From assembly GCA_020444265.1 (NCBI GenBank), contig JAHLLH010000002.1, positions 361,033 through 425,032 on the forward strand: a stretch of DNA of 64,000 nucleotides. Direction: 5' to 3'. The stretch is from a bacterium (lineage in GTDB: Bacteria > Electryoneota > Electryoneia > Electryoneales > Electryoneaceae). The notes beneath the pieces are model-generated. The model was not told the origin of the DNA and made no database searches. It saw only the letters and a list, made by a program, of their open reading frames with translations. The position numbers and the translations under genes were made by a program. Positions 1 through 64,000 of this stretch are shown here, piece after piece. The stretch's first letter is position 1. The number at the start of each line of letters is the position of its first letter.

Positions 1-3000
1 GCCTTCAAGGCCATGCTCATCATCCCCGCCCCAGGCGGTGATGTAGGCAGCCTGACGTCCTTCAATCGCGGCACCCTTGCCAACCATCAGGTCACCGTTG
101 TACAACTCGACCGCGGCAACACCATCGGCATCCAATGCCTCATCCCAGCTGACAAGCACCGGGTAGGGCAGACCGGTCGGGGCCGGGGCATCCTGCAGGA
201 CGGTGATCTCAGTCATCGGCATGCCTGCCTTTGAAGGCATGCTCTGGTTAAAGCTGAAGAAAACCGGGTCGCTGACAAAGACCTGGTAGCCGGTTCCGGG
301 AACCAGGTTGCCGAGCGTGTTGACGCTCGCTTCTGGCCAATAGACAAGGCCATCATCGTTCATCACAATAATCAGCTGTTCGCCGATCTCAGACAGCGCG
401 GCTTCGACCGGATGTTCCTCGAGGAAGGGATAGCCCATCCAGTTCCAACGGTTGTTGGCGAGGGCATAGCCGGTGTTCGGATCAAGCGGCATACCGGTGA
501 TCGGGAACATCTGATCGTTGGTGACAAAGACACGGTAGCCTTCGGTCACATTGATTTCGCCGATGTTGTTGACACTGGCTGCCGGCCAGTAGAAATCACC
601 GTTGTCCTCGTAGACAATCTGTAGACCTTCGAGCATGTCGGTCAGGTTTTCAATTGCGAGATCCTGGGGCCAGAGCGGGGTTGAAATGAGTTCGTAGCGA
701 CCACCCTGGAGCGGCTGCTGAATGGTAATTTCCTGCTGGACATCGAGGTCGACATTCGAGCCGACACCAAAGCCGAAGGTGCCATCCCCCTGGATGTAAG
801 TCGCGCTGGCCGGGTATTCCATCATGTCACCATGGACCCAGGCGCGGAAGATGATGTCGTTGCCGGGGGTGAAACCGTCGAGACCCTGGCTTGCATCACC
901 TTGCCATGCGGTGATGGAAACCGGGTAGTTGTCAACAATTTCCATACCGACACAAAGGTCGCCATCAAAGACCGCGATTTCGCTGCCTGGAGGAAGTTCA
1001 CCCTCGCCGAAGGTTGCACTAGCCACCACGATGGCATAGGGCAGACCGGTTTCAGGGACGGGCCAGAAGTGCTGCTCGCCTCCGCTGCCTTCATATTCGA
1101 TGTCGCTGTGGTAGCGCGGCTCGATCCGGAAGATGGACTCACTGGCATACTGCGGGGTCAGCAGACCGAAGTTGTTGTTGATCCAGCCTGTAATCGAAAG
1201 GACCTGGCGGCCGTTGATCGGGGTGGGGAAGGAACCGTCACGGAAACTGTAACTATCCGCACCGACCAGGACGGCCGGCATCTCATCCTCGAAATCATCG
1301 ACCTGCATCAGCATGTTGCTGTACGGCATATCGGTGTTGACCACTTCGCCGCCACCGGTGTGGACTACCACACCTTCATGCATCTCAGCGTACCAGTAGT
1401 CCCACACCTGGCCGAGGCCATAGCTCTTCGGATACCATTCACCCGGGAAGGATCCGAGGTTGGTCACCGAACCGCCATCGGTGTAGACCATGAGTTCCGT
1501 CAGGTTCGAAACACCAGCTTCGTATTCGCCGACGACACCCTCAATAATCACCTCGTCCCCAACCGCGAGATCCGGGACAACCGAGGCGTCCGGAGCATAA
1601 ACCACCACACTGCTCCAGCTACGAAGCTGATCGATATCGTTTATCCCGTATGCCGCATCAGCAATGAGGAATTTTACCGCGCCTTCTGGCGCATTGCCAA
1701 TCCCTGGTTCCAAGGTAACAAAACCATGAATCACGACTGATTCGCTGGGGATGGTGCCACCATAACGCTGTGCACTGGCATAGGACTGGTCGTTACGGTA
1801 TTCGTCGACACCTTCGTTGCGGTGTACGACGATATCGTGCCACTTGAGCTGCTGGATGTAAGGAACAGAATCGAACCAGCCATTCTCGATGTTGGTCGCG
1901 ACCTTCAAGTCGTGCGCGATTTCCGGCAACAGTTTGTATTCGTCGTAACTGTAGTTCAAGGGGCCCTGAACGTAATCATAGGGCTTGTCCAAGGTTACAA
2001 TCTGCATGTAACCGTTTTCGGACATCGGGTTGTCCACCTTAAAGCTGTTGCCCGATTCATCACCGATAAACCACTCGCCGTAGTTGCCTGGCTCAGCAGT
2101 TGTGATAACATTTTCAAAGCGAATCAGGCAGGACTCGTAGGCTTCTGCCGAGGCGCCTTGCATGTCTGCCATCGAGACCGTCGTGTATGCGAGGGCCGCT
2201 GGCGGATTGTCCCAATGGATCGCCGAATCGAAGACCTGGATGTTGGATTGATCTTCAACAACCAGCTCAGTCAAGCCAAAGTATTCCTGGATGTAACCCG
2301 ACACACGCACATACCAACCAACACCCATGCGCTGCTGCAGGCCGCCTGGGACGTAAACATAGATGCCGTTCCACGCGCCCGCTGCATCCGCCATGAAGAA
2401 ACGGGTGTTGCCGCCGGAAATCGGGTCAAAGGTGACCCAACCTTCGACGATGACATCCTGGTCCGCCCAGGGGCTGGCATCATCCGTGGCCGGATCTTCG
2501 ACAAACTGGATGTCGTAGATCGGGGTGATGGTTGGTGGGAAGTAGACACGGTACATCACCGTCTCAAGTGTCACTTCCAGCAAGCCATCTTCGTCCGTAT
2601 CCACTTCTTCGCCTTCGATGTAGAAGACACGGTTTTCGTCGGCTTCCCAGTAGTTGTGTTCCGCATTGACATCTTCAATCTGGTACTTGAATTCGACAGC
2701 AGTTCCGGCACGCAGACCGTGGATCGTAATCCAGCCGCTGTACACGGTTCCCTCGACATCGGTTAACTCGATCGTGGTTTCCCAGCTACCGAGTTCCGGT
2801 GGACCGCCACGGACGCCGACAAGCATGGTATCAGGGTCGCCAAAGCCGGCATCAACGAAGCTCTGGACGTCTACACTGAAATAGACTTCGAAGTCGTATT
2901 GTGGCAGAATCCAGTAGATCCAAGGCTCGTACCAGGTGCCTGGCTCGCCGAAAGTATCGTGGGTAAAGTTTGGATCGGTCGTGTCATCAAGTTCGATGCT

Positions 3001-4095
3001 GTGGTTTTGATCAAACCCGGCTTCCACATCGAGCCCGTTGATCGCGTACTTGTAAATCTGGTGAATCTGGGAACCAGCATTGAACTGAAGCTGGACGGTG
3101 AACATGGAGTCACCCGCCACATCGTCCGGGTACACACCATCATCATGGAGCTGGAACCATTCGTCGAAGTTTTCCCAGGGCCAACCATTGAAGTAGCCAG
3201 CGATTTCGACGGTTTCGATCTGTTCGACACCCTCAATACCGCCCGAGGAGGGATCATCCAGCTTGTAGTACGCAGGACGCATATCCACTTCAAAGATCAC
3301 ATTGGTGTCGGTCTGGATGATGTCATCTATGCTTAGATCACTGAAGTTGACCGGCGCCAACACCACGTCGAGGTCGCCGTCTTCATCGACATCCGGCTCA
3401 TCGCCCATCATCTGGAAGGAACGGTTCGGGCTGGTTTCCCATTCAGCAAGGTCCGGATTACCGTCTGGGATAATGACATATTTGAACTCGATTGGGGTTT
3501 CGACCGGGATGTTGTCGAAGGTGAAGCTATTCGAAAACAGGCCGTCGCCGGCATCTTCCATCACAGCAACCTCTCCAGCCCAATTGCCAAGGGTGGGGTG
3601 GCCGCCACGGATCACGACTTGGTCGCTTTCGGGGTCGAACTGACCATTGAAGATCGGGACAGACATGTCCACCTGGAAGGTGACATCCGCGTTCACATTC
3701 TCCAGGTCACCCGGTACGTCGTTGAACCAGACGATATCGATGACCTGGTCTTCTTCGGTGACGGTTACCGAACGGTTCGGGATCGTTTCCCAGATGGCTT
3801 CGTTCGGATCACGGAGGACCAGGATGACATGCTTGTAGCCATAGTCACCCGGCTCGAGAAAGAGGTTCGCAGTGAAAATTCCATCTGAATCAGGATCCAT
3901 CATCTCGGGCTCAGTGCCACCCCAGCCATTAAAATCACCTCGCAGCACGAGCAGGTCCTGTACGGGCGTGAAGTTGCCCAATTCCATCTGCTGGTTCATG
4001 TTCACTCGGAAGGTGACATTGCCCGCCTGGGCGACAACCCCTGTGAACAACATCACAAATCCAAGAAGCAACACTCCAAGGGTTTTTCGTGACAC
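1..4095 (-). CDS. Giant secreted modular protein (partial, C-terminus beyond window)
   Basis: The minus strand is open from a GTG at 4095 to base 1 (1365 codons, no stop), so the C-terminus lies outside the window. The GTG has a GGAGG ribosome site 8 bases upstream (4104-4108). A signal peptide follows (VSRKTLGVLLLGFVMLF, cleavage near AQAG). Residues about 25-520 hold four beta-sandwich modules resembling starch-binding or X25-type folds, with phrases such as RGDFNGWGG, WETIPNRSV and FNGWPW. Residues about 540-980 look like repeated OB-fold or lamin-tail-like domains (IVEGWVTFDP, VIHGFVTLEP). Residues about 1015-1118 and 1303 onward are two copies of a module starting GLPY with a later AVFDGDLCVG or VELYNGDLMVG. 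Between them is a twice-repeated FYWPAASVN / VYWPEASVN unit. It is probably exported to the cell surface; a missing C-terminal sorting tail would fit the family. No enzyme motif is visible, and its ligand is unknown. Confidence 0.85.
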   Translation of the reverse strand, partial: MSRKTLGVLLLGFVMLFTGVVAQAGNVTFRVNMNQQMELGNFTPVQDLLVLRGDFNGWGGTEPEMMDPDSDGIFTANLFLEPGDYGYKHVILVLRDPNEAIWETIPNRSVTVTEEDQVIDIVWFNDVPGDLENVNADVTFQVDMSVPIFNGQFDPESDQVVIRGGHPTLGNWAGEVAVMEDAGDGLFSNSFTFDNIPVETPIEFKYVIIPDGNPDLAEWETSPNRSFQMMGDEPDVDEDGDLDVVLAPVNFSDLSIDDIIQTDTNVIFEVDMRPAYYKLDDPSSGGIEGVEQIETVEIAGYFNGWPWENFDEWFQLHDDGVYPDDVAGDSMFTVQLQFNAGSQIHQIYKYAINGLDVEAGFDQNHSIELDDTTDPNFTHDTFGEPGTWYEPWIYWILPQYDFEVYFSVDVQSFVDAGFGDPDTMLVGVRGGPPELGSWETTIELTDVEGTVYSGWITIHGLRAGTAVEFKYQIEDVNAEHNYWEADENRVFYIEGEEVDTDEDGLLEVTLETVMYRVYFPPTITPIYDIQFVEDPATDDASPWADQDVIVEGWVTFDPISGGNTRFFMADAAGAWNGIYVYVPGGLQQRMGVGWYVRVSGYIQEYFGLTELVVEDQSNIQVFDSAIHWDNPPAALAYTTVSMADMQGASAEAYESCLIRFENVITTAEPGNYGEWFIGDESGNSFKVDNPMSENGYMQIVTLDKPYDYVQGPLNYSYDEYKLLPEIAHDLKVATNIENGWFDSVPYIQQLKWHDIVVHRNEGVDEYRNDQSYASAQRYGGTIPSESVVIHGFVTLEPGIGNAPEGAVKFLIADAAYGINDIDQLRSWSSVVVYAPDASVVPDLAVGDEVIIEGVVGEYEAGVSNLTELMVYTDGGSVTNLGSFPGEWYPKSYGLGQVWDYWYAEMHEGVVVHTGGGEVVNTDMPYSNMLMQVDDFEDEMPAVLVGADSYSFRDGSFPTPINGRQVLSITGWINNNFGLLTPQYASESIFRIEPRYHSDIEYEGSGGEQHFWPVPETGLPYAIVVASATFGEGELPPGSEIAVFDGDLCVGMEIVDNYPVSITAWQGDASQGLDGFTPGNDIIFRAWVHGDMMEYPASATYIQGDGTFGFGVGSNVDLDVQQEITIQQPLQGGRYELISTPLWPQDLAIENLTDMLEGLQIVYEDNGDFYWPAASVNNIGEINVTEGYRVFVTNDQMFPITGMPLDPNTGYALANNRWNWMGYPFLEEHPVEAALSEIGEQLIIVMNDDGLVYWPEASVNTLGNLVPGTGYQVFVSDPVFFSFNQSMPSKAGMPMTEITVLQDAPAPTGLPYPVLVSWDEALDADGVAAVELYNGDLMVGKGAAIEGRQAAYITAWGGDDEHGLEG

Positions 4096-4663
4096 GGTAC
4101 CGTCCTCCGTAAAAAGGTGCCCGGGCGCAAGATGTACTCTATCGTTCTTTGCACCCGGAATCCGTATGGTATGTTAGTCGTTCCTAATCTTTGCGTTTTA
4201 TTCTACCTATTGAAAGTAGACAGGTAATATATGGCCATTTGTGCTCATTTGTGTGAGTTTGATCACACAAAATCTGCTGGTATAAGAATTTAAGTTTCGA
4301 GAAACTGATCAACCGTAATGCATACCGCACAGTAATAACACTATTAGGGAATTGTCTTCCTGCTGAGATCCGATAATGGCAGGAGTTACTCTTTGAATTT
4401 TTGGGAATTAGCGAGTTATACATACGGGACCGTCATCCCTTCCCAATCCTACCTCTCGGAGGCCTCCGAGAGCTTAGGTGAACAGTTGAAAACGCTTTTT
4501 GGCAGGATATCTGAGTCGTCTGCAATAGGGGTGAAGGTTTTCGGGGAGACAAGCGATGTGAAAAGCGGCTCGATCATCAAGAGCCATCTTGACATTCAGC
4601 CAGCAAATTACTTTCTTACGTCAACGACAGATAAAAGCCAACATTTACGTAAGCGTTAAAGTT
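4096..4663. other. Divergent intergenic region, relatively AT-rich
   Basis: This 570-base gap separates the divergent secreted-protein gene and the MerR gene, so it should hold both promoters. Short open frames occur (for example 4393-4659 on the plus strand) but lack a ribosome site and protein-like composition. The one distinctive element is the perfect palindrome at 4453-4472, listed separately. A TTGACA at 4589-4594 could be a -35 box for the MerR gene, but no convincing -10 follows. Confidence 0.5.
4453..4472. promoter_or_regulatory. Perfect 20-bp palindrome upstream of the MerR gene
   Basis: CTCTCGGAGGCCTCCGAGAG is its own reverse complement. It lies about 190 bases upstream of a tandem-HTH MerR-type regulator and between two divergent genes. 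MerR-family proteins bind dyad-symmetric operators, so this is a reasonable operator candidate. It has no T-run and no loop, which argues against a terminator. The link to the regulator is inference from position only. Confidence 0.35.
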
Positions 4664-5344
4664 ATGACCGTACCCCTCTTAACACATGGCGAGTTGCTGA
4701 AACAACTTGAGATCGAACGGTCCGATCTGGACCGCTGGATCCACCTGGGCCTGATTCGACCCGCAACCAACGGCAGGGATGCGGACGCCCTGTTTACGCA
4801 CGAGGCCCTCGATGCGGCACGTCAAATCAAATCCCTGCTGGACACCGGGTTTGACCTGGCCGCCGTGCAGAAGATCGTTCGCAAAGTCGGTCTACCTTCC
4901 AACCAGGGAAACAAACGGAAGCAGAACGGCCAGCAGTTGATTACGGTGGGTGAGCTGGCGGAACAGACTGGTCTGAATCCCCGCACGATCCGTTACTGGG
5001 AAGAGCGGGGGATCATCCTGCCGGACGGTCGTTCAACTGGCGGGTTCCGTCTCTACTCCGAGCAGACCGTTGCCATCATCCAACTGGTTCGTGACCTCCA
5101 GCTCTTCGGCTACACCCTCGAGGAAATCAAGGAAGGGGCCGACCTCCTGCGTGACTTCTTCGCCTTCAGCGAAGGAGTGCCGTTGGGTGGTAACGCGGAA
5201 CGTGTGGCGGCGATGTACGAAAAGATCAGCCTGCTCGAAGGAAGAATTGCGACCCTGAAGCAGGGGATCAAGAGGTGGGAAGACCTTTTCCGAAAAAGGA
5301 AAAAAGAGCTGCACAAGATGCGGGAGCAGGTGGAGAAGGAATGA
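4664..5344 (+). CDS. Tandem double-HTH MerR-family transcriptional regulator
   Basis: The 226-residue protein has two MerR-type winged helices. The first, residues about 5-80, is degenerate (LLTHGELLKQLEIERSDLDR, then IHLGLIRPA). The second, about 94-165, is canonical (ITVGELAEQTGLNPRTIRYW, EERGIILPDGRS, FRLYSEQ). A coiled coil at about 180-226 probably dimerises it. No cysteine cluster or ligand-binding effector domain is seen, so it is unlikely to be a metal sensor of the classical type. I place the start at ATG 4664; an in-frame TTG at 4589 overlaps a TTGACA box and is less likely. It precedes, on the same strand, a B12-dependent radical SAM gene and an aldehyde dehydrogenase that it may control. 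Confidence 0.85.
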   Translation: MTVPLLTHGELLKQLEIERSDLDRWIHLGLIRPATNGRDADALFTHEALDAARQIKSLLDTGFDLAAVQKIVRKVGLPSNQGNKRKQNGQQLITVGELAEQTGLNPRTIRYWEERGIILPDGRSTGGFRLYSEQTVAIIQLVRDLQLFGYTLEEIKEGADLLRDFFAFSEGVPLGGNAERVAAMYEKISLLEGRIATLKQGIKRWEDLFRKRKKELHKMREQVEKE

Positions 5345-5538
5345 TCTGTACTCCCCCTGATCAAACCGAAACAGTCACGCGCTTCGGCTTTGCTTGCAAG
5401 CCAGGGTTCAGTAAAGAGATTGGTCGGGTCACACCACTTGGAATCTGTGAGTCACGTACATGATGTAAACCATATCAACGGGCTATAAAAATCCTGCTTG
5501 CAAGAGAAGCCGGAGCACCCTCTGGATGAGGAGTCGTT

Positions 5539-7002
5539 ATGCAGCAGCACAAGATTGTCTTTATCGAACCAAAATCGCCGGGCCCGCACATCTTCTCGGC
5601 GTTTCCGCTACCGCGTCTGGGCTCTATCCTGCTGGCGACGCTGGCACGTGACCTCGGCTGGGAAGCAGAAGTCATTGTCGAGGAAACTCACCCGGTCAAC
5701 TGGGACATGCTGGAGGGATGTGATGCAGTCGGCATCTCGACCATCACATCCACAGCGCCAAGGGCATACGCCATTGCTGACCGTGTCCGTGGCATGGGCA
5801 TCCCGGTTGTAATGGGCGGGCCGCATGTCACCTTCCTGCCGGACGAAGCCCTTGACCATGCTGACTATGTGCTGCGGGGTGAAGCGGAAGAAGCTTTTCC
5901 GCTGCTGCTGGCGATGCTGCTCGGGGTTCGTGCCCCGCAACTTGTCCCCGGCCTGAGCTGGCGGACCGACGATGGCAGCATCCAGCACAACGACCGTCCC
6001 AAAGGATGCGTCGACCTGGATACGCTGCCCCATCCCGACCTCTCGCTGGTGCGCGGCAAAGAGACACGTTCCTATGGCCTTCGTGTCATCCCGATCCAGA
6101 CTTCACGGGGTTGCCCGTTCGACTGCTCCTTCTGTTCGGTGACCGGGATGTTTGGCAGGAAATACCGTCACCGTTCCACCGAGCACATCCTTTCCGAACT
6201 GCGTCGCTACAACAGCAAAAAGAACTTTGTCTTCTTCTACGATGACAACTTCGCCGCAAGCCCTGCGAAAACCCGAGAGCTGCTCGACGCGATGATCGAA
6301 GAAAAGCTGGAGCTGCAGTGGTCCACCCAGGTCCGTGCCGACATTGCGCACGACACGGAACTACTGGAAAAGATGAAGCAGGCTGGATGTCATACGGTCT
6401 TCATCGGGTTTGAATCGGTCAACCCGGACAGTTTGAAGGCGGTGCAGAAGAAACAGACCGTCGAAGAGATGAGCGAGGCGGCGCAGGCATTCAAAAAGCT
6501 CCGCATCCACGTTCACGGCATGTTTGTTCTGGGGTTGGATGATGACAATCCGAAGACGGTCAAGGAGACGGTCCGTTTCGCGAAAAAGAACCGCTTGAGC
6601 TCCGCCCAGTTCCTTATTCTGACACCTTTGCCCGGAACTCGTGCCTTTGATGAACTCAACGAGACACGGCGAATAAGGTTCCATGACTGGGGTTTGTACG
6701 ACGCCCACCATGTGGTGTTCGAGCCGCTCCACTTCAGCCAGCTCGCGTTGCAACGTGCCCAGATCAAGGCGCACCGTGCTTTTTACTCAGTACGTGAAAC
6801 CCTGCCGCATCTGTTGCAACGGGACATGGTCGGTCTCGTCATCGCCCATTATGCCCGTGGCTTGAACCGGACCTGGCGCAAGGAAAACCGTCTCTACCTG
6901 AAGTTGTTGAAGCTGCTTCGTCCGGGTGGCCAGGCAAAGATCGTGGCGGATTTTCACCCAACTATCCAGCTTCAACCATCACCGTCTGCCGGACGTAACT
7001 GA
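5539..7002 (+). CDS. B12-binding domain radical SAM protein
   Basis: The 487-residue protein has an N-terminal cobalamin-binding Rossmann domain (residues about 5-130; VGISTITSTAP, VVMGGPHVTFLPDEAL). The radical SAM core follows, with the cluster motif CPFDCSFC giving C192, C196 and C199. The central sequence (FYDDNFAASP, FIGFESVNPDSL, HGMFVLGLDDD) is typical of the BchE/HpnJ-like class, which performs methylations or rearrangements on unactivated carbons. The substrate cannot be read from sequence. The B12 domain lacks an obvious DxHxxG motif, so cobalamin may bind base-off without a histidine ligand, as known for part of this class. A ribosome site (GGATGAGGAG) precedes the ATG. It ends 15 bases before the aldehyde dehydrogenase, so the two are probably cotranscribed. 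Confidence 0.9.
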   Translation: MQQHKIVFIEPKSPGPHIFSAFPLPRLGSILLATLARDLGWEAEVIVEETHPVNWDMLEGCDAVGISTITSTAPRAYAIADRVRGMGIPVVMGGPHVTFLPDEALDHADYVLRGEAEEAFPLLLAMLLGVRAPQLVPGLSWRTDDGSIQHNDRPKGCVDLDTLPHPDLSLVRGKETRSYGLRVIPIQTSRGCPFDCSFCSVTGMFGRKYRHRSTEHILSELRRYNSKKNFVFFYDDNFAASPAKTRELLDAMIEEKLELQWSTQVRADIAHDTELLEKMKQAGCHTVFIGFESVNPDSLKAVQKKQTVEEMSEAAQAFKKLRIHVHGMFVLGLDDDNPKTVKETVRFAKKNRLSSAQFLILTPLPGTRAFDELNETRRIRFHDWGLYDAHHVVFEPLHFSQLALQRAQIKAHRAFYSVRETLPHLLQRDMVGLVIAHYARGLNRTWRKENRLYLKLLKLLRPGGQAKIVADFHPTIQLQPSPSAGRN

Positions 7003-7017
7003 GGGGGACCGATCCGG

Positions 7018-8580
7018 ATGGCACCGACCCACCGTTTCTCCGCATCGAAGATCGAAGTGCTGTTGGCACGAATCGTCTTGACCGCCGACATGCACGAGAT
7101 GAAACCGTTGCACGCACCCTTTGACAACAGCGTGCTCTGCAAAATTCCACAGGGGACCGAGGGGGACGTGGAAAAGGCGGTAGGATTGGCGAGACGCGCT
7201 CAACCTCGTTGGGCGGCCACCCCAGTCGAGGTACGTGCCGATCTGATAAACCGTCTGCATGACCTCATCCACGACTGCCGTGAAGAGTTGATGGACCTGG
7301 TCCAGATGGAATCGGGCAAGGCCCGCCGTCACGCTTTCGAAGAGGTTGCCGACTGCATGCTGGTGGCCCGGTATTACGGGGTCCACGGTACGAAGATGCT
7401 GCGTCCGGAACGGCGTCGCGGAGTGTTGCCGGTGGTCAGCCGCGCGGAGGTACGTCACCTGCCGTTGGGGGTTGTCGGTTTCATTGTCCCCTGGAACTAC
7501 CCGCTTACCCTCGCGATGACCGACATGATCCCGGCGCTGCTCGCAGGGAATGCAGTGGTGGTGAAACCGGCCAGCCTGACCCCCTTGACTGCGCTCTATG
7601 TGGCACGGTTGTTCGAAAAAGCGGGGTTACCACGTGGTCTGTTTAACGTGGTCACCGGATCGGGACGCGGGGTTGGTGAGCCCTTGATCGACCGTGTCGA
7701 TTTCGTCCAGTTCACCGGTAGTACGGAAGTGGGACGTGGTGTGGCGGGGCGTGCCGGGGAACGTCTCATCGGTTCCTCCATGGAGCTGGGCGGGAAAAAC
7801 CCGATGCTGGTGCTGCCCGATGCCAACCTGAAGCAGGCGGTTGAAACGGCGCTTCGTGCCTGCTTCTCAAACAGCGGGCAGCTCTGTATCTCGATTGAAC
7901 GGATCTATGTGCATCAGTCGCTCTATGACCGCTTTGTGGACCGATTTGGGAAACGTGTGTCACGGATGAAGCTGGGCGCGGGGTACGACCTAGCCCCGGA
8001 GATGGGATCGTTGATTGATAGCAGCCAGCTTGAGACAGTGCGTCAGCATGTTCATGATGCAGTCGAAAAAGGGGCGAAGGTGGTTGCCGGGGGTCGCGAA
8101 CGACCCGACCTCGGACCCTTCTTTTTCGAGCCGACAGTGCTCACCGATGTGGTCCCCGGCATGACCCTCTTCGACGAGGAAACCTTCGGCCCGGTGGTCA
8201 GCATCTACCCCTACCGTGATAGCCACGAAGCCATCGATCTTGCCAATGCCGGCCCCTATGGCCTCAACGCCTCCATCTTTACACGCAACGCGAAAGAGGC
8301 GGCACGCATCGCGCCGATGCTGCGGTTTGGGACGGTTAATCACAACGAAGGATACGCTCCAACCTGGGGTGCAACCGATGCGCCGATGGGTGGGATGAAG
8401 CAGTCCGGCTTGGGCCGCAGACACGGCAAAGAAGGTTTGCTGAAATACACCGAGGCACAGACCCTGGCGTATCGCCCCTTGATCCCCATCGCCGCCCCCG
8501 CCTGGCTCAGCCAGAGCCGTTTTCAGGCAGTCCTCTTTGGAGCACTCAAGCTGCTGAAACGGATTCCCAGTCTGCGCTAA
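7018..8580 (+). CDS. NAD(P)-dependent aldehyde dehydrogenase
   Basis: The 520-residue protein is a full-length ALDH-superfamily enzyme oxidising an aldehyde to the acid. Visible motifs are PWNYPL (N160), VVKPAS (K183), the general-base glutamate in ELGGKNPML (E256) and the nucleophile in SGQLC (C290). Later come EETFGPVVSIYPY and the MGGMKQSGLGRRHG loop. It resembles succinate-semialdehyde or medium-chain aldehyde dehydrogenases. The C-terminal extension of about 40 residues (TLAYRPLIPIAAPAW onward, ending in a basic helix) is seen in membrane-associated long-chain types. The substrate is not decided. It sits 15 bases after the radical SAM gene and is followed by a strong terminator, closing the unit. 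Confidence 0.9.
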   Translation: MAPTHRFSASKIEVLLARIVLTADMHEMKPLHAPFDNSVLCKIPQGTEGDVEKAVGLARRAQPRWAATPVEVRADLINRLHDLIHDCREELMDLVQMESGKARRHAFEEVADCMLVARYYGVHGTKMLRPERRRGVLPVVSRAEVRHLPLGVVGFIVPWNYPLTLAMTDMIPALLAGNAVVVKPASLTPLTALYVARLFEKAGLPRGLFNVVTGSGRGVGEPLIDRVDFVQFTGSTEVGRGVAGRAGERLIGSSMELGGKNPMLVLPDANLKQAVETALRACFSNSGQLCISIERIYVHQSLYDRFVDRFGKRVSRMKLGAGYDLAPEMGSLIDSSQLETVRQHVHDAVEKGAKVVAGGRERPDLGPFFFEPTVLTDVVPGMTLFDEETFGPVVSIYPYRDSHEAIDLANAGPYGLNASIFTRNAKEAARIAPMLRFGTVNHNEGYAPTWGATDAPMGGMKQSGLGRRHGKEGLLKYTEAQTLAYRPLIPIAAPAWLSQSRFQAVLFGALKLLKRIPSLR

Positions 8581-8613
8581 GGTTGTGAGTTGAATGCACG
8601 GACAGGTGCAATA

Positions 8614-8651
8614 GGGGCACAGGTTGGCTGCTGTGTCCCTTGTTCTATTTT
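8614..8651 (+). terminator. Rho-independent terminator after aldehyde dehydrogenase
   Basis: The hairpin pairs GGGGCACAG (8614-8622) with CTGTGTCCC (8631-8639) and is followed by a T-rich tract (8640-8651). It lies 34 bases after the stop codon. Confidence 0.8.
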
Positions 8652-8748
8652 GCCCAAAGCCTGATGATTTCTGGATATCTCCCCTTCTGTTTCCCCGGCA
8701 CGTCGCTTGCGTTATCTTGTTGATAATGGAGCCGGGGAGGTGATGACG

Positions 8749-10956
8749 ATGAGACGATCAATTCAGATTGTATGCACAGTAGCGCTTGTCGGGTTTTTAT
8801 TTCTGACAGCACTCTCCCACGCGCAAGAGTGGGCCCAGCAGCAGATGCCCGCTGGAAGCTCCATGCGCTATTTTTGGAATCCTCACGACACATCGGAAGT
8901 GGTTGGTTGCCGTCTGAATGAGCATCAGATGTATAGAAGCCTGGATGGCGGACGAAGCTGGGCGCCCTCCAACGAAGGTTTCCCCGCAGGGCCGCACCTG
9001 GACGCTACGATGATCTATCACCCGACCTCGCCTGATACCCAATACTATGTGGAGTATCAAAGGCTATTCCGAAGTTTTGATGGTGGAGTATCCTGGCAGG
9101 ACTGTTTCCCCGAGCAGGCGGACAATATCCGGAATGTCGAAGTGAGCCCCGTGGAGGCAAGCCGTATCACCTGCTTCGACTTGAACGGCACCGGCGGCCA
9201 CCTGATCAGTGAAGACTATGGTGATAGCTGGACTATAATGCCCGTTCCTGAAGGTCTTGCCAATCTTCGATTCGATCCCTTCTCAGAGCAGCATCTAATC
9301 GCCACCTCGTCAGATTCGCTCTTCGAATCCTTTGATGCCGGAGTGACGTGGAATCCCTACCCAGCACAGGTAACAGATTTAATCATCGGGACCATAAGCG
9401 ATATACTGTTCGACCCTGTTCGCCCGGATACGATCTATGTCAACTGGTACAATGATATCGTCCCAGCCGTTACAATGACTCGTTTCACGATTTCACCCGA
9501 GCCACATGTCGACATCCTGGCGGAGGGTACCCTGACGGATGCTTCCCCCTCGGGTCTGCTTGTGGCGAAGTCATCGTCGTATCCCAATTTCCAGTCAAAC
9601 CTGTATACGAGTCTGGATGGTGGAGACACCTGGAACCAAATCGCGGAGTGGTTTCCATACACCGGGCAATTCGATGGTGTGCTGACACAGTCGCCCAACC
9701 TTTTACCAAACCCATCCGATCCGCAGTCAGGCCTTCTTTTCGAAGGGGTTTATTCCTTCCACACGACCACAGGTGGGATTGATCCGGGCACAATTGTTAC
9801 CGGGGTTGATGTGCAACGTATTGCAGGCATCTATCCGCGAGGGGATGATACCATGGTGCTGTCCGGGCATGGTCAATTGTGGAATTTGCGGCAAGATGTA
9901 GAGCCAACCTGGCCGATACTGTGGGATTTTGTCAGCGATGTAGCGTCGCTGAATGATGCCTGCGACACCCTCTTTGCCGCTGGACTGGGGTTTCGTCGAA
10001 GCGTGGATGGTGGCAATTCGTGGACAGTCACCCCAGGTACTTTTTATGTAAACAACACGAGCAACGTGCTGGTGCTGCCCTCTGATCCACCCCGAGTGTT
10101 GTTCGACTACAATGGGATGTTATATAAGTCAACCGACTGGGGGAACTCCTACAACCCGGTCGAAGAGAGTGGGCTTCCGGATACGTGGGGAGGCTTCGAC
10201 ATCTACACAAACCCCTCTTCGCCCAACCAGGTCTGGTTTCACAAGCAAGGCGACCTCTACCTGTCTGAGGATTACGGAGACCATTTCAGCCAGGAACTCG
10301 AAACCGAATCGAATATGATCGATCTCGAGATGACCGCCAGTAACCAGATTCTATATATGCTACACCCCGAAGGCACGATCAGCTACTGGATTCGTGATAC
10401 CGAAGCACTCGTTTCTATCCATGTGCCCTCCGAGCTGGGGGCGGTTTTTGCGATCGCCTTACGTCCCGGAACCCTCGGCCATTTCTTTATTGGCACATTT
10501 CACGGGGTTCATGCGACGCAGAATTATGGAGGCAGCTGGACCGAGATCGAGGGCGATTTCGAGGGGACAGTCACCTCGTTGGCCTTCAGCCAAGAGGGGT
10601 CGGATCTCTATGTCGGTACCCAGGATGATGGCTTGTGGATCGGGTCCGATCTCTTCCCGCCCAATGCACTTGCGGACGATTCGAACGATCTTCCTGCCAC
10701 CATCACGCTGCTTCTCGCCTGGCCGAATCCGTTTAATGCCAGCACACGGATTGCTTATGACTTGCCGCGAGCGGGTCGGGTGAATCTGGCGGTTTACGAT
10801 CTGCTGGGGAGGCGAGTTGCGCTGCTGGATGAGGGGTTGCGCGGTGCGGGACGGCACGAGGTGAGTTGGGAAGCGGACGCTGCCAGCGGAACCTATATCG
10901 TTCGTCTGCAAAGCGAAAGTTTCGACCAGGCGCAGAAGGTGTTGTTGGTAAGGTAG
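8749..10956 (+). CDS. Secreted Asp-box (BNR/sortilin-like) beta-propeller protein with C-terminal sorting domain
   Basis: The 735-residue protein begins with a signal peptide (MRRSIQIVCTVALVGFLFL, cleavage near SHAQE). ATG 8749 is chosen because GGGGAGG ends 8 bases upstream; an ATG at 8743 is too close. At least nine Asp-box motifs recur through residues about 40-620 (RSLDGGRSW, RSFDGGVSW, TSLDGGDTW, RSVDGGNSW, QNYGGSW), which form beta-propeller blades. The last 80 residues match a T9SS type A/FlgD-like tail (WPNPFNASTRIAYDLP, VYDLLGRRV, SGTYIVRL). This predicts export and surface attachment or release. No sialidase catalytic residues were recognised, so this is probably a structural or binding propeller. 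It is a stand-alone gene bounded by terminator and repeats. Confidence 0.85.
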   Translation: MRRSIQIVCTVALVGFLFLTALSHAQEWAQQQMPAGSSMRYFWNPHDTSEVVGCRLNEHQMYRSLDGGRSWAPSNEGFPAGPHLDATMIYHPTSPDTQYYVEYQRLFRSFDGGVSWQDCFPEQADNIRNVEVSPVEASRITCFDLNGTGGHLISEDYGDSWTIMPVPEGLANLRFDPFSEQHLIATSSDSLFESFDAGVTWNPYPAQVTDLIIGTISDILFDPVRPDTIYVNWYNDIVPAVTMTRFTISPEPHVDILAEGTLTDASPSGLLVAKSSSYPNFQSNLYTSLDGGDTWNQIAEWFPYTGQFDGVLTQSPNLLPNPSDPQSGLLFEGVYSFHTTTGGIDPGTIVTGVDVQRIAGIYPRGDDTMVLSGHGQLWNLRQDVEPTWPILWDFVSDVASLNDACDTLFAAGLGFRRSVDGGNSWTVTPGTFYVNNTSNVLVLPSDPPRVLFDYNGMLYKSTDWGNSYNPVEESGLPDTWGGFDIYTNPSSPNQVWFHKQGDLYLSEDYGDHFSQELETESNMIDLEMTASNQILYMLHPEGTISYWIRDTEALVSIHVPSELGAVFAIALRPGTLGHFFIGTFHGVHATQNYGGSWTEIEGDFEGTVTSLAFSQEGSDLYVGTQDDGLWIGSDLFPPNALADDSNDLPATITLLLAWPNPFNASTRIAYDLPRAGRVNLAVYDLLGRRVALLDEGLRGAGRHEVSWEADAASGTYIVRLQSESFDQAQKVLLVR

Positions 10957-10962
10957 ACTGTC

Positions 10963-11163
10963 TGTCACCCCGGGCTTGACCCGGGGCCCAGCCGAGAGGG
11001 ATTCGACGGGGTAGACGATCGCCATCCGAGCGACTCGACCTGAAGCGAGCTCGCATTGGGATGAGACACCCCCTCGCAACGCCCCGAGTGGGTCAGGTGT
11101 GCCGACTGGGGAGCGTCGCAGAACCAGTGGATGCTGGATCCCGGGTCAAGCCCGGGATGACAC
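10963..11163. repeat. Family A interspersed inverted repeat, copy 1
   Basis: Two arms face each other: TCACCCCGGGCTTGACCCGG near 10965 and its counterpart GGATCCCGGGTCAAGCCCGG ending with GGGATGACA at 11163. About 140 bases of unique-looking sequence lie between. Related arm pairs occur at 24782-24967, 31319-31540 and 39664-39853, with a single arm at 20242-20275. Confidence 0.8.
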
Positions 11164-11180
11164 GAGGAAGGCTGCATCAT

Positions 11181-11355
11181 GTCATCCCCAGCACACAATC
11201 CGGTGTAACCGGATAGTGACCGAAGGGAACAGGCGAGCGTCGGGGATCCCCAGAAGCGACAAACGAAACCCCTGGCACATCGCCCCAGGGGATCCCCGAC
11301 GCGCACAACAGCAAAACCAAGCCCGCTGGCGCGGACTTGTGCGCTGGGGGATGAC
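11181..11355. repeat. Family B interspersed inverted repeat, copy 1
   Basis: It is bounded by GTCATCCCCAGC at the left and GCTGGGGGATGAC at the right. Internal landmarks are CGTCGGGGATCCCC and GACCGAAGGGAAC. Seven further copies lie at 20386, 22589, 40953, 41903, 45544, 46581 and 63788. No open frame in it looks coding. Confidence 0.8.
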
Positions 11356-11375
11356 ATCTTAAACCCCCTGAACAG

Positions 11376-11410
11376 ACAAACGCCCGACGGACAACCCGCC
11401 GGGCGTTTGT
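11376..11410. terminator. Bidirectional terminator between propeller gene and acyl-CoA dehydrogenase
   Basis: ACAAACGCCCGACGG pairs with CCGCCGGGCGTTTGT with one mismatch, and A/T-rich flanks lie on both sides. It is placed 16 bases after the stop of the minus-strand acyl-CoA dehydrogenase and can serve the convergent propeller gene. Confidence 0.8.
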
Positions 11411-11426
11411 CGTTGACAAGATTAAA

Positions 11427-12581
11427 TCACTTCATCTCGAGCATCGAACGGGCAATGACGAGACGCTGGATCTCGCTGGTGCCCTCGCCGATCTCGGTAA
11501 TTTTCGCATCACGGAACATCCGCTCGACAGGGTATTCTTTCACATACCCATAGCCACCGTGCACCTGGATCGCCTGGTTGCAGACACGTGTCGATACTTC
11601 CGACGCGAAGAGCTTGGCGATGGCCGATTGACGGCTGAACGTCTTGCCCTGGTCCTTCAGGCGGGCGGCGTGGTAGACCAAGTGACGGGCCGCTTCGATC
11701 TCAGTCGCCATGTCGGCAATCTTGTGCTGGATCGACTGGAAGGCGGCAATCGGCTTGTTGAACTGGAAACGTTCCTTGCTGTACTTGATCGCCTCTTCCA
11801 TCGCGCCCTGGGCAATCCCAAGCGCCATCGCACCGATCGAGATACGGCCACCATCGAGGGTGACGAGGAACTGCTTGAACCCCTCTCCTTCGGTGCCGAT
11901 GATGTTCTCTTTCGGAATTCGCAAGTCTTCGAAATGGATCATCGAGGTGTCAGAGGCCTTGATCCCGAGCTTCTTCTCCCGCTTGCCACGGATGTAGCCC
12001 TTTGCATCGGTCGGGATGATAAAACTGCTGATCCCGTGCGTCCCCTTGGTCTTGTCGGTCACTGCCGTCGCGACAATTGTCCCCGCCACGCCACCGTTGG
12101 TGCAGTAAATCTTGGTGCCGTTGATCACCCATTCGTCGCCATCGAGCACGGCGGTGGTTTCGGTGCCGCCGGCATCGGAACCGGCATTGGGCTCGGTCAG
12201 GCCGAACGCGCCGAGATGTTCACCACTGCAAAGCGGCGGCATCCACTTTTCTTTCTGCTCCTCGGTACCAAAGAGGTTGATCGGGCCGATGCCCAGTGAG
12301 ATATGGGCGGCAAGGGTGATACCGGTAGAGGCGCAGACACGGCTTAGTTCTTCAACGGCGATGATGTAGGAGAGGGTGTCCATCCCGGCTCCGCCGTACT
12401 TGTCGTCATAGCAGATACCGAGGAGTCCAAGTTCCGCCATCTTCCCGATGGTTTCCTCGGGGAAGCGTTCTTCCTCATCGATCTCGGCCGCAATCGGCTT
12501 CACCTCGGATTCGGCAAAGTCACGGACCATCTCGCGCAGCATTTTCTGTTCGTCGGTGAGGAACATGTCAGTGGCATCCAT
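11427..12581 (-). CDS. Acyl-CoA dehydrogenase
   Basis: The 384-residue flavoenzyme catalyses alpha,beta-dehydrogenation of acyl-CoA, passing electrons to electron-transfer flavoprotein. Visible are the N-terminal helical domain (FLTDEQKMLREMVRDFAE), the FAD-binding segments GAFGLTEPNAGSDAG and the C-terminal signature. The catalytic glutamate is E366 in EIGEGTSEIQR; the usual tyrosine before it is a glycine here. The start is ATG 12581, preceded by AAGAGGAG; upstream codons in frame are not favoured. Length and motifs fit short/medium-chain enzymes. It is the last gene in a long minus-strand run but is separated from the lipoprotein array by 270 bases with a hairpin, so it may have its own promoter. 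Confidence 0.93.
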   Translation of the reverse strand: MDATDMFLTDEQKMLREMVRDFAESEVKPIAAEIDEEERFPEETIGKMAELGLLGICYDDKYGGAGMDTLSYIIAVEELSRVCASTGITLAAHISLGIGPINLFGTEEQKEKWMPPLCSGEHLGAFGLTEPNAGSDAGGTETTAVLDGDEWVINGTKIYCTNGGVAGTIVATAVTDKTKGTHGISSFIIPTDAKGYIRGKREKKLGIKASDTSMIHFEDLRIPKENIIGTEGEGFKQFLVTLDGGRISIGAMALGIAQGAMEEAIKYSKERFQFNKPIAAFQSIQHKIADMATEIEAARHLVYHAARLKDQGKTFSRQSAIAKLFASEVSTRVCNQAIQVHGGYGYVKEYPVERMFRDAKITEIGEGTSEIQRLVIARSMLEMK

Positions 12582-12799
12582 CGGGACAGCTCTCCTCTTT
12601 GGGTTGTGGAACGGGGAACCTATCTGTGAATCATGGCACAAAAAGGGTCACAGGTCAAGACCGTCGCTAGGGTTAGGACTCCTGAACCCGACGCGAAATC
12701 TGCTCGGTTGGAGACGGGCCTTTTCTGGAAGGTGTTGAGGTGTCATCCCGTTAGAGGCGGGGTAAACCCGGGCTGTACTCGCCTTCGGCGAGTTGAACC

Positions 12800-12828
12800 G
12801 GGAACCAGCTTACCATATGCTGGTTCCC
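12800..12828. other. Strong hairpin downstream of the lipoprotein array
   Basis: GGGAACCAGC (12800-12809) pairs perfectly with GCTGGTTCCC (12819-12828), about 25 bases beyond the stop of the last lipoprotein gene. There is no clear T-run on the minus strand, so termination there is possible but not shown. The rest of the 270-base gap (12582-12852) holds a degenerate CCCGGG-containing piece that may be a decayed family A repeat. Confidence 0.5.
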
Positions 12829-12852
12829 TTGATGTACATCGGGTTCAATTTG

Positions 12853-13311
12853 CTAGGCTGTTGCACCCACTGCAGAGAAAGCCTCTGCGAAAAGATAAAA
12901 ACCATAGGCGACAACAATCATCATGAGGTCCACGGTAGCTCCGATAGCGGTGTATTTGTGACGTCCCTCGTCCGGACGGTGAATGACCATGATCGACTTG
13001 ATATCGTCCAGCATCACCCAGAGGGGCCCCTCAAGTTTCTCGCGTCCTATACGTTGGACAAGTATGGATGTTCCGGGGTCTGAATCAAGGAAGGTCGCCT
13101 CGAACTCACGGCCGTCCTTCATCAGGATCAGGACCCGCGCTTTGGCCTTGATCGTGTGGGCATAGGCATGGTCAACGTATTCGAGGCTCTCATTGCTGCT
13201 GTCCACAGAACTTCCAATCCCGTATCCCACGACAGTTGCACAACCTGTCCAGACTGGGATGCCAACGATCAGCAGGAACAGCGCGATACGTTTCAGAAGG
13301 TATTGTGACAT
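12853..13311 (-). CDS. Paralogous lipoprotein 1 of the array
   Basis: The 152-residue protein has a lipoprotein signal (KRIALFLLIVGIPVWTGC, lipobox Cys at about 23), then CATVVGYGIG. A small beta-rich domain (ARVLILMKDGREFEATFLDS, ILVQRIGREKLEG, WVMLDDIKSIMVI) is followed by one hydrophobic helix near the C-terminus (TVDLMMIVVAYGFYLFAEAF). This plan is shared by all nine paralogs: lipobox, short linker, Sm/SH3-like barrel pattern, C-terminal membrane segment. This one is the most diverged in the linker, lacking the PLDSL motif. GAGG precedes ATG 13311, and it starts 9 bases after the previous stop. Function unknown. Confidence 0.8.
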   Translation of the reverse strand: MSQYLLKRIALFLLIVGIPVWTGCATVVGYGIGSSVDSSNESLEYVDHAYAHTIKAKARVLILMKDGREFEATFLDSDPGTSILVQRIGREKLEGPLWVMLDDIKSIMVIHRPDEGRHKYTAIGATVDLMMIVVAYGFYLFAEAFSAVGATA

Positions 13312-13320
13312 TCGAGCACC

Positions 13321-13782
13321 TCAGACGGTGAAGGGGTTGCCGTTAATCATCCAGTTGAACGCCAGGATGAGCGTTAGAAAGGAGGAGTCGATAATCAGAC
13401 CAATCCGTGCGGCAGGACCAATGCTCCCTCCCTCGGCCGACTGGTAGCGCTGGATGGAGTGGAGTTGCCATGGGCGCAGGCCGACAGGCTTTGCCTGGCC
13501 GCCGCTCTGCAGACCCACCTGGAGCACAAAGGTTGTGTCATTCTCCATACCACGGTAATACCCCTTCAACATCTCGCCGCTAACCACCTCGACAAGCAGA
13601 CGGTCGCCTGTTTCAAGCCGTTGCAGGCTGTCCAACGGGATGGATTCTATCTCTGGCTCGACCCTGTCATCCGAGAGGAGAAAATGGTCCACCCCTGCAC
13701 CGATCATGGTCGCGCAACCGTTAAACAGGATGAGGCCGATCAGGAGCAGGGAAAGGAGAAAGGTGATTCGTTTTGGCCGCAT
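13321..13782 (-). CDS. Paralogous lipoprotein 2 of the array
   Basis: The 153-residue protein has a lipobox ending ILFNGCATMIGAG. The family core is clear: SIPLDSLQRLETGDRLLVEV, then GYYRGMENDTTFVLQVG and LRPWQLHSIQRYQ. The C-terminus carries a hydrophobic segment (IGLIIDSSFLTLILAFNWMI). The GD.LLV...D....GY pattern resembles Sm or SH3-like barrels, which is inference from strand periodicity. GGGGGAG sits two to three bases before the ATG. It is separated by 9 and 21 bases from its neighbours, so it is certainly in the same transcript. Confidence 0.82.
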   Translation of the reverse strand: MRPKRITFLLSLLLIGLILFNGCATMIGAGVDHFLLSDDRVEPEIESIPLDSLQRLETGDRLLVEVVSGEMLKGYYRGMENDTTFVLQVGLQSGGQAKPVGLRPWQLHSIQRYQSAEGGSIGPAARIGLIIDSSFLTLILAFNWMINGNPFTV

Positions 13783-13803
13783 TACTCCCCCACAAGGGTT
13801 CTA

Positions 13804-14241
13804 TTACTCTGCAAGAAAATAGATCAGAAGGATAAGAGCAAGCACAAAGGGTGCAATAGCATCAAGAAGCAGACCGCCGATCAGACCTGTTGTGCGTGCC
13901 TTCGTTGGTTCTTCAACCACATAGCTCCGTCGTATCTCATCCAGCGGCTGGATGGTGGTGGTCAGGATGAACTTTTTCCTTTTACTCAACTCAACATACT
14001 CCCCCTTGCTGTAGGAGAGCAGAAAACCCTGCGCTACCGTAGTGTCCTTGCGAACAATAATTAGACGGCTTCCTTGTGGGAGCAGCTCGATACGTGGGAT
14101 GGTGACCTCACGTAACGAGTGATTGCGCTCGTCAAGCGAACGTCCCGCCTTGTAGCCGAAGTGTGCCGTGCAGCCAGGGAGCAGCCCGAGAAGAAGGGTC
14201 GCTAAGAACAGAAGAAGGATCGTCCGACGTTTCATATCCAT
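13804..14241 (-). CDS. Paralogous lipoprotein 3 of the array
   Basis: The 145-residue protein starts at ATG 14241 (MDMKRRTILLLFLA), with ATG 14235 as an alternative. The lipobox is LLPGCTAHFG. The core follows as RIELLPQGSRLIIVRKDTTV, AQGFLLSYSKGEYVEL and IQPLDEIRRSYVV. A hydrophobic C-terminus (LLLDAIAPFVLALILLIYFL) ends the protein. The linker SLDERNHSLREVTIP aligns with DERN in paralog 7 and DRSN in paralog 5, which supports common descent. Function unknown. Confidence 0.8.
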   Translation of the reverse strand: MDMKRRTILLLFLATLLLGLLPGCTAHFGYKAGRSLDERNHSLREVTIPRIELLPQGSRLIIVRKDTTVAQGFLLSYSKGEYVELSKRKKFILTTTIQPLDEIRRSYVVEEPTKARTTGLIGGLLLDAIAPFVLALILLIYFLAE

Positions 14242-14254
14242 GTATCTCTGCTTT

Positions 14255-14683
14255 CTACAGGCTGAGGATGAGAGCGACAATCGCGGCGGTCCCGAACATC
14301 CCAATCGGAATCAGCAGGGGTGACATCAGTGCCATCCAGATCGTTTCGGGATCGTAGTTCGCTTCCACCCTGTACACCTTATCGATGCTGTCCCAGTCGA
14401 TGACGATTGTGTCGTAGACATGACTCGTCCAGGTGGTTCGCAGCAGGACATATTCCCCCTCGGCAACATCCAGCGGGTAGCCGTAGACCTCGCTGCTATC
14501 CTGTTGAACAAGCAGCACCGGCACACGGACCTCGTAGACCCGAAGTTTCTCCAACGGAATCTCTTCAAGGTTTTCTTCGATGTTCGCGGGACGGAATTCT
14601 GCCGTACGAAGGGGTCCTGCGCAGCCGGTGCACAGGAAGAGTGCAAGGAAAAGGATGGCTGGCAGAATCGTGTAAGTACGCAT
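14255..14683 (-). CDS. Paralogous lipoprotein 4 of the array
   Basis: The 142-residue protein starts at ATG 14683, with AAAGGGAG upstream. The lipobox is LFLCTGCAGPL. The core reads EIPLEKLRVYEVRVPVLLVQ, QDSSEVYGYPLDVAEGEYVL and VIDWDSIDKVYRVE, matching the barrel pattern and the terminal I.WD.I..V.R motif. The C-terminal stretch (LMSPLLIPIGMFGTAAIVAL) may form one or two membrane helices. It starts 17 bases after the stop of paralog 5. Function unknown. Confidence 0.8.
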   Translation of the reverse strand: MRTYTILPAILFLALFLCTGCAGPLRTAEFRPANIEENLEEIPLEKLRVYEVRVPVLLVQQDSSEVYGYPLDVAEGEYVLLRTTWTSHVYDTIVIDWDSIDKVYRVEANYDPETIWMALMSPLLIPIGMFGTAAIVALILSL

Positions 14684-14700
14684 CGAGTCTCCCTTTAACC

Positions 14701-15132
14701 TTACGTAGCCCATGCAGCAAACCAATAAGCAAACAGTACGAGCACAACATCAACAACCAGTCCCAACCCGGAGCCGAATCGTTCGAAGCCAGGATACATC
14801 TGATATCGTTGAATCCGTTCAATATTCCCCAGGGTGATGGTTTTCGTCCCATCCGGAACTGCGGGAAGCCGTCCACTGAGAACTAGTGTTGAATCATTGG
14901 ATCCCGATGCCAGGTAGCCACGAATCCGTTTCTGGTCGTGGGTGTTGACAATCAACAGGTCACCCACACGCAACAGCAACAAGCTGTCGAGCGGGACGGT
15001 GACCAGGGTAGCATTGCTTCGGTCTATTTTGCTGCCAAGATGTCCCAGCGCCATGCTGGCACAGCCAGTCGTCAGCAGAAGGCTGAGCATTATAAACAGC
15101 AGGATGGTGCGATTTTGTGGACGGTGGGTCAT
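14701..15132 (-). CDS. Paralogous lipoprotein 5 of the array
   Basis: The 143-residue protein has a signal (NRTILLFIMLSLLLTTGC) and lipobox Cys followed by ASMALG. It carries one of the clearest family cores: TLVTVPLDSLLLLRVGDLLI, then THDQKRIRGYLASG, TLVLSGR and LGNIERIQRYQ. A C-terminal hydrophobic helix follows (GLVVDVVLVLFAYWFAAW). The ATG has GAAGGGA upstream. It is tandem with paralogs 4 and 6. Function unknown; the lipid anchor plus a C-terminal helix would hold the small barrel close to a membrane at both ends. Confidence 0.82.
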   Translation of the reverse strand: MTHRPQNRTILLFIMLSLLLTTGCASMALGHLGSKIDRSNATLVTVPLDSLLLLRVGDLLIVNTHDQKRIRGYLASGSNDSTLVLSGRLPAVPDGTKTITLGNIERIQRYQMYPGFERFGSGLGLVVDVVLVLFAYWFAAWAT

Positions 15133-15164
15133 ACCATCCCTTCATGATTTAATAAGCTGGCCTG

Positions 15165-15677
15165 CTATACAGTGCCAGGTCCGTTAAAAATGAACGTGAT
15201 GATAAGGATCACGAGGGCTGAAAAGACAAAGCCGTAATAAGCCCCCACAGCATCGACCGGGAGACCAAGTATAACCCCGGTCATCCGTCTACGGATCGGC
15301 TGCTGAATCAGACGTACATACATCAGGTCCGAACGATGGATGGTCTGGTTCTGGTGGCCAAGGATCCAGCTGCCTGATCGAACAACAAGTGATGTGTCCA
15401 GGCGGATTGACTGAAGTTTGCCCTCCAATTCCGTCTCATCCTGCAACGTAATCAGCAGATGGTCCCCTTTATGGAGGGTCAGGAGCTGGTCGAGCGGAAC
15501 CGGCTCGATGGTCCGGTTCCAACGGTCCACCTGGGTGGCGGTAGATGTGGTGATAAAGGTGGCGCACCCGGAAACCAGGATCATGGCCAACAGGCTGCAC
15601 AAAAGCACGGCCCGTCGAAATGTTGCCCTTGTGGTTCGCACAAATCCTGCTCGTTCTGATGGGGTCGTTGATTTCAT
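15165..15677 (-). CDS. Paralogous lipoprotein 6 of the array
   Basis: The 170-residue protein has an unusually long N-region before the lipobox (VLLCSLLAMILVSGCATF). The core is PVPLDQLLTLHKGDHLLITL, QDETELEGKLQSI, TSLVVRSGSW and HRSDLMYVRL. A C-terminal hydrophobic segment follows (GFVFSALVILIITFIF). Its ATG overlaps the stop of paralog 7 as ATGA, implying translational coupling, which explains the weak ribosome site. Function unknown. Confidence 0.82.
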   Translation of the reverse strand: MKSTTPSERAGFVRTTRATFRRAVLLCSLLAMILVSGCATFITTSTATQVDRWNRTIEPVPLDQLLTLHKGDHLLITLQDETELEGKLQSIRLDTSLVVRSGSWILGHQNQTIHRSDLMYVRLIQQPIRRRMTGVILGLPVDAVGAYYGFVFSALVILIITFIFNGPGTV

Positions 15678-16144
15678 AGGATAAAAACCGGTATGAAAAT
15701 GAACCCAATAATCGCTCCAGAGAAGAAGGAGAGCACTCCACCAATCCCGAGGTCCATCAGGGAGCCGAGGAAATAGCCGCCAGAGCTACGTCGCCCCATC
15801 GGGTACTCAAGCCGTTCCACACGGGTGATGCGAGGCCAGGAAACCCTCAGGGTTTCGTCGCCTACAACTCCCCAATGTTTGCGTAGAAGGATGAATTCGT
15901 CCCGCTCGACGTGATCGAGGTAGCCCTCATAGATCTGGTCGCCATCATAGGTCACAACGATTTCCGTGCGCTCGCTGAAGACATGAAGGGTGTCGAGCTG
16001 GATTTCAACCGCAAGGGCATTTCTTTCGTCGAATTTCCGGTCCACCCTGAACCCGGTGGTGGCACATCCGGTCACCAACAGGAGGAGCGGAAGGGGGAGC
16101 AGGAGGTAGCGTCCAGGGAGGCTATTTGCACGGGTTTTATTCAC
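15674..16144 (-). CDS. Paralogous lipoprotein 7 of the array
   Basis: The 156-residue protein starts at GTG 16144. The lipobox is LLLLVTGCATTGF. The core reads AVEIQLDTLHVFSERTEIVV, TYDGDQIYEGYLDHVERDEF and VSWPRITRVERLEYP. The C-terminus is strongly hydrophobic (FSGAIIGFIFIPVFIL) and ends the protein. Its stop overlaps the start of paralog 6 (ATGA). The DERN residues after the lipobox match paralog 3. Function unknown. Confidence 0.82.
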   Translation of the reverse strand: MNKTRANSLPGRYLLLPLPLLLLVTGCATTGFRVDRKFDERNALAVEIQLDTLHVFSERTEIVVTYDGDQIYEGYLDHVERDEFILLRKHWGVVGDETLRVSWPRITRVERLEYPMGRRSSGGYFLGSLMDLGIGGVLSFFSGAIIGFIFIPVFIL

Positions 16145-16240
16145 CGAATCCCCATGTTGAAGGGATAGGTTGGGCTGATACCATGTTATGTTGCATTGTC
16201 TGAACTCCCCCAGTCTGATACGTACAGCAGGAACAAGATA

Positions 16241-16522
16241 CTACCGACGGATTCCTTGTGTCACCCCCATGATCATGGCGACAGCCAGCAGGATAAATAC
16301 GATACCTGACAGCGCGACAATCAGCACGGGGCTATCGCTGCGCCGAAGCACAAACCAGAGGACAATACAAGCAACCCCCGTCAGTCTGCCCATACCCGGA
16401 TGCAACGGCAACAACCCACCACGTTGCGAGCCGATACTGCCGAACCAGAGGGGAAGGATCAGAGGATTGGATGGAATCCCCGCCCCGAGAATCAGGATGA
16501 TGCCAACGGCGAGCAGGATCAC
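16241..16522 (-). CDS. Small polytopic membrane protein within the lipoprotein array
   Basis: The 93-residue protein begins at a GTG (16522). It has about three hydrophobic helices: ILLAVGIILILGAGIP, a central LTGVACIVLWFVL, and LIVALSGIVFILLAVAMIMG. It has no lipobox and is not a paralog of its neighbours. It lies between the cobalamin-binding gene (44 bases upstream) and lipoprotein 7, so it belongs to the same transcript. I do not recognise the family, and coding status rests on membrane-like composition and operon spacing. Confidence 0.6.
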   Translation of the reverse strand: MILLAVGIILILGAGIPSNPLILPLWFGSIGSQRGGLLPLHPGMGRLTGVACIVLWFVLRRSDSPVLIVALSGIVFILLAVAMIMGVTQGIRR

Positions 16523-16565
16523 GGTTTCATTCTACCTTTCATCATGCTGGGTTCAGAAATGCGAA

Positions 16566-17621
16566 TCACTCCTTCACCAGCTGGTTCCCAAGCTTGACCG
16601 CTTCCTCTGCATTCCTCGGTGATCCGACAATCCCCAGGTCTTTCAGGATCGAGGGGTTTTGACGAAAGATAAATCCGCCTGCGATGACAGGAATGGACGC
16701 ATGCTCAGAAGCCTTGAGTCGTTTCAGCATATCACGTATCCGTAGAATACTGGTGTAAAGGGTTGCTGAAACAGCCAGCAGGTCTGCTTCGTACCGCTGG
16801 ACAGCGGAAATGACATCTTCAACCGGCGTACGTGCCCCGAGAAAAACAGCGGTCCAACCATCATACTCGAACAAATCGGCGACCATTCGGATGCCGAGCT
16901 CGTGCTGGTCATCAGTCGCCGCGCAAACCACTGTCCTCTTCTTCGGTTCCAACGAGACAAAACGGAGGTAGAGCTGGGCCATCACAAGGTGGGTGATCCC
17001 GGAGGCGTAGTGCTCGTCCGCAACCCCCACCTTTCCGATTTCCCACAACCGTCCAATCTCATACTGTACCGGTTCGAGCACATTGAGGTAGATTTCTGGG
17101 AGGGTCAGGCCACGGTCCGCAGCGTCCAGCACGACCTGACGAGCCTCGTTGCCTCGTGCACGCAGGAGAGCGGCGAGGTAGTCTCGAGCCACGTCCACGT
17201 GGGGGGCATCATCTTCCAGAAAACTGCTCTGTTCCCAGTGGGTGGTACTGAAAACTTCTGTTCCGGCAGTGAAAGAAGATTGAATGACCTTCACTTCGGA
17301 GGGGGAGAGAGACTGTTTCAGCGTGTCTTGAATGGTATTCCCGACACGCTGCGCAGCGGAGGATTGGATGCCCAGCCCACGGAGATAGGAGCGCATCCAG
17401 CCCATCTGACGTGAGTAGGGATCGGGCTGCCCAGTCGCAATGGCCTCGGCCAATGATGCGATCGTGTTCCCGACATATTCACGCAGGCTGAACCGATCCC
17501 GCGTAAAACTCCTGATGCCCGGCTCTTCGAGATTGATCAGTGCCTGTTCAATCGTCATGGTCAGTTCATCAAGACGTTCTACGAGGAGGGTTTCCTCGCT
17601 GGAATCAGAAAAAGTACCCAT
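16566..17621 (-). CDS. Cobalamin-binding sensor-like protein, CarH-type C-terminal module, no HTH
   Basis: The 351-residue protein has an N-terminal helical part (about 1-130) of unknown type. A four-helix B12 cap domain follows (about 145-225), then a Rossmann cobalamin-binding domain (about 230-340). The cap contains W193, E203 and H204, the Wx9EH spacing known from CarH photoreceptors. DQHELG supplies the lower axial histidine H240, 36 residues later, close to the CarH spacing. CarH proteins carry a MerR helix-turn-helix at the N-terminus; this protein does not. It could therefore sense light or cobalamin through protein contacts, or simply transfer methyl groups. The start is ATG 17621, with AGGGGG upstream; an in-frame TTG at 17729 overlaps the upstream gene. 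It is embedded in the lipoprotein array. Confidence 0.85.
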   Translation of the reverse strand: MGTFSDSSEETLLVERLDELTMTIEQALINLEEPGIRSFTRDRFSLREYVGNTIASLAEAIATGQPDPYSRQMGWMRSYLRGLGIQSSAAQRVGNTIQDTLKQSLSPSEVKVIQSSFTAGTEVFSTTHWEQSSFLEDDAPHVDVARDYLAALLRARGNEARQVVLDAADRGLTLPEIYLNVLEPVQYEIGRLWEIGKVGVADEHYASGITHLVMAQLYLRFVSLEPKKRTVVCAATDDQHELGIRMVADLFEYDGWTAVFLGARTPVEDVISAVQRYEADLLAVSATLYTSILRIRDMLKRLKASEHASIPVIAGGFIFRQNPSILKDLGIVGSPRNAEEAVKLGNQLVKE

Positions 17622-17706
17622 CAGCTTTGCATCCCCCTGCAACGGTCTGCGATAGCCTACAAAGATCGATCCCTTCTCAGCAAATGCTTTTTCGCAAAGC
17701 TCTCTA

Positions 17707-18168
17707 TTATCCAGAACTTGGGATGCCAAACACGAGTAAGAAAAGCAAGGCTGAACCTATGGTAAGGACAAGGTAAAGATCAGCAGCAAACCCCGTAAAG
17801 ACACCCACTGTTTCTCCGATGTGATGGTTCTTCAATCGCTGCACCGACTCGATTGTGTTCCACTCGATCTGGTCCATCCACTCGGGCTCGTCCTTCATGT
17901 CCGAGCAGACAACAATAAATTCCTTTTGTCGAATCATGTCCACGTAGCCACGGACAGCACCGTGATCGGTGGTCTGCACAAGCACTTGATCGCCCCGATA
18001 GAGATAATGCGAAAGGCTGTCGAGAGGGATTGGTTCAACCGACGCGCTCGCCTCGTCAAAGGCCCCTCCAACACGCGCGCCCAAATAGGTTGCACAGCCC
18101 TCGACCACAAGGAAGAGGAGTAAATGAGCTACAAGCAGAAAGAAATGATTGATTCGCAGGCGACGCAT
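17707..18168 (-). CDS. Paralogous lipoprotein 8 of the array
   Basis: The 153-residue protein has a lipobox VVEGCATYLGARVGG. The core reads SVEPIPLDSLSHYLYRGDQV, LVQTTDHGAVRGYVDMIR and IEWNTIESVQRLKN. The C-terminal hydrophobic part is ADLYLVLTIGSALLFLLVFG. GGAGGG precedes ATG 18168. It follows directly after the glcF 3' fragment, which suggests that it arose together with that fragment by segmental duplication. Function unknown. Confidence 0.82.
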   Translation of the reverse strand: MRRLRINHFFLLVAHLLLFLVVEGCATYLGARVGGAFDEASASVEPIPLDSLSHYLYRGDQVLVQTTDHGAVRGYVDMIRQKEFIVVCSDMKDEPEWMDQIEWNTIESVQRLKNHHIGETVGVFTGFAADLYLVLTIGSALLFLLVFGIPSSG

Positions 18169-18221
18169 GAATCCCTCCGTACATAACCGCCTAGCTGATT
18201 ATTTCCAGAATATTTATTACT

Positions 18222-18348
18222 CTACCAATCAGATCGTTCCATGATCAGCTCCGCAAGGTGCATGGTGCGCACCTGGGTGGTGCTGTCGTGTGCCTGACGT
18301 TCCTGCAAGGTCACCAGGCAACCGGGACTCGATTCGACTTCCACTGTG
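18222..18348 (-). pseudogene. Duplicated 3' fragment of the glcF-like gene
   Basis: Read on the minus strand, this segment encodes VEVESSPGCLVTLQERQAHD, then TTQVRTMHLAELIMERSDW and a stop. It matches the last 40 or so residues of the intact gene at 18883-20133 (SSPGCLATLQERQAHD, TTQVRTMHPAELIMERCDW). The copy begins within a few bases of the stop of lipoprotein 9 and has no start codon or ribosome site. The frame and stop are still intact with mostly conservative changes, so it is either a moderately recent duplicate or was homogenised. It marks a tandem duplication of the unit glcF-end plus lipoprotein. Confidence 0.9.
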
Positions 18349-18352
18349 TAGC

Positions 18353-18808
18353 CTAAATCGCCGCGAAAAGGGTCATGATCGCAACAGCCTCTGTCAGGGC
18401 TTGAATGATTAGGAATAGAACGTATGTGTCGCCCACCATTCCGATCCCTGCACCCCAGTTTTTTGCCGCCTTCGGGGTAACATACCGGGCAGCACGATCC
18501 ACTTCTTCCAAGGCGAGGAAAAGAGTGTGTTGTTCATGAAAGCTGGTACGTTGCCAGATTTCGAGCGAATCCTCTTCCGTGATCTGGAGCAGAAACCCTT
18601 CGACAACACTACTGTCCGTCAAGGTCAGGGCGAGACGTTGGCTGCTGGGCATCAGCGCCAGGCTGTCGAGCGGCAGCTCGACGGGATAGGAGCGGGCATC
18701 ATCCACCACAGCACCTGTGAACCAGCCGACAGCGGTGCAGCCAGCCGTGGACAACATTAACAGCAAGATGATCGAGAGATTGAAGATGTTCCATTGATGA
18801 TGCTGCAT
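18353..18808 (-). CDS. Paralogous lipoprotein 9 of the array
   Basis: The 151-residue protein starts at ATG 18808 with AAGGAGAGAG upstream. The lipobox is LMLSTAGCTAVGW. The core is VELPLDSLALMPSSQRLALT, TDSSVVEGFLLQIT and LALEEVDRAARYV. The C-terminus is hydrophobic (YVLFLIIQALTEAVAIMTLF). It lies between the intact glcF-like gene and the duplicated glcF tail, in the place lipoprotein 8 occupies relative to the fragment. Function unknown. Confidence 0.82.
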   Translation of the reverse strand: MQHHQWNIFNLSIILLLMLSTAGCTAVGWFTGAVVDDARSYPVELPLDSLALMPSSQRLALTLTDSSVVEGFLLQITEEDSLEIWQRTSFHEQHTLFLALEEVDRAARYVTPKAAKNWGAGIGMVGDTYVLFLIIQALTEAVAIMTLFAAI

Positions 18809-18882
18809 TCCTCTCTCCTTACAGATCAAAAAGCAGTCTTGGGCGTTATCGGTACTTTTCCGGCGTGGTCTACAACCACCCC

Positions 18883-20133
18883 TCACCAGTCACATCGCTC
18901 CATGATGAGCTCCGCCGGGTGCATGGTGCGCACCTGGGTGGTGTGGTCGTGCGCCTGACGTTCCTGCAGGGTTGCCAGGCAGCCGGGGCTCGATACAATG
19001 GCGACCGGGACACGTGTCGCCAGCATGTTGTCGATTTTACGTCGCTGCCAGGTTGCGGCTTCATCGGGATAGATCGAAGAGAACGATCCACCAAACCCGC
19101 AGCAGATGGTTGATTCGGCCATTTCCTTGATGCTTACCCCCGGGAGACGGTTCATCAGGTTTCGAACACTGTCCTGCTTGCCAGTCGTGTGCGTCAGATG
19201 GCAGGAGTCATGAACCGTCACCTCGAGGTCGGGCGCTTTGGTGGGGGGAAAGACCGGGTCGAGGGTCTCCATCACAAAGCTGGCCCAGTCGCTGGTCTTC
19301 TCTTTAATCTCAAGTGCCAGCTCGAGCAACTCGTCATCGGCTTGGAGCATCAGGTCGGGCAGTTCATGCTGGAACGCTCCGCCGCAGGTAGCATCGGGCG
19401 AGACAACGGCATCCACTCCCGCCTCGCTGAACGCCTTCAGGTTGACATGCGCCAAGCGGCGGGCCGTATCAAAGTCCCCGTTGTTGAAGGCGGGCGCGCC
19501 GCAGCAGACCTGATGCTTCGGCAGCACCACTTCGGCACCCAACCGCCTCAGCACCTCGATAGCGGCCAACGCGGGACCATCAGCGACATAGTTCGCCATG
19601 CAGCCGAGGAAGAGGCCGACACGTGCACGTTTGTGCGTGTAGGGTGGTAGAATCTCGTCCATGCCTCGCAGAAAGGATCGTGTCCGCAAATTGGGCACCG
19701 CCATCCCACCAGCGAGGGTGTTGACCGCTTTGTGCCCGAGGGTTTTCTGCGCGATGGACCCGAGGGTGACTCCCAGCTCGACTCGTTCCGGTTTCTCGAG
19801 GGTCTTGAAGATCATCTTTTTCGCGGTGGGGATGCCGCGAGCATCAGCGATCACCTTCCGCGCCGCGATGAAAAGCAGATCGGTCCGCACCCCCGCGGGA
19901 CAGGCGGTCTGGCAGGCGTAGCAGAGGGTGCAGAAGTCGAACGTCTCCGGAGAGATGTTTGCCGGTTTGATGTCGTTGGCCACCAGACGGCGTAGCAGCA
20001 CAATCCGTCCACGTGGCGAGAGCAGCTCACGGTCAGACAGTTGGAACGAGGGACAGACCGACTGGCAGATGCCACAGGTGACACAGGCATCCAGCTCGCG
20101 TTGCAGACGGCTCAGTTCGGGGTAGTCGATCAT
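18883..20133 (-). CDS. glcF: Glycolate oxidase iron-sulfur subunit-like (Fe-S)-binding oxidoreductase
   Basis: The 416-residue protein has two N-terminal 4Fe-4S ferredoxin motifs: CVTCGICQSVCP (about 17-28) and CTLCYACQTACP (about 68-79). Two CCG domains follow (GCMANY with CCGAPAFNNGD, and DSCHLTH with CCGFGGSFSS). This is the GlcF/LutA/HdrD-like architecture, which transfers electrons from a flavoprotein 2-hydroxyacid dehydrogenase such as GlcD to the quinone pool or a cytochrome. No glcD or glcE is adjacent in the window, so its partner is elsewhere. The ATG at 20133 has a weak ribosome site. It is the first gene of the minus-strand run containing the lipoprotein array, and its 3' end is duplicated at 18222-18348. 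Confidence 0.88.
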   Translation of the reverse strand: MIDYPELSRLQRELDACVTCGICQSVCPSFQLSDRELLSPRGRIVLLRRLVANDIKPANISPETFDFCTLCYACQTACPAGVRTDLLFIAARKVIADARGIPTAKKMIFKTLEKPERVELGVTLGSIAQKTLGHKAVNTLAGGMAVPNLRTRSFLRGMDEILPPYTHKRARVGLFLGCMANYVADGPALAAIEVLRRLGAEVVLPKHQVCCGAPAFNNGDFDTARRLAHVNLKAFSEAGVDAVVSPDATCGGAFQHELPDLMLQADDELLELALEIKEKTSDWASFVMETLDPVFPPTKAPDLEVTVHDSCHLTHTTGKQDSVRNLMNRLPGVSIKEMAESTICCGFGGSFSSIYPDEAATWQRRKIDNMLATRVPVAIVSSPGCLATLQERQAHDHTTQVRTMHPAELIMERCDW

Positions 20134-20241
20134 GGCGATAATATAACGACTTGGGCTCGGTCAATCCTGTTGGCCTGGGGGTCTTCTTGGATTTGATGGG
20201 CGCGGACGCGGGCTAGGGATGAAAAGACAAAGACCTACACG

Positions 20242-20275
20242 TGTCATCCCGGACTTGATCCGGGATCCAGCATCT
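20242..20275. repeat. Family A repeat, single arm (copy 2)
   Basis: TGTCATCCCGGACTTGATCC is followed by GGGATCCAGCAT. No opposing arm is seen before the family B element that starts 110 bases later. It lies in the 700-base gap between the glcF-like gene and rplU. Confidence 0.75.
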
Positions 20276-20385
20276 GCTGGTCCTGGCATGCTCCCCCCGT
20301 CGGCCTACCTGACCTGCTCGGGGCGTTGCGAGTAGGTGTGCTGACATGCTTCGCTTGGGTGGCGGGGCACCGAAGCCACAAAACC

Positions 20386-20564
20386 TGTCATCCCCAGTGC
20401 ACAAGTACGCGTCAGCGGGCTTGGTTCTGCAGCTGTGCGCGTCGGGGATCCCCTTTGAATGAGCGGTACCGTGTTGTCGCTTCGCCTGCGAGGACTCCCG
20501 ACGGGCTGGGGGTGGTCTTCGACCACAAGGATGCTGACGCATCCTGTCGCGCTGGGGGTGACAG
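20386..20564. repeat. Family B interspersed inverted repeat, copy 2
   Basis: It is bounded by TGTCATCCCCAGTGCACAAG and GCGCTGGGGGTGACA, with internal GCGTCGGGGATCCCC. The following 200 bases up to the rplU promoter show nothing recognisable. Confidence 0.8.
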
Positions 20565-20766
20565 GTGTGGGTGGCCTAGTAAAAAAGCTTGCCAGGTGAA
20601 GACGACTGTCTCGATGGAGAGATTTCTCCAGCTTACCGCTTGTGATGGTGTGGTGTTGGGCAGTAGAGTAAACCCCGCCCTCAAGCAGTGGGGCCATACC
20701 TTGTTTTTCGAAAGAGAAAAACAGGTCAAAATGGCCTCATCTCGGGGAGGCGAGCGTTTTTGTCCA

Positions 20767-20795
20767 TTGCTCGCGCGAAGGCGGGCGCTTATATT
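20767..20795 (+). promoter_or_regulatory. Probable promoter of rplU-rpmA
   Basis: TTGCTC (20767-20772) and TATATT (20790-20795) are spaced by 17 bases, the sigma-70 optimum. The -10 ends 42 bases before the rplU start. The element lies downstream of all repeats in this gap. Confidence 0.55.
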
Positions 20796-20837
20796 CCCGT
20801 TTGCTTGAAAACGTGAACAGTGGGAGTACTCTGTCCG

Positions 20838-21155
20838 ATGCATAACTATGCGATAGCGGAGATCGCGGGACGTCAGTTCCGGATCGAGGAAGGCACGAAG
20901 GTTACCGTACCTCGTCTCCGCGCCGAAGAGGGTGAAACCGTGAAACTCGACAAGCTTCTCCTGATCAACCAGGAAGGCAAGGTCACGGTTGGTGTACCCT
21001 ATGTGGATGGTGCCAACGCGTCGGCGAAGGTTGTGGAACACAGCCGGACCCGAAAAGTGTGGGTGCTGAAGAAGAAACGTCGCAAGGGCTACCGTCGCAA
21101 TGCGAGCGCCCGTCAGCTGCAGACTGTCCTCTCGATCGAGAAGGTCAACGGCTGA
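20838..21155 (+). CDS. rplU: 50S ribosomal protein L21
   Basis: The 105-residue protein (MHNYAIAEIAGRQFRIEEGT) has the L21 fold and the basic RNA-binding tail VWVLKKKRRKGYRRN. It binds 23S rRNA early in 50S assembly. ATG 20838 is chosen from the family start. It is followed after 83 bases by rpmA, the conserved bacterial order; the spacer contains a short hairpin (CCACCG/CGGTGG) that may adjust the stoichiometry of the two proteins. Confidence 0.97.
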   Translation: MHNYAIAEIAGRQFRIEEGTKVTVPRLRAEEGETVKLDKLLLINQEGKVTVGVPYVDGANASAKVVEHSRTRKVWVLKKKRRKGYRRNASARQLQTVLSIEKVNG

Positions 21156-21238
21156 GCGTGAAGGTCCGGGTTCTCCCGGAGCGAATACCCTTCCACCGGA
21201 AGCTTTCGGTGGTATGTTGTTTTGGAAGGAGTTGAAGA

Positions 21239-21499
21239 ATGGCTCATAAAAAAGGTGGCGGCAGCTCACGGAACGGTCGCGATTCCAACCCGCAGTATCT
21301 CGGTGTCAAAGCCTATGGTGGCGAAGCCGTGACAGCGGGCAGCATCATCGTGCGTCAGCGTGGCACCAATGTCCATCCCGGCAAAAATGTCGGCAAGGGC
21401 AAGGATGACACCCTGTTTGCGCTGGTCGATGGCGTGGTAGAGTTTTCCAACGCTGGCCTGCGTCGCAAGACCGTGCACGTTATGCCGTCAGATAACTGA
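21239..21499 (+). CDS. rpmA: 50S ribosomal protein L27
   Basis: The 86-residue protein ([20 protein letters not shown]) is a standard L27. Its N-terminal tail reaches the peptidyl transferase centre. The N-terminus begins directly with AHKKGGG and lacks the cleavable extension found in Firmicutes. GGAAGGAG lies upstream of the ATG. It is cotranscribed with rplU, and mdh follows 50 bases downstream. Confidence 0.98.
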
Positions 21500-21549
21500 G
21501 TCGACCAGGGGGTTGATTCGGGGGGAACGCCAGACTTGGAGGCCGAAAG

Positions 21550-22485
21550 ATGGTCAAGAAGATCACGGTAGTCGGTGGCGGGTATGTAGGTGAGCATACT
21601 GCACAAGGTCTGATGCTTCAGGAGTTGGCACAGGAAGTTGTCCTGATTGACGTCGTCGAAGACATGCCGCAGGGCAAGGGTCTTGATCAGCGTCAATCTG
21701 CTTCTGTATGGGGCACGGACACAAAGGTCACGGGTACGAACGACTGGGCTGACACTGCCGGTAGTGACATTGTGATTCACACGGCTGGCCGTCCACGTAA
21801 GCCCGGCATGAGCCGTGACGATCTGCTGGAAGCAAACGTCGCCATCGTTCGCCCCTGCATGGAACAGGTGCGGGAGCTGTCCCCGAATGCTACCGTTATC
21901 ATGGTTGCGAATCCGCTTGATGCGATGACCTACGTCGCGAAGCAGGTTCTTGGCTTCCCGAAAGAGCGCATCTTCGGAATGGCTGGCATCCTCGATACCG
22001 CTCGTTTCCGCGCGTTCATCGCGATGGAAACCGGCGTCAGCGTCCGCGACATTCAGGCAATGGTCCTCGGCGGCCATGGCGACACCATGGTGCCGCTGCC
22101 CCGCTTTACCACCATCGCCGGTCTTCCGCTCGAGCACTGGGTCTCGAAGGATAAAATCGACGCGATGGTCGAGCGTGCTGCCAAGGGTGGTGGCGAGATT
22201 GTCAAGCTGCTGAAGTTTGGCTCCGCCTACTATGCCCCGTCGATTGGTGCGGTCGAAATGGCCGAAGCGATTGTCAAGAACAACCGTCGCGTACTGCCCA
22301 TCTGCGCCTATCTCGAGGGCGAGTACCAGCACGAGGGCATCTACATGGGTGTCCCGGCAATCGTCGGCGAGAACGGTGTTGAGAAGATCATCGAGTACCC
22401 GTTCAACGCGGACGAGCAGGCTATGTTCGACAAGTCGGTTGAAGCGACCAAGGGTCTGCTGGAAGACGTCAAGAAGTTCCTCTAG
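21550..22485 (+). CDS. mdh: Malate dehydrogenase (LDH-like type)
   Basis: The 311-residue enzyme interconverts malate and oxaloacetate with NAD in the TCA cycle. The dinucleotide motif is VVGGGYVGEHTA; the usual GAG is GGG here. The AGRPRKPGMSRDDLL segment contains the arginine pair that marks malate rather than lactate specificity. Catalytic residues sit in DTARFR and in GGHGDTMVPL (proton-relay histidine). The family is the LDH-like malate dehydrogenase common in FCB bacteria and Chloroflexi. A terminator follows immediately. Confidence 0.95.
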   Translation: MVKKITVVGGGYVGEHTAQGLMLQELAQEVVLIDVVEDMPQGKGLDQRQSASVWGTDTKVTGTNDWADTAGSDIVIHTAGRPRKPGMSRDDLLEANVAIVRPCMEQVRELSPNATVIMVANPLDAMTYVAKQVLGFPKERIFGMAGILDTARFRAFIAMETGVSVRDIQAMVLGGHGDTMVPLPRFTTIAGLPLEHWVSKDKIDAMVERAAKGGGEIVKLLKFGSAYYAPSIGAVEMAEAIVKNNRRVLPICAYLEGEYQHEGIYMGVPAIVGENGVEKIIEYPFNADEQAMFDKSVEATKGLLEDVKKFL

Positions 22486-22506
22486 CCGATCAGATGAAGC
22501 AATTTC

Positions 22507-22539
22507 CAGCCCGGGGACCAGGTCACCGGGCTGTTTTTT
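22507..22539 (+). terminator. Rho-independent terminator after mdh
   Basis: CAGCCCGG (22507-22514) pairs with CCGGGCTG (22526-22533), followed by six T residues. Confidence 0.9.
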
Positions 22540-22588
22540 GTTGGCGGGGATAGGGGTTCAGGGACAATTGGTACGAGTCAAAACCTTC

Positions 22589-22729
22589 TGTCATCCCCAG
22601 GCCCCATGTCCGGCAGCTGCCGGACAAGGTGTTGGTCTTGGGGGCGTCGGGGATCCCCTTACGTTGAGCGTCACAGTTCCCTTCGGTCACAATCCGGCAG
22701 TTGCCGGATTTGTCGCTGGGTGTGACAGG
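22589..22729. repeat. Family B interspersed inverted repeat, copy 3
   Basis: It is bounded by CTGTCATCCCCAGG and GCTGGGTGTGACAG, with internal GCGTCGGGGATCCCC and CCCTTCGGTCACAATCCGGC. It fills most of the gap between mdh and the next gene. Confidence 0.8.
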
Positions 22730-22788
22730 GTAGACACGGTGTTGCGGACCCGGGATGACACGTCGAAAATCGTTCACTTGGAGAAACC

Positions 22789-23169
22789 ATGCAGGGACTT
22801 GTCAATCTGTTGCTCATCGCCGGGCTGGCGATGTCGGTGCTGCTCACCTTCCTGGTGATCAAGGTGGTGTCAGGTGGGTTGAAACGGCGAGCGTCGGGAT
22901 TGGCCGAAGGGTTACCGCTCTGGGCGGGTGTGCCCGCAGGCTGGGTTGATCAGCAGGGGGAGGTGGCGTTGTCCGATGATCCTGAACCCTGGCCCGAGGG
23001 AAACTGGGCCCAATTGCTTGCGGAACATCGCCCCAAAGGCCACCCGGACCGTCCCCATGTCCGATCCCTCGAAGAAGGGGAGCGTCACCTGCTTTTCCTG
23101 CCCGGGCGTAATCGCGGAGTCAACGGCTGGTGGGTGCTGCTGGTCGACGGGGAAAACAAGCCAGTATGA
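22789..23169 (+). CDS. Small N-terminally anchored membrane protein
   Basis: The 126-residue protein has one N-terminal transmembrane helix (LVNLLLIAGLAMSVLLTFLV) and a soluble C-terminal domain rich in Trp, Pro and Glu (PEPWPEGNWAQLLAEHRP, GERHLLFLPGRNRGVNGWWV). ATTTGGAG-like ribosome site CTTGGAG precedes the ATG by a normal distance. I do not recognise the family. The tail with GWWVLLVDG could be a compact beta domain. It converges on the lipoprotein gene at 23201 with a shared terminator. Confidence 0.65.
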   Translation: MQGLVNLLLIAGLAMSVLLTFLVIKVVSGGLKRRASGLAEGLPLWAGVPAGWVDQQGEVALSDDPEPWPEGNWAQLLAEHRPKGHPDRPHVRSLEEGERHLLFLPGRNRGVNGWWVLLVDGENKPV

Positions 23170-23175
23170 ATCAAC

Positions 23176-23200
23176 AAACGACCTTCGCAGAAGGTCGTTT
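23176..23200. terminator. Bidirectional terminator between convergent genes
   Basis: AAACGACCTT (23176-23185) pairs perfectly with AAGGTCGTTT (23191-23200). Tails are AT-rich on both sides. It lies between the stops at 23169 and 23201. Confidence 0.85.
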
Positions 23201-24022
23201 TCAGTCCAACTGGAAGACTGCACTTCCGATATCGATGGTATCCTGTAAAACCGACGCATTTACTTCCCAGCTTGTCGAGTTCGGGAAGGTCAGGGTCCCG
23301 GTGTAACGACCCGTTTCCCATACCGCCAGGCTTGTGTCCGTTGGTTCAACCCCTTCCGGGATGGCGAGCTGGACGGTTAACGTGCTGTCCAGGTCGAAGC
23401 GCTGGGTTGTTTCACGCGAACGCCAGGCGAGCAGCTCATAGCTCTGGATGCCCGGGACTGGTTGCGGCGGTTCGAGCCAGGCGAGGACCACCATCATCAC
23501 TTCGACATTGGTTGCAACCGCGACCACCGCCCGTCTCGTCTCCCCCTCCGAAATGGTGATCGGCATGTATGTCCGAATCGTCAGATCATTGCCTTTCCAG
23601 GCAAACTCCAACGTCCACTGGCCTGCGAGATAAGGAACCAGGATACCTGAATAGAGCAAGTTGGTGCGGTTGAAGGAGAGGATCGGGGTTGCAGGTGCAC
23701 CGAGGACAAGACTGCTGTCTGCAAGACTGTTGTCCGGAAGCGGATCAAACGCTTCTTCGAGACGCAGGTTCATGTGGACGGAGGCGTTGCTGGCGTCGGA
23801 TGGGGAGTTGTAGGGGAAATAGAGGTAAACCCGGGTGTATTCGGTAGTGGGGAGGGGACGATCCGTATAGACCTCGCCGATGGTGCCGTTGAACGAAACC
23901 TCGCCCCAACGTTCCGCATTTTTCAGTTCGCTGGGCAGTGGTTCCTCGCTTGGTTCGGTGCATCCCAAAGCGAGGACAAGCATCACCAGACCGCACAGCC
24001 CCCAAATCCCTGGACGCCTCAT
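23201..24022 (-). CDS. Predicted lipoprotein, unknown function
   Basis: The 273-residue protein has a lipoprotein signal (GIWGLCGLVMLVLALGCTEP, Cys at 21). The mature part is beta-rich with no recognised catalytic motif. Segments such as YTRVYLYFPYNSP, LAGQWTLEFAWKGNDLTIRT and YTGTLTFPNSTSWEVNASV suggest one or two immunoglobulin-like sandwiches. GGGAG lies about 11 bases before the ATG. It probably stands alone, with a terminator just past its stop and another gene upstream on the same strand. Confidence 0.8.
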   Translation of the reverse strand: MRRPGIWGLCGLVMLVLALGCTEPSEEPLPSELKNAERWGEVSFNGTIGEVYTDRPLPTTEYTRVYLYFPYNSPSDASNASVHMNLRLEEAFDPLPDNSLADSSLVLGAPATPILSFNRTNLLYSGILVPYLAGQWTLEFAWKGNDLTIRTYMPITISEGETRRAVVAVATNVEVMMVVLAWLEPPQPVPGIQSYELLAWRSRETTQRFDLDSTLTVQLAIPEGVEPTDTSLAVWETGRYTGTLTFPNSTSWEVNASVLQDTIDIGSAVFQLD

Positions 24023-24102
24023 TGGTCAACAGCTCCCGGATCTTCGGCCAGCCCCATCAGGCCGATGAATCGGAAAGTAGGAAGGCAACAGGGGGAAAAC
24101 AA

Positions 24103-24134
24103 ACACCGTCGTGTTCTTTCGAACACGACGGTGT
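24103..24134 (-). terminator. Terminator of the zinc-ribbon miniprotein gene
   Basis: ACACCGTCGTGTTC (24103-24116) pairs perfectly with GAACACGACGGTGT (24121-24134) around a four-base loop. On the minus strand it is followed by TTGTTTTCCCC. This 14-bp stem lies 22 bases past the stop of the small gene at 24157. Confidence 0.9.
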
Positions 24135-24156
24135 GGAAGATGCTGCTTTAAAAGGC

Positions 24157-24378
24157 TTACTCGCCTGTTTTGGCCGATGAGCTCATCGTCAGAACATCTC
24201 GTTCGATGTACATCGGAGGCCGTTTTTTCATGGCATCCATTTCGCAGCGCCAGCATCGAGCATTCACAGAACGCCAACCAACCTGCTGTGAACAGTCCAT
24301 ACAGACACCGGGGTTTGACCCATTGGCCGCGCGGCCGATAACAGTCTGCCGCCGCGGGTAGGACCGTCGATATGTCAT
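24157..24378 (-). CDS. Zinc-ribbon-like miniprotein
   Basis: The 73-residue protein has two CxxC knuckles: CMDCSQQVGWRSVNARCWRC spans both, with 14 residues between the pairs, a probable Zn-binding ribbon. The N-terminus is basic (TYRRSYPRRQ) and the C-terminus polar. An excellent ribosome site (AAAGGAGG, 8 bases before ATG 24378) and a perfect downstream terminator show that it is a real monocistronic gene. Such proteins can bind nucleic acid or act as adaptors; nothing here decides between these. Confidence 0.75.
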   Translation of the reverse strand: MTYRRSYPRRQTVIGRAANGSNPGVCMDCSQQVGWRSVNARCWRCEMDAMKKRPPMYIERDVLTMSSSAKTGE

Positions 24379-24594
24379 TGACCTACCCTCCTTTCGTCAA
24401 CTCCAACCTGTGACCAGGTCCCTCAAGTCGAAACCTGGAAGGAGAGACGCGACCCCGCTTTCAGGAGAAGGGCGCATTTCCGAAGGCGGGAATGTGCATG
24501 TTGGTTCATCCGTGCACAAGAGGCACTTTCTCTCCTTACTCCAGTCTCTCTGCAAGAGCAGGGCCAATAAACACCAAATACGATAACGTCCGTT

Positions 24595-24610
24595 TTATAT
24601 AGCTATATAA
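24595..24610. promoter_or_regulatory. Perfect AT-rich 16-bp palindrome
   Basis: TTATATAGCTATATAA is fully self-complementary. It lies about 215 bases upstream of the zinc-ribbon gene, in a gap (24379-25005) that otherwise holds a family A repeat and no gene. It may be an operator or include a -10 element; there is no direct support. Confidence 0.3.
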
Positions 24611-24781
24611 CAAAAGTTTATGGTGTCGTTTGCCCGGAGTGAAATCGTGGGTTCAGGAGGGGTGTGAGGGGGGTCACAAGGTTGGCGCACAGCTCTGCGC
24701 ACGACATGCACAAGAAAAGGCCGAATGAGCGCAGGTTGGGTGTGACCGGGAACAAGTTGCCGACAACAGAACGATGATCCA

Positions 24782-24967
24782 TCATCCCGGGCTTGACCCG
24801 GGACCCAGCATTCTTCGGTTCCTGGAGTTCCTTGGTCGGCCTTTTCTTACGCCGTCCGTGGCCGGGGGAGGGCCCTCTCTCCGCCACTCCAATACGAACA
24901 CGGTTTGAAGGGTTCAGGACTGCTTGAAGTGCGGTGGCTTGATCCCGGATCAAGTCCGGGATGACAT
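24782..24967. repeat. Family A interspersed inverted repeat, copy 3
   Basis: The left arm is TCATCCCGGGCTTGACCCGG, followed by GACCCAGCATTC. The right arm is GATCCCGGATCAAGTCCGGG followed by ATGACAT. They are separated by about 125 bases. Confidence 0.8.
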
Positions 24968-25005
24968 CTTTATTGTAGTCAGAAAAGTATCAGCCTGGCG
25001 AGAGC

Positions 25006-28000
25006 TCAGCGGGAGGAGGTGGAATCGACTGCCGCACCGCGATCCCGTTCGAGGGCGCGGAAGTAGTCACGAATGGTCTCACGCCAGGGACGGGAATAAT
25101 CACCATCGAGGGCACGCAGCATCCGTTCGCGCAGCAGGTCTTCTTCTTCGGGTGGTAGTTCGCCCGGCGCAGAAATCCGTCCCCCCTCGGCCACACGACC
25201 GGTCCGTTGACGGCTATACTCACGTTCCTGCAGGGAGCGTTGGCTGTCCAGCAGACGTTGCACGATTCGCTGCTGCAACCGTTTGGTGCGTGAGGTAACC
25301 GATTGATCCTCGAGGTCTTTGGCGACCTGATCCATCGCATCCCCCAGCCCATCGAGCGAGCCTAACATCTCTTCCATCGACTGGTTCTGCGACTGCCGTT
25401 CCAGTTGACGCATCTGCTCAGCCAATGCACGTTGCCGTGCCGCCATCTGCCGCATCATCTGCCCTCTGGACCCCGGTTGGGAGCCAGGCATGGGCATTTG
25501 CATGCTCTGGCTACCCTGGTTGAGCTGCTGTTGCTGCTGCGCCATCTGCTGGAGCGACTCCATCATCTCCTGGTAGCCGGTGCCGCTGGACGAATTCTGC
25601 ATGGCCTGCTGGGAGGAGTTGAGACGCAAGAGGGCGAGATGCATCATCGCCAAAGCGTGTCCCTGTTCCCCCGTGACTTCGCGTGGGCGACGATCTGTAT
25701 ACCGCTCTATCGCCGTCTCCATGTAGGAACGAGCTCGCTGCAAGTCGCCAGCAATGGGTGCACCGACAAAGAATGATTGTTTCATCAACTCGGCGACATC
25801 GTCCTCGAGCACGCTCATCCCCTCCAACAGCGCCTCCTGATCGGCGGCGAGAGCGGGGTATCTCGGGCTGGCGATACCGAGGGTGCTCGACTGGACACGA
25901 AGCGCTTCCTGATGGCGGCTCAGGAGCAGGATGCGCGCGTAGAGGCGGTCCATCTCCTTGCCAACTTCCTGCTTGCCCTGGTCCGCATAGGATTGCTGGG
26001 TCTGACGCATCCGTTGCGCGAGCTGTTGCATCTGCTCACCGGCCTGCTGGGAGGGTTTCTGTGCCTGTTGGGGTTGTCCCTGCTGCATCGATTGCTGGGA
26101 CTGCTGCATGGACTCTTTGAGGTTCTCATCCTGCGCAGCGTTGGCCTGCTGGTTCAGTGAGTCGGCGAGCGCCTGGTTGTTTTCGCCGGCTGCATCGTCG
26201 GCGACTTCTTCCGCCCGTTCCGCCAGGTTCTCCAGCTCCTCCTCGATGCGCTGCTGCTCGAGGGCCGCCTGCTTCGCCTCCTGGCTGGTGGCATCCTCCA
26301 TTCGCTGGGCAAGATCCATCTGACGATCCGCGAGGTCCTCGGCCCGTTTCGCCAGCTCATCGAGTCGTTTCTCCATCTGCAACCGTTCGAGGATCGAGAG
26401 GTTGCGATCGAGGTTCTCCATCAACTGGTCCTGGTTGGCAACCAGTTCTTCGAGTGCTTCACGGACCTGCTCTCCGTCCATCTCCTCCATCGCGGTACGC
26501 AGCTTCTCCATCGCCTCACGCATCTCCGGTGTGGCGATCTCTTCCATCAATTCCTGCAGCCGCTGGTACTTTTCGAGAAGTTCCTCGCTCAGCAGGTTTT
26601 GCGATTCGGCTTGTTCCTTGAGCTGTTCGAGGGTGTTAGCGACCTCGTCCATGTTTTGCAGCATTTCTTCCTGACGGTCCAGGGTCTGCTGCAGCGCACG
26701 TGTCTCTTCCCAGCTCATCTCATCCGGGTTCGACTTCATCCGGGTGAGGGTCTCTTCAAGTTTCCGTTTCGTCTCTTCAGCCTGCTCGCGGGCTCGTGCC
26801 ATCTCGTCGCCCGCCTCCTGCTCCTGCTGCTCGGTGAGCTGGAAAAGCTCTTCAACCGAGGGGAATACGAGGCGGCGGGTTTCGGTTCGGGCACGTTTCG
26901 GCCCGCCATAGATGTCATTGTCCCACGCTTCCACGAAGTAATGGACCTCGTCCGTGGGGAGCAGGGGCAAATCGGTCAAGGGCCAGAGGCCACGAACGAT
27001 AGCTCGCCCGGACTCATCGGTTTCCGGCTGGAGATCGACCCCCTGAAATTGGTTCTCGCTGACGCTGTCCGGCCCGAGCAGGTCGGTGTGGATACGGTAG
27101 CGCAGACGCATCTTGCTGATGCCGTAATCATCGTCCGCCAGGGTCACCAGCGGGACCACGAGGCGGTCGGGAATCAATGCGCCATCTTCCGGCAGGCGAA
27201 TCTCAACTCGCGGATACTGGTCAGAGATGGTGGTGATGTCGTAGCGGACCGGTTCATCGCTTGCAACGCCATCACGGGCGGTCAAATTTACCCACCACTG
27301 ACCAGGTGAGCCGACGTTGAAACGTCCTGTCACATTCCGCTGATCGACACGAAGTTCGAGCGAATCGAGTTCGCCATCCTGTTCTTCCAGTTGTAACCAG
27401 GCGGCGGAGAGGGGACGGCTTGCTTCGAGGGCGATTTGTACACGGGTTCCCGGAAGGGCGGTTACTTCGCCAACCCCAACTGGCAGGGAAATCGGCTCCT
27501 GGCTGGTGTAGGCGGGTGGCTGGAGGGTCAGTTCCACACGGGCCACCCGCGGGCGCGCGATCATCACAACATCGACCGTGTCGCTGGATAATCGTCCGCT
27601 GACCGCCGCGACACGAGCGTTGCGCTGAATATTCTCGAGCAGGGCCGTGTAGAGGGTCGTGTCCGCAGAATCCTGTGTTGTTTCCAGGCGACGGACCAGC
27701 CCGGTGCCTTCATCAACGAGGAAACGCAGGGCGCGGGGTCTAGCGTGCCGGGCACGGACGCGTAACTCGACATCCTCCCCCTGAACCACTCGCATGGTAT
27801 CAGGCCCCTCGAGCGCGAGGACAACTCGTCCCGGCTTGAGGAAGGTGACCGTGGGATTGGCGAGACGATACCCTGCATTAAAAAGCGCATCCCCGACAAG
27901 GATCAGTGCGAGGACTGTCACTGCCGTAGCGACCGCAAAGGAACGCAGCGCATTGAAGAGGGGAGTCTGACGCAGAAAACGGCTGCTCACGAGGGTTGAC

Positions 28001-28440
28001 GCAAAAGCATCCGCCTGTTCGAGGGCAGCACGGCGCAGATCGGCGCTGGTATTCGGGTCCTGCTTCGCTTCGAGCTGGAGAGCGTTCAGCAGACGGTCAT
28101 GGCTTTCCTCATCCTCCTGCCAGATCCAACGTGCGAGGGTCTCGAAAGAGGGGACCGTGCTGCGGAAGAGAAGCACGAGAGTGTAGAGGAGGGGTGCGAG
28201 CAGGACAAGAGCCGCCGTCCAACGGAGCAGCCCCGCCAGCAGGCTGCGCGCCGCCGGGTCAAACCAGGCGATGGCTTCCAGCCCGGTGATAGCGAGCGCG
28301 AGGAGCAGGACAAAGGCAATGGATGCCAGCCAGGCCGCACCGGCCCAGACGATTTTCTGACGTCGCCGGAGTTGTGTCAGCAGGGCGGTAATGTTGGGCA
28401 GGGTTGTACGCATGCCAGGTCTCGCTGCGGTCTCGTGCAT
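25006..28440 (-). CDS. Giant DUF4175-like membrane protein with long coiled coil
   Basis: The 1144-residue protein has three N-terminal hydrophobic helices (about 34-56, 70-92 and 165-188). A beta-rich extracytoplasmic region (about 195-480; GRVVLALEGPDTMRVVQGED, YDITTISDQYPRVEIRLPED) follows. A very long Glu/Leu coiled coil runs from about 520 to 780. The last part is Gln/Met-rich (QQSQQSMQQGQPQQAQKPSQ) to about 1100. The order matches DUF4175-type proteins known from Bacteroidota and Gemmatimonadota, whose function is unknown. Its size and rod-like shape suggest an envelope-spanning or scaffold role (inference). ATG 28440 has only a weak ribosome site; ATG 28413 is an alternative. Confidence 0.88.
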   Translation of the reverse strand: MHETAARPGMRTTLPNITALLTQLRRRQKIVWAGAAWLASIAFVLLLALAITGLEAIAWFDPAARSLLAGLLRWTAALVLLAPLLYTLVLLFRSTVPSFETLARWIWQEDEESHDRLLNALQLEAKQDPNTSADLRRAALEQADAFASTLVSSRFLRQTPLFNALRSFAVATAVTVLALILVGDALFNAGYRLANPTVTFLKPGRVVLALEGPDTMRVVQGEDVELRVRARHARPRALRFLVDEGTGLVRRLETTQDSADTTLYTALLENIQRNARVAAVSGRLSSDTVDVVMIARPRVARVELTLQPPAYTSQEPISLPVGVGEVTALPGTRVQIALEASRPLSAAWLQLEEQDGELDSLELRVDQRNVTGRFNVGSPGQWWVNLTARDGVASDEPVRYDITTISDQYPRVEIRLPEDGALIPDRLVVPLVTLADDDYGISKMRLRYRIHTDLLGPDSVSENQFQGVDLQPETDESGRAIVRGLWPLTDLPLLPTDEVHYFVEAWDNDIYGGPKRARTETRRLVFPSVEELFQLTEQQEQEAGDEMARAREQAEETKRKLEETLTRMKSNPDEMSWEETRALQQTLDRQEEMLQNMDEVANTLEQLKEQAESQNLLSEELLEKYQRLQELMEEIATPEMREAMEKLRTAMEEMDGEQVREALEELVANQDQLMENLDRNLSILERLQMEKRLDELAKRAEDLADRQMDLAQRMEDATSQEAKQAALEQQRIEEELENLAERAEEVADDAAGENNQALADSLNQQANAAQDENLKESMQQSQQSMQQGQPQQAQKPSQQAGEQMQQLAQRMRQTQQSYADQGKQEVGKEMDRLYARILLLSRHQEALRVQSSTLGIASPRYPALAADQEALLEGMSVLEDDVAELMKQSFFVGAPIAGDLQRARSYMETAIERYTDRRPREVTGEQGHALAMMHLALLRLNSSQQAMQNSSSGTGYQEMMESLQQMAQQQQQLNQGSQSMQMPMPGSQPGSRGQMMRQMAARQRALAEQMRQLERQSQNQSMEEMLGSLDGLGDAMDQVAKDLEDQSVTSRTKRLQQRIVQRLLDSQRSLQEREYSRQRTGRVAEGGRISAPGELPPEEEDLLRERMLRALDGDYSRPWRETIRDYFRALERDRGAAVDSTSSR

Positions 28441-28534
28441 GGCTCAAGATACACAGGGGTAAAAGCGATGGAAGGATTTGTAATAAATTTATAGAGCTCC
28501 TAGTATAACTGCCTTGCTACTTGCAAGAAAATGA

Positions 28535-28891
28535 CTATCTCGTGAATATGTCTACCATAGAATCAGCATTAATATTAATAAATTTTTTGTTTGGGTTACT
28601 ACTATCTATAACAACAATATGATATTTGTTCTTTCTTTCTATATCCTTAATCATTTCGTATTTACCATTAATATTAACCATACTTATAGGTTTCGACAGA
28701 TTCAGTTTTAAGAGTCTACTATGAATTTCCTCCTTATTATCACCTTCTATAAAAAGAGCTAAGTCAATATCTACTGCATTTATTGATCCTTTAGTTACAG
28801 AACCGAATAGAGCCACCCTCTTTAGCCGATTTCCGCAACAGTATTTGATGCTTTCTAGGTCAGCTTCGGGAATGTATTTTTGAATCACCAC
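28535..28891 (-). CDS. Minimal nucleotidyltransferase (MNT-like), AT-rich islet
   Basis: The 118-residue protein shows the Pol-beta nucleotidyltransferase core: FGSVTKGS with G30-S31, then DIDLALFI with D41 and D43. A third acidic residue may be in HIVVIDSS. It is far smaller than CBASS cyclases and fits MNT-type proteins, which often act as antitoxins or modify a partner. The start is GTG 28891 without a clear ribosome site, 15 bases after the stop of the upstream gene. Base composition is strikingly AT-rich compared with all neighbours, with codons such as ATA and AAT dominating, which indicates transfer. Its natural partner should be the adjacent membrane protein rather than the usual HEPN toxin. 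Confidence 0.75.
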   Translation of the reverse strand: MVIQKYIPEADLESIKYCCGNRLKRVALFGSVTKGSINAVDIDLALFIEGDNKEEIHSRLLKLNLSKPISMVNINGKYEMIKDIERKNKYHIVVIDSSNPNKKFININADSMVDIFTR

Positions 28892-28905
28892 GATACACCT
28901 AGTAG

Positions 28906-29661
28906 TTAGAACAGAAGACGAAACAAATACACTAAGAAAGAAACTAACGACGTAACAATAACACCATCTATAACAGAACTTGCTATTTTACCTAACCATT
29001 TTGTAGATAATCCATGTGTATAATAAAATACAACAGTAAAAAACATATTTTCAGGAACATTCTTTCCTTCAAAGTAAATCCCTGGTTTGTCAGTTAACTT
29101 CTTGTACTTAGGGCTACTATATTCGATGTTATAACCATGATTATCGAAGATAAATTTAACACGTAATATATCGCATTTATTTTCATGTGATATATAATGA
29201 TATACATGGTATCTTTTTATAAAGTAATTGTTTGAATCCATTTTTTTGAAGTCTAGTATCCTGTGGTATTTTACATCAAAATATAGATTATTATCTTCAA
29301 GTAAACTTTCTGGGAATGTTATTTTGTATCTAATTCTACTATTAGATTCTGAAAAGTATTTAGAGTGTGATGATTCATTATCGTCAGAATCAAGCTCAGC
29401 TTTACCATCCCATTTTTTTTCAGAAGAGCTAGTAAAATAAATTTCATCTTCGAATGGGTTGTACCTTTCTTCAAAAGCAATCTTCCAGACGTTAGGACCA
29501 TCAATAATTTTTTTTAAGTGATATTTTTCAATTATTATTGCATGATCATTAATGGAAGCAGGTAGTTCTATTTCTGTAACACAAGACATTATCTTGAATA
29601 CAGGTGCATCATCAGAAGGTTCAGAGTGAAAATAGTTTTTCGGAGCGGGTCTATTAGACAT
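28906..29661 (-). CDS. Tail-anchored protein of unknown function, AT-rich islet
   Basis: The 251-residue protein is mostly soluble and probably beta-rich (RIRYKITFPESLLEDNNLYF, VKFIFDNHGYNIEYSSPKYK). It has one hydrophobic C-terminal helix (VIDGVIVTSLVSFLVYLFRL) ending at the terminus. It has no signal peptide, so a tail-anchored cytoplasmic protein is likely. ATG 29661 has no good ribosome site. It shares the low GC content of the nucleotidyltransferase downstream and nothing else in the window. I do not recognise the family. Pairing of a nucleotidyltransferase with a membrane protein recalls two-gene toxin or defence modules, but this is inference. Confidence 0.65.
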   Translation of the reverse strand: MSNRPAPKNYFHSEPSDDAPVFKIMSCVTEIELPASINDHAIIIEKYHLKKIIDGPNVWKIAFEERYNPFEDEIYFTSSSEKKWDGKAELDSDDNESSHSKYFSESNSRIRYKITFPESLLEDNNLYFDVKYHRILDFKKMDSNNYFIKRYHVYHYISHENKCDILRVKFIFDNHGYNIEYSSPKYKKLTDKPGIYFEGKNVPENMFFTVVFYYTHGLSTKWLGKIASSVIDGVIVTSLVSFLVYLFRLLF

Positions 29662-30134
29662 CAATAATATCCCAAGTAGTGGCGATAGGGATTAGATAAT
29701 CATCTCTGAGATATATCGCAAGACAAAAAGAGGAAGAAAGCACTACACAGGCAGGTTCGCTGCAACAGGAGAAACCACCCGTCTCCCGGATACTCCCGGT
29801 ACGGTCCCGATGGTTCCCATTCACGGGCCACCTAGTTGCAATGATCAGGTGCAAGGCTCTCCAAACTCCAAGTTATTGCCATAGTGGAGGGTCGGAAACG
29901 CTTGTCAGCAGGGGCTTCTGTCGAGTCAGGATTCCTCATGCGGAAGAAACGAACCTGCTCTAAACTTCACAAAATTGTACTGGGACAGAGAGTCCCAGCG
30001 GTGGCCCATCCTGACTCACCTGACTACCTTATGGTAGATGTGTGCTGGATTTCTGGGCCGGCAGTGAGCGCAAGTCGCACCGCGATGCGTTATTGGCAAT
30101 CATTGGAAAGTGAAACCATTGCTCGGGGGAGGCG
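29662..30134. other. Gap at the right edge of the AT-rich islet
   Basis: The AT-rich composition continues to about 29720 and then changes to genome-like GC. No convincing gene is seen; short frames at 29654-29854 (minus) and 29884-30156 (plus) lack ribosome sites and family character. No flanking direct repeat, tRNA or integrase was found that would mark an attachment site. Confidence 0.5.
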
Positions 30135-31295
30135 ATGGGTGATGCCACAATCTTGATCCTGGGTGGCTACGGTGAGACGGGAAAACGTCTTGCCCGCTAC
30201 CTGCTCGCGAGCACCACATGCCGTATTGTGGTCGGGGGACGGGACGCCTCAAAGGCGGAATCTTTCGCTGCAGAACTCAACGATTCCCAGATGAGCGACC
30301 GTGTGCTGGGCATCCGTCTCGATGCAACTGAGCGCGAATCCGTCCGCGATGCGCTACAGGGTGTCAACCTCTTCATTCAGGCAGGTCCCGCTCTTCCAGA
30401 AGAGGTGGTGCGCCTCCTCGCCGAAGAAGTTCTCAACGCTGCTGCAGACTGGATTGATATTCAGCTCGACTCAACCCAGGCGGCGATTCTCTCCACCTTC
30501 GAAGAACGTATGAAAGAGGAAGGACGCTGCTTTGTCACCCAGGGCGGTTACCATCCCGGCCTGCCTGCCCTGTTGATTCGCTGGGCGGCACGTCACTCTC
30601 CCCACCTCGAAAAAGCTATTGTTTCCAGCTACCTCAATCAGAAGGGTGGTCTCCCCTTTACCAGCGGTGTCGACGAGCTGATGGACATGTTCCGTGGCTA
30701 CGAGGCGCACATGCTACATGGTGGAGAATGGGTCAAGGTGAAGGGAACCACTCCGGACGACTTCCCCAAGGTTACTTTCCCCTTCGGCATCGGCAAGCAG
30801 ATGACGACGCCAATGGACCTGGAAGAGATGAAATCGCTGACCGAGATCATGCCGGATATCAAGGAGAGTGGCTTCCTGATTGGCGGGTTCAACTGGTTCA
30901 CCAACTACATTGTCAGCCCGATCGTCATGGTGGGGATGAAAGTGCTGCCCTTCATACCTCTGCGCAGTTGGGGACGGCTTTTCTCCTGGTCCTGCTGCCG
31001 TTTCGCCAGACCGCCCTACGGGGTAGTTGTGCAAGTTGAAGCACGCGGGCAGAAGAACGGTCAGGAGTATGACCTCAGCCTTGCGATGTACCATGATGAT
31101 GGCTATGATCTGACCGCCATCCCGGTTGTTGCAACCATCCGTCAAATGCTCGATGGTACCTGCCACACCCCCGGCCTCTATTTCCAGGCATGGCTGCCGG
31201 AACCAACACGGATGATCCGCGACATGCAGAAGATGGGCGTGAAGATCCTCGAACGAATAACGCCGTTGAATAATTTCATCAACGGCGCCGCCTGA
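30135..31295 (+). CDS. Saccharopine dehydrogenase-like NAD(P)-binding oxidoreductase
   Basis: The 386-residue protein starts with a Rossmann motif ILILGGYGETGKRLARYL. Following segments (VVGGRDASKAESFAAEL, VLGIRLDATERESVRDAL, LFIQAGPALPEEVVRLLAEE) match the saccharopine dehydrogenase / trans-acting enoyl reductase superfamily. A hydrophobic middle (NYIVSPIVMVGMKVLPFIPL) suggests membrane association, as known for lipid-acting members. True lysine-pathway saccharopine dehydrogenase is less likely, since no lysine genes are near. The GGAGG is only two bases before ATG 30135, which is tight. It is monocistronic and followed by repeats. Confidence 0.8.
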   Translation: MGDATILILGGYGETGKRLARYLLASTTCRIVVGGRDASKAESFAAELNDSQMSDRVLGIRLDATERESVRDALQGVNLFIQAGPALPEEVVRLLAEEVLNAAADWIDIQLDSTQAAILSTFEERMKEEGRCFVTQGGYHPGLPALLIRWAARHSPHLEKAIVSSYLNQKGGLPFTSGVDELMDMFRGYEAHMLHGGEWVKVKGTTPDDFPKVTFPFGIGKQMTTPMDLEEMKSLTEIMPDIKESGFLIGGFNWFTNYIVSPIVMVGMKVLPFIPLRSWGRLFSWSCCRFARPPYGVVVQVEARGQKNGQEYDLSLAMYHDDGYDLTAIPVVATIRQMLDGTCHTPGLYFQAWLPEPTRMIRDMQKMGVKILERITPLNNFINGAA

Positions 31296-31318
31296 TTCAC
31301 TCTGCTCATCGGCCTATC

Positions 31319-31540
31319 TGTCATCCCGGGCTCGACCCGGGATCCAGCATCCTTCGCCTTGAACGTGGTACACTTTCAGCCTTCAGCGATAGTGCCTTGG
31401 GCGTGGTTCGGGGGGCGAGCGTCGCCCTGTCCATTCGACCTCAGACTAGATCAAACGAGACTGTTTGAACAGCGGATGCTGGGCCCCGGATCATCCGTCT
31501 TCGCCAAGGCGACGGCGGGACAGGAGTCCGGGGTGACACT
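31319..31540. repeat. Family A interspersed inverted repeat, copy 4 (diverged right arm)
   Basis: The left arm is TGTCATCCCGGGCTCGACCC followed by GGGATCCAGCAT. The right arm (GGATGCTGGGCCCCGGATCA, ending GTCCGGGGTGACA) is interrupted by a GCCAAGGCGACGGCGGGAC stretch. It directly abuts a family C element. Confidence 0.7.
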
Positions 31541-31554
31541 TCGCTATGTCACAA

Positions 31555-31694
31555 GTGTAGCACGGGCATCTTGCCCGTGCATCGCGCCGCAGGCGCGGAG
31601 AGGAACGTCCGGCAGGTGCCGGACATCGCCGGACTCGGAGAATCTGGCCTACACTCGATGAATAGGCCCGACTTGGCGAGCAAGTCGGGCCACC
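31555..31694. repeat. Family C composite repeat, copy 1 (empty site)
   Basis: It starts GTGTAGCACGGGCATCTTGC. Successive hairpins are CGGGCA..TGCCCG, GTCCGGCA..TGCCGGAC, and GCCCGACTTG..CAAGTCGGGC at the end. Between the last two hairpins it reads ACTCGATGAATAGG, the uninterrupted form of the site that carries a family D insertion in the copy at 38506. The last hairpin may terminate the minus-strand kinase gene. Confidence 0.8.
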
Positions 31695-31704
31695 CACTCC
31701 CGTT

Positions 31705-34512
31705 CTACTCCCGTCCCGGTGGGGATGCATCCAGCATGGCACGCACCCGTTGCACCAGTTCGACCGGTTTGAAGGGTTTCTGCATGTAAGAATACTGCTT
31801 GCCGGGGTGAGTCCGGTCAATGTTCATCTCCTCGTGGTAGCCGGAGATGAAGAGGACACGGATACCTGGCCAGAGGGTTTCGAGGACACGGGCGAATTCG
31901 ACACCGCCCATCTTTGGCATAACCACGTCGGTGATGATCAAGTCATAAGGATAGTTGCGTGCCTGGCACAACTCGAGCGCTTCTGCACCGTTGGGAGCCA
32001 TTTCGACCGTATAGCCGAACTGGGAAAGGGTCCGTACCGCAAGGTCGGAGACAGCTACCTCGTCCTCGACGACCAGCAAACTTTCCTGCCCTTCCAGGCT
32101 GCCCGCCTCGTCCGGGATGTCGGGTTCCGCGTTCATCTCGGCCGTGCCTTCTGGCAGGTAGATGGCAAAGCTCGTTCCCTCGCCCGGATGCGACCTGACC
32201 TGGATGTCCCCGTTGGTCTGCTTCACTATACCATACACTGTTGCCAGCCCCAGCCCGGTTCCTTTTTCGCCAACCTTGGTCGTGTAGAAGGGCTCGAAGA
32301 TGCGATCCTGCACGTCCGGCGGCATCCCGGTTCCGGTATCGGTCACTCGCAGCAACGTGTAATGGCCTGCACTAAGCCCGGTTAAGCGTTCCAACGTTTC
32401 TGCCTGCAGGGTGATCCGTTCGGTGGAGATGGAGAGAGTTCCCCCATCCGGCATCGCATCGGCGGCGTTCACCACCAGGTTCATCACCACTTGTTCCAGC
32501 TGAGCAGGGTCAGCCATCACCTTTGGTGTGTTATCGTCCAGCTGCATATTCAGTTCGATATGCTCGCCGATGAGACGGCTTAACATCTGTCCCATGTCGG
32601 TGAGAATGCTGTTGACATCTACCAGGCGACTGCTGATCACCTGCCTTCGGCTGAAGGCTAGGAGTTGACGGGTCAGATCGGCGGCACGTCCCGCTGTCCG
32701 CTGCACCTCCTTGAGTTCGGTATGTGGGGGTTCTTCGCGCTCCAGACGCATCAACGCGAGGTCAGCATTACCGGTAATCGCGGTCAGCAGGTTGTTGAAA
32801 TCATGCGCCACCCCGCCGGCCAGACGACCAATCGCTTCCATCTTCTGTGCCTGACGAAGCTGTTCCTGGAGCTGATGCTCAGCGGTGATATCGCGGAAGA
32901 CCAGCACAACCCCGTTCAGCTTGCCATCCCGTCCACGGATCGGCGCACTCGAATCGGCGAGGTTGTGGCGACGTCCTTCGCGGTCGATCAGCATCGTGTC
33001 TGTCGCTAATCCGATGATCTGCCCCTTCTCGAGCACTTGTTCGACGGGGTTCAGCAGATGGTTGGGGTCGCTCTGCCGGTAGAGCTTCAGTACATCGGTC
33101 AGCTTGCGGCCTGCCGCTTCCTCGAAGGTCCAGCCGGTAAGACGGCAGGCGATGGGATTCATTCGGACAATCAGGCCACGTGTGTCGGTCGCGATCACAC
33201 CATCGCCGATACTATCGAGGATAGTCGCGAGATTCTCTTCGCTCGCCCTTAACGCTTCTGTGGCTCGAATCTGGTCGGTGATGTCCCGAATAATGCCCTG
33301 GTAGCCGGTCAGCTCATTGTTGTGGTCGTAAGTCTCGTTGGAGGTTAAACGACAAAAGAGAATTTGTCCATCTTTCCGTCGAAGCTGGACATCATAATCA
33401 CGGACAAATCCTTTGTCATGAAGGCTTTCCAGCAACCTGGCACGATCATCTGGATGCTGGTAAAGATCGACGGCATTCAGACGTTCCAACTCGGCTGTCT
33501 CATAGCCTAACAGCTCCACCATCGCCTGGTTGGTGGCGAGGAATCTGCCGGACCGGCTGGTGATGTAGACGGCATCATGAGAGGAGGTGAAGAGCGACTG
33601 GAACATCTCGCGTTGTTCACGGAGCGCCCATCGACGTTTCTGAAGCACTTCCGCGACCCAGGCAGCCAGCAGCGCGACGACCACTGAGATCAGGTGAATC
33701 CAGAAGATGGGTCCATGTTGAGAGTCATGGATGGATTCGCGCGAGGGAGCCATGACGAAACGCCAGGGCGCATCCACGAAACGAATGGGACGTTCCACAG
33801 CGGCTTCCGGTAGCGTTTCCAGGCTGGGGAAATTGTGGTTTGAAATCACCACATCCTGTCGATCAACAAAGGCAAACCGGTATTTCTCGAGGAGGTTGCC
33901 CTCATTCAGGCAGGTGCGAACAAGATCATCGATCCGGAAGACACCGTTGATCAGTCCGAGCAGCTCCCCATCAGGCGAGAAAACCGGATAGTAGGTCGCA
34001 AAGCCGTACCCGCCTTGCAGGAGGAGGATGCGATCTGTTCGTTTGATCTCACCTGTCCGTATGGCTTCAGTAGAGGCAGTTCGGACACTCAGGTCTGGAT
34101 GGTATCGAAGCTGTTTGTTCAGCGCTGGCTCATTCCCCTCGACCGGGTTGATCTGACTGATGGTCAGGGTGCTGTCGATCCAGTTGATGGCCTGGAAACC
34201 GGGGTAGGTGTCGATCAGGCTTGTCGCGACCTGTTTGTATAATGACGGGTCATCCCCATGCAGGGGAGGTGCTGCACGTTCGAGGCGCAAGAGAGAATAG
34301 ACACGTGTGTCGATCCAATCCTGAAGGCGAAGAATGACCTGTTCCGCGGTAACTTCGGTGGCAATCTGGATTCGTTGCTGGTTGTTGCGCAGGATCACCC
34401 AGGTGATGGTCTGGCCGAGCATGAGAATGACGAGCAGCACAAACAAGGGTAGCCGGATATGGCGAAACGTACTGGTACCTGTCGTCTTTCCGGTTCCCAT
34501 ATGCCTCAGCAT
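31705..34512 (-). CDS. Hybrid sensor histidine kinase with extracytoplasmic sensor, two PAS and a receiver
   Basis: The 935-residue protein starts at ATG 34512 (GGGAG 5 bases upstream). Order: transmembrane helix (about 20-42), CHASE-like periplasmic domain (about 45-270), second helix (about 276-296), PAS 1 (about 303-425), PAS 2 (about 430-550), HisKA with the phosphoryl histidine in GGVAHDFNNLL, HATPase with TDTGTGMPPDV and GTGLGLATVYGI, and a C-terminal receiver (phospho-aspartate in LIITDVVMPKMGG). The signal is unknown. No response regulator with an output domain is adjacent, so it signals to a distant partner or via phosphorelay. It is transcribed away from the acyl-CoA dehydrogenase at 34912. 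Confidence 0.93.
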   Translation of the reverse strand: MLRHMGTGKTTGTSTFRHIRLPLFVLLVILMLGQTITWVILRNNQQRIQIATEVTAEQVILRLQDWIDTRVYSLLRLERAAPPLHGDDPSLYKQVATSLIDTYPGFQAINWIDSTLTISQINPVEGNEPALNKQLRYHPDLSVRTASTEAIRTGEIKRTDRILLLQGGYGFATYYPVFSPDGELLGLINGVFRIDDLVRTCLNEGNLLEKYRFAFVDRQDVVISNHNFPSLETLPEAAVERPIRFVDAPWRFVMAPSRESIHDSQHGPIFWIHLISVVVALLAAWVAEVLQKRRWALREQREMFQSLFTSSHDAVYITSRSGRFLATNQAMVELLGYETAELERLNAVDLYQHPDDRARLLESLHDKGFVRDYDVQLRRKDGQILFCRLTSNETYDHNNELTGYQGIIRDITDQIRATEALRASEENLATILDSIGDGVIATDTRGLIVRMNPIACRLTGWTFEEAAGRKLTDVLKLYRQSDPNHLLNPVEQVLEKGQIIGLATDTMLIDREGRRHNLADSSAPIRGRDGKLNGVVLVFRDITAEHQLQEQLRQAQKMEAIGRLAGGVAHDFNNLLTAITGNADLALMRLEREEPPHTELKEVQRTAGRAADLTRQLLAFSRRQVISSRLVDVNSILTDMGQMLSRLIGEHIELNMQLDDNTPKVMADPAQLEQVVMNLVVNAADAMPDGGTLSISTERITLQAETLERLTGLSAGHYTLLRVTDTGTGMPPDVQDRIFEPFYTTKVGEKGTGLGLATVYGIVKQTNGDIQVRSHPGEGTSFAIYLPEGTAEMNAEPDIPDEAGSLEGQESLLVVEDEVAVSDLAVRTLSQFGYTVEMAPNGAEALELCQARNYPYDLIITDVVMPKMGGVEFARVLETLWPGIRVLFISGYHEEMNIDRTHPGKQYSYMQKPFKPVELVQRVRAMLDASPPGRE

Positions 34513-34911
34513 GCCCACTCCCGAGGAGAATCCCGATGAAATTTGACTGGCAATCTCTCAGTCACCTGAAATGGAATTCCGGAACAAGCAGTAAGGTACT
34601 CAGGATCGAGCCCCCTGCCAACGCATCGTTCCATCTTTTTAAACCGTGGCGTGTTTTAACACTCCCCGTGCACGTTTCCGCCACGTTCAGGGGTGCAGCG
34701 CAGGTAAATGAGACAGCAAAGTTGCGGAACTCGACTATCGTCCAGAGCATGGCCGGGGCCTCCGTTTGATTTGCCGCTTGAATCTTAGAACACTAAATTA
34801 TTTGCCTGCATCGGAGCGATCAGGTATGCAGTCTCCCTTGTGACGATCCTAACGAACGGGCAGTCCCCAGCCCAAATATATCGCGTCAGACAACCACCAA
34901 CCGAGGGCACG
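34513..34911. other. Divergent intergenic region
   Basis: These 400 bases lie between the divergent kinase and acyl-CoA dehydrogenase genes and must include both promoters. The stretch around 34770-34810 is AT-rich (TTTGATTTGCC, CACTAAATTATTTGC) and is the likeliest promoter area. No repeat of families A-E and no credible gene is present. Confidence 0.4.
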
Positions 34912-36057
34912 ATGAACTTCCAGTTAAGCGAAGAACAGGAGATGGTTCGCCAGACAGCGCGTGAATTTGCTGAAAAAGAATTGCGTCCAGGCGTTGCCGA
35001 GCGTGACGAGAACGGCACTTTCCCGCGTGAACAGGTGAACATGCTGGGTGAGCTGGGATTCATGGGGATGATTGTCGATGAGGAATGGGGCGGGGCTGGA
35101 TTCGATACCGTCTCCTATGTCGCAGCGCTCGAAGAACTGTCGCGAGTCGACCCCTCAACCGAAATTATCTGCAGCGTCAACAACAGCCTCGTCTGTTACC
35201 CGTTGATGAAATTCGGCAGCGACTACGTGAAGGAAAACTTTCTCAAGAAGTTCGCTACCGGCGAGTGGCTGGGTGCCTTCTGTCTGACTGAACCGGGCAG
35301 CGGTTCGGATGCTGGTGCGATGAAGACCCGTGCGGTGAAGGATGGGGATGACTGGGTTCTGAACGGGTCGAAGAATTTCATCACCAACGGTGAAACCTGT
35401 GACGCATATGTCATGGTCTGTGTGACCGATCCGGATGCAGGCCATCGCGGCACCTCAACCTTTGTTGTACCAAAGGACACCCCTGGTGTCATCATCGGGA
35501 AGCACGAGAACAAGATGGGCATCCGTGCCACTGACACTGTCTCGCTCACCCTCCAGGATGTCCGTGTACCGGACGCCAACCTGGTCGGGAAGCATGGCGA
35601 TGGATTCAAGACGATGCTGACCGCGCTGGACAGCGGGCGCCTGGGTGTAGCGGCACAGGGGCTCGGCATTGCGCAGGGTGCGCTGGACGAGTCGGTAAAG
35701 TACAGCCAGGAACGAGAGCAGTTCGGCAAGCCGATTGCCGCCTTCCAGGCGATTCGTAACAAGATCGCCGACATGGCGACCCGGATCGAAGCGGCACGCC
35801 TGCTATTGCGCTACGCAGCATGGCGGAAGGATGCTGGCTTGAGCTTCAGCCAGGAAGCGGCAATGTCGAAGGTCTATTGCAGCGAAACCGCGACCTGGGC
35901 AGCGCTCGAGGCCGTTCAGATTCACGGTGGCTACGGCTACACCAAGGATTACCCGGTGGAGCGGATGCTGCGTGATGCGAAGATTACAGAGATCTACGAA
36001 GGCACCAATGAAGTTCAGCGCATTGTCATCGCGCGGAACGTCTACGGTGAGCGATAA
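34912..36057 (+). CDS. Acyl-CoA dehydrogenase
   Basis: The 381-residue flavoenzyme is related to but distinct from the one at 11427. ATG 34912 follows GAGGG and gives the family start MNFQLSEEQEMVRQTAREFA. FAD and substrate segments are GAFCLTEPGSGSDAG and GFKTMLTALDSGR. The catalytic glutamate is E363 in EIYEGTNEVQR, the standard sequence. It probably acts on short-chain or branched acyl-CoA; the ilvE gene 135 bases downstream would fit branched-chain amino acid breakdown, but that is only context. Confidence 0.94.
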   Translation: MNFQLSEEQEMVRQTAREFAEKELRPGVAERDENGTFPREQVNMLGELGFMGMIVDEEWGGAGFDTVSYVAALEELSRVDPSTEIICSVNNSLVCYPLMKFGSDYVKENFLKKFATGEWLGAFCLTEPGSGSDAGAMKTRAVKDGDDWVLNGSKNFITNGETCDAYVMVCVTDPDAGHRGTSTFVVPKDTPGVIIGKHENKMGIRATDTVSLTLQDVRVPDANLVGKHGDGFKTMLTALDSGRLGVAAQGLGIAQGALDESVKYSQEREQFGKPIAAFQAIRNKIADMATRIEAARLLLRYAAWRKDAGLSFSQEAAMSKVYCSETATWAALEAVQIHGGYGYTKDYPVERMLRDAKITEIYEGTNEVQRIVIARNVYGER

Positions 36058-36067
36058 AGCGTTGCCC

Positions 36068-36093
36068 GTCCCGGAGCTCCTGAGTTCCGGGAC
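36068..36093 (+). terminator. Hairpin after acyl-CoA dehydrogenase, weak terminator
   Basis: GTCCCGGA (36068-36075) pairs with TCCGGGAC (36086-36093), 11 bases after the stop. There is no proper T-run, so readthrough into ilvE is possible. Confidence 0.4.
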
Positions 36094-36191
36094 GTAGTCT
36101 CTTGTTCGGGATCAATGGATAAAGTGGTCTCCCGGATGATGAGAGGTAGAACTATTTCTGACTGCTGCAAAACTGTGAAGGGAGAAGTCTC

Positions 36192-37199
36192 ATGGGTTTC
36201 GACGGATCCGGAAAAATCTGGATGAACGGCAAGCTGGTGGACTGGAACGATGCAACGATTCATGTCGGGGCGCACGTGGTCCATTACGGAACGTCGGTCT
36301 TTGAGGGCATCCGGATGTACCAGCGGGAAGCGACAGACGGCAAGTCGGCCATCTTCCGTCTGCGTGAGCACATCCAGCGCCTCTACAATTCGGCGAAGAT
36401 TTACCGGATGACACCCGATGAGATGATGCTCGGCGGCAAAAATGACCCGAATGACCGTCGCCTGGCGTACGACATCGACACGATGATGAATGCCTGCGTT
36501 GAAACACTGCAGGCCAACGGCGACAAGGCCGCCTACATTCGTCCGGTGGTCATGCGTGGCTACAACAGCCTCGGTGTTGACCCCCGTCCCTGCCCGGTCG
36601 ACCTGATCATCATGACCTGGCCCTGGGGCAAGTACCTCGGTCCGGAAGCGCTGGAAAAAGGTGTTGATGTCTGCGTCTCAAGCTGGTCGCGCATGGCACC
36701 GAATACGCTACCTGCACTCGCGAAGACCGGCGCAAACTACATGAACAGCCAGCTGATCAAGACCGAAGCTCTGAAGAACGGCTATGTGGAAGGCATCGCA
36801 CTGGACACCAACGGATTTGTCTCCGAAGGTTCCGGCGAGAATATCTACATCGTCTTCCACAACAAGGGCAAGGATGGCCGTCACCTGATCTACACCCCGC
36901 CGCTTGGCAACAGTGTTCTGCCGGGTATCACCCGTGACTCGCTGATCAACCTGGCGGACGATGCTGGCTTCGAGATTTCCGAGCACATGATCCCACGCGA
37001 AATGCTCTACACCGCGGACGAGGTCTTCTTCTCCGGTACCGCCAGCGAAGTGACCCCGATTCGGTCGATTGACCAGATCAAGATCGGTGAAGGCAAGCGT
37101 GGTCCAGTAGCTGAAAAGCTGCAGGAATTGTTCTTTGGCATCATCGATGGGAAGCTCCCCGATACACGGAACTGGCTTACCTTCGTTGACATGAAGTAG
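36192..37199 (+). CDS. ilvE: Branched-chain amino acid aminotransferase
   Basis: The 335-residue PLP enzyme transfers amino groups between valine, leucine or isoleucine and 2-oxoglutarate. It belongs to fold type IV. Visible are the start KIWMNGKLVDWNDATIHVGA, HYGTSVFEGIRMY, the PLP lysine in ALAKTGANYMNSQ, and the signature EALKNGYVEGIALD, then VSEGSGENIYIV. AGGGAGAAG lies upstream of the ATG. It is longer than E. coli IlvE, with an insertion near residues 80-95 (MMLGGKNDPNDRRL). Confidence 0.95.
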   Translation: MGFDGSGKIWMNGKLVDWNDATIHVGAHVVHYGTSVFEGIRMYQREATDGKSAIFRLREHIQRLYNSAKIYRMTPDEMMLGGKNDPNDRRLAYDIDTMMNACVETLQANGDKAAYIRPVVMRGYNSLGVDPRPCPVDLIIMTWPWGKYLGPEALEKGVDVCVSSWSRMAPNTLPALAKTGANYMNSQLIKTEALKNGYVEGIALDTNGFVSEGSGENIYIVFHNKGKDGRHLIYTPPLGNSVLPGITRDSLINLADDAGFEISEHMIPREMLYTADEVFFSGTASEVTPIRSIDQIKIGEGKRGPVAEKLQELFFGIIDGKLPDTRNWLTFVDMK

Positions 37200-37200
37200 T

Positions 37201-37249
37201 GTATCTTGAGCATTGCGGCGGTCAGGTCGACCGTCGCAATGCCTGATAC
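37201..37249 (+). promoter_or_regulatory. Long hairpin between ilvE and nusB
   Basis: GCATTGCGGCGGTC (37210-37223) pairs with GACCGTCGCAATGC (37229-37242) with one mismatch. An outer stem GTATC/GATAC (37201-37205 and 37245-37249) extends it. It ends directly at the nusB ribosome site (GGAGAG), and no T-run follows. It could stabilise the ilvE transcript end, reduce nusB translation, or serve as a boxB-like signal. Confidence 0.45.
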
Positions 37250-37259
37250 GGAGAGTTCG

Positions 37260-37811
37260 ATGGAAGTACGCGGCGCAACAAGCCGTCACGAAGCTCGCGA
37301 ATGCGCGCTTCAGGTTCTCTATGCGGTGGACGTAGCCGGGCATGACCCGGGCAAAGCGTTCGATGATCTCGTGAACGAGGGAGATCAACGGCACCGGGAT
37401 TTTGCACGTCGGCTGGTCAAGCTGGCCCATCAGTACCGTCAACGGATGGATGATCTGATCGCCTCCAAGTCGGAACGATGGGACCTCAAGCGCATGGCCC
37501 TGATCGACCATCTCGTGCTTCGGCTCGCCCTTGTCGAGCTCTTCCACATTGATGATGTCCCGCCGAAGGTGACGATCAACGAGGCGATTGAAATCGCCAA
37601 ATTGTACAGCACTGATCAATCGGGACGGTTCATCAATGGTTTGCTGGATGCGATTTTCTCCGAGCACGAGCAGGAGATTCGCAAGATCAAGAAGAATGTG
37701 AGGCCACCTGCATCGGATGGGCAGGCGGGACGGAAGCAGGGCGGAAAACGCCCCCCGAAAACCGACCCCAAAGCAGGAAATGACACGGATACGAACGGGA
37801 AGGATGTGTAA
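37260..37811 (+). CDS. nusB: Transcription antitermination factor NusB
   Basis: The 183-residue protein starts at ATG 37260 after CGGAGAG. The N-terminus TSRHEARECALQVLYAVD and the ARRLVKLAHQYRQRMDDLI, FHIDDVPPKVTINEAIEIAK and RFINGLLDAI segments are NusB signatures. NusB binds boxA RNA with NusE (S10) in rRNA antitermination. The 35-residue basic C-terminal tail (KKNVRPPASDGQAGRKQGGK) exceeds the usual length and may add RNA contacts. It ends two bases before the phosphoesterase gene. Confidence 0.93.
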   Translation: MEVRGATSRHEARECALQVLYAVDVAGHDPGKAFDDLVNEGDQRHRDFARRLVKLAHQYRQRMDDLIASKSERWDLKRMALIDHLVLRLALVELFHIDDVPPKVTINEAIEIAKLYSTDQSGRFINGLLDAIFSEHEQEIRKIKKNVRPPASDGQAGRKQGGKRPPKTDPKAGNDTDTNGKDV

Positions 37812-37813
37812 CG

Positions 37814-38488
37814 GTGCTCTATGCGATCCTGTCAGACGTGCACGGTAACCTGCATGCGTTTGAGACGGTGCTGGAGGATCTAAAGCATCGTTCACCGGAT
37901 CGCATCATCTGCCTCGGCGACCTCGTCGGCTACGGCGCTTTTCCAGACCAGGTCGTTAACCTCGGACGTGAGCATTGTGATGTGATCCTCGCGGGCAACC
38001 ATGATCACGCCGCTGTCGGACTGACCGACATTTCCGCCTTTAATCCCTACGCTTACAAAGCAGCGATCTGGACACGAAAGCAGCTTTCCGACGAAAACCT
38101 CCAGTTCCTGCGGGAACGACCCTACACCCATTCCGAGCAGAAGCTGCTCTTCACTCATGCCAGTCCGAACCACCCCGAACAGTGGTTTTACATCTTCTCC
38201 GACCAGGACGCCGATGCGGCGATGAGCTCGAGCAAGGCGGGGACGGTTTTCATTGGGCATACCCATGTTCCACGTGACCACCGCACCAGCCATGGGCGCC
38301 TGATCAATGTTGGATCAGTCGGCCAGCCGCGGGATGGCGACCCGAAAGCGGGGTATACCCTGTTCGACGATGAGACGGGCGAGCGGAAGCTGGTACGTAT
38401 CGGATACCCGGTCGAAGAGGCGATGAAGGCGATTCGTGATGCTGGACTGCCAGGTTTCCTCGCGGATCGTCTGGCGGTGGGGCGGTAA
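37814..38488 (+). CDS. YfcE-like metallophosphoesterase
   Basis: The 224-residue protein has the full calcineurin-like metal set: LSDVHGN, CLGDLVGYG, AGNHDHAA, FTHASP and GHTHVP. This fits the YfcE/MJ0936 group of small phosphodiesterases, which are often tested on bis-pNPP or 2',3'-cyclic nucleotides; the physiological substrate is unknown. It starts at GTG 37814, two bases after the nusB stop, implying coupled translation. A family C repeat follows the stop. Confidence 0.9.
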   Translation: MLYAILSDVHGNLHAFETVLEDLKHRSPDRIICLGDLVGYGAFPDQVVNLGREHCDVILAGNHDHAAVGLTDISAFNPYAYKAAIWTRKQLSDENLQFLRERPYTHSEQKLLFTHASPNHPEQWFYIFSDQDADAAMSSSKAGTVFIGHTHVPRDHRTSHGRLINVGSVGQPRDGDPKAGYTLFDDETGERKLVRIGYPVEEAMKAIRDAGLPGFLADRLAVGR

Positions 38489-38505
38489 TACTTTTTGCCC
38501 TGCCA

Positions 38506-38685
38506 GTGTAGCACGGGCATCTTGCCCGTGCATCGCGCCACAGGCGCGGAGAGGAACGTCCGGCGGTTGCCGGACATCGCCGGATTCGGAGAATCCGGCC
38601 AACACTCGATAGGGTTGCGTCAGGTCCGAAGACCTGACGCAACTGTTTTGAAGAATAGCCCGACTTGGCAAGAAAGTCGGGCCAC
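38506..38685. repeat. Family C composite repeat, copy 2, interrupted by a family D element
   Basis: It begins GTGTAGCACGGGCATCTTGC and ends with the GCCCGACTTG..GTCGGGC hairpin. Relative to the copy at 31555, an extra 42 bases (38611-38652) lie between ACTCGAT and GAATAG. The remainder matches closely. Confidence 0.85.
38611..38652. repeat. Family D (REP) element inserted in a family C repeat
   Basis: It contains the hairpin GTTGCGTCAGGTCCGAAGAC, then CTGACGCAAC (38614-38643). Its absence from the otherwise matching copies at 31555 and 59085 defines the insertion boundaries. No obvious target duplication beyond one or two bases is seen. Confidence 0.8.
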
Positions 38686-38694
38686 CCTGTCACA

Positions 38695-39561
38695 TCACTC
38701 GTTCCTGTCCTTCTCCTTCGGCACTTCACGCAATTGGGTCGAGGTGAAGACGTCCCCGGATCCCTTCCGGATAAAATCCGCCTTCACATAGCGCAGGAAA
38801 GTCGAGTAGGTACTCGATGCAGCCAGCAGGGCGCCGTGGACCCCCTCCCGCCAGCCGCCACGGACGAGATAAATCCGCAGGAACGTACTCAAGGCATGCA
38901 GCAATGCCGGGCCGACCCCCGTCTTTTTCGAGGGTTGATCGGCGATTTTCTGCGCGGCGAGGGTTGAGTAACGGTCGATCTTGGCGAGGTAACGAGGGAA
39001 GCTGGGGTCGGTGTGGTGATCCATCGCATGTTTCAGCTCGCCCAACTTGCCGTCCACATGAATTTTCTCGTGGACGATATCCTCGCTAAAGCGACCTCTT
39101 CCGCGGCGGTACAACCGGACAACCTTGTCATTTCCCCAACGACCGTGCTCAATCCGTTTCCCGAGGAACCAGGCACGCCTTGGGATCCAGTAGCCATCGA
39201 GGGACATCGGGTCACGGACTGTTTCGAGGATTTCGAGCGCGAGGGCGACAGTGATGACCTCGTCCGCATCCAGCGAAAGCACCCAGTCGCCATGCGCCAA
39301 TTCGACCGCCTTCTGTTTGGTCGGACCGAAGCCTTCAAAGGGGAGGTCCACCACACGGGCGCCCAGTTCGGTCGCGACAAAGGCAGTACCATCGCTCGAC
39401 CCGGTGTCAGCGACGATGACCTCCTGGGCGAAACGGACACTCTCGATGGTCGCCCCGATACGTGCCGCCTCGTCCTTGGCGATGATCACTACGCTGATGG
39501 TCGGATCATCCCCCTGGGAAGTGCCAGCGCCCTCGGGCTCGTGTTGTGGCGAGTTCAGCAT
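38695..39561 (-). CDS. Family 2 glycosyltransferase (WaaE/KdtX-like)
   Basis: The 288-residue protein has the GT-A fold signatures ISVVIIAKDEAARI, VIVADTGSSDGT and the metal-binding LSLDADEVIT. Later segments (DGYWIPRRAWFLGKRIEHG, VRLYRRGRGRFSEDIVHEKI, HHTDPSFPRYLAKIDRYSTL) match the group containing LPS inner-core glucosyltransferase WaaE. C-terminal hydrophobic stretches may anchor it to the membrane. ATG 39561 lacks a good ribosome site; an in-frame TTG at 39597 would add 12 residues. With the glycosyltransferase at 39861 it suggests envelope polysaccharide synthesis. Confidence 0.9.
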   Translation of the reverse strand: MLNSPQHEPEGAGTSQGDDPTISVVIIAKDEAARIGATIESVRFAQEVIVADTGSSDGTAFVATELGARVVDLPFEGFGPTKQKAVELAHGDWVLSLDADEVITVALALEILETVRDPMSLDGYWIPRRAWFLGKRIEHGRWGNDKVVRLYRRGRGRFSEDIVHEKIHVDGKLGELKHAMDHHTDPSFPRYLAKIDRYSTLAAQKIADQPSKKTGVGPALLHALSTFLRIYLVRGGWREGVHGALLAASSTYSTFLRYVKADFIRKGSGDVFTSTQLREVPKEKDRNE

Positions 39562-39663
39562 GTCGTGAAGGTAGAACGAGGCAGGGATTGGTTGCAATGG
39601 CGAGGACGCAAGGGACGATCATCAGCCTTGGCCTGGGTATCCCGGCACCTTGACGACCCGAGA

Positions 39664-39853
39664 GGTGTCACCCCGGACTTGATCCGGGGCCCAGCCTCCA
39701 TTATTTCAGCAGCCACACCTGAACCAATCCGAGGTCCTTCGAAATGGATGTCGCGAGGTCCGAACCACCGTCCAAATACGATTGCTGGAGGCCGACTGGA
39801 TGCCTCATTCAAGGCGAAGGATGCTGGATCCCGGGTCGGGGCCCGGGATGACA
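39664..39853. repeat. Family A interspersed inverted repeat, copy 5
   Basis: The left arm is GTGTCACCCCGGACTTGATC followed by CGGGGCCCAGCC. The right arm is GGATGCTGGATCCCGGGTCG followed by GGGCCCGGGATGACA. About 125 bases separate the arms. It fills the gap between the two glycosyltransferase genes. Confidence 0.8.
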
Positions 39854-39860
39854 GGTGTTG

Positions 39861-40916
39861 TCAGCGTTTCAGCAGGTTCCTGTACACCTCGAGGTAGTCC
39901 CGGGTTACCGCCGCGATGGTGACATGGGAGGTGACCCAGTCGTAGGCCCTCTCACGCATCTGCTCTTGCAGGGTGGGGTCATCGAGGAGACGATTCAACT
40001 GGTTGGCGAGGCAGGCAGCATCGCCCTCTTCGCAGGTCAGGCCACGGTCTGCGACCGAATCGAGCATCCCTCCCGTCAGGGTCGAGACCACTGGCACACG
40101 GTAGATAAAGGCATCGAAGACACTTGAGTTCAGCCCCTCGGTGTGATTGCCGGTCACCAGGTAGATGTCGAAGAGGGGGAAGTAGTCCTCGACTCCGTCA
40201 TAGTGACCTAGCAAGAGGTAACGGTCTTCGAGGCTGTAGTCACGGATCATCGCCGGGATTCGTGTCGCATATTCGTCCCCCATGGTGCCGAAATGAAGGA
40301 AGACTACATCCTGCCGCAGTTCCATGAGATGACGGATCGTTTCGACCATGGTCACGGGGTCCTTCTGGTCAACCAGATCGCCCGTGGTAGCGATGATTTT
40401 CTTCCCCTCCAGCTTCAGCTCATTCCGAAGTGCCTCAACCCGTTTGAGATTAGGGTTGAGCTGCTTCACTGCTGAGGAGATCAGTTCGACCGGTTTGGAG
40501 GTGGTCTGGGAAAGGGTGTCTCGAATGGCAGAGGAAATCGCGACAATCCCATCGGTGAAACGGTACTTCAGCTTGCTGAAGAGATCGGTCTGGACGAAAT
40601 TGACCCGTCTCGTATAGATGAGGGGCCTGCGGTGGACCAGTTTTGCCAGAAAGGCAAGCGAATGACCCTTGCCGCTCTGCGCGTGGACCAGGTCATAGGC
40701 CCGTCCCCGAAACGCCAGAAAGGCGAGCGCCCCTCCCTGTCCGGGCAGGGCATGAACCGTAAAACAGGCCTCTCGTGCCCGCTCCTCCAGCGGCGTACCG
40801 CGACGGCAAAGCAGCTCGACCGCCACGCCAGCGTCACGCAACCCTTCGAGGGTGTACATGGTTTGACGTTCCCCGCCGCGCCATGTCTTTTCGGTGTTGA
40901 CCTGTAGGACACGCAT
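39861..40916 (-). CDS. GT-B glycosyltransferase (group 1/4)
   Basis: The 351-residue protein has an N-terminal MRVLQVNTEKTWRGGERQTM loop, typical of GT4 acceptor domains. The C-terminal donor domain has LYLVTGNHTEGLNSSVFDAF and VVSTLTGGMLDSVADRGLTC, equivalent to the E-x7-E region. It transfers a sugar from an activated donor, probably in LPS or capsule assembly; donor and acceptor are unknown. ATG 40916 lies 70 bases past a region of family B repeat. It is on the same strand as the GT2 gene but separated from it by a 300-base repeat-filled gap. Confidence 0.9.
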   Translation of the reverse strand: MRVLQVNTEKTWRGGERQTMYTLEGLRDAGVAVELLCRRGTPLEERAREACFTVHALPGQGGALAFLAFRGRAYDLVHAQSGKGHSLAFLAKLVHRRPLIYTRRVNFVQTDLFSKLKYRFTDGIVAISSAIRDTLSQTTSKPVELISSAVKQLNPNLKRVEALRNELKLEGKKIIATTGDLVDQKDPVTMVETIRHLMELRQDVVFLHFGTMGDEYATRIPAMIRDYSLEDRYLLLGHYDGVEDYFPLFDIYLVTGNHTEGLNSSVFDAFIYRVPVVSTLTGGMLDSVADRGLTCEEGDAACLANQLNRLLDDPTLQEQMRERAYDWVTSHVTIAAVTRDYLEVYRNLLKR

Positions 40917-40952
40917 GCGGCCAATATACTGTCATCCCCCTTCCATCCCAAC

Positions 40953-41090
40953 TTGTCACCCCCAGCGACAAATCCGGCAATTGCCGGATTGTGACCACAG
41001 GGAACCTTGTCGCGTCGGGGGTCCCCTGAGGAGAGGAGTGGAGACCTGGGTGCTCAATCCATGGGGGTCCCAAATGTGCTGGGGATGATA
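40953..41090. repeat. Family B interspersed inverted repeat, copy 4
   Basis: It starts TTGTCACCCCCAGCGACAAA and ends GTGCTGGGGATGATA, with internal GCGTCGGGGGTCCCC. It lies between divergent genes. Confidence 0.75.
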
Positions 41091-41189
41091 GACGAGGAGT
41101 GCGACATGGCAACAGGCGTTTTTCACGCCCCGAGCCTGAGGGGACCGTCTGGCTGACCCCTATATTCCACTCAACGACACGGAGCAGGT

Positions 41190-41870
41190 ATGTCACAACG
41201 CGATAGCATCCTGAGAGCGCTACTGGAAGCGGGGCAGCGTCTCGATCAGCGTCAACTTGTCGCCGGGACCGAGGGCAATCTTTCGGCAAGGCTGGAGGAT
41301 GGGACGATTTTGATCACCGCATCGGGACGATTCAAGGGGACCTTGACCCCGAATGACCTCGTGCTGGTGGACCTGGAAGGAAAGAAGCTCGAGGGAGCAG
41401 CGGCCATGTCAAGCGAAGGGTGGACCCACCTCGAGGCGTATCGTGCAAGGCCTGACATCGGGGCCGTGGTCCACGCTCACCCGCCCCATGTGCTCGCCCT
41501 GAACCTGCAAGGGTGGGATATGGAAGCGGTTCCCCTGGCAGAAGCAGCCTATGGTTTTGGCTCGGTGCCAACCTGTGAATTTGCAGTCCCGGGCACCCCG
41601 GAAGGTGCCGCCTCGATCGGTGGCTGGATTGAAAAGCGGGATGCTTTGCTGCTGGATCGTCACGGTGCCGTCACGGTCGGCAGCGATCTCCGTCAAGCGC
41701 TCGCCCGTATGGAGATGCTCGAGGCTGTTGCACGAGTCATTGTCCTCGCTCGTGGCCCGAATCACATCCGTTCACTGGAGGCCGAGCAGGTGGAGCGCAT
41801 CCGTACTGCTGCTCTTTTAGCCGGGGGGCGCAAAGAAGCGATTGATGCCTGGGCGGAGAAGGTGGGGTGA
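41190..41870 (+). CDS. Class II aldolase/adducin family protein
   Basis: The 226-residue protein has zinc ligands in VVHAHPPHVLAL (HxH) and a third in LLLDRHGAVTVG. The catalytic acid is likely the glutamate in AMSSEGWTHLEAYRARPD. GTEGNLSARL and LITASGRFKG form the phosphate-binding region. This fits L-fuculose-1-phosphate aldolase or methylthioribulose-phosphate dehydratase relatives. The substrate cannot be set, since no sugar or methionine-salvage genes are adjacent. It is monocistronic, between two family B repeats. Confidence 0.88.
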   Translation: MSQRDSILRALLEAGQRLDQRQLVAGTEGNLSARLEDGTILITASGRFKGTLTPNDLVLVDLEGKKLEGAAAMSSEGWTHLEAYRARPDIGAVVHAHPPHVLALNLQGWDMEAVPLAEAAYGFGSVPTCEFAVPGTPEGAASIGGWIEKRDALLLDRHGAVTVGSDLRQALARMEMLEAVARVIVLARGPNHIRSLEAEQVERIRTAALLAGGRKEAIDAWAEKVG

Positions 41871-41902
41871 AAAGGATAGCCGATTTATAGTCGCCGCCTC
41901 TC

Positions 41903-42038
41903 CTGTCATCCCCAGAACACAAGTCCGGCAGGTGCCGGACTTTGTTGTTGATGTTGTGCGCGTCGGGGATCCCCTACGCGCACGGGTTCCCTTCGGTCAC
42001 GACGCCGCTGACGCGACGTTGTGCGCTGGGGATGACAG
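41903..42038. repeat. Family B interspersed inverted repeat, copy 5
   Basis: It is bounded by CTGTCATCCCCAGAACACAA and GCGCTGGGGATGACAG, with internal GCGTCGGGGATCCCC and CCCTTCGGTCACGACGCCGC. Confidence 0.8.
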
Positions 42039-42042
42039 AATG

Positions 42043-42124
42043 ATGTCGTGACGAAGCAACCCCCTGAACATTGGCAGATGGGTGCCACAGTTCAGGGGGT
42101 TGCTTCGCTTCGCTCGAAATGACT
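42043..42124. repeat. Family E repeat, copy 1, with long perfect hairpin
   Basis: CGAAGCAACCCCCTGAAC (42052-42069) pairs perfectly with GTTCAGGGGGTTGCTTCG (42090-42107). The loop contains TGGCAGATGGGTGCCA, itself a hairpin. It sits just after the minus-strand gene at 42140 and could act as its terminator. Confidence 0.75.
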
Positions 42125-42139
42125 TCGAACACCTATCGA

Positions 42140-42556
42140 TCAGGCTCCCGCGAACTCGTCACGGTTTTGCATCTCTTTCAACTCGTCGAGCTTGGCGCGT
42201 TCGTTGGCCACCTCTCGATGGGTCGCCTGAATCTGTTCAAACAGGTCCAGCACACCCGGATCGTCGAAAATGTCGCCTCGTTCCTCAGCCACCTTTATCC
42301 GGAAAATCAACTCACCGAGCTTGCCGTAAAGGTTCTTCAACCGCATACGCAACGAAGCGATTTCGACCTCGATGATCCCACGTTGAGCGACATCCCCCGC
42401 CACATCGAGGGTCCGGTTCATCAGACGATCGGCGGTATTGCGGATACGGTCCCAGGTGGTCTGGTGCCCCTCACGGCCATAGCCGTAGGGATCGCCCTCG
42501 TGCTTGGGGGAATCCTCTTCCCACTCAAAGTCGTTGTTTTTCTCTTTTTCAGTCAT
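42140..42556 (-). CDS. Small acidic helical protein, unknown
   Basis: The 138-residue protein is highly charged, with an acidic N-terminus (EKEKNNDFEWEEDSPKHEGD). A predicted helical or coiled-coil body follows (IIEVEIASLRMRLKNLYGKL, GELIFRIKVAEERGDIF, ATHREVANERAKLDELKEM). There is no signal peptide or membrane helix. I do not recognise the family. Its start region lies opposite the leader of the divergent S9 peptidase gene. Confidence 0.65.
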   Translation of the reverse strand: MTEKEKNNDFEWEEDSPKHEGDPYGYGREGHQTTWDRIRNTADRLMNRTLDVAGDVAQRGIIEVEIASLRMRLKNLYGKLGELIFRIKVAEERGDIFDDPGVLDLFEQIQATHREVANERAKLDELKEMQNRDEFAGA

Positions 42557-42770
42557 GGTCCGAGTCCTTCTCCCTTACGCTGTAATTCCGATACAATATA
42601 ACATAGTTAGAAGGGGTTTTCGAGACGTGGATCACATCGAAGAGAAGCTCTCATCCACGAGGAACTTCTGTTGGGTTGTCGGCTGGAAACGAGCGGTCAG
42701 ACAAAGTATCTTGAACGACCGGTATATCAATTTGATGTCGTCCCAGGTGGGGCGTGGAAAGGACAACACC

Positions 42771-45395
42771 ATGCGTACTACAGCGTATCTCTTCCTGGCA
42801 GTTCTTTTGATCGGTTCTTCGGTCTACGGAGCGCCGGTCGATTTGGACGACTGGCTTGTCGCCGGGCCTGCCGAAGCACCGTACGGACAGCTCGACGAGT
42901 TGGATGACTACAACGCTGTCAGCGATTTATTTGAAGCGGATCCCTTCCACGCCAGGGAGCTCTGGGCCAGCAACGGTATGGAGCTGCGACTGGCTCCTTT
43001 CGAAACAAGCAGCTTCCGTGCGGAAGAGTTGTCCCTGGATGCACCAGAGGTTGGCAGCCGGACCCTGAAGTACGCCGCCGCCGCGAGCTACCTGAAGGTA
43101 CCGGCCTGGCAGAAGGGCAGCCTTGTGGTACGTGGTGCAGCACCCTTCCGTCTTTACCTCGATGGCGAAAAACTGATGGAACGAACCTCTGCGGCCGACT
43201 CCGACACCACTGAAATGTCCGAAAGTGCGACCATCGACCAGGGCACCCGCCGTCTCCTGCTCGTCACCGCCTTGACCGGCAGCGATTCGCTCGCGACCTG
43301 GTCTTTCGAGGTACGTTATGAAGCGGACGAGGATACGCCGGAGGAGTGGATGCCAAACGGCTCGACCGATCCGATGCACGGCTTTGAGCTACCTGATTAC
43401 CCGATGATGGAATCGGTCGGCGATCTCTCGATGAGCCCCGATGGCAAGTACCTGGCTGTCCGTGTCGGCTGGCGTGAAGGCCCCGAGCTTAAAGCGAAGA
43501 GCGAGCTGCGTGTGCTGGACATGAAACGTCGTGAAGTGGTCTGGAGCTATGGCGAATCGGTTCGTCCGAGCCCGCTGCTCTGGGCGCCGGACAGCCGGAG
43601 CCTGCTGCTCGGATTGAGTGGCGACAAGGGCAAAGATCTCTTCCTGCTGACCACCAATGACTGGCTGCTGCAGCGTGTCGCACGTGGCCTCGAGGATGCA
43701 GGCTCGTTCGAGTACGCGCCGGATGGGCGTGGCCTTTATTACACACGGAATATTGAAGCAGCCGAATCGGATCGTGAATACAAGGTGATGTGGGGGCTCG
43801 AAGATCGTTGGGGCGGTTGGCGTGACCTGACCGAGTTCCGTTACTACGCTTTTGAAGGTGGTGTCTCCATTCCTGTCGCGAAGGGCAAGTACGGTCCCGA
43901 CTCCTTTGTCATCGCCCCCGATGGCTCCGCGATCTATGCTTACCGAAGTGTTCCGGAGGTGGAACGTCCCTTCGGTAAGATTGAGTTCTGGAAGATTCCG
44001 ACCAATGGCGGCGAGGCGGAGAAATTTGGCGGGATGCGTGTCACTCGCAGTGGAGCCTTGACGATCAGCCCTGATGGCAAGACCCTCGCCTATGTCGGTC
44101 CACCAGCGGAAGTGATGGGCAATGACGATCCGCTCGAGAACGCGCACAACACCAACAATTCCGACCTCTGGTTGATTGACATCGCAACAGGCGAAGCACG
44201 CAACATGACTCGTGACTTTGACCCCGATGTCGATGGCTCCAGCTATGGCACCGGCGGCAGCAGCGATGTAGTCTGGGGCGAGGATGGTAAGATTCACTTC
44301 TCGGCCTTTTACGACAAGTCGATGTACTACTGCACAATGGACCCGAAGTCGGGCGAGATCGAGCAGCAGAAGCTGGCCTCTTCCGGTTTTGCCAACCTCG
44401 CGATCCCGAAAGCGAAGGGTGCGACGGTTGTCGCTTACCGCGCTGACAACCTCGCCCAGTACTCGGATATCCGTTGGTACGATGTGAAGCGGAAACGTGG
44501 TGGAGATCTACTGCCCTTGAATGAGGCACTGGCGAGCATCGCTGCCCCGGCGGTACGTGTCGAGGACTATGATTTCGTCAACAGCGAAGGCATCACCGTG
44601 CCGGGGTATCTCTACTACCCGGCCGGGTACGATCCGGATGGTTCCTACCCGATGATTGTCGACACCTACGGTGGCGTGATCGGTTTCGGCGATGGCTTCA
44701 TGTGGGGCAGTAACCAGTGGGCAAATCGCGGCTACTTCGTCTACGTGCCCATCCCACGTGGTGCCAATGGTTACGGCGAAGAATTCGCTGATGCGCACCT
44801 GCATGAATGGGGTGTGACCACCAGCGCGGACATGAACCAGGGTGTCAAACACATTGTCGAGAACGTGCAGGGTGTCGATGGCAGCCGTGTAGGGTTCGAC
44901 TCCGGCAGCTATGGCGGTTTCCTCGCCATGTACCTGTTGTCGATGGACAAGGATGATCCGAACTACTACCCCTACAAGACCGCGGTCGGAGGTTACGGCA
45001 TCTCCAACCTCGCGTCGTACTGGGGCGTTGGGAACTGGGGCTACTGGTACATGGAAGTGTCCGCCCCGGGCTACTTTCCCTGGAATCAGCCGCAGTGGTT
45101 CATCGAACACTCACCGCTCTACCAGGCGGACAAAATTGATGTGCCGCTCTTGCTGGTCCATGGCGATGCGGACAACAATGTCCCGCCGATGGAATCGGAC
45201 CAGATGTACACCGCCCTCAAGCAGCTCGGCAAAGAGGTGGTCTTTGTCCGTTTCCCGGGCGAGGGACATGGCACGGCCAACGATCGCCGTCATTACATGG
45301 AACGCAAACGGATTGAGACGGAATGGTTCGACAAGTACCTGAAGGACCAGCCCGGCGCGTTCGACGAGCGGATGAAGGAAGAATTCAAGAAGTAG
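42771..45395 (+). CDS. Secreted S9-family prolyl oligopeptidase/DPP-like peptidase
   Basis: The 874-residue protein starts at ATG 42771 (AAAGGA upstream) with a signal peptide (TAYLFLAVLLIGSSVYG). Residues about 20-170 form an extra N-terminal beta domain. A propeller follows (about 190-590; LSMSPDGKYLAVRVGW, FEYAPDGRGLYYTRN, LTISPDGKTLAYVG). The C-terminal alpha/beta hydrolase domain carries the triad S713 (GSYGG), D801 (HGDADNN) and H833 (GEGHG). It probably cleaves peptides in the periplasm. The nucleophile motif is SGSYGG where most DPP4-like enzymes have GWSYGG. It is monocistronic; a family E repeat directly after the stop may terminate transcription. Confidence 0.92.
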   Translation: MRTTAYLFLAVLLIGSSVYGAPVDLDDWLVAGPAEAPYGQLDELDDYNAVSDLFEADPFHARELWASNGMELRLAPFETSSFRAEELSLDAPEVGSRTLKYAAAASYLKVPAWQKGSLVVRGAAPFRLYLDGEKLMERTSAADSDTTEMSESATIDQGTRRLLLVTALTGSDSLATWSFEVRYEADEDTPEEWMPNGSTDPMHGFELPDYPMMESVGDLSMSPDGKYLAVRVGWREGPELKAKSELRVLDMKRREVVWSYGESVRPSPLLWAPDSRSLLLGLSGDKGKDLFLLTTNDWLLQRVARGLEDAGSFEYAPDGRGLYYTRNIEAAESDREYKVMWGLEDRWGGWRDLTEFRYYAFEGGVSIPVAKGKYGPDSFVIAPDGSAIYAYRSVPEVERPFGKIEFWKIPTNGGEAEKFGGMRVTRSGALTISPDGKTLAYVGPPAEVMGNDDPLENAHNTNNSDLWLIDIATGEARNMTRDFDPDVDGSSYGTGGSSDVVWGEDGKIHFSAFYDKSMYYCTMDPKSGEIEQQKLASSGFANLAIPKAKGATVVAYRADNLAQYSDIRWYDVKRKRGGDLLPLNEALASIAAPAVRVEDYDFVNSEGITVPGYLYYPAGYDPDGSYPMIVDTYGGVIGFGDGFMWGSNQWANRGYFVYVPIPRGANGYGEEFADAHLHEWGVTTSADMNQGVKHIVENVQGVDGSRVGFDSGSYGGFLAMYLLSMDKDDPNYYPYKTAVGGYGISNLASYWGVGNWGYWYMEVSAPGYFPWNQPQWFIEHSPLYQADKIDVPLLLVHGDADNNVPPMESDQMYTALKQLGKEVVFVRFPGEGHGTANDRRHYMERKRIETEWFDKYLKDQPGAFDERMKEEFKK

Positions 45396-45402
45396 AGATT
45401 GT

Positions 45403-45520
45403 GAAGTCATTGCGAGGAAGGGCTTCGCCCTGACAAAGCAACCCCCCGGATAGTGGCAGATGAATGCCACGTACCGGGGGGTTGCTTTGTTGGAGCTGTG
45501 CTCCGCCTCACTATGACTTG
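45403..45520. repeat. Family E repeat, copy 2
   Basis: The outer inverted ends are AAGTCATTGCGAGG and CCTCACTATGACTT. The inner stem is ACAAAGCAACCCCCCGG (45433-45449) with CCGGGGGGTTGCTTTGT (45474-45490). The loop hairpin is TGGCAGATGAATGCCA, as in copy 1. Confidence 0.8.
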
Positions 45521-45543
45521 CAGGAATTCCTGTCACCGCACCT

Positions 45544-45721
45544 CTGTCATCCCCAGCGCACAGGCTCGCTTCTGCGGGCTGGGGGTTGGCGTTGTGAGCG
45601 TCGGGGATCCCCCATGCTCGAAGACCGCAGGATTTGTTCATCGTCGAAGGGGACCCCCGACGCGACAGGGTGACCTGGGGTCACAACAGCGTTGGCACCC
45701 TGTTTGTCGCTGGGGGTGACA
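45544..45721. repeat. Family B interspersed inverted repeat, copy 6
   Basis: It is bounded by CTGTCATCCCCAGCGCACAG and GTCGCTGGGGGTGACA, with internal GCGTCGGGGATCCCC. Confidence 0.8.
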
Positions 45722-45740
45722 AGTATCTACTGTCGCATCT

Positions 45741-46334
45741 CTACCCCAGTGCTGACTTGCAGAGCCCCTCGAATTCACTCACCTCAATCACCGAGGCATA
45801 CCTCGGGAAGAGCTGGGCCATCAGGGTCTCGTGCAGCTCCTGGTTGGTGTCGAGGCAGCCGTCCTTCAGGACAAACAGCTTGAAATCACGATCCGCCGCT
45901 TCGAGCAGAGTGGAGAGGACGACTCCGCTGGTCAAAACTCCTGCCAGGACAAGTGTGTCACGGCTACTCATGCGAAGCTTTTTATCGAGGTCCGTGGTCG
46001 AAAAGGCTCCGATGCGTGTTTTGCGAACGAGAGTATCTCCCATCTGAGGTTCAAGAGTGGGGTGAACCTGGGTAGAGGGGTCGCCATCATACATCAAGCG
46101 GTTGTTCGCGATATCCGTGAGACGATCATCGTGCTTCGGCAGACGGTTGTAATCGAGGTCATTAAAGGCGATCCGTACGTACCCGACCTTCATTCCCTTG
46201 TCACGAGCTGTGGCGATGGTCCCGGCGAGACGGTTCACCAAGTCGTCCGATCCTTCAAACCGATCAAGGACGGAGGGTTGCATGTCCAGCAAGAGAAGCA
46301 TGCTGCGACGGGGATCGATGTTCGGGGTGCTCAT
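45741..46334 (-). CDS. Isochorismatase-family protein lacking the catalytic cysteine
   Basis: The 197-residue protein has the isochorismatase-like fold: SMLLLLDMQPSVLDRF with the catalytic aspartate, LVRKTRIGAF with the conserved lysine, and VLAGVLTSGVVLSTLLEAAD. In active cysteine hydrolases the position after TSG holds cysteine; here it is valine. The protein is therefore probably not a standard amidohydrolase of the nicotinamidase type. It could be a non-cysteine member of the isochorismatase group, or inactive. It is monocistronic between repeats. Confidence 0.85.
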   Translation of the reverse strand: MSTPNIDPRRSMLLLLDMQPSVLDRFEGSDDLVNRLAGTIATARDKGMKVGYVRIAFNDLDYNRLPKHDDRLTDIANNRLMYDGDPSTQVHPTLEPQMGDTLVRKTRIGAFSTTDLDKKLRMSSRDTLVLAGVLTSGVVLSTLLEAADRDFKLFVLKDGCLDTNQELHETLMAQLFPRYASVIEVSEFEGLCKSALG

Positions 46335-46406
46335 CGGGTGCCTCGGGTTGGTGGATGGATAGGGAAAGATACAACATCGTATCCTCTAGCAGCAGATAAA
46401 GCCTTA

Positions 46407-46566
46407 CGTCATTGCGAACAAGCGAAGCGCCGTGTGGCAATCGGCTCTTTATTGGGGACGCAGCCCCCAGCGGAGTGCGGATGGATGCGGAACGCCGCCT
46501 GTCGGCACCGTAGGCACAGCGTAGATTGCCACGTCCCTTCGCTTCGCTGCGGTCCTCGCAATGACG
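46407..46566. repeat. Family E repeat, copy 3 (long form)
   Basis: The outer inverted ends are ACGTCATTGCGAACAAGCGA and CTCGCAATGACGG, with AGCGAAGCG facing CGCTTCGCT. The interior differs from the short hairpin form of copies 1 and 2. Confidence 0.7.
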
Positions 46567-46580
46567 GCAAGCGGACACTC

Positions 46581-46742
46581 CTGTCATCCCCAGCGCACAA
46601 GCTCGCGTCAGCGGGCTGGGGGTTGGCTTTGTGCGCGTCGGGGATCCCCTTCCTGGTGCGAGGCCCTTGGGGATCCCCGACGCGCACGGGTTCTCTTCGG
46701 TCACGATCCGGCTACCGCCGAATTGTGCGCTGGGGATGACAG
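46581..46742. repeat. Family B interspersed inverted repeat, copy 7
   Basis: It is bounded by CTGTCATCCCCAGCGCACAA and GCGCTGGGGATGACAG. The interior has two facing CGTCGGGGATCCCC / GGGGATCCCCGACGCG blocks and TCTTCGGTCACGATCCGGC. It lies 15 bases after family E copy 3. Confidence 0.8.
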
Positions 46743-46915
46743 TGTGGAGAAGGGTGACATGGCACGTTGCGTCAGACTCCCCTCCGCCCCATCTCCTCCC
46801 CTCACACAAAGCACACCGCTCTCCAGTTGCACGACCTCAGCCCGGACTGCTATCATATCCCCATCCGACGGGACTTCCTCTCCGCGGACACATCCACTTC
46901 ATCAGGACGATCCCT

Positions 46916-47719
46916 ATGCAATGGCTCAAGGAAAAAGGAAACCTGGACGACTTCTTCGAGAAGGTCCGTACGGCTGACAGCCGTGTGCTGATCACCGACT
47001 ATGATGGCACCCTTGCTCCCTTTGTTTATGACCGCAACCGCGCCAAACCATACCCCGGGGTGCAGGATGTTCTCGAGCGTATCAATTCACAGAACAACAG
47101 TCGTGTAGTGATTGTCACCGGAAGGACCATCGAGGACCAGCGACGGATCATGGCTCTGCGTTCGAACACGGAAGTGTGGGGTACGCATGGCTGGGAGCGT
47201 TTCTCTCCCGATGGCAGCCATCGTGTCTGGCCCATCGGAGAAGGCTACTCGGAGGGACTCGAGGAAGCGATCGCCTGGGCTACACGTGAGGAACTGCTGG
47301 AACGGATTGAGACCAAACCGGCTACAGTCGCCCTCCATTGGCGTTCCGCTGCAGGCGAGGAGAAGGAGCGCATCAAGGAGATTACCGAAAAAACCTTCAC
47401 CAGGATCGCTGAGGAAAGCGGCTTGCTGCTTCACCGTTTTGATGGTGGATTGGAGCTGCGGACCCCGGGTCGTGACAAGGGCAATGCGGTCAAGATCATC
47501 CTCGAAGAACTTGGAGAGGGCAATCATGCCTTTGCCTACCTTGGGGATGATGCTACCGATGAAGATGCCTTTGCGGCGCTTGAGGGAAGCGATGCCCTGC
47601 GTGTGCTGGTACGGACCGAGCTGCGTGAAACCGGCGCCGACCTCTGGTTGCGTCCGCCACGTGAAATGATCCGATTCCTTGAACGCTGGGCTGAAGCAAC
47701 CAACTCGACAACGGAATGA
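46916..47719 (+). CDS. otsB: Trehalose-6-phosphate phosphatase
   Basis: The 267-residue HAD phosphatase starts at ATG 46916. Motif I is ITDYDGTLAPF (nucleophile aspartate), then VVIVTGRTIED, the lysine region RDKGNAVKII and the metal site YLGDDATDEDAF. It dephosphorylates trehalose-6-phosphate to trehalose, an osmo- and desiccation protectant. The stop overlaps the otsA start (ATGA). The gene order is phosphatase first, then synthase. Confidence 0.94.
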   Translation: MQWLKEKGNLDDFFEKVRTADSRVLITDYDGTLAPFVYDRNRAKPYPGVQDVLERINSQNNSRVVIVTGRTIEDQRRIMALRSNTEVWGTHGWERFSPDGSHRVWPIGEGYSEGLEEAIAWATREELLERIETKPATVALHWRSAAGEEKERIKEITEKTFTRIAEESGLLLHRFDGGLELRTPGRDKGNAVKIILEELGEGNHAFAYLGDDATDEDAFAALEGSDALRVLVRTELRETGADLWLRPPREMIRFLERWAEATNSTTE

Positions 47720-49137
47720 ATGTTCGTCACAAGCGATTAGTCGTCATATCCAACCGACTGCCTGTTTCCATTCGAGATGAAGAGGGCGGGCAGACCCTGC
47801 AAACAGCCTCCGGCGGGCTGGTCACTGCCCTCGCGCCGATCATGAACCGGAACCACGGTCACTGGATCGGCTGGCTGGGGCAGAATCAACCGGACCACGT
47901 CGACCGTCTGGTGCAGGATTTCAACAAGCAGGGCAGCTACACGATCCAGCAGATTCCTCTTTCCAATGAGGAAATCGAGAAATACTACCTCGGCTTTACC
48001 AACGGCTGCATCTGGCCGCTCTTCCATGATCTGTTGCCGATGGCAACCTTCAACCAGGATGAATGGGACGCGTACGTTCGAATCAACGAGCGTTTTGGCG
48101 AAGCGGCCGCCAAGCAGGTAGAGAAGAATGATTTTATCTGGGTGCACGATTATCATTTGATGATGGTTGCACAGGTGCTGCGTAAGAAGAAGGTGCGTCA
48201 GCCGCTCGCCTACTTCCATCACATCCCTTTCCCTTCGCCGGACATTTTTCGTCGAATGCCCTGGCGTGAAGAAATCCTGAACGCACTTCTCTCGTTCGAC
48301 CTGGTCGGCTTCCAGAGTTTGCGGGACCGTCGCAACTTCATCGCCTCGGTCCGCGAGATGGTCCGTGGAGCGTACTTCACCAGAAAACGGAGACATACGC
48401 TGGTCCATCTCCATGGACGGTCGGTGCGGGTCGGTAATTACCCGATCTCAATCGACTTCGAGGAATTTGACGAGGCGGCTCGGTCGCAGGAAGTCCGTCT
48501 CGAGATGGCTGCCATGAAGGCGGCCTTCTCGGCGGAAACCCTGATTCTTGGGCTGGACCGTCTCGACTACACCAAGGGAATCCCGGAACGTTTTCTCGCC
48601 TTCGAGCGGCTGCTCGAGCTGCATCCTGAACTGATCGGTAAGGTGTCGCTGCTGCAGGTGGTGGTGCCGAGCCGGATCGGGGTTCAGATGTACCGTGATC
48701 TGAAAGAGGAGTTGGACAGCCTGACTGGACGGATCAACGGTCGATTCAGCGAGTACGGCTATGTGCCGATTTACTACTACTTCAAGCATCTCTCGCGAGC
48801 TGAACTACTCGCGCATTATCGTGCCTGCAACGTGGCCTTGATTACACCGCTGCGGGATGGGATGAACCTGGTGGCCAAAGAATATGCCGCCAGCCATGTC
48901 GACCTGGACGGCAGCTTGATCCTTAGTGAATTCACCGGGTCAGCGGAACAGCTGGAACGTGGGGCCTTCATCGTCAACCCCTACGATCTTGAGGGTGTCG
49001 CGGACGCTGTGTACCGGGCTATCACCCTTCCTGAAAAAGAGCAGCACAAACGCATGCGCAGCATGCGAAGCCAGGTCCGTCAGAACGACGTCCACCGCTG
49101 GGTGGGGTGGTTCACGGATGGTATCGAGGCGACCTGA
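47716..49137 (+). CDS. otsA: Trehalose-6-phosphate synthase
   Basis: The 473-residue GT20 enzyme joins glucose from UDP-glucose to glucose-6-phosphate. Signatures are VVISNRLPVSI, SGGLVTAL, WVHDYHLMMV, FFHIPFP-type YFHHIPFPSP, LGLDRLDYTKGIPERFLAFE, and NLVAKEYAASH with LSEFTGSAEQL. The start overlaps the otsB stop, so translation is coupled. The glycine-rich donor loop SGGLVTALAPIM is intact. No stress-specific promoter is recognised upstream of otsB. Confidence 0.95.
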   Translation: MNVRHKRLVVISNRLPVSIRDEEGGQTLQTASGGLVTALAPIMNRNHGHWIGWLGQNQPDHVDRLVQDFNKQGSYTIQQIPLSNEEIEKYYLGFTNGCIWPLFHDLLPMATFNQDEWDAYVRINERFGEAAAKQVEKNDFIWVHDYHLMMVAQVLRKKKVRQPLAYFHHIPFPSPDIFRRMPWREEILNALLSFDLVGFQSLRDRRNFIASVREMVRGAYFTRKRRHTLVHLHGRSVRVGNYPISIDFEEFDEAARSQEVRLEMAAMKAAFSAETLILGLDRLDYTKGIPERFLAFERLLELHPELIGKVSLLQVVVPSRIGVQMYRDLKEELDSLTGRINGRFSEYGYVPIYYYFKHLSRAELLAHYRACNVALITPLRDGMNLVAKEYAASHVDLDGSLILSEFTGSAEQLERGAFIVNPYDLEGVADAVYRAITLPEKEQHKRMRSMRSQVRQNDVHRWVGWFTDGIEAT

Positions 49138-49226
49138 CCCGTTCGAGGCCAGCTTTTTGCTTGAAGAATAGAGAGTTAATCGACTCCCGAAGCAGGCCCG
49201 AGGAGGAAATGTCAAGGAATTGTCCC

Positions 49227-49256
49227 TTGCATCCTCCAGATTGGACCGGGTACATT
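49227..49256 (+). promoter_or_regulatory. Candidate promoter upstream of the respiratory operon
   Basis: TTGCAT (49227-49232) and TACATT (49251-49256) are spaced by 18 bases, about 210 bases upstream of actA. No better match was seen in the 49138-49464 gap. Confidence 0.3.
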
Positions 49257-49377
49257 AGCCGAGCTTAACAACCGAGACAGGGAAAAACGTGTGCCAGTCG
49301 GGACGCGGATCCCCTATTTTTACGTGTGTAGCCTTTGAATCATGCCGCCGCGGTGCAACCTCGCCTCCCCGCTTGGG

Positions 49378-49395
49378 TCACGTTTGCTGACGTGA
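49378..49395. promoter_or_regulatory. Dyad-symmetric site upstream of actA
   Basis: TCACGT (49378-49383), six bases, then ACGTGA (49390-49395). This is a possible binding site for a dimeric regulator (CRP/FNR-like spacing is similar but the half-sites differ). It lies 70 bases before actA. Confidence 0.3.
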
Positions 49396-49464
49396 TCAAT
49401 TAGTCATTCCCCGGGGGGACGTTCAGTCAGCAATCGTGGTGCATCCAACGCAAGGGTAGCAACC

Positions 49465-50099
49465 TTGGCACAGATCTTCTCTCCGAAGATGAACCGGTTA
49501 TTGTTGAACTCGGTAATCGGTTCTATCCTGGTTGTGGTGTTTGTTGTCTTTTTCTTCTGGTATTACGGGTCACCGAAATACACAGATGTCGGGTATCGTC
49601 CCGTTCAGCCGGTCAAGTTCAGCCACAAGCTGCACGCCGGGGACATCGGGATGGATTGCCGCTACTGCCACAGCCAGATCGAGCAGGCCGAGCACGCCAA
49701 TATTCCACCGACCCAAACCTGCATGAACTGCCACAAGGTCATTGGCGCGGACAACGCCAATCTCGACCCGGTTCGTGAAAGCTGGAACACGGGTGAGCCG
49801 ATTGAATGGGTGCGTGTCCACCTGCTTCCGGATTATGCCTACTTCAATCATGCTGCACACCTGCGCGCCGGAGTGGGCTGTATTGAGTGCCATGGGAATG
49901 TCCGGCAGATGGACAAAGTTGAGCAGATGAAGCCGCTTTCGATGGGCTGGTGTCTCGACTGCCATCGTAGCCCGGATCAGTACCTGCGGCCCCAGGCGGA
50001 GCTGACCAACATGGAATGGACGCCGCCGGTTGACCACACGGAGTGGGTCGCCAAGTTCAAGCAAGAGAAAAAGATCAACCCGCCGGAGGATTGCAGCGC

Positions 50100-50112
<13 letters not shown>
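49465..50112 (+). CDS. actA: Alternative Complex III pentaheme cytochrome c subunit ActA
   Basis: The 215-residue protein has an N-terminal membrane helix (SVIGSILVVVFVVFFFWYYG) and five CxxCH heme sites: CRYCH, CMNCH, CIECH, CLDCH and CSACH. It carries electrons in the quinol-oxidising Alternative Complex III. The start is TTG 49465 with AAGGG 8 bases upstream, giving MAQIFSPKMN, which matches the family N-terminus better than the ATG at 49489. Its 3' end overlaps actB by 13 bases. Confidence 0.95.
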
Positions 50113-53180
<3,068 letters not shown>

Positions 53181-53194
53181 AGTTTCGTCAGAAG

Positions 53195-53252
53195 TTCGGT
53201 CAGGTCTCCTGACCTGACCGAAATATCCGTCAGGTCAGGAGACCTGACGGAA
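53195..53252. repeat. Family D (REP) pair left of the RAYT gene
   Basis: Two adjacent hairpins: TTCGGTCAGGTCTCCTGACC with TGACCGAA (53195-53222), and CCGTCAGGTCAGGAGACCTG with ACGGAA (about 53228-53252). They lie 15 bases after the actB stop and 27 bases before the transposase start. Confidence 0.9.
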
Positions 53253-53279
53253 CAGAAGTGGTGAATCGGGGGATTTTGC

Positions 53280-53762
53280 ATGGGCCTTCGCTTACCCGGT
53301 CAAGAGGATGCGGATTGTTTCTTTGTGACAACCAGCTTCCTTGACCATCGAAGGTTGGGTGAAGTAGAGGGTGTTTTTGAAGGCTTGGCAGAAAAGCTAC
53401 TGTATTACTGCAGTCGGGACGGAGCGAAGGTACCAGGCTATGTGTGGATGCCATCTCATGTTCATCTCCTCCTAGTTCTTCGAGGGGAGAGGCTGGGAGC
53501 GTTCATGCGAGATTGGAAGAAAATTACGACAACCGACATCCTCGCCCCTCGTTTCGGTTCTGGCCCACAATGGGAGCAGCGGTACGACCGAGTGGCGATC
53601 TGGACGATGGATGTGTTTCAGACGAAGCTGGATTACATCCACAACAATCCGGTGAAAGCCGGGTTGGCGGACGTTCCGGAAGGATGGTATTGGTCGAGTG
53701 CGGCGGATTACGTGAACGACCGAGAGGGACCGGTACCGGTGTGGAAAGAGTGGTGGTCGTAG
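53280..53762 (+). mobile_element. REP-associated tyrosine transposase (RAYT, Y1 transposase/IS200-like)
   Basis: The 160-residue protein has the Y1 HUH motif in WMPSHVHLLLVL, and the catalytic tyrosine in KLDYIHNNPVKAGL, with WSSAADY downstream: a RAYT (TnpA_REP) signature. FFVTTSFLDHRRL near the N-terminus is typical too. It is full-length with GGGGG before the ATG, so it may be active. It is flanked by palindromes (53195-53252 and 53782-53810) that recur through the window. Position is between actB and actC, in the same orientation as the operon, so transcription can pass through. Confidence 0.93.
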
Positions 53763-53781
53763 GATAGTGTCTGCCTGGAGG

Positions 53782-53810
53782 TTCGGTCAGGTCGGGAGAC
53801 CTGACGGAAC
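53782..53810. repeat. Family D (REP) element right of the RAYT gene
   Basis: TTCGGTCAGGTCGGGAGACC then TGACGGAAC. It resembles the second left-hand hairpin and lies 19 bases after the transposase stop. Confidence 0.9.
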
Positions 53811-53904
53811 AGAGGATAACGACCAAGCAACAACGATCAGAGTGATAGCAAGCAACAACGACGCATACAAAAGCAAGTCAACATAACGAACGGTAAAAGG
53901 GCCC

Positions 53905-55305
53905 GTGAGCGCGACGACATCCAACGCGAGCGTGCGCAGCACTGAACCGCTGGTCTGGGGAAATCCAAGTTTCCATGATGTGACCCAGACAGTAAGCGGG
54001 ATTGTGGAGGAACGGAAAACCCCCATCTGGTGGTGGGTGGCGATCAGTATCTCCGGTGCGCTGACGCTCAACTTTTTCGCGATGATGGCCTACCTGTTCT
54101 GGACAGGGATCGGCGTCTGGGGCAACAATGTCCCGGTCGGTTGGGGGTGGCCCATCGTCAACTTCGTCTTCTGGGTTGGTATTGGGCATGCGGGAACCTT
54201 GATTTCCGCCGTCCTCTTCCTCTTGCGCCAGAAGTGGAGAACGTCCATCAACCGGTTCGCGGAGGCGATGACCATTTTTGCGGTCATCTGTGCCCTGATT
54301 TTCCCCGGCATCCATGTCGGACGAATCTGGGTCGCCTACTTCATGTTCCCGATTCCGAACCAGATGGCGATGTGGCCGAATTTCCGCAGCGCCCTGATGT
54401 GGGACGTTTTCGCGGTCGGGACCTATTTCACCGCGTCCTTCCTCTTCTGGTACACTGGCCTGGTGCCCGATTGGGCTACCCTGCGTGACCGTGCCCAAAC
54501 CAAATGGCGCCGGTTGATCTACGGTGTCCTCGCGATGGGCTGGCGGAACGGCAACAAGCAGTGGAAGCATTACGAGCTCGCCTACCTGCTGCTGGCAGGT
54601 ATTTCAACCCCGCTTGTCCTGTCGGTCCACTCCGTCGTTTCCACCGACTTCGCAACCTCGATGCAGTTCGGCTGGCATACCACCATCTTCCCGCCCTATT
54701 TCGTGGCAGGTGCCATTTTCTCCGGCTTCGGGATGGTGATGACCCTCGCTATTCTTGCGAGGATAGTCTACCCGCCGGTAAAGAACTACATGACGGTGAC
54801 CACGCTCGAACGGATGGCGAAGGTGATCATGCTGACCGGCATGATGGTGGGCTATGCCTACATCACCGAATTCTTCATGGCTTACTATTCGGGCAACAAG
54901 TACGAACAGTTTGTCTTCGTCAACCGTATGTTCGGACCCTATGCCTGGGCCTACTGGATCATGTTTTCGTGCAACGTGATCATCCCGCAGATCTTCTGGT
55001 CGAAGAAGATGCGCACCTCGATTCCGGTCCTCTTTGTCGCATCCATCTTTGTCAACATCGGCATGTGGTTCGAGCGGTTTGTCATCGTGATTACAATGCA
55101 CCGTGACTTCCTGCCGAGCAGCTGGGGGATGTTCAAGCCGACGATTTACGACATCGGCATTTTCGCCGGGTCGTTCGGCCTCTTCTTTACCCTCTTCCTG
55201 CTCTTCCTCCGTTTCGTGCCGATGATTGCGATGTCGGAGATCAAGGGCGTCCTGCCACAGGCCCAGGTGAAGCATCACCATGGTCATGACGAGGGAGGGG
55301 CGTGA
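53905..55305 (+). CDS. actC: Alternative Complex III integral membrane subunit ActC (NrfD-like)
   Basis: The 466-residue polytopic protein has about ten transmembrane helices and contains the quinol site in this family. Landmarks are [60 protein letters not shown] and [20 protein letters not shown]. The C-terminus is His-rich ([12 protein letters not shown]). The start is GTG 53905 with AAAGGG upstream. It lies downstream of the RAYT insertion and is followed by actD with a stop/start overlap region. Confidence 0.94.
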
Positions 55306-55307
55306 TC

Positions 55308-55853
55308 ATGAGCGAACAAGTAAAAGTCCACGGCGCCCTCGCCGAGTTTGATGGCCCGCAGGCCCTGATGGATGCCGCAGGCAAGATGCGCAAAGCTGGG
55401 TTCAGCAAGTGGGATACGCACAGCCCGTTCCCGATCCATGGGATGGACGATGCGATGGGCGAAAAGCGCTCCCCTTTGGGTTGGTTTGTCAGCGCGGCGG
55501 CTTTCACCGGCTTCGCCCTGGCGCTTTACTTCCAGTACTGGACCAGCGCAGTAGACTACCCACTCATTATTGCGGGTAAAACCTACTTCAGCTACATGGC
55601 CTTTTTCCCGATCACCTTCGCACTGACCGTGCTGTTCAGCGTGTTGACGACGGTCGGCGGGATGGTGGTCCTGATCAAGCATGCTTTTTACCATCCAGTC
55701 TTCTACTCGAACAACTTCGCGAAGGCGAGTGACGATGGGTTCTTTGTCAGTGTGATGGCGGACGATCCGAAGTTTGATGCCTCCGCCACCAGCGACTTCC
55801 TCACCTCCATTGGCGGCACCAATGTGGAATTGCTGCAGGAGGTAGAAGGATGA
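55308..55853 (+). CDS. actD: Alternative Complex III subunit ActD (DUF3341)
   Basis: The 181-residue protein starts at ATG 55308 with GGAGGGG upstream. The N-terminal domain (VHGALAEFDGPQALMDAAGK, FSKWDTHSPFPIHGMDDAMG) is the DUF3341 fold. Two transmembrane helices follow (SAAAFTGFALALYFQYW and MAFFPITFALTVLFSVLTTV). It is a structural subunit of the complex. Its stop overlaps the actE start (ATGA). Confidence 0.94.
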   Translation: MSEQVKVHGALAEFDGPQALMDAAGKMRKAGFSKWDTHSPFPIHGMDDAMGEKRSPLGWFVSAAAFTGFALALYFQYWTSAVDYPLIIAGKTYFSYMAFFPITFALTVLFSVLTTVGGMVVLIKHAFYHPVFYSNNFAKASDDGFFVSVMADDPKFDASATSDFLTSIGGTNVELLQEVEG

Positions 55854-56461
55854 AGATGCGCACTCTAACATCATTTGCTGGCGTCGTAGCGCTGGTAGTA
55901 CTGACCGGTTGCCAGGGGACTCCAAAGGAGAAGACCCCGATCCATGTCAATCCGAACATGGACATGCAGCCGAAGTACCTGCCCCAGGCGGAAAGCGACT
56001 TTTTCGCAAATGGCAGCACGAACCAGCCGAAGGTTGAAGGGACCGTGGCACGCGGGCAGCTCAAAGAAGATGATGCCTACTATCGTGGCATGGACCCACG
56101 CACCGGCAAGCCGGTGACCGAAAACCCGGTACCCTTGACTGAAGAGGGTCTGCTGCGCGGACAGGAGCGGTACAACATCTACTGTACTGTCTGTCATGGT
56201 GCGACCGGCAACGGCAAAAGCCTGGTGGTGGAACGTGGCTTCCTGCCACCACCGGACTTCCATACCGACCTGATTCGCAACTATCCCGACGGGCACATCT
56301 ACGATGTCATCACGAATGGCATCCGCAACATGCCGTCCTATGCGGCACAGATCCCCGTCGAAGATCGTTGGCAGATCGTTCACTATCTCCGTGCGCTGCA
56401 GCGGAGTCAGCATGCGACCATCACGGATGTCCCCGAGGATCTCCGTGACCGCCTGAGGTAG
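55850..56461 (+). CDS. actE: Alternative Complex III monoheme cytochrome c lipoprotein ActE
   Basis: The 203-residue protein has a lipoprotein signal (SFAGVVALVVLTGCQG) and one heme motif, YCTVCHGATGNGKS, with an axial methionine probably in IRNMPSYAAQI. It accepts electrons from ActA/ActB and hands them to the caa3 oxidase. The start overlaps actD. It ends 10 bases before actF. Confidence 0.94.
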   Translation: MKMRTLTSFAGVVALVVLTGCQGTPKEKTPIHVNPNMDMQPKYLPQAESDFFANGSTNQPKVEGTVARGQLKEDDAYYRGMDPRTGKPVTENPVPLTEEGLLRGQERYNIYCTVCHGATGNGKSLVVERGFLPPPDFHTDLIRNYPDGHIYDVITNGIRNMPSYAAQIPVEDRWQIVHYLRALQRSQHATITDVPEDLRDRLR

Positions 56462-56471
56462 GAAGGAACCC

Positions 56472-57656
56472 ATGCAGTTCAATCAAGAAACCTACACCTT
56501 CACCGACCCGGGTCGTTTCGGCAAAATCATGCTGATTGTCGGGATCATCGGCCTTCTGCTCAGCGCGGTCGGAATTGCGGTGGATGCGCACCAGTTCTTT
56601 GCGTCGTACCTGGTCAACTTCACCTTCTGGGCGACCCTGGGAATCGGTGGCCTCTTCTTTGTGCTGGTCCACCACATGACCGGCGCGGTCTGGAGTGTTT
56701 CGGTCCGTCGTATTGGCGAAGCGGCCATGGCAACCCTGCCGATGGTCGGCCTCTTGGCCATTCCGATGCTGCTCGGTGTCAACCAGATCTTTTCCTGGAC
56801 CGACAGCGCGATGATGCACGCCGACCCCATTCTGGAAGCGAAACTCGGCTACCTGAATGTGCCCTTCTTCATAATCCGGACGGTGGTTTACATCGGGGTC
56901 TGGATTCTGCTTTCGATCTTGCTGCGACGCCTTTCGCTGGCACAGGATAGCAGTTGGGGTGAGAATGCGCCATCCAGGTTCCTGCGTGTCAGTGGACCGG
57001 GGACGATCGCCTTTGCTTTCACCGTCTCCTTCGCAGGCTTCGACTGGATCATGTCGCTTCAGCCGTTGTGGTATTCCACCATCTTCGGTCTCTGGTTTTT
57101 CTCCGGGGCGGCGGTCACCATCTATGCCTTCTTCGCAATCACATCCCATGCGTTGGCGAAGAAAGGTGTGCTGGCGAAAGAGATTACCCAGGAACATCGT
57201 CACGATATCGCGAAGCTGCTCTTCACCTTCATGGTTTTCTGGGCCTACATGGCGCTGTCGCAGTACTTGCTGATCTGGTACGCGAACATGCCGGAAGAGA
57301 CCGCCTTCTTCAAGGATCGCTGGGTCGGGACGTGGACGTTCTGGAGTGTCTTCTACCCGGTCGCCGGCTTCGTCCTTCCCTTCGTGCTGATGATGAGCCG
57401 TCACATCAAGCGGAACCGTTGGTTCCTCACCTTCTGGGCGGTCTACCTGCTGCTGTTCCACTGGTTTGATCTCTACTGGAACATCGTCCCCACCTTCCAT
57501 CCGGATAACGCCATTTTCTCGTGGATGGACCTGACCCTTTTTGTCGGGATGGGTGGCCTGATGCTCTGGCGCTTCTGGGCGGTCTTTACCAGGCACCCGG
57601 TGCTGCCAGTGACCGACCCGAATCTCCAGGATTCGCTGGACTTCGTCAATCAATGA
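56472..57656 (+). CDS. actF: Alternative Complex III integral membrane subunit ActF
   Basis: The 394-residue protein has about ten transmembrane helices and is the smaller NrfD-like paralog of ActC. Landmarks are IMLIVGIIGLLLSAVGIAVD, VHHMTGAVWSVSVRRIGEA, WIMSLQPLWYSTIFGLWFF and SQYLLIWYANMPEET. It packs against ActC in the membrane. GGAAGGA lies upstream of the ATG. A short conserved membrane protein follows after 14 bases. Confidence 0.93.
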   Translation: MQFNQETYTFTDPGRFGKIMLIVGIIGLLLSAVGIAVDAHQFFASYLVNFTFWATLGIGGLFFVLVHHMTGAVWSVSVRRIGEAAMATLPMVGLLAIPMLLGVNQIFSWTDSAMMHADPILEAKLGYLNVPFFIIRTVVYIGVWILLSILLRRLSLAQDSSWGENAPSRFLRVSGPGTIAFAFTVSFAGFDWIMSLQPLWYSTIFGLWFFSGAAVTIYAFFAITSHALAKKGVLAKEITQEHRHDIAKLLFTFMVFWAYMALSQYLLIWYANMPEETAFFKDRWVGTWTFWSVFYPVAGFVLPFVLMMSRHIKRNRWFLTFWAVYLLLFHWFDLYWNIVPTFHPDNAIFSWMDLTLFVGMGGLMLWRFWAVFTRHPVLPVTDPNLQDSLDFVNQ

Positions 57657-57670
57657 TGGATGTTTGACAG

Positions 57671-58003
57671 ATGAGTGACGCTAAGAAAAACCCGGTTGTT
57701 CCGCCTGCGGATGCCGGATACGAAACGAGTGATACCAAGGGCCGTCCGATCTTTATCGGGTTGTTGCTCGCCGTGGTGATCCTGGTTGTGATCATCATCG
57801 GTTTGAGCAACTTCTACACGATGACCCAGGAGGAGATCGTCTACCAGAACGTTCTCAGCCAGGTGGATCCGCGTCTCGATCAGTACCGGGCGGCGGAGGA
57901 TTCCATCCTGACCTCCTATGGGTGGGTGGATTCGACCAATGGCATTGCACGTATTCCGATTGACCGTGCGATGGACCTGATGGTCGAAGAAGCAGAGAAG
58001 TAA
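57671..58003 (+). CDS. Small membrane protein of the ACIII-caa3 cluster
   Basis: The 110-residue protein has one central membrane helix (FIGLLLAVVILVVIIIGLSN). A polar C-terminal domain follows (VDPRLDQYRAAEDSILTSYG, PIDRAMDLMVEEAEK). Proteins of this size often lie between actF and sco in such clusters, possibly as an assembly factor or accessory subunit; I recall the pattern but no firm name. It starts 14 bases after actF and ends 41 bases before the proposed sco start. Confidence 0.8.
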   Translation: MSDAKKNPVVPPADAGYETSDTKGRPIFIGLLLAVVILVVIIIGLSNFYTMTQEEIVYQNVLSQVDPRLDQYRAAEDSILTSYGWVDSTNGIARIPIDRAMDLMVEEAEK

Positions 58004-58044
58004 CAACCTTGGAGTACGGTATTAACGTACGAGATAACAAGAGT

Positions 58045-58995
58045 ATGACCCAGAGTGGGCCGGCAGCCGACAGGCAAAACCGGCCCGCTTCTGTCCTGGA
58101 AGGACGGTCCGATGGGCCGACCTGCGAGACGGGGATGTGCCGCCGCACCCCCCTCGGTGGGATCACCGTCTGCCAGCTCGTGATGATTGTCTTTTTCCTG
58201 CTGATGGCATTCAGCGCGGCGCAGGGGCAGATCAACCAGGAAAAACCAGCCTTCGCGGAAAAGATCGACATCATCGAACATCTCGGCGACACGATTCCGC
58301 TGGAGATCCCCCTCAACAATGCCGAGGGAGATACGGTCCAGCTTGCTGACTATTTCGGGGATGGCCGTCCGGTCATCCTCATCTTCCACTATTCCGACTG
58401 CCCGATGTTGTGCAGTCTTGTGCTAGACGGGGTGCGTGACGCGCTCAACAACATGGACTTCACCCCGGGGAAGCAGTACCAGGTCCTGACTGTCAGCCTC
58501 GACCCACTCGAGACAACCGTTCGAACCCGTGGGACTCAGAAACGGTATCAGAAGGAGCTGTCGGACAAGAATAAGACCGCCGATTCCTGGCTCTTTTTCA
58601 CAGGGGCTGAAGAAAACGTGCAAGCTCTGACCGAGGCAATCGGGTTCAAGTACTACTATGACGAGAAGCTGAAGCAGTACATGCATCCGGCGGCAGCCTA
58701 CATCCTGTCGGACGAGGGGCTGATCAGCCGCTACCTCTACGGCATCGAGTTCAACCCGCGTGATCTCAAGCTGTCCCTGCTGGAAGCATCGGAGGGCAAG
58801 GTGGGTGACACCGTCGACCGTATCATCCTCTATTGCTTCCATTACGACCCCGATGCGGATGGGTATGTTGTCTTCGCGGCGAATGTGATGCGCCTGGGCG
58901 GAGCGGTGACCCTGGTCGCCCTCGGTCTGCTGCTGGGGATTCTCTTTGCGCGGGACCGAGCGAAACATCGTGCGGCGGCGAAGGAAACGGAGTAG
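58045..58995 (+). CDS. SCO1/SenC family copper chaperone with C-terminal membrane helix
   Basis: The protein (316 residues from ATG 58045) has a hydrophobic signal (VCQLVMIVFFLLMAFSAAQG) and a thioredoxin-like domain. The copper-binding cysteines are in HYSDCPMLCSLV (CxxxC); the third ligand is a histidine, likely in QYMHPAAAYILS. A C-terminal membrane helix (GGAVTLVALGLLLGILFARD) is an addition seen in this cluster type. It delivers copper to the CuA site of the downstream oxidase. Starts at TTG 58009 and ATG 58135 are alternatives; none has a strong ribosome site. Confidence 0.9.
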   Translation: MTQSGPAADRQNRPASVLEGRSDGPTCETGMCRRTPLGGITVCQLVMIVFFLLMAFSAAQGQINQEKPAFAEKIDIIEHLGDTIPLEIPLNNAEGDTVQLADYFGDGRPVILIFHYSDCPMLCSLVLDGVRDALNNMDFTPGKQYQVLTVSLDPLETTVRTRGTQKRYQKELSDKNKTADSWLFFTGAEENVQALTEAIGFKYYYDEKLKQYMHPAAAYILSDEGLISRYLYGIEFNPRDLKLSLLEASEGKVGDTVDRIILYCFHYDPDADGYVVFAANVMRLGGAVTLVALGLLLGILFARDRAKHRAAAKETE

Positions 58996-59009
58996 GAAAG
59001 TGGCGTTAG

Positions 59010-59043
59010 TTCCGTCAGGTCCTTAGCGCAGCGGAGACCTGAC
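59010..59043. repeat. Family D-like element upstream of family C copy 3
   Basis: TTCCGTCAGGTCCTTAGCGC then AGCGGAGACCTGACG. It has a larger loop than the RAYT-flanking copies. A related half (GAAGACCTGACGGA) follows at about 59070-59083. Confidence 0.75.
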
Positions 59044-59084
59044 GATCTGACACAACGGGTAGCGTAGCGAAGACCTGACGGAGA

Positions 59085-59225
59085 GTGTAGCACGGGCATC
59101 TTGCCCGTGTATCGCGCCGACGGCGCGAAGAGGAACGTCCGGCGGTCGCCGGACCTCGCCGGATTCGGAGAATCCGGCCTACGCTGGATGAATAAACCCG
59201 ACTTGACGAGCAAGTCGGGCCACCC
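59085..59225. repeat. Family C composite repeat, copy 3 (empty site)
   Basis: It starts GTGTAGCACGGGCATCTTGC and ends ACTTGACGAGCAAGTCGGGC. The internal junction reads GCTGGATGAATAAACCCG, without a family D insertion. Confidence 0.8.
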
Positions 59226-59232
59226 TGATGAG

Positions 59233-59269
59233 GTTCCGTCAGGTCCTTAGCGCAGCGGAGACCTGACGG
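59233..59269. repeat. Family D-like element between two family C repeats
   Basis: TTCCGTCAGGTCCTTAGCGC then AGCGGAGACCTGACGGA, nearly identical to the copy at 59010. The next family C element starts at the following base. Confidence 0.8.
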
Positions 59270-59410
59270 AGTGTAGCACGGGCATCTTGCCCGTGTATCG
59301 CGCCAGCGGCGCGAATTGTATGTCAGATCTGAGGATCTGACACAACTCAAAATGGAACGCAAGCCGTTGGCTTGCATCGCCGGATTCGGAGAATCCGGCC
59401 TACGTTCGAC
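59270..59410. repeat. Family C composite repeat, copy 4 (rearranged)
   Basis: It starts GTGTAGCACGGGCATCTTGC and ends CCGGATTCGGAGAATCCGGC. The middle is replaced by TGTCAGATCTGAGGATCTGA CACAAC (59320-59346), a D-like palindrome, and CGCAAGCCGTTGGCTTGC. The final CCCGACTTG hairpin is missing. Another hairpin, TCGCTCGC..GCGAGCGA, follows near 59418-59447 and may terminate the upstream transcript. Confidence 0.75.
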
Positions 59411-59678
59411 AAAAATCGCTCGCCTCAATTGTTAGTGCGAGCGAAGAGCCCTCCCTGTTCTCTCCGTGCCCGGGAGGGTCCGAAAAACCTCAACTCCGGT
59501 CTGGAAAAGACTTTACCAGAAACCACCCTCGAGAGAGTCAATTTGACTCGGGGATGCATCCCTATGCGTCTCGCATTACATTGGTTCGGGGGAAGTTAGG
59601 CCCCTTTAACAACGTGGGGAGGTCGTCCACCGGAAGGGTTGGGCGACGGGCCAGCTTTACGTAAGGAAACTTTCGTTC

Positions 59679-60638
59679 ATGGACACCACAGCCACCTTTT
59701 GGCTGCCAGTACCCGCATCGACGGTCGCGCAGGATATTGATGCTTTGTGGAGTTTCGTCTTCTGGATCTCCACCTTCTTCTTCCTGCTGATTTTGGGCAT
59801 GATGATCGTCTTCGCGATCCGGTACCGGCGACGGGCAGGAGATGTCGAGCGTCTGGACAAAGGTCCATCCCACAACAACCCGCTCGAGGCAGCCTGGATT
59901 ATCATTCCCACCCTCATCGTCCTTGTGATTTTCGTCTGGGGGTTCCGAGGGTACATGAAAATGACCGTTGTGCCCGCCAACTCTATGGAGGTGAAGGTGA
60001 CCGGCCAGAAATGGTTCTGGTCCTTTGCCTACCCGGAGGGCGCATCGTCGGTCAATGACCTCGTGGTCCCGGTGGACACCCCGGTGAAGCTGCTGATGAG
60101 CTCGCAGGATGTGATCCACAGCTTCTATGTCCCAGCCTTCCGTGTCAAACGTGATGTTCTGCCGAACCGTTACCAGGTCGCCTGGTTTGAGGCGAACCAG
60201 GTCGGCGAGTTCGACCTCTTCTGCACGGAATACTGTGGAACCAGCCACTCGGACATGATCGGGAAGGTCAGGGTATTGTCGAAGGCGGACTATGCCAGCT
60301 GGCTGGAAGAATCGACCATCGGGGCTGAAGGGATGGATCCGGTAGAACTTGGACGCAAGCTCTACACCGCGAAGGCTTGCATGACCTGCCACAGTGTGGA
60401 TGGCAACCCGGGCAATGGACCCACCTTCAAGGGGGTCTTCGGGCATCAGGTCGAGTTTGCCGACGGCAGCTCTCTGATGGCGGACGAGAACTACATCCGT
60501 GAATCGATTCTCAGCCCTCGTGCGAAGATTGTCGCCGGGTTCCAGCCAATCATGCCGACCTACCAGGGGCTTTTGAAGGACGCTGAGATTGACGCCCTTG
60601 TGGCATACATCAAATCGTTGGGGGCCGAAAGTGAGTAA
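59679..60638 (+). CDS. coxB: caa3-type cytochrome c oxidase subunit II (CuA plus cytochrome c)
   Basis: The 319-residue protein has two membrane helices ([39 protein letters not shown]). The CuA domain follows with [26 protein letters not shown] and the binuclear copper ligands in [13 protein letters not shown]. The C-terminal cytochrome c domain has [10 protein letters not shown] and a methionine in [10 protein letters not shown]. The fused heme defines a caa3 enzyme that receives electrons from ActE or ActA. AAGGAA lies upstream of the ATG. It overlaps coxA. Confidence 0.96.
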
Positions 60639-62319
60639 TGCCGCAACCCATACCGAACCGCTCCGTTCCAACCTGGCTGTGCCGGACCAGATCGACGAGA
60701 AAACCGGTCTGCCACGGGAAAACTACATCCAGGATGGCGGCAAGGGACTGAAGTCCTGGCTGCTGACGATGGATCACAAGCGGATCGCAATTCTCTATTT
60801 GATTACTGTTGTCGCCGCCTTCTTTGTCGGTGGCATCATGGCGCTGCTTATCCGCCTGGAACTCTTCCTGCCGGATGAGCAGTTTTTCAACGCCGATCAG
60901 TACAACCAGCTCTTTACGCTGCACGGCGCGATCATGATTTTCCTCTTCATTATCCCGTCGATTCCGGCGATCTTGGGGAACTTCGTGCTGCCGTTGCAGA
61001 TCGGGGCGAAAGATGTCGCCTTCCCGAAGCTGAACCTCGCCTCCTGGTATGTCTACATGCTCGGCGCGGGCATTACCCTGATTTCAATTTTTACGAGTGC
61101 TGCCGACACCGGCTGGACCTTCTACACCCCCTACAGCTCATCAACCTCGACCTCGGTTATTCCGATGACCATGGGGGTCTTTGTTCTCGGCTTTTCTTCG
61201 ATCTTCACCGGCCTGAACTTCATTGTAACCGTGCACAAACTTCGTGCGCCGGGTCTCACCTGGTTCAAGATGCCGTTGATGGTCTGGGGTCTTTACGCTA
61301 CCGCGATCATCCAGGTGCTGGCAACCCCGGTGCTCGGGATAACGGTGCTTCTGTTGACGCTGGAACGTGCTTTCGGCATCGGCATTTTCGACCCGGCGAT
61401 GGGCGGCGACCCGGTGCTCTACCAGCACTTCTTCTGGTTCTACAGCCACCCGGCGGTCTACATCATGATTCTGCCCGGCATGGGCATCATGTCCGACCTG
61501 ATCGCCACCTTTAGTCATCGCAAAATTTTCGGCTATAAGTTCGTTGCGTTTTCCTCCCTGGCCATCGCCCTGGTCAGCTTCCTGGTCTGGGGACACCACA
61601 TGTTCACCTCCGGACAGAGCGAAATTGCGGTGATGATCTTCAGCTTCCTCACCTTCATGGTGGGGATTCCGTCCGCGATCAAGGTGTTCAACTGGACGAC
61701 AACCCTTTACAAGGGGTCAATCAGCTTCGCGGTGCCGATGCTTTACGCCCTTGGTTTCCTCTTCCTCTTCACCATCGGTGGACTGACAGGGATTGTGATC
61801 GGAGCCCTGTCGCTGGACATCCACCTGCATGACACTTACTTCATCGTGGCGCATTTCCACTATGTGATGGTGGGTGGTACGGTGATGGCGTTGATCGGCG
61901 GGTTGTACTACTGGTGGCCGAAGATCTGGGGACGGATGTACAGCCGTACCCTCGGTGTCTTCGCCTTCCTGCTGGTCTTCGTTGGCTTCAACATGACCTT
62001 CTTCACCCAGTTTATCCTGGGTGCGCGTGGCATGCCGCGGCGATACTTCACCTATGTCGAGCAGTTCCAGCCGTTACACGCCTTTTCCTCGTCCGGCGCG
62101 ATGGTGATGGGGCTCGGTTTCCTGCTGGTCGCGATCAACCTCTGGTGGGCGATCAAGCATGGCAAGCCAGCGGGCAGCAATCCCTGGGGAGCGTTGACAC
62201 TCGAATGGACCGAATGCACCAGCCCACCGATCCCGCACAACTTCAAGGAAACGCCGAAGATCGAGTATGGTGCCTATGAGTACGACCGTGTGATCCCGAC
62301 GATGGAAAAGCAGGGGTAA
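60631..62319 (+). CDS. coxA: caa3-type cytochrome c oxidase subunit I, A2-type signature
   Basis: The 562-residue protein has about twelve membrane helices. The start is GTG 60631 (GGGGG upstream), overlapping the coxB stop. Low-spin heme and heme-copper ligands are seen in [36 protein letters not shown] and [14 protein letters not shown]. At residues 271-277 the sequence is YSHPAVY: the proton-channel glutamate of HPEVY enzymes is alanine, and the preceding Tyr-Ser pair is the known replacement in A2-type oxidases. It reduces O2 to water and pumps protons. Confidence 0.96.
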
Positions 62320-62325
62320 CTGCTG

Positions 62326-62482
62326 TTCGGTCAGGTCTCCTGACCTGACCGAAAGGTCCGCCAGGTCGGGAGACCCGGCGGAACAGACAGGACTGTTCAG
62401 GTTTCGTCAGGCCCCCGAGCCTGACGAATGATCGCGCGCTTTGCGCGCGAAGGTTACGTCAGACGAGGGCGTCTGACGTAAC
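62326..62482. repeat. Cluster of four family D (REP-like) hairpins inside the cox operon
   Basis: 62326-62353 is identical in form to the first RAYT-left hairpin (TTCGGTCAGGTCTCCTGACC). 62356-62383 is GTCCGCCAGGTCGGGAGACC with GGCGGAAC. 62402-62429 is TTTCGTCAGGCCCCCGAGCC with TGACGAA. 62453-62482 is GTTACGTCAGACGAGGGCGT with CTGACGTAAC. A short CGCGCGCTTTGCGCGCG hairpin lies between the last two. They fill the coxA-coxC gap. Confidence 0.88.
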
Positions 62483-62506
62483 ACACAGGATAAAAGGACC
62501 ATTCAG

Positions 62507-63154
62507 ATGGCAGATTCAGCCGCACATCCCCGTTGGCTCCAGCACCACTTTACGAGTGCCGGGCAACAGCGGGAATCCGCGAAACTGGGCATGTGGATCT
62601 TCCTGGTGACGGAGATTCTCTTCTTCGGCGGGTTGTTCTGCGCCTATGCGATCTACCACGCCTGGAACCCGGATATTTTCCATGAAGCCCACAAGGCGCT
62701 CGATTGGCGTCTGGGTGGCCTCAATACTCTCGTGCTGATTACCAGCTCGCTGACCATGGCCCTGGCGATTCGTTCGCTTCAGGTCAACAAGGCGAAACTT
62801 GCCAACGGTTACCTCTGGGCAACCATCCTGCTGGCGTTGACCTTCATGGTCATCAAGTATTTCGAGTACGCGCACAAATTCCATGTGGGTCAGCTTCCGG
62901 GCAAGTACTACACCTACACCGGCATCGAGGGCACCAGCCCGCACATCTTTTTCAGCCTCTATTTCATGATGACGGGGTTGCACGGGTTGCATGTGATGAT
63001 CGGGATCGGGGTTATTCTCTGGCTGATCATCCGGAACCGTCGCGGCGACTTCAGCAATGCCTATTACAACCCGGTCGAGATGACCGGACTGTACTGGCAC
63101 CTGGTCGACTTGATCTGGATCTACCTGTTTCCGCTTTTCTATCTCGTGGGGTAA
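62507..63154 (+). CDS. coxC: Cytochrome c oxidase subunit III
   Basis: The 215-residue protein has about five membrane helices, the short form of subunit III. Visible are SAKLGMWIFLVTEILFFGGL, the FMVIKYFEYAHKF region, FFSLYFMMTGLHGLHVMIGI and YWHLVDLIWIYLFPLFYL. It stabilises subunit I and proton uptake. It is separated from coxA by the family D hairpin cluster. It ends 6 bases before the subunit IV-like gene. Confidence 0.95.
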   Translation: MADSAAHPRWLQHHFTSAGQQRESAKLGMWIFLVTEILFFGGLFCAYAIYHAWNPDIFHEAHKALDWRLGGLNTLVLITSSLTMALAIRSLQVNKAKLANGYLWATILLALTFMVIKYFEYAHKFHVGQLPGKYYTYTGIEGTSPHIFFSLYFMMTGLHGLHVMIGIGVILWLIIRNRRGDFSNAYYNPVEMTGLYWHLVDLIWIYLFPLFYLVG

Positions 63155-63160
63155 TGAACG

Positions 63161-63679
63161 ATGAGTAACGAGCATTCGGCCCACGGGGCCTCGCAAGATC
63201 ATGTTATGCCGGTGCGCAACTACCTGATGGTTGCCAGCGCCCTCTTTGTGCTGACCGTGATCACCGTCGCAGTCGCGCAGGTGGACTTTGGCGCCTGGAA
63301 CCTGGTCGTTGCGATGGTGGTTGCCACGACCAAAGCAGTACTGGTGGCGATGTTTTTCATGCACCTCTTTTACGATAACAAGCTGTTCGCAGCCTTTTTT
63401 ACCGGGTCGTTTGTCATCCTCGGCATTTTCATCGTAATCACCATGTTCGACACGATGGAACGGGACCGTCTCTATCCCGAGGTGGCCACACCGATCCGTG
63501 AGCACGCCATCATATATGACGATGAGGGCAAGCCATTGAAGCAGAACGCCCATGCTGGCGAGGGTGAGCACGGCGAAGCGGCGGAGCATGGGGATGCGGC
63601 GATGGAGCACGAGGAAGGTGCTGCCGCCGAAGGAGGCGACGAGCAGGGCTCGGAGGACGCCACTTCCGGCGGGCATTGA
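63161..63679 (+). CDS. Cytochrome c oxidase subunit IV-like protein with acidic His-rich tail
   Basis: The 172-residue protein has three membrane helices (MVASALFVLTVITVAVAQVD, LVVAMVVATTKAVLVAMFFM, FTGSFVILGIFIVITMFDTM), matching prokaryotic subunit IV (CoxD/CtaF). The C-terminal 60 residues are disordered, acidic and His-rich (HAGEGEHGEAAEHGDAAMEH), longer than usual. The tail may bind metal or be a spacer. It is the last gene of the respiratory locus; family D and B repeats follow. Confidence 0.88.
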   Translation: MSNEHSAHGASQDHVMPVRNYLMVASALFVLTVITVAVAQVDFGAWNLVVAMVVATTKAVLVAMFFMHLFYDNKLFAAFFTGSFVILGIFIVITMFDTMERDRLYPEVATPIREHAIIYDDEGKPLKQNAHAGEGEHGEAAEHGDAAMEHEEGAAAEGGDEQGSEDATSGGH

Positions 63680-63683
63680 GTTG

Positions 63684-63742
63684 ATTCGGTCAGGTCTCCC
63701 GACTTGACCGATGATCTACCAAGTCTGGAGACCTGTCAGAAC
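63684..63742. repeat. Family D (REP) pair after the cox operon, diverged
   Basis: GATTCGGTCAGGTCTCCCGA with CTTGACCGA, then ACCAAGTCTGGAGACCTGTC. Both hairpins carry mismatches compared with the RAYT-flanking copies. Confidence 0.75.
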
Positions 63743-63787
63743 GGGGGATCCAGCGTAAGTTGAATCGTGTGCGATGGTTAAACTGGG

Positions 63788-63953
63788 TGTCATCCCCAGC
63801 GCGACAGGGTGCGATAGCGCCCTTGTGGTCAAAGACCACCACCAGCGCGTCGGGGATCCCCTGTGGCCTCGCACTGCTTCGGGGGATCCCCGACGCATCC
63901 GGGTTCCCTTCGGTCACAACACCGCTTTGCGATGTTGGATGCTGGGGATGACG
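63788..63953. repeat. Family B interspersed inverted repeat, copy 8
   Basis: It is bounded by GTGTCATCCCCAGCGCGACA and ATGCTGGGGATGACG, with facing GCGTCGGGGATCCCC and GGGGATCCCCGACGC blocks and CCCTTCGGTCACAACACCGC. The last 47 bases of the window show nothing. Confidence 0.8.
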
Positions 63954-64000
63954 TGTGATCGACGTTTTTAATTATGCCATAAAGCAAGCTGTCCTGGGGG

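Follow-up and report, generated by a model that had tools for sequence, protein, structure and literature searches.

What has brought nine short lipoprotein genes together on one strand of a bacterial genome, and what might so many divergent copies be used for? The genes, designated L1 to L9 by rising coordinate (12853-18808), lie in the window, the whole stretch of 64,000 nucleotides herewith analysed, on a contig of 750 kb from the 4.33 Mb genome of an uncultured bacterium of the Electryoneota (Candidatus Electryonea family), the one genome of its genus in the comparison. On the minus strand, the order of transcription is glcF, L9, a glcF tail, L8, the B12-binding gene, the 93-aa ORF, L7 through to L1, and the acyl-CoA dehydrogenase gene (Table 1).

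Table 1. Features of the lipoprotein locus (coordinates refer to the window)
Feature	Position	Strand	Evidence
L1, lipoprotein paralog, 152 aa, most divergent of the nine	12853..13311	minus	profile score, codon use, lipobox
L2, lipoprotein paralog, 153 aa	13321..13782	minus	profile score, codon use, lipobox
L3, lipoprotein paralog, 143 aa; start set at 14235 rather than at the upstream TTG	13804..14235	minus	profile score, codon use, lipobox
L4, lipoprotein paralog, 142 aa; start set at 14683	14255..14683	minus	profile score, codon use, lipobox
L5, lipoprotein paralog, 143 aa; predicted Sm-like structure	14701..15132	minus	profile score, structure prediction
L6, lipoprotein paralog, 170 aa as read; true start may be further in	15165..15677	minus	profile score, codon use, lipobox
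L7, lipoprotein paralog, 156 aa, read from a GTG start and overlapping L6 by ATGA	15674..16144	minus	profile score, codon use, lipobox
Hydrophobic membrane ORF, 93 aa, coding-like codon use, without family	16241..16522	minus	ORF list, codon use
B12-binding protein (PF02607 + PF02310), CarH/corrinoid type, within the array	16566..17729	minus	domain search
L8, lipoprotein paralog, 153 aa	17707..18168	minus	profile score, codon use, lipobox
Truncated second copy of glcF 3' end, 110 nt, 87% identical	18224..18333	minus	sequence comparison
L9, lipoprotein paralog, 151 aa; predicted Sm-like structure	18353..18808	minus	profile score, structure prediction
glcF-like gene, Fer4 + CCG domains, intact; upstream array border	18883..20133	minus	domain search
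Acyl-CoA dehydrogenase gene (acd); downstream array border	11427..12581	minus	domain search

The pairwise identity among the nine proteins is as low as 19-34%, and yet all are true paralogs of one family, as the sequence-only reading had proposed. In leave-one-out searches a profile built without the protein in question found it again with 23-54 bits in every case, against a best score of 11.1 bits at most among 2,000 shuffles of each paralog, and the Z value against composition-preserving shuffles was at least 2.3 for every pair after removal of the signal peptide and the C-terminus. The two findings named beforehand as contrary to paralogy, unrelated folds and a lack of profile similarity, were both looked for and neither was obtained, the folds being compared for two of the nine (L5 and L9), modelled from one shared alignment. 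In all nine genes codon use favoured the annotated frame over both other frames of the strand, and a search of the 4.33 Mb genome with the nine-protein profile gave no tenth copy (next match, E = 0.35). The sequence divergence is too deep for an explanation by gene dosage, in agreement with the earlier view.

All nine proteins share a lipobox, a barrel-like core and a C-terminal hydrophobic helix. The lipobox carries G-C in every case after a hydrophobic stretch, and it is usually GCAT as first described (GCAT in five, GCTA in two, GCAG and GCAS in the others), while the mean Kyte-Doolittle value of the 19-residue C-terminal segment ranges from 1.8 to 2.6. The most constant positions are the lipobox G-C, the Gly of strand 2 and a G-x3-D motif of the C-terminal helix; the GD pair of the GD.LLV core motif is present in only four of the nine paralogs. 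Conservation is highest at the lipobox, the strand cores and G-x3-D and lowest in strand 4 and the loop that joins it to strand 3, and the net charge of the core varies from +6 to -11. Both anchors, the lipobox and the C-terminal helix, are retained in family members across genera and phyla.

The arrangement proved less uniform than the single array with short gaps or ATGA overlaps that had been described. This description fits L1-L7, which are contiguous with gaps of 9-32 bp and an ATGA overlap of L6 and L7, but not L8 and L9, which are set apart from these seven by the B12-binding gene and the membrane ORF and have 184 bp containing the glcF tail between them. Judged from the spacing, it is plausible that the nine genes are co-expressed in one transcript; scans for promoters and terminators over the array gave no more sites than in shuffled sequences. 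No DNA-binding domain was found by domain search in the B12-binding protein, a distant relative of which (32% identity over the B12 part) occurs in one of the six other genomes of the same family, on a different contig from the lipoprotein copy of that genome. The whole glcF-array-dehydrogenase block is flanked by inverted copies of a mosaic repeat (11006-11403 and 20212-20800; about 80% identical), pieces of which are present at about 50 places in the genome. Elsewhere in the window are a Sortilin/BNR-repeat protein (8755-10953) with a weak, sub-cut-off match to Por_Secre_tail of type IX secretion, and a DUF4175 protein of 1,144 aa (25009-28440).

For the barrel-like core, AlphaFold2 models were made of L5 and L9, the two members modelled, using the nine-row alignment as input (pLDDT 81.9 and 84.6, respectively). 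Both models include an N-terminal helix formed by the signal and the following stretch, a short strand, a helix at 47-53, five strands at about 58-111 and a long C-terminal helix. Sm/LSm/Hfq or RimP structures made up nearly all the top Foldseek matches of both models, with a probability of about 1 and E values starting at 8e-4, and the nearest solved structures in VIA-align were Sm/LSm/Hfq/SmAP and RimP with Z up to 8.4 for L5 and 9.6 for L9, values that cover the whole barrel but stand near the level which common small barrels reach through arrangement alone. The predicted fold of L5 and L9 is thus an Sm/LSm-like small barrel of a helix and five strands, in accord with the core originally suggested. 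The PLDSL linker and the I..V.R motif are now read as parts of this fold, the former as its opening helix (47-53) and the latter as strand 5.

Likeness to Sm/LSm/Hfq/SmAP proteins lies in the predicted barrel, with Z of about 8.0-8.8 against Hfq chains and Hfq-like chains of archaea: the array proteins have no significant sequence match to them, and differ in carrying an export signal, a lipobox and a C-terminal hydrophobic helix, which would place them outside the cytoplasm. A Pfam scan gave no match of any of the nine to PF01423 (LSM), and by this sequence comparison they are not members of the LSM sequence family; a related fusion protein from another genome matched PF01423 at E 0.02, below the cut-off, and a profile search of PDB gave several Sm/LSm and KOW/SH3-type chains at E 0.03-1, both results lending the fold weak but independent support from sequence. 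Comparable Z values (8.2-9.6 over 55-68 residues) were obtained for the RimP C-terminal domain, the spore crust protein CgeA and a domain of the diheme cytochrome Kustd1711, a structural likeness between proteins of different architecture, among which CgeA provides a precedent for such a small barrel serving outside the cytoplasm. The YgdI/YgdR lipoproteins (DUF903) are also LSm-like; none of the nine matched their Pfam model, their chains were not among the structural matches listed for L5 and L9 by Foldseek and VIA-align, and a literature search gave nothing pertinent on Sm-fold lipoproteins or YgdR/DUF903.

Pfam, NCBIfam and PHROGs gave no family match for the nine proteins and, like a PADLOC scan, only chance-level matches; assignment of L8 to Csx20 (E 0.005) was dropped after this match was seen in only one of the nine paralogs. 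The proteins form an undescribed family of lipoproteins, unnamed in the profile libraries searched. Its members were detected in 43 of 631 searched genomes (10 in one search and 18, 7 and 8 more in three later ones) from four phyla, Electryoneota and three more, a biased frequency because the later searches were centred on genomes already giving matches. Copies elsewhere number one to four per genome, and no other genome gave more than four matches, leaving nine as the extreme; among seven genomes of the same family, the window genome has nine, G001 four dispersed copies, G003 and G005 one each and the other three none. Tandem pairs or triples are found at several loci of other genomes, those of other phyla included (L064, L065, L101, L102 and L104-L107). 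Longer forms include one of about 250 aa, with extra sequence between the barrel and the C-terminal helix, and one of about 640 aa in other phyla, with an additional C-terminal domain of about 380 aa without Pfam match (L065:6134-8053, L099:3237-5159, L100:3528-5498, L101:5685-7631, L102:4720-6636, L103:4011-5915 and L104:5545-9378); a separate lipoprotein (L066:2619-4250) carries this domain as well. At the loci L100 and L104, a nearby gene reads like a ketoacyl synthase. A tree of the nine with five relatives (G001d missing) consisted of long branches, its inner branches without good support, so that it tells apart neither the order of the duplications nor duplication in place from import.

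Two genomes of the same family, G005 and G006, keep the order glcF...acd, with acyl-CoA dehydrogenase 81% identical and unrelated genes in the 3-5 kb between, which indicates that the array sits in an interval variable between genera. Beside the glcF genes of the six relatives from the same family there is no recognisable member of the lipoprotein family (the glcF contig of G004 ends close to the gene), so that a connection of the array with glcF or B12 is not supported, and a link to glycolate oxidation was dropped for the same reason. The glcF tail between L8 and L9 differs from the 3' end of glcF at 14 positions, 8 of them third codon positions, or by about 0.14 changes per site, whereas 59% of the aligned nucleotides differ between L8 and L9, the proteins being 25% identical. 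Given 87% nucleotide identity for the tail against 41% for the genes, L8 and L9 had diverged before the event that made them neighbours; by these relative divergences, and barring later gene conversion between the two glcF tails, which is the alternative to import, a simple tandem duplication of glcF tail plus lipoprotein was dropped. At least one already divergent lipoprotein gene was probably brought in by recombination, most simply in that incoming DNA, with glcF and next to it the divergent lipoprotein gene, entered the locus and the earlier glcF persisted there as its tail.

We consider that the array is a lineage-specific expansion of an unnamed envelope lipoprotein family, gained by duplication and recombination and providing a diversified binding or adaptor repertoire, a reading to which we would give an even chance. 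Each protein would be exported and lipidated on its N-terminal Cys, as the lipobox suggests, with a single predicted Sm/LSm-like barrel just outside the membrane; the hydrophobic second helix at the C-terminus, opening with G-x3-D, may be embedded in the membrane or lie on it, so that the barrel would be held near the membrane from both ends. The combination of conserved anchors and strand cores with variable loops, strand 4 and charge fits a shared scaffold for different partners: the nine differ in loops and surface charge while keeping fold and anchors, and may be envelope binding or adaptor proteins each with its own partners. Growth would have proceeded by tandem duplication together with recombinational import of divergent copies between glcF and acd, where gene content varies.

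Sm-type proteins are known to assemble, eukaryotic Sm/LSm paralogs into hetero-heptamers and Hfq/SmAP into homo-rings, in which strand 4 pairs with strand 5 of the neighbour. The nine proteins might likewise be subunits of one membrane-attached mixed ring for which every gene is needed, consistent with an Sm-like fold predicted in two divergent members, with the tight spacing and common direction of seven genes and with a depth of divergence expected of long-fixed subunits. We regard this as rather unlikely. Two observations argue mildly against it: relatives have between one and four copies, in many cases a lone copy or scattered ones, so that nine are not needed for the basic role, and the ring-pairing strand 4 is the least conserved strand. 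The array also appears to have been assembled partly through recombination, and many Sm/SH3 barrels form no ring. Quite improbable is its fuller form, an extracytoplasmic, membrane-bound hetero-oligomeric Sm-type assembly of nine paralogs from one operon, as a non-RNA counterpart of the eukaryotic Sm/LSm radiation.

Contrary to the earlier statement that no named system has this layout, tandem arrays of lipoprotein paralogs are known, and the present locus, with divergent paralogs in head-to-tail orientation and copies ranging from none in three family genomes and one to four in three others to nine here, resembles them. The S. aureus lpl/tilA genes (DUF576) encode clustered head-to-tail, non-identical lipoproteins of variable copy number with more copies elsewhere in the genome (PMC4470592, PMC10730906), and Borrelia PFam54 on lp54 comprises 6-11 divergent lipoprotein paralogs in tandem, shaped by duplication, loss and recombination (PMC11389397). 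No Pfam or NCBIfam model fits any of the nine, so that the array does not belong to DUF576, and it differs from lpl/tilA in the C-terminal hydrophobic helix, the predicted Sm-like core and the low identity between copies; compared with PFam54, the proteins differ (no Pfam match) and the genes lie on a 750 kb contig rather than being plasmid-borne host-interaction genes. A tandem array of divergent lipoprotein paralogs growing by duplication and recombination, as described for PFam54 (PMC11389397), speaks by analogy for variation of a surface antigen or phage receptor, which we nevertheless hold to be improbable, the hydrophobic helix suggesting a membrane-lying rather than a freely exposed protein, no host being known, and sequence comparison showing no long repeats among the array genes that could serve switching. 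Least probable is an orphan immunity array, each lipoprotein neutralising a toxin variant from competitors, as TilA-family (DUF576) lipoproteins do in S. aureus, where the non-identical tilA/lpl copies may give protection from toxin variants (PMC10730906): this parallel of layout and the import of divergent copies are set against profile scans that recognised no toxin or defence family in the array, the lack of any toxin-like gene seen retained beside relatives, and the occurrence of single copies in several phyla with no partner gene common to them.

The array represents the extreme expansion of an undescribed lipoprotein family with a predicted Sm-like barrel outside the cytoplasm, distributed over at least four phyla. 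In the glcF scar there is evidence that an array of this kind can expand through recombinational import of an already divergent copy as well as through local duplication. Should the copies form an assembly, Sm-type assemblies of paralogs would reach as far as the cell envelope.
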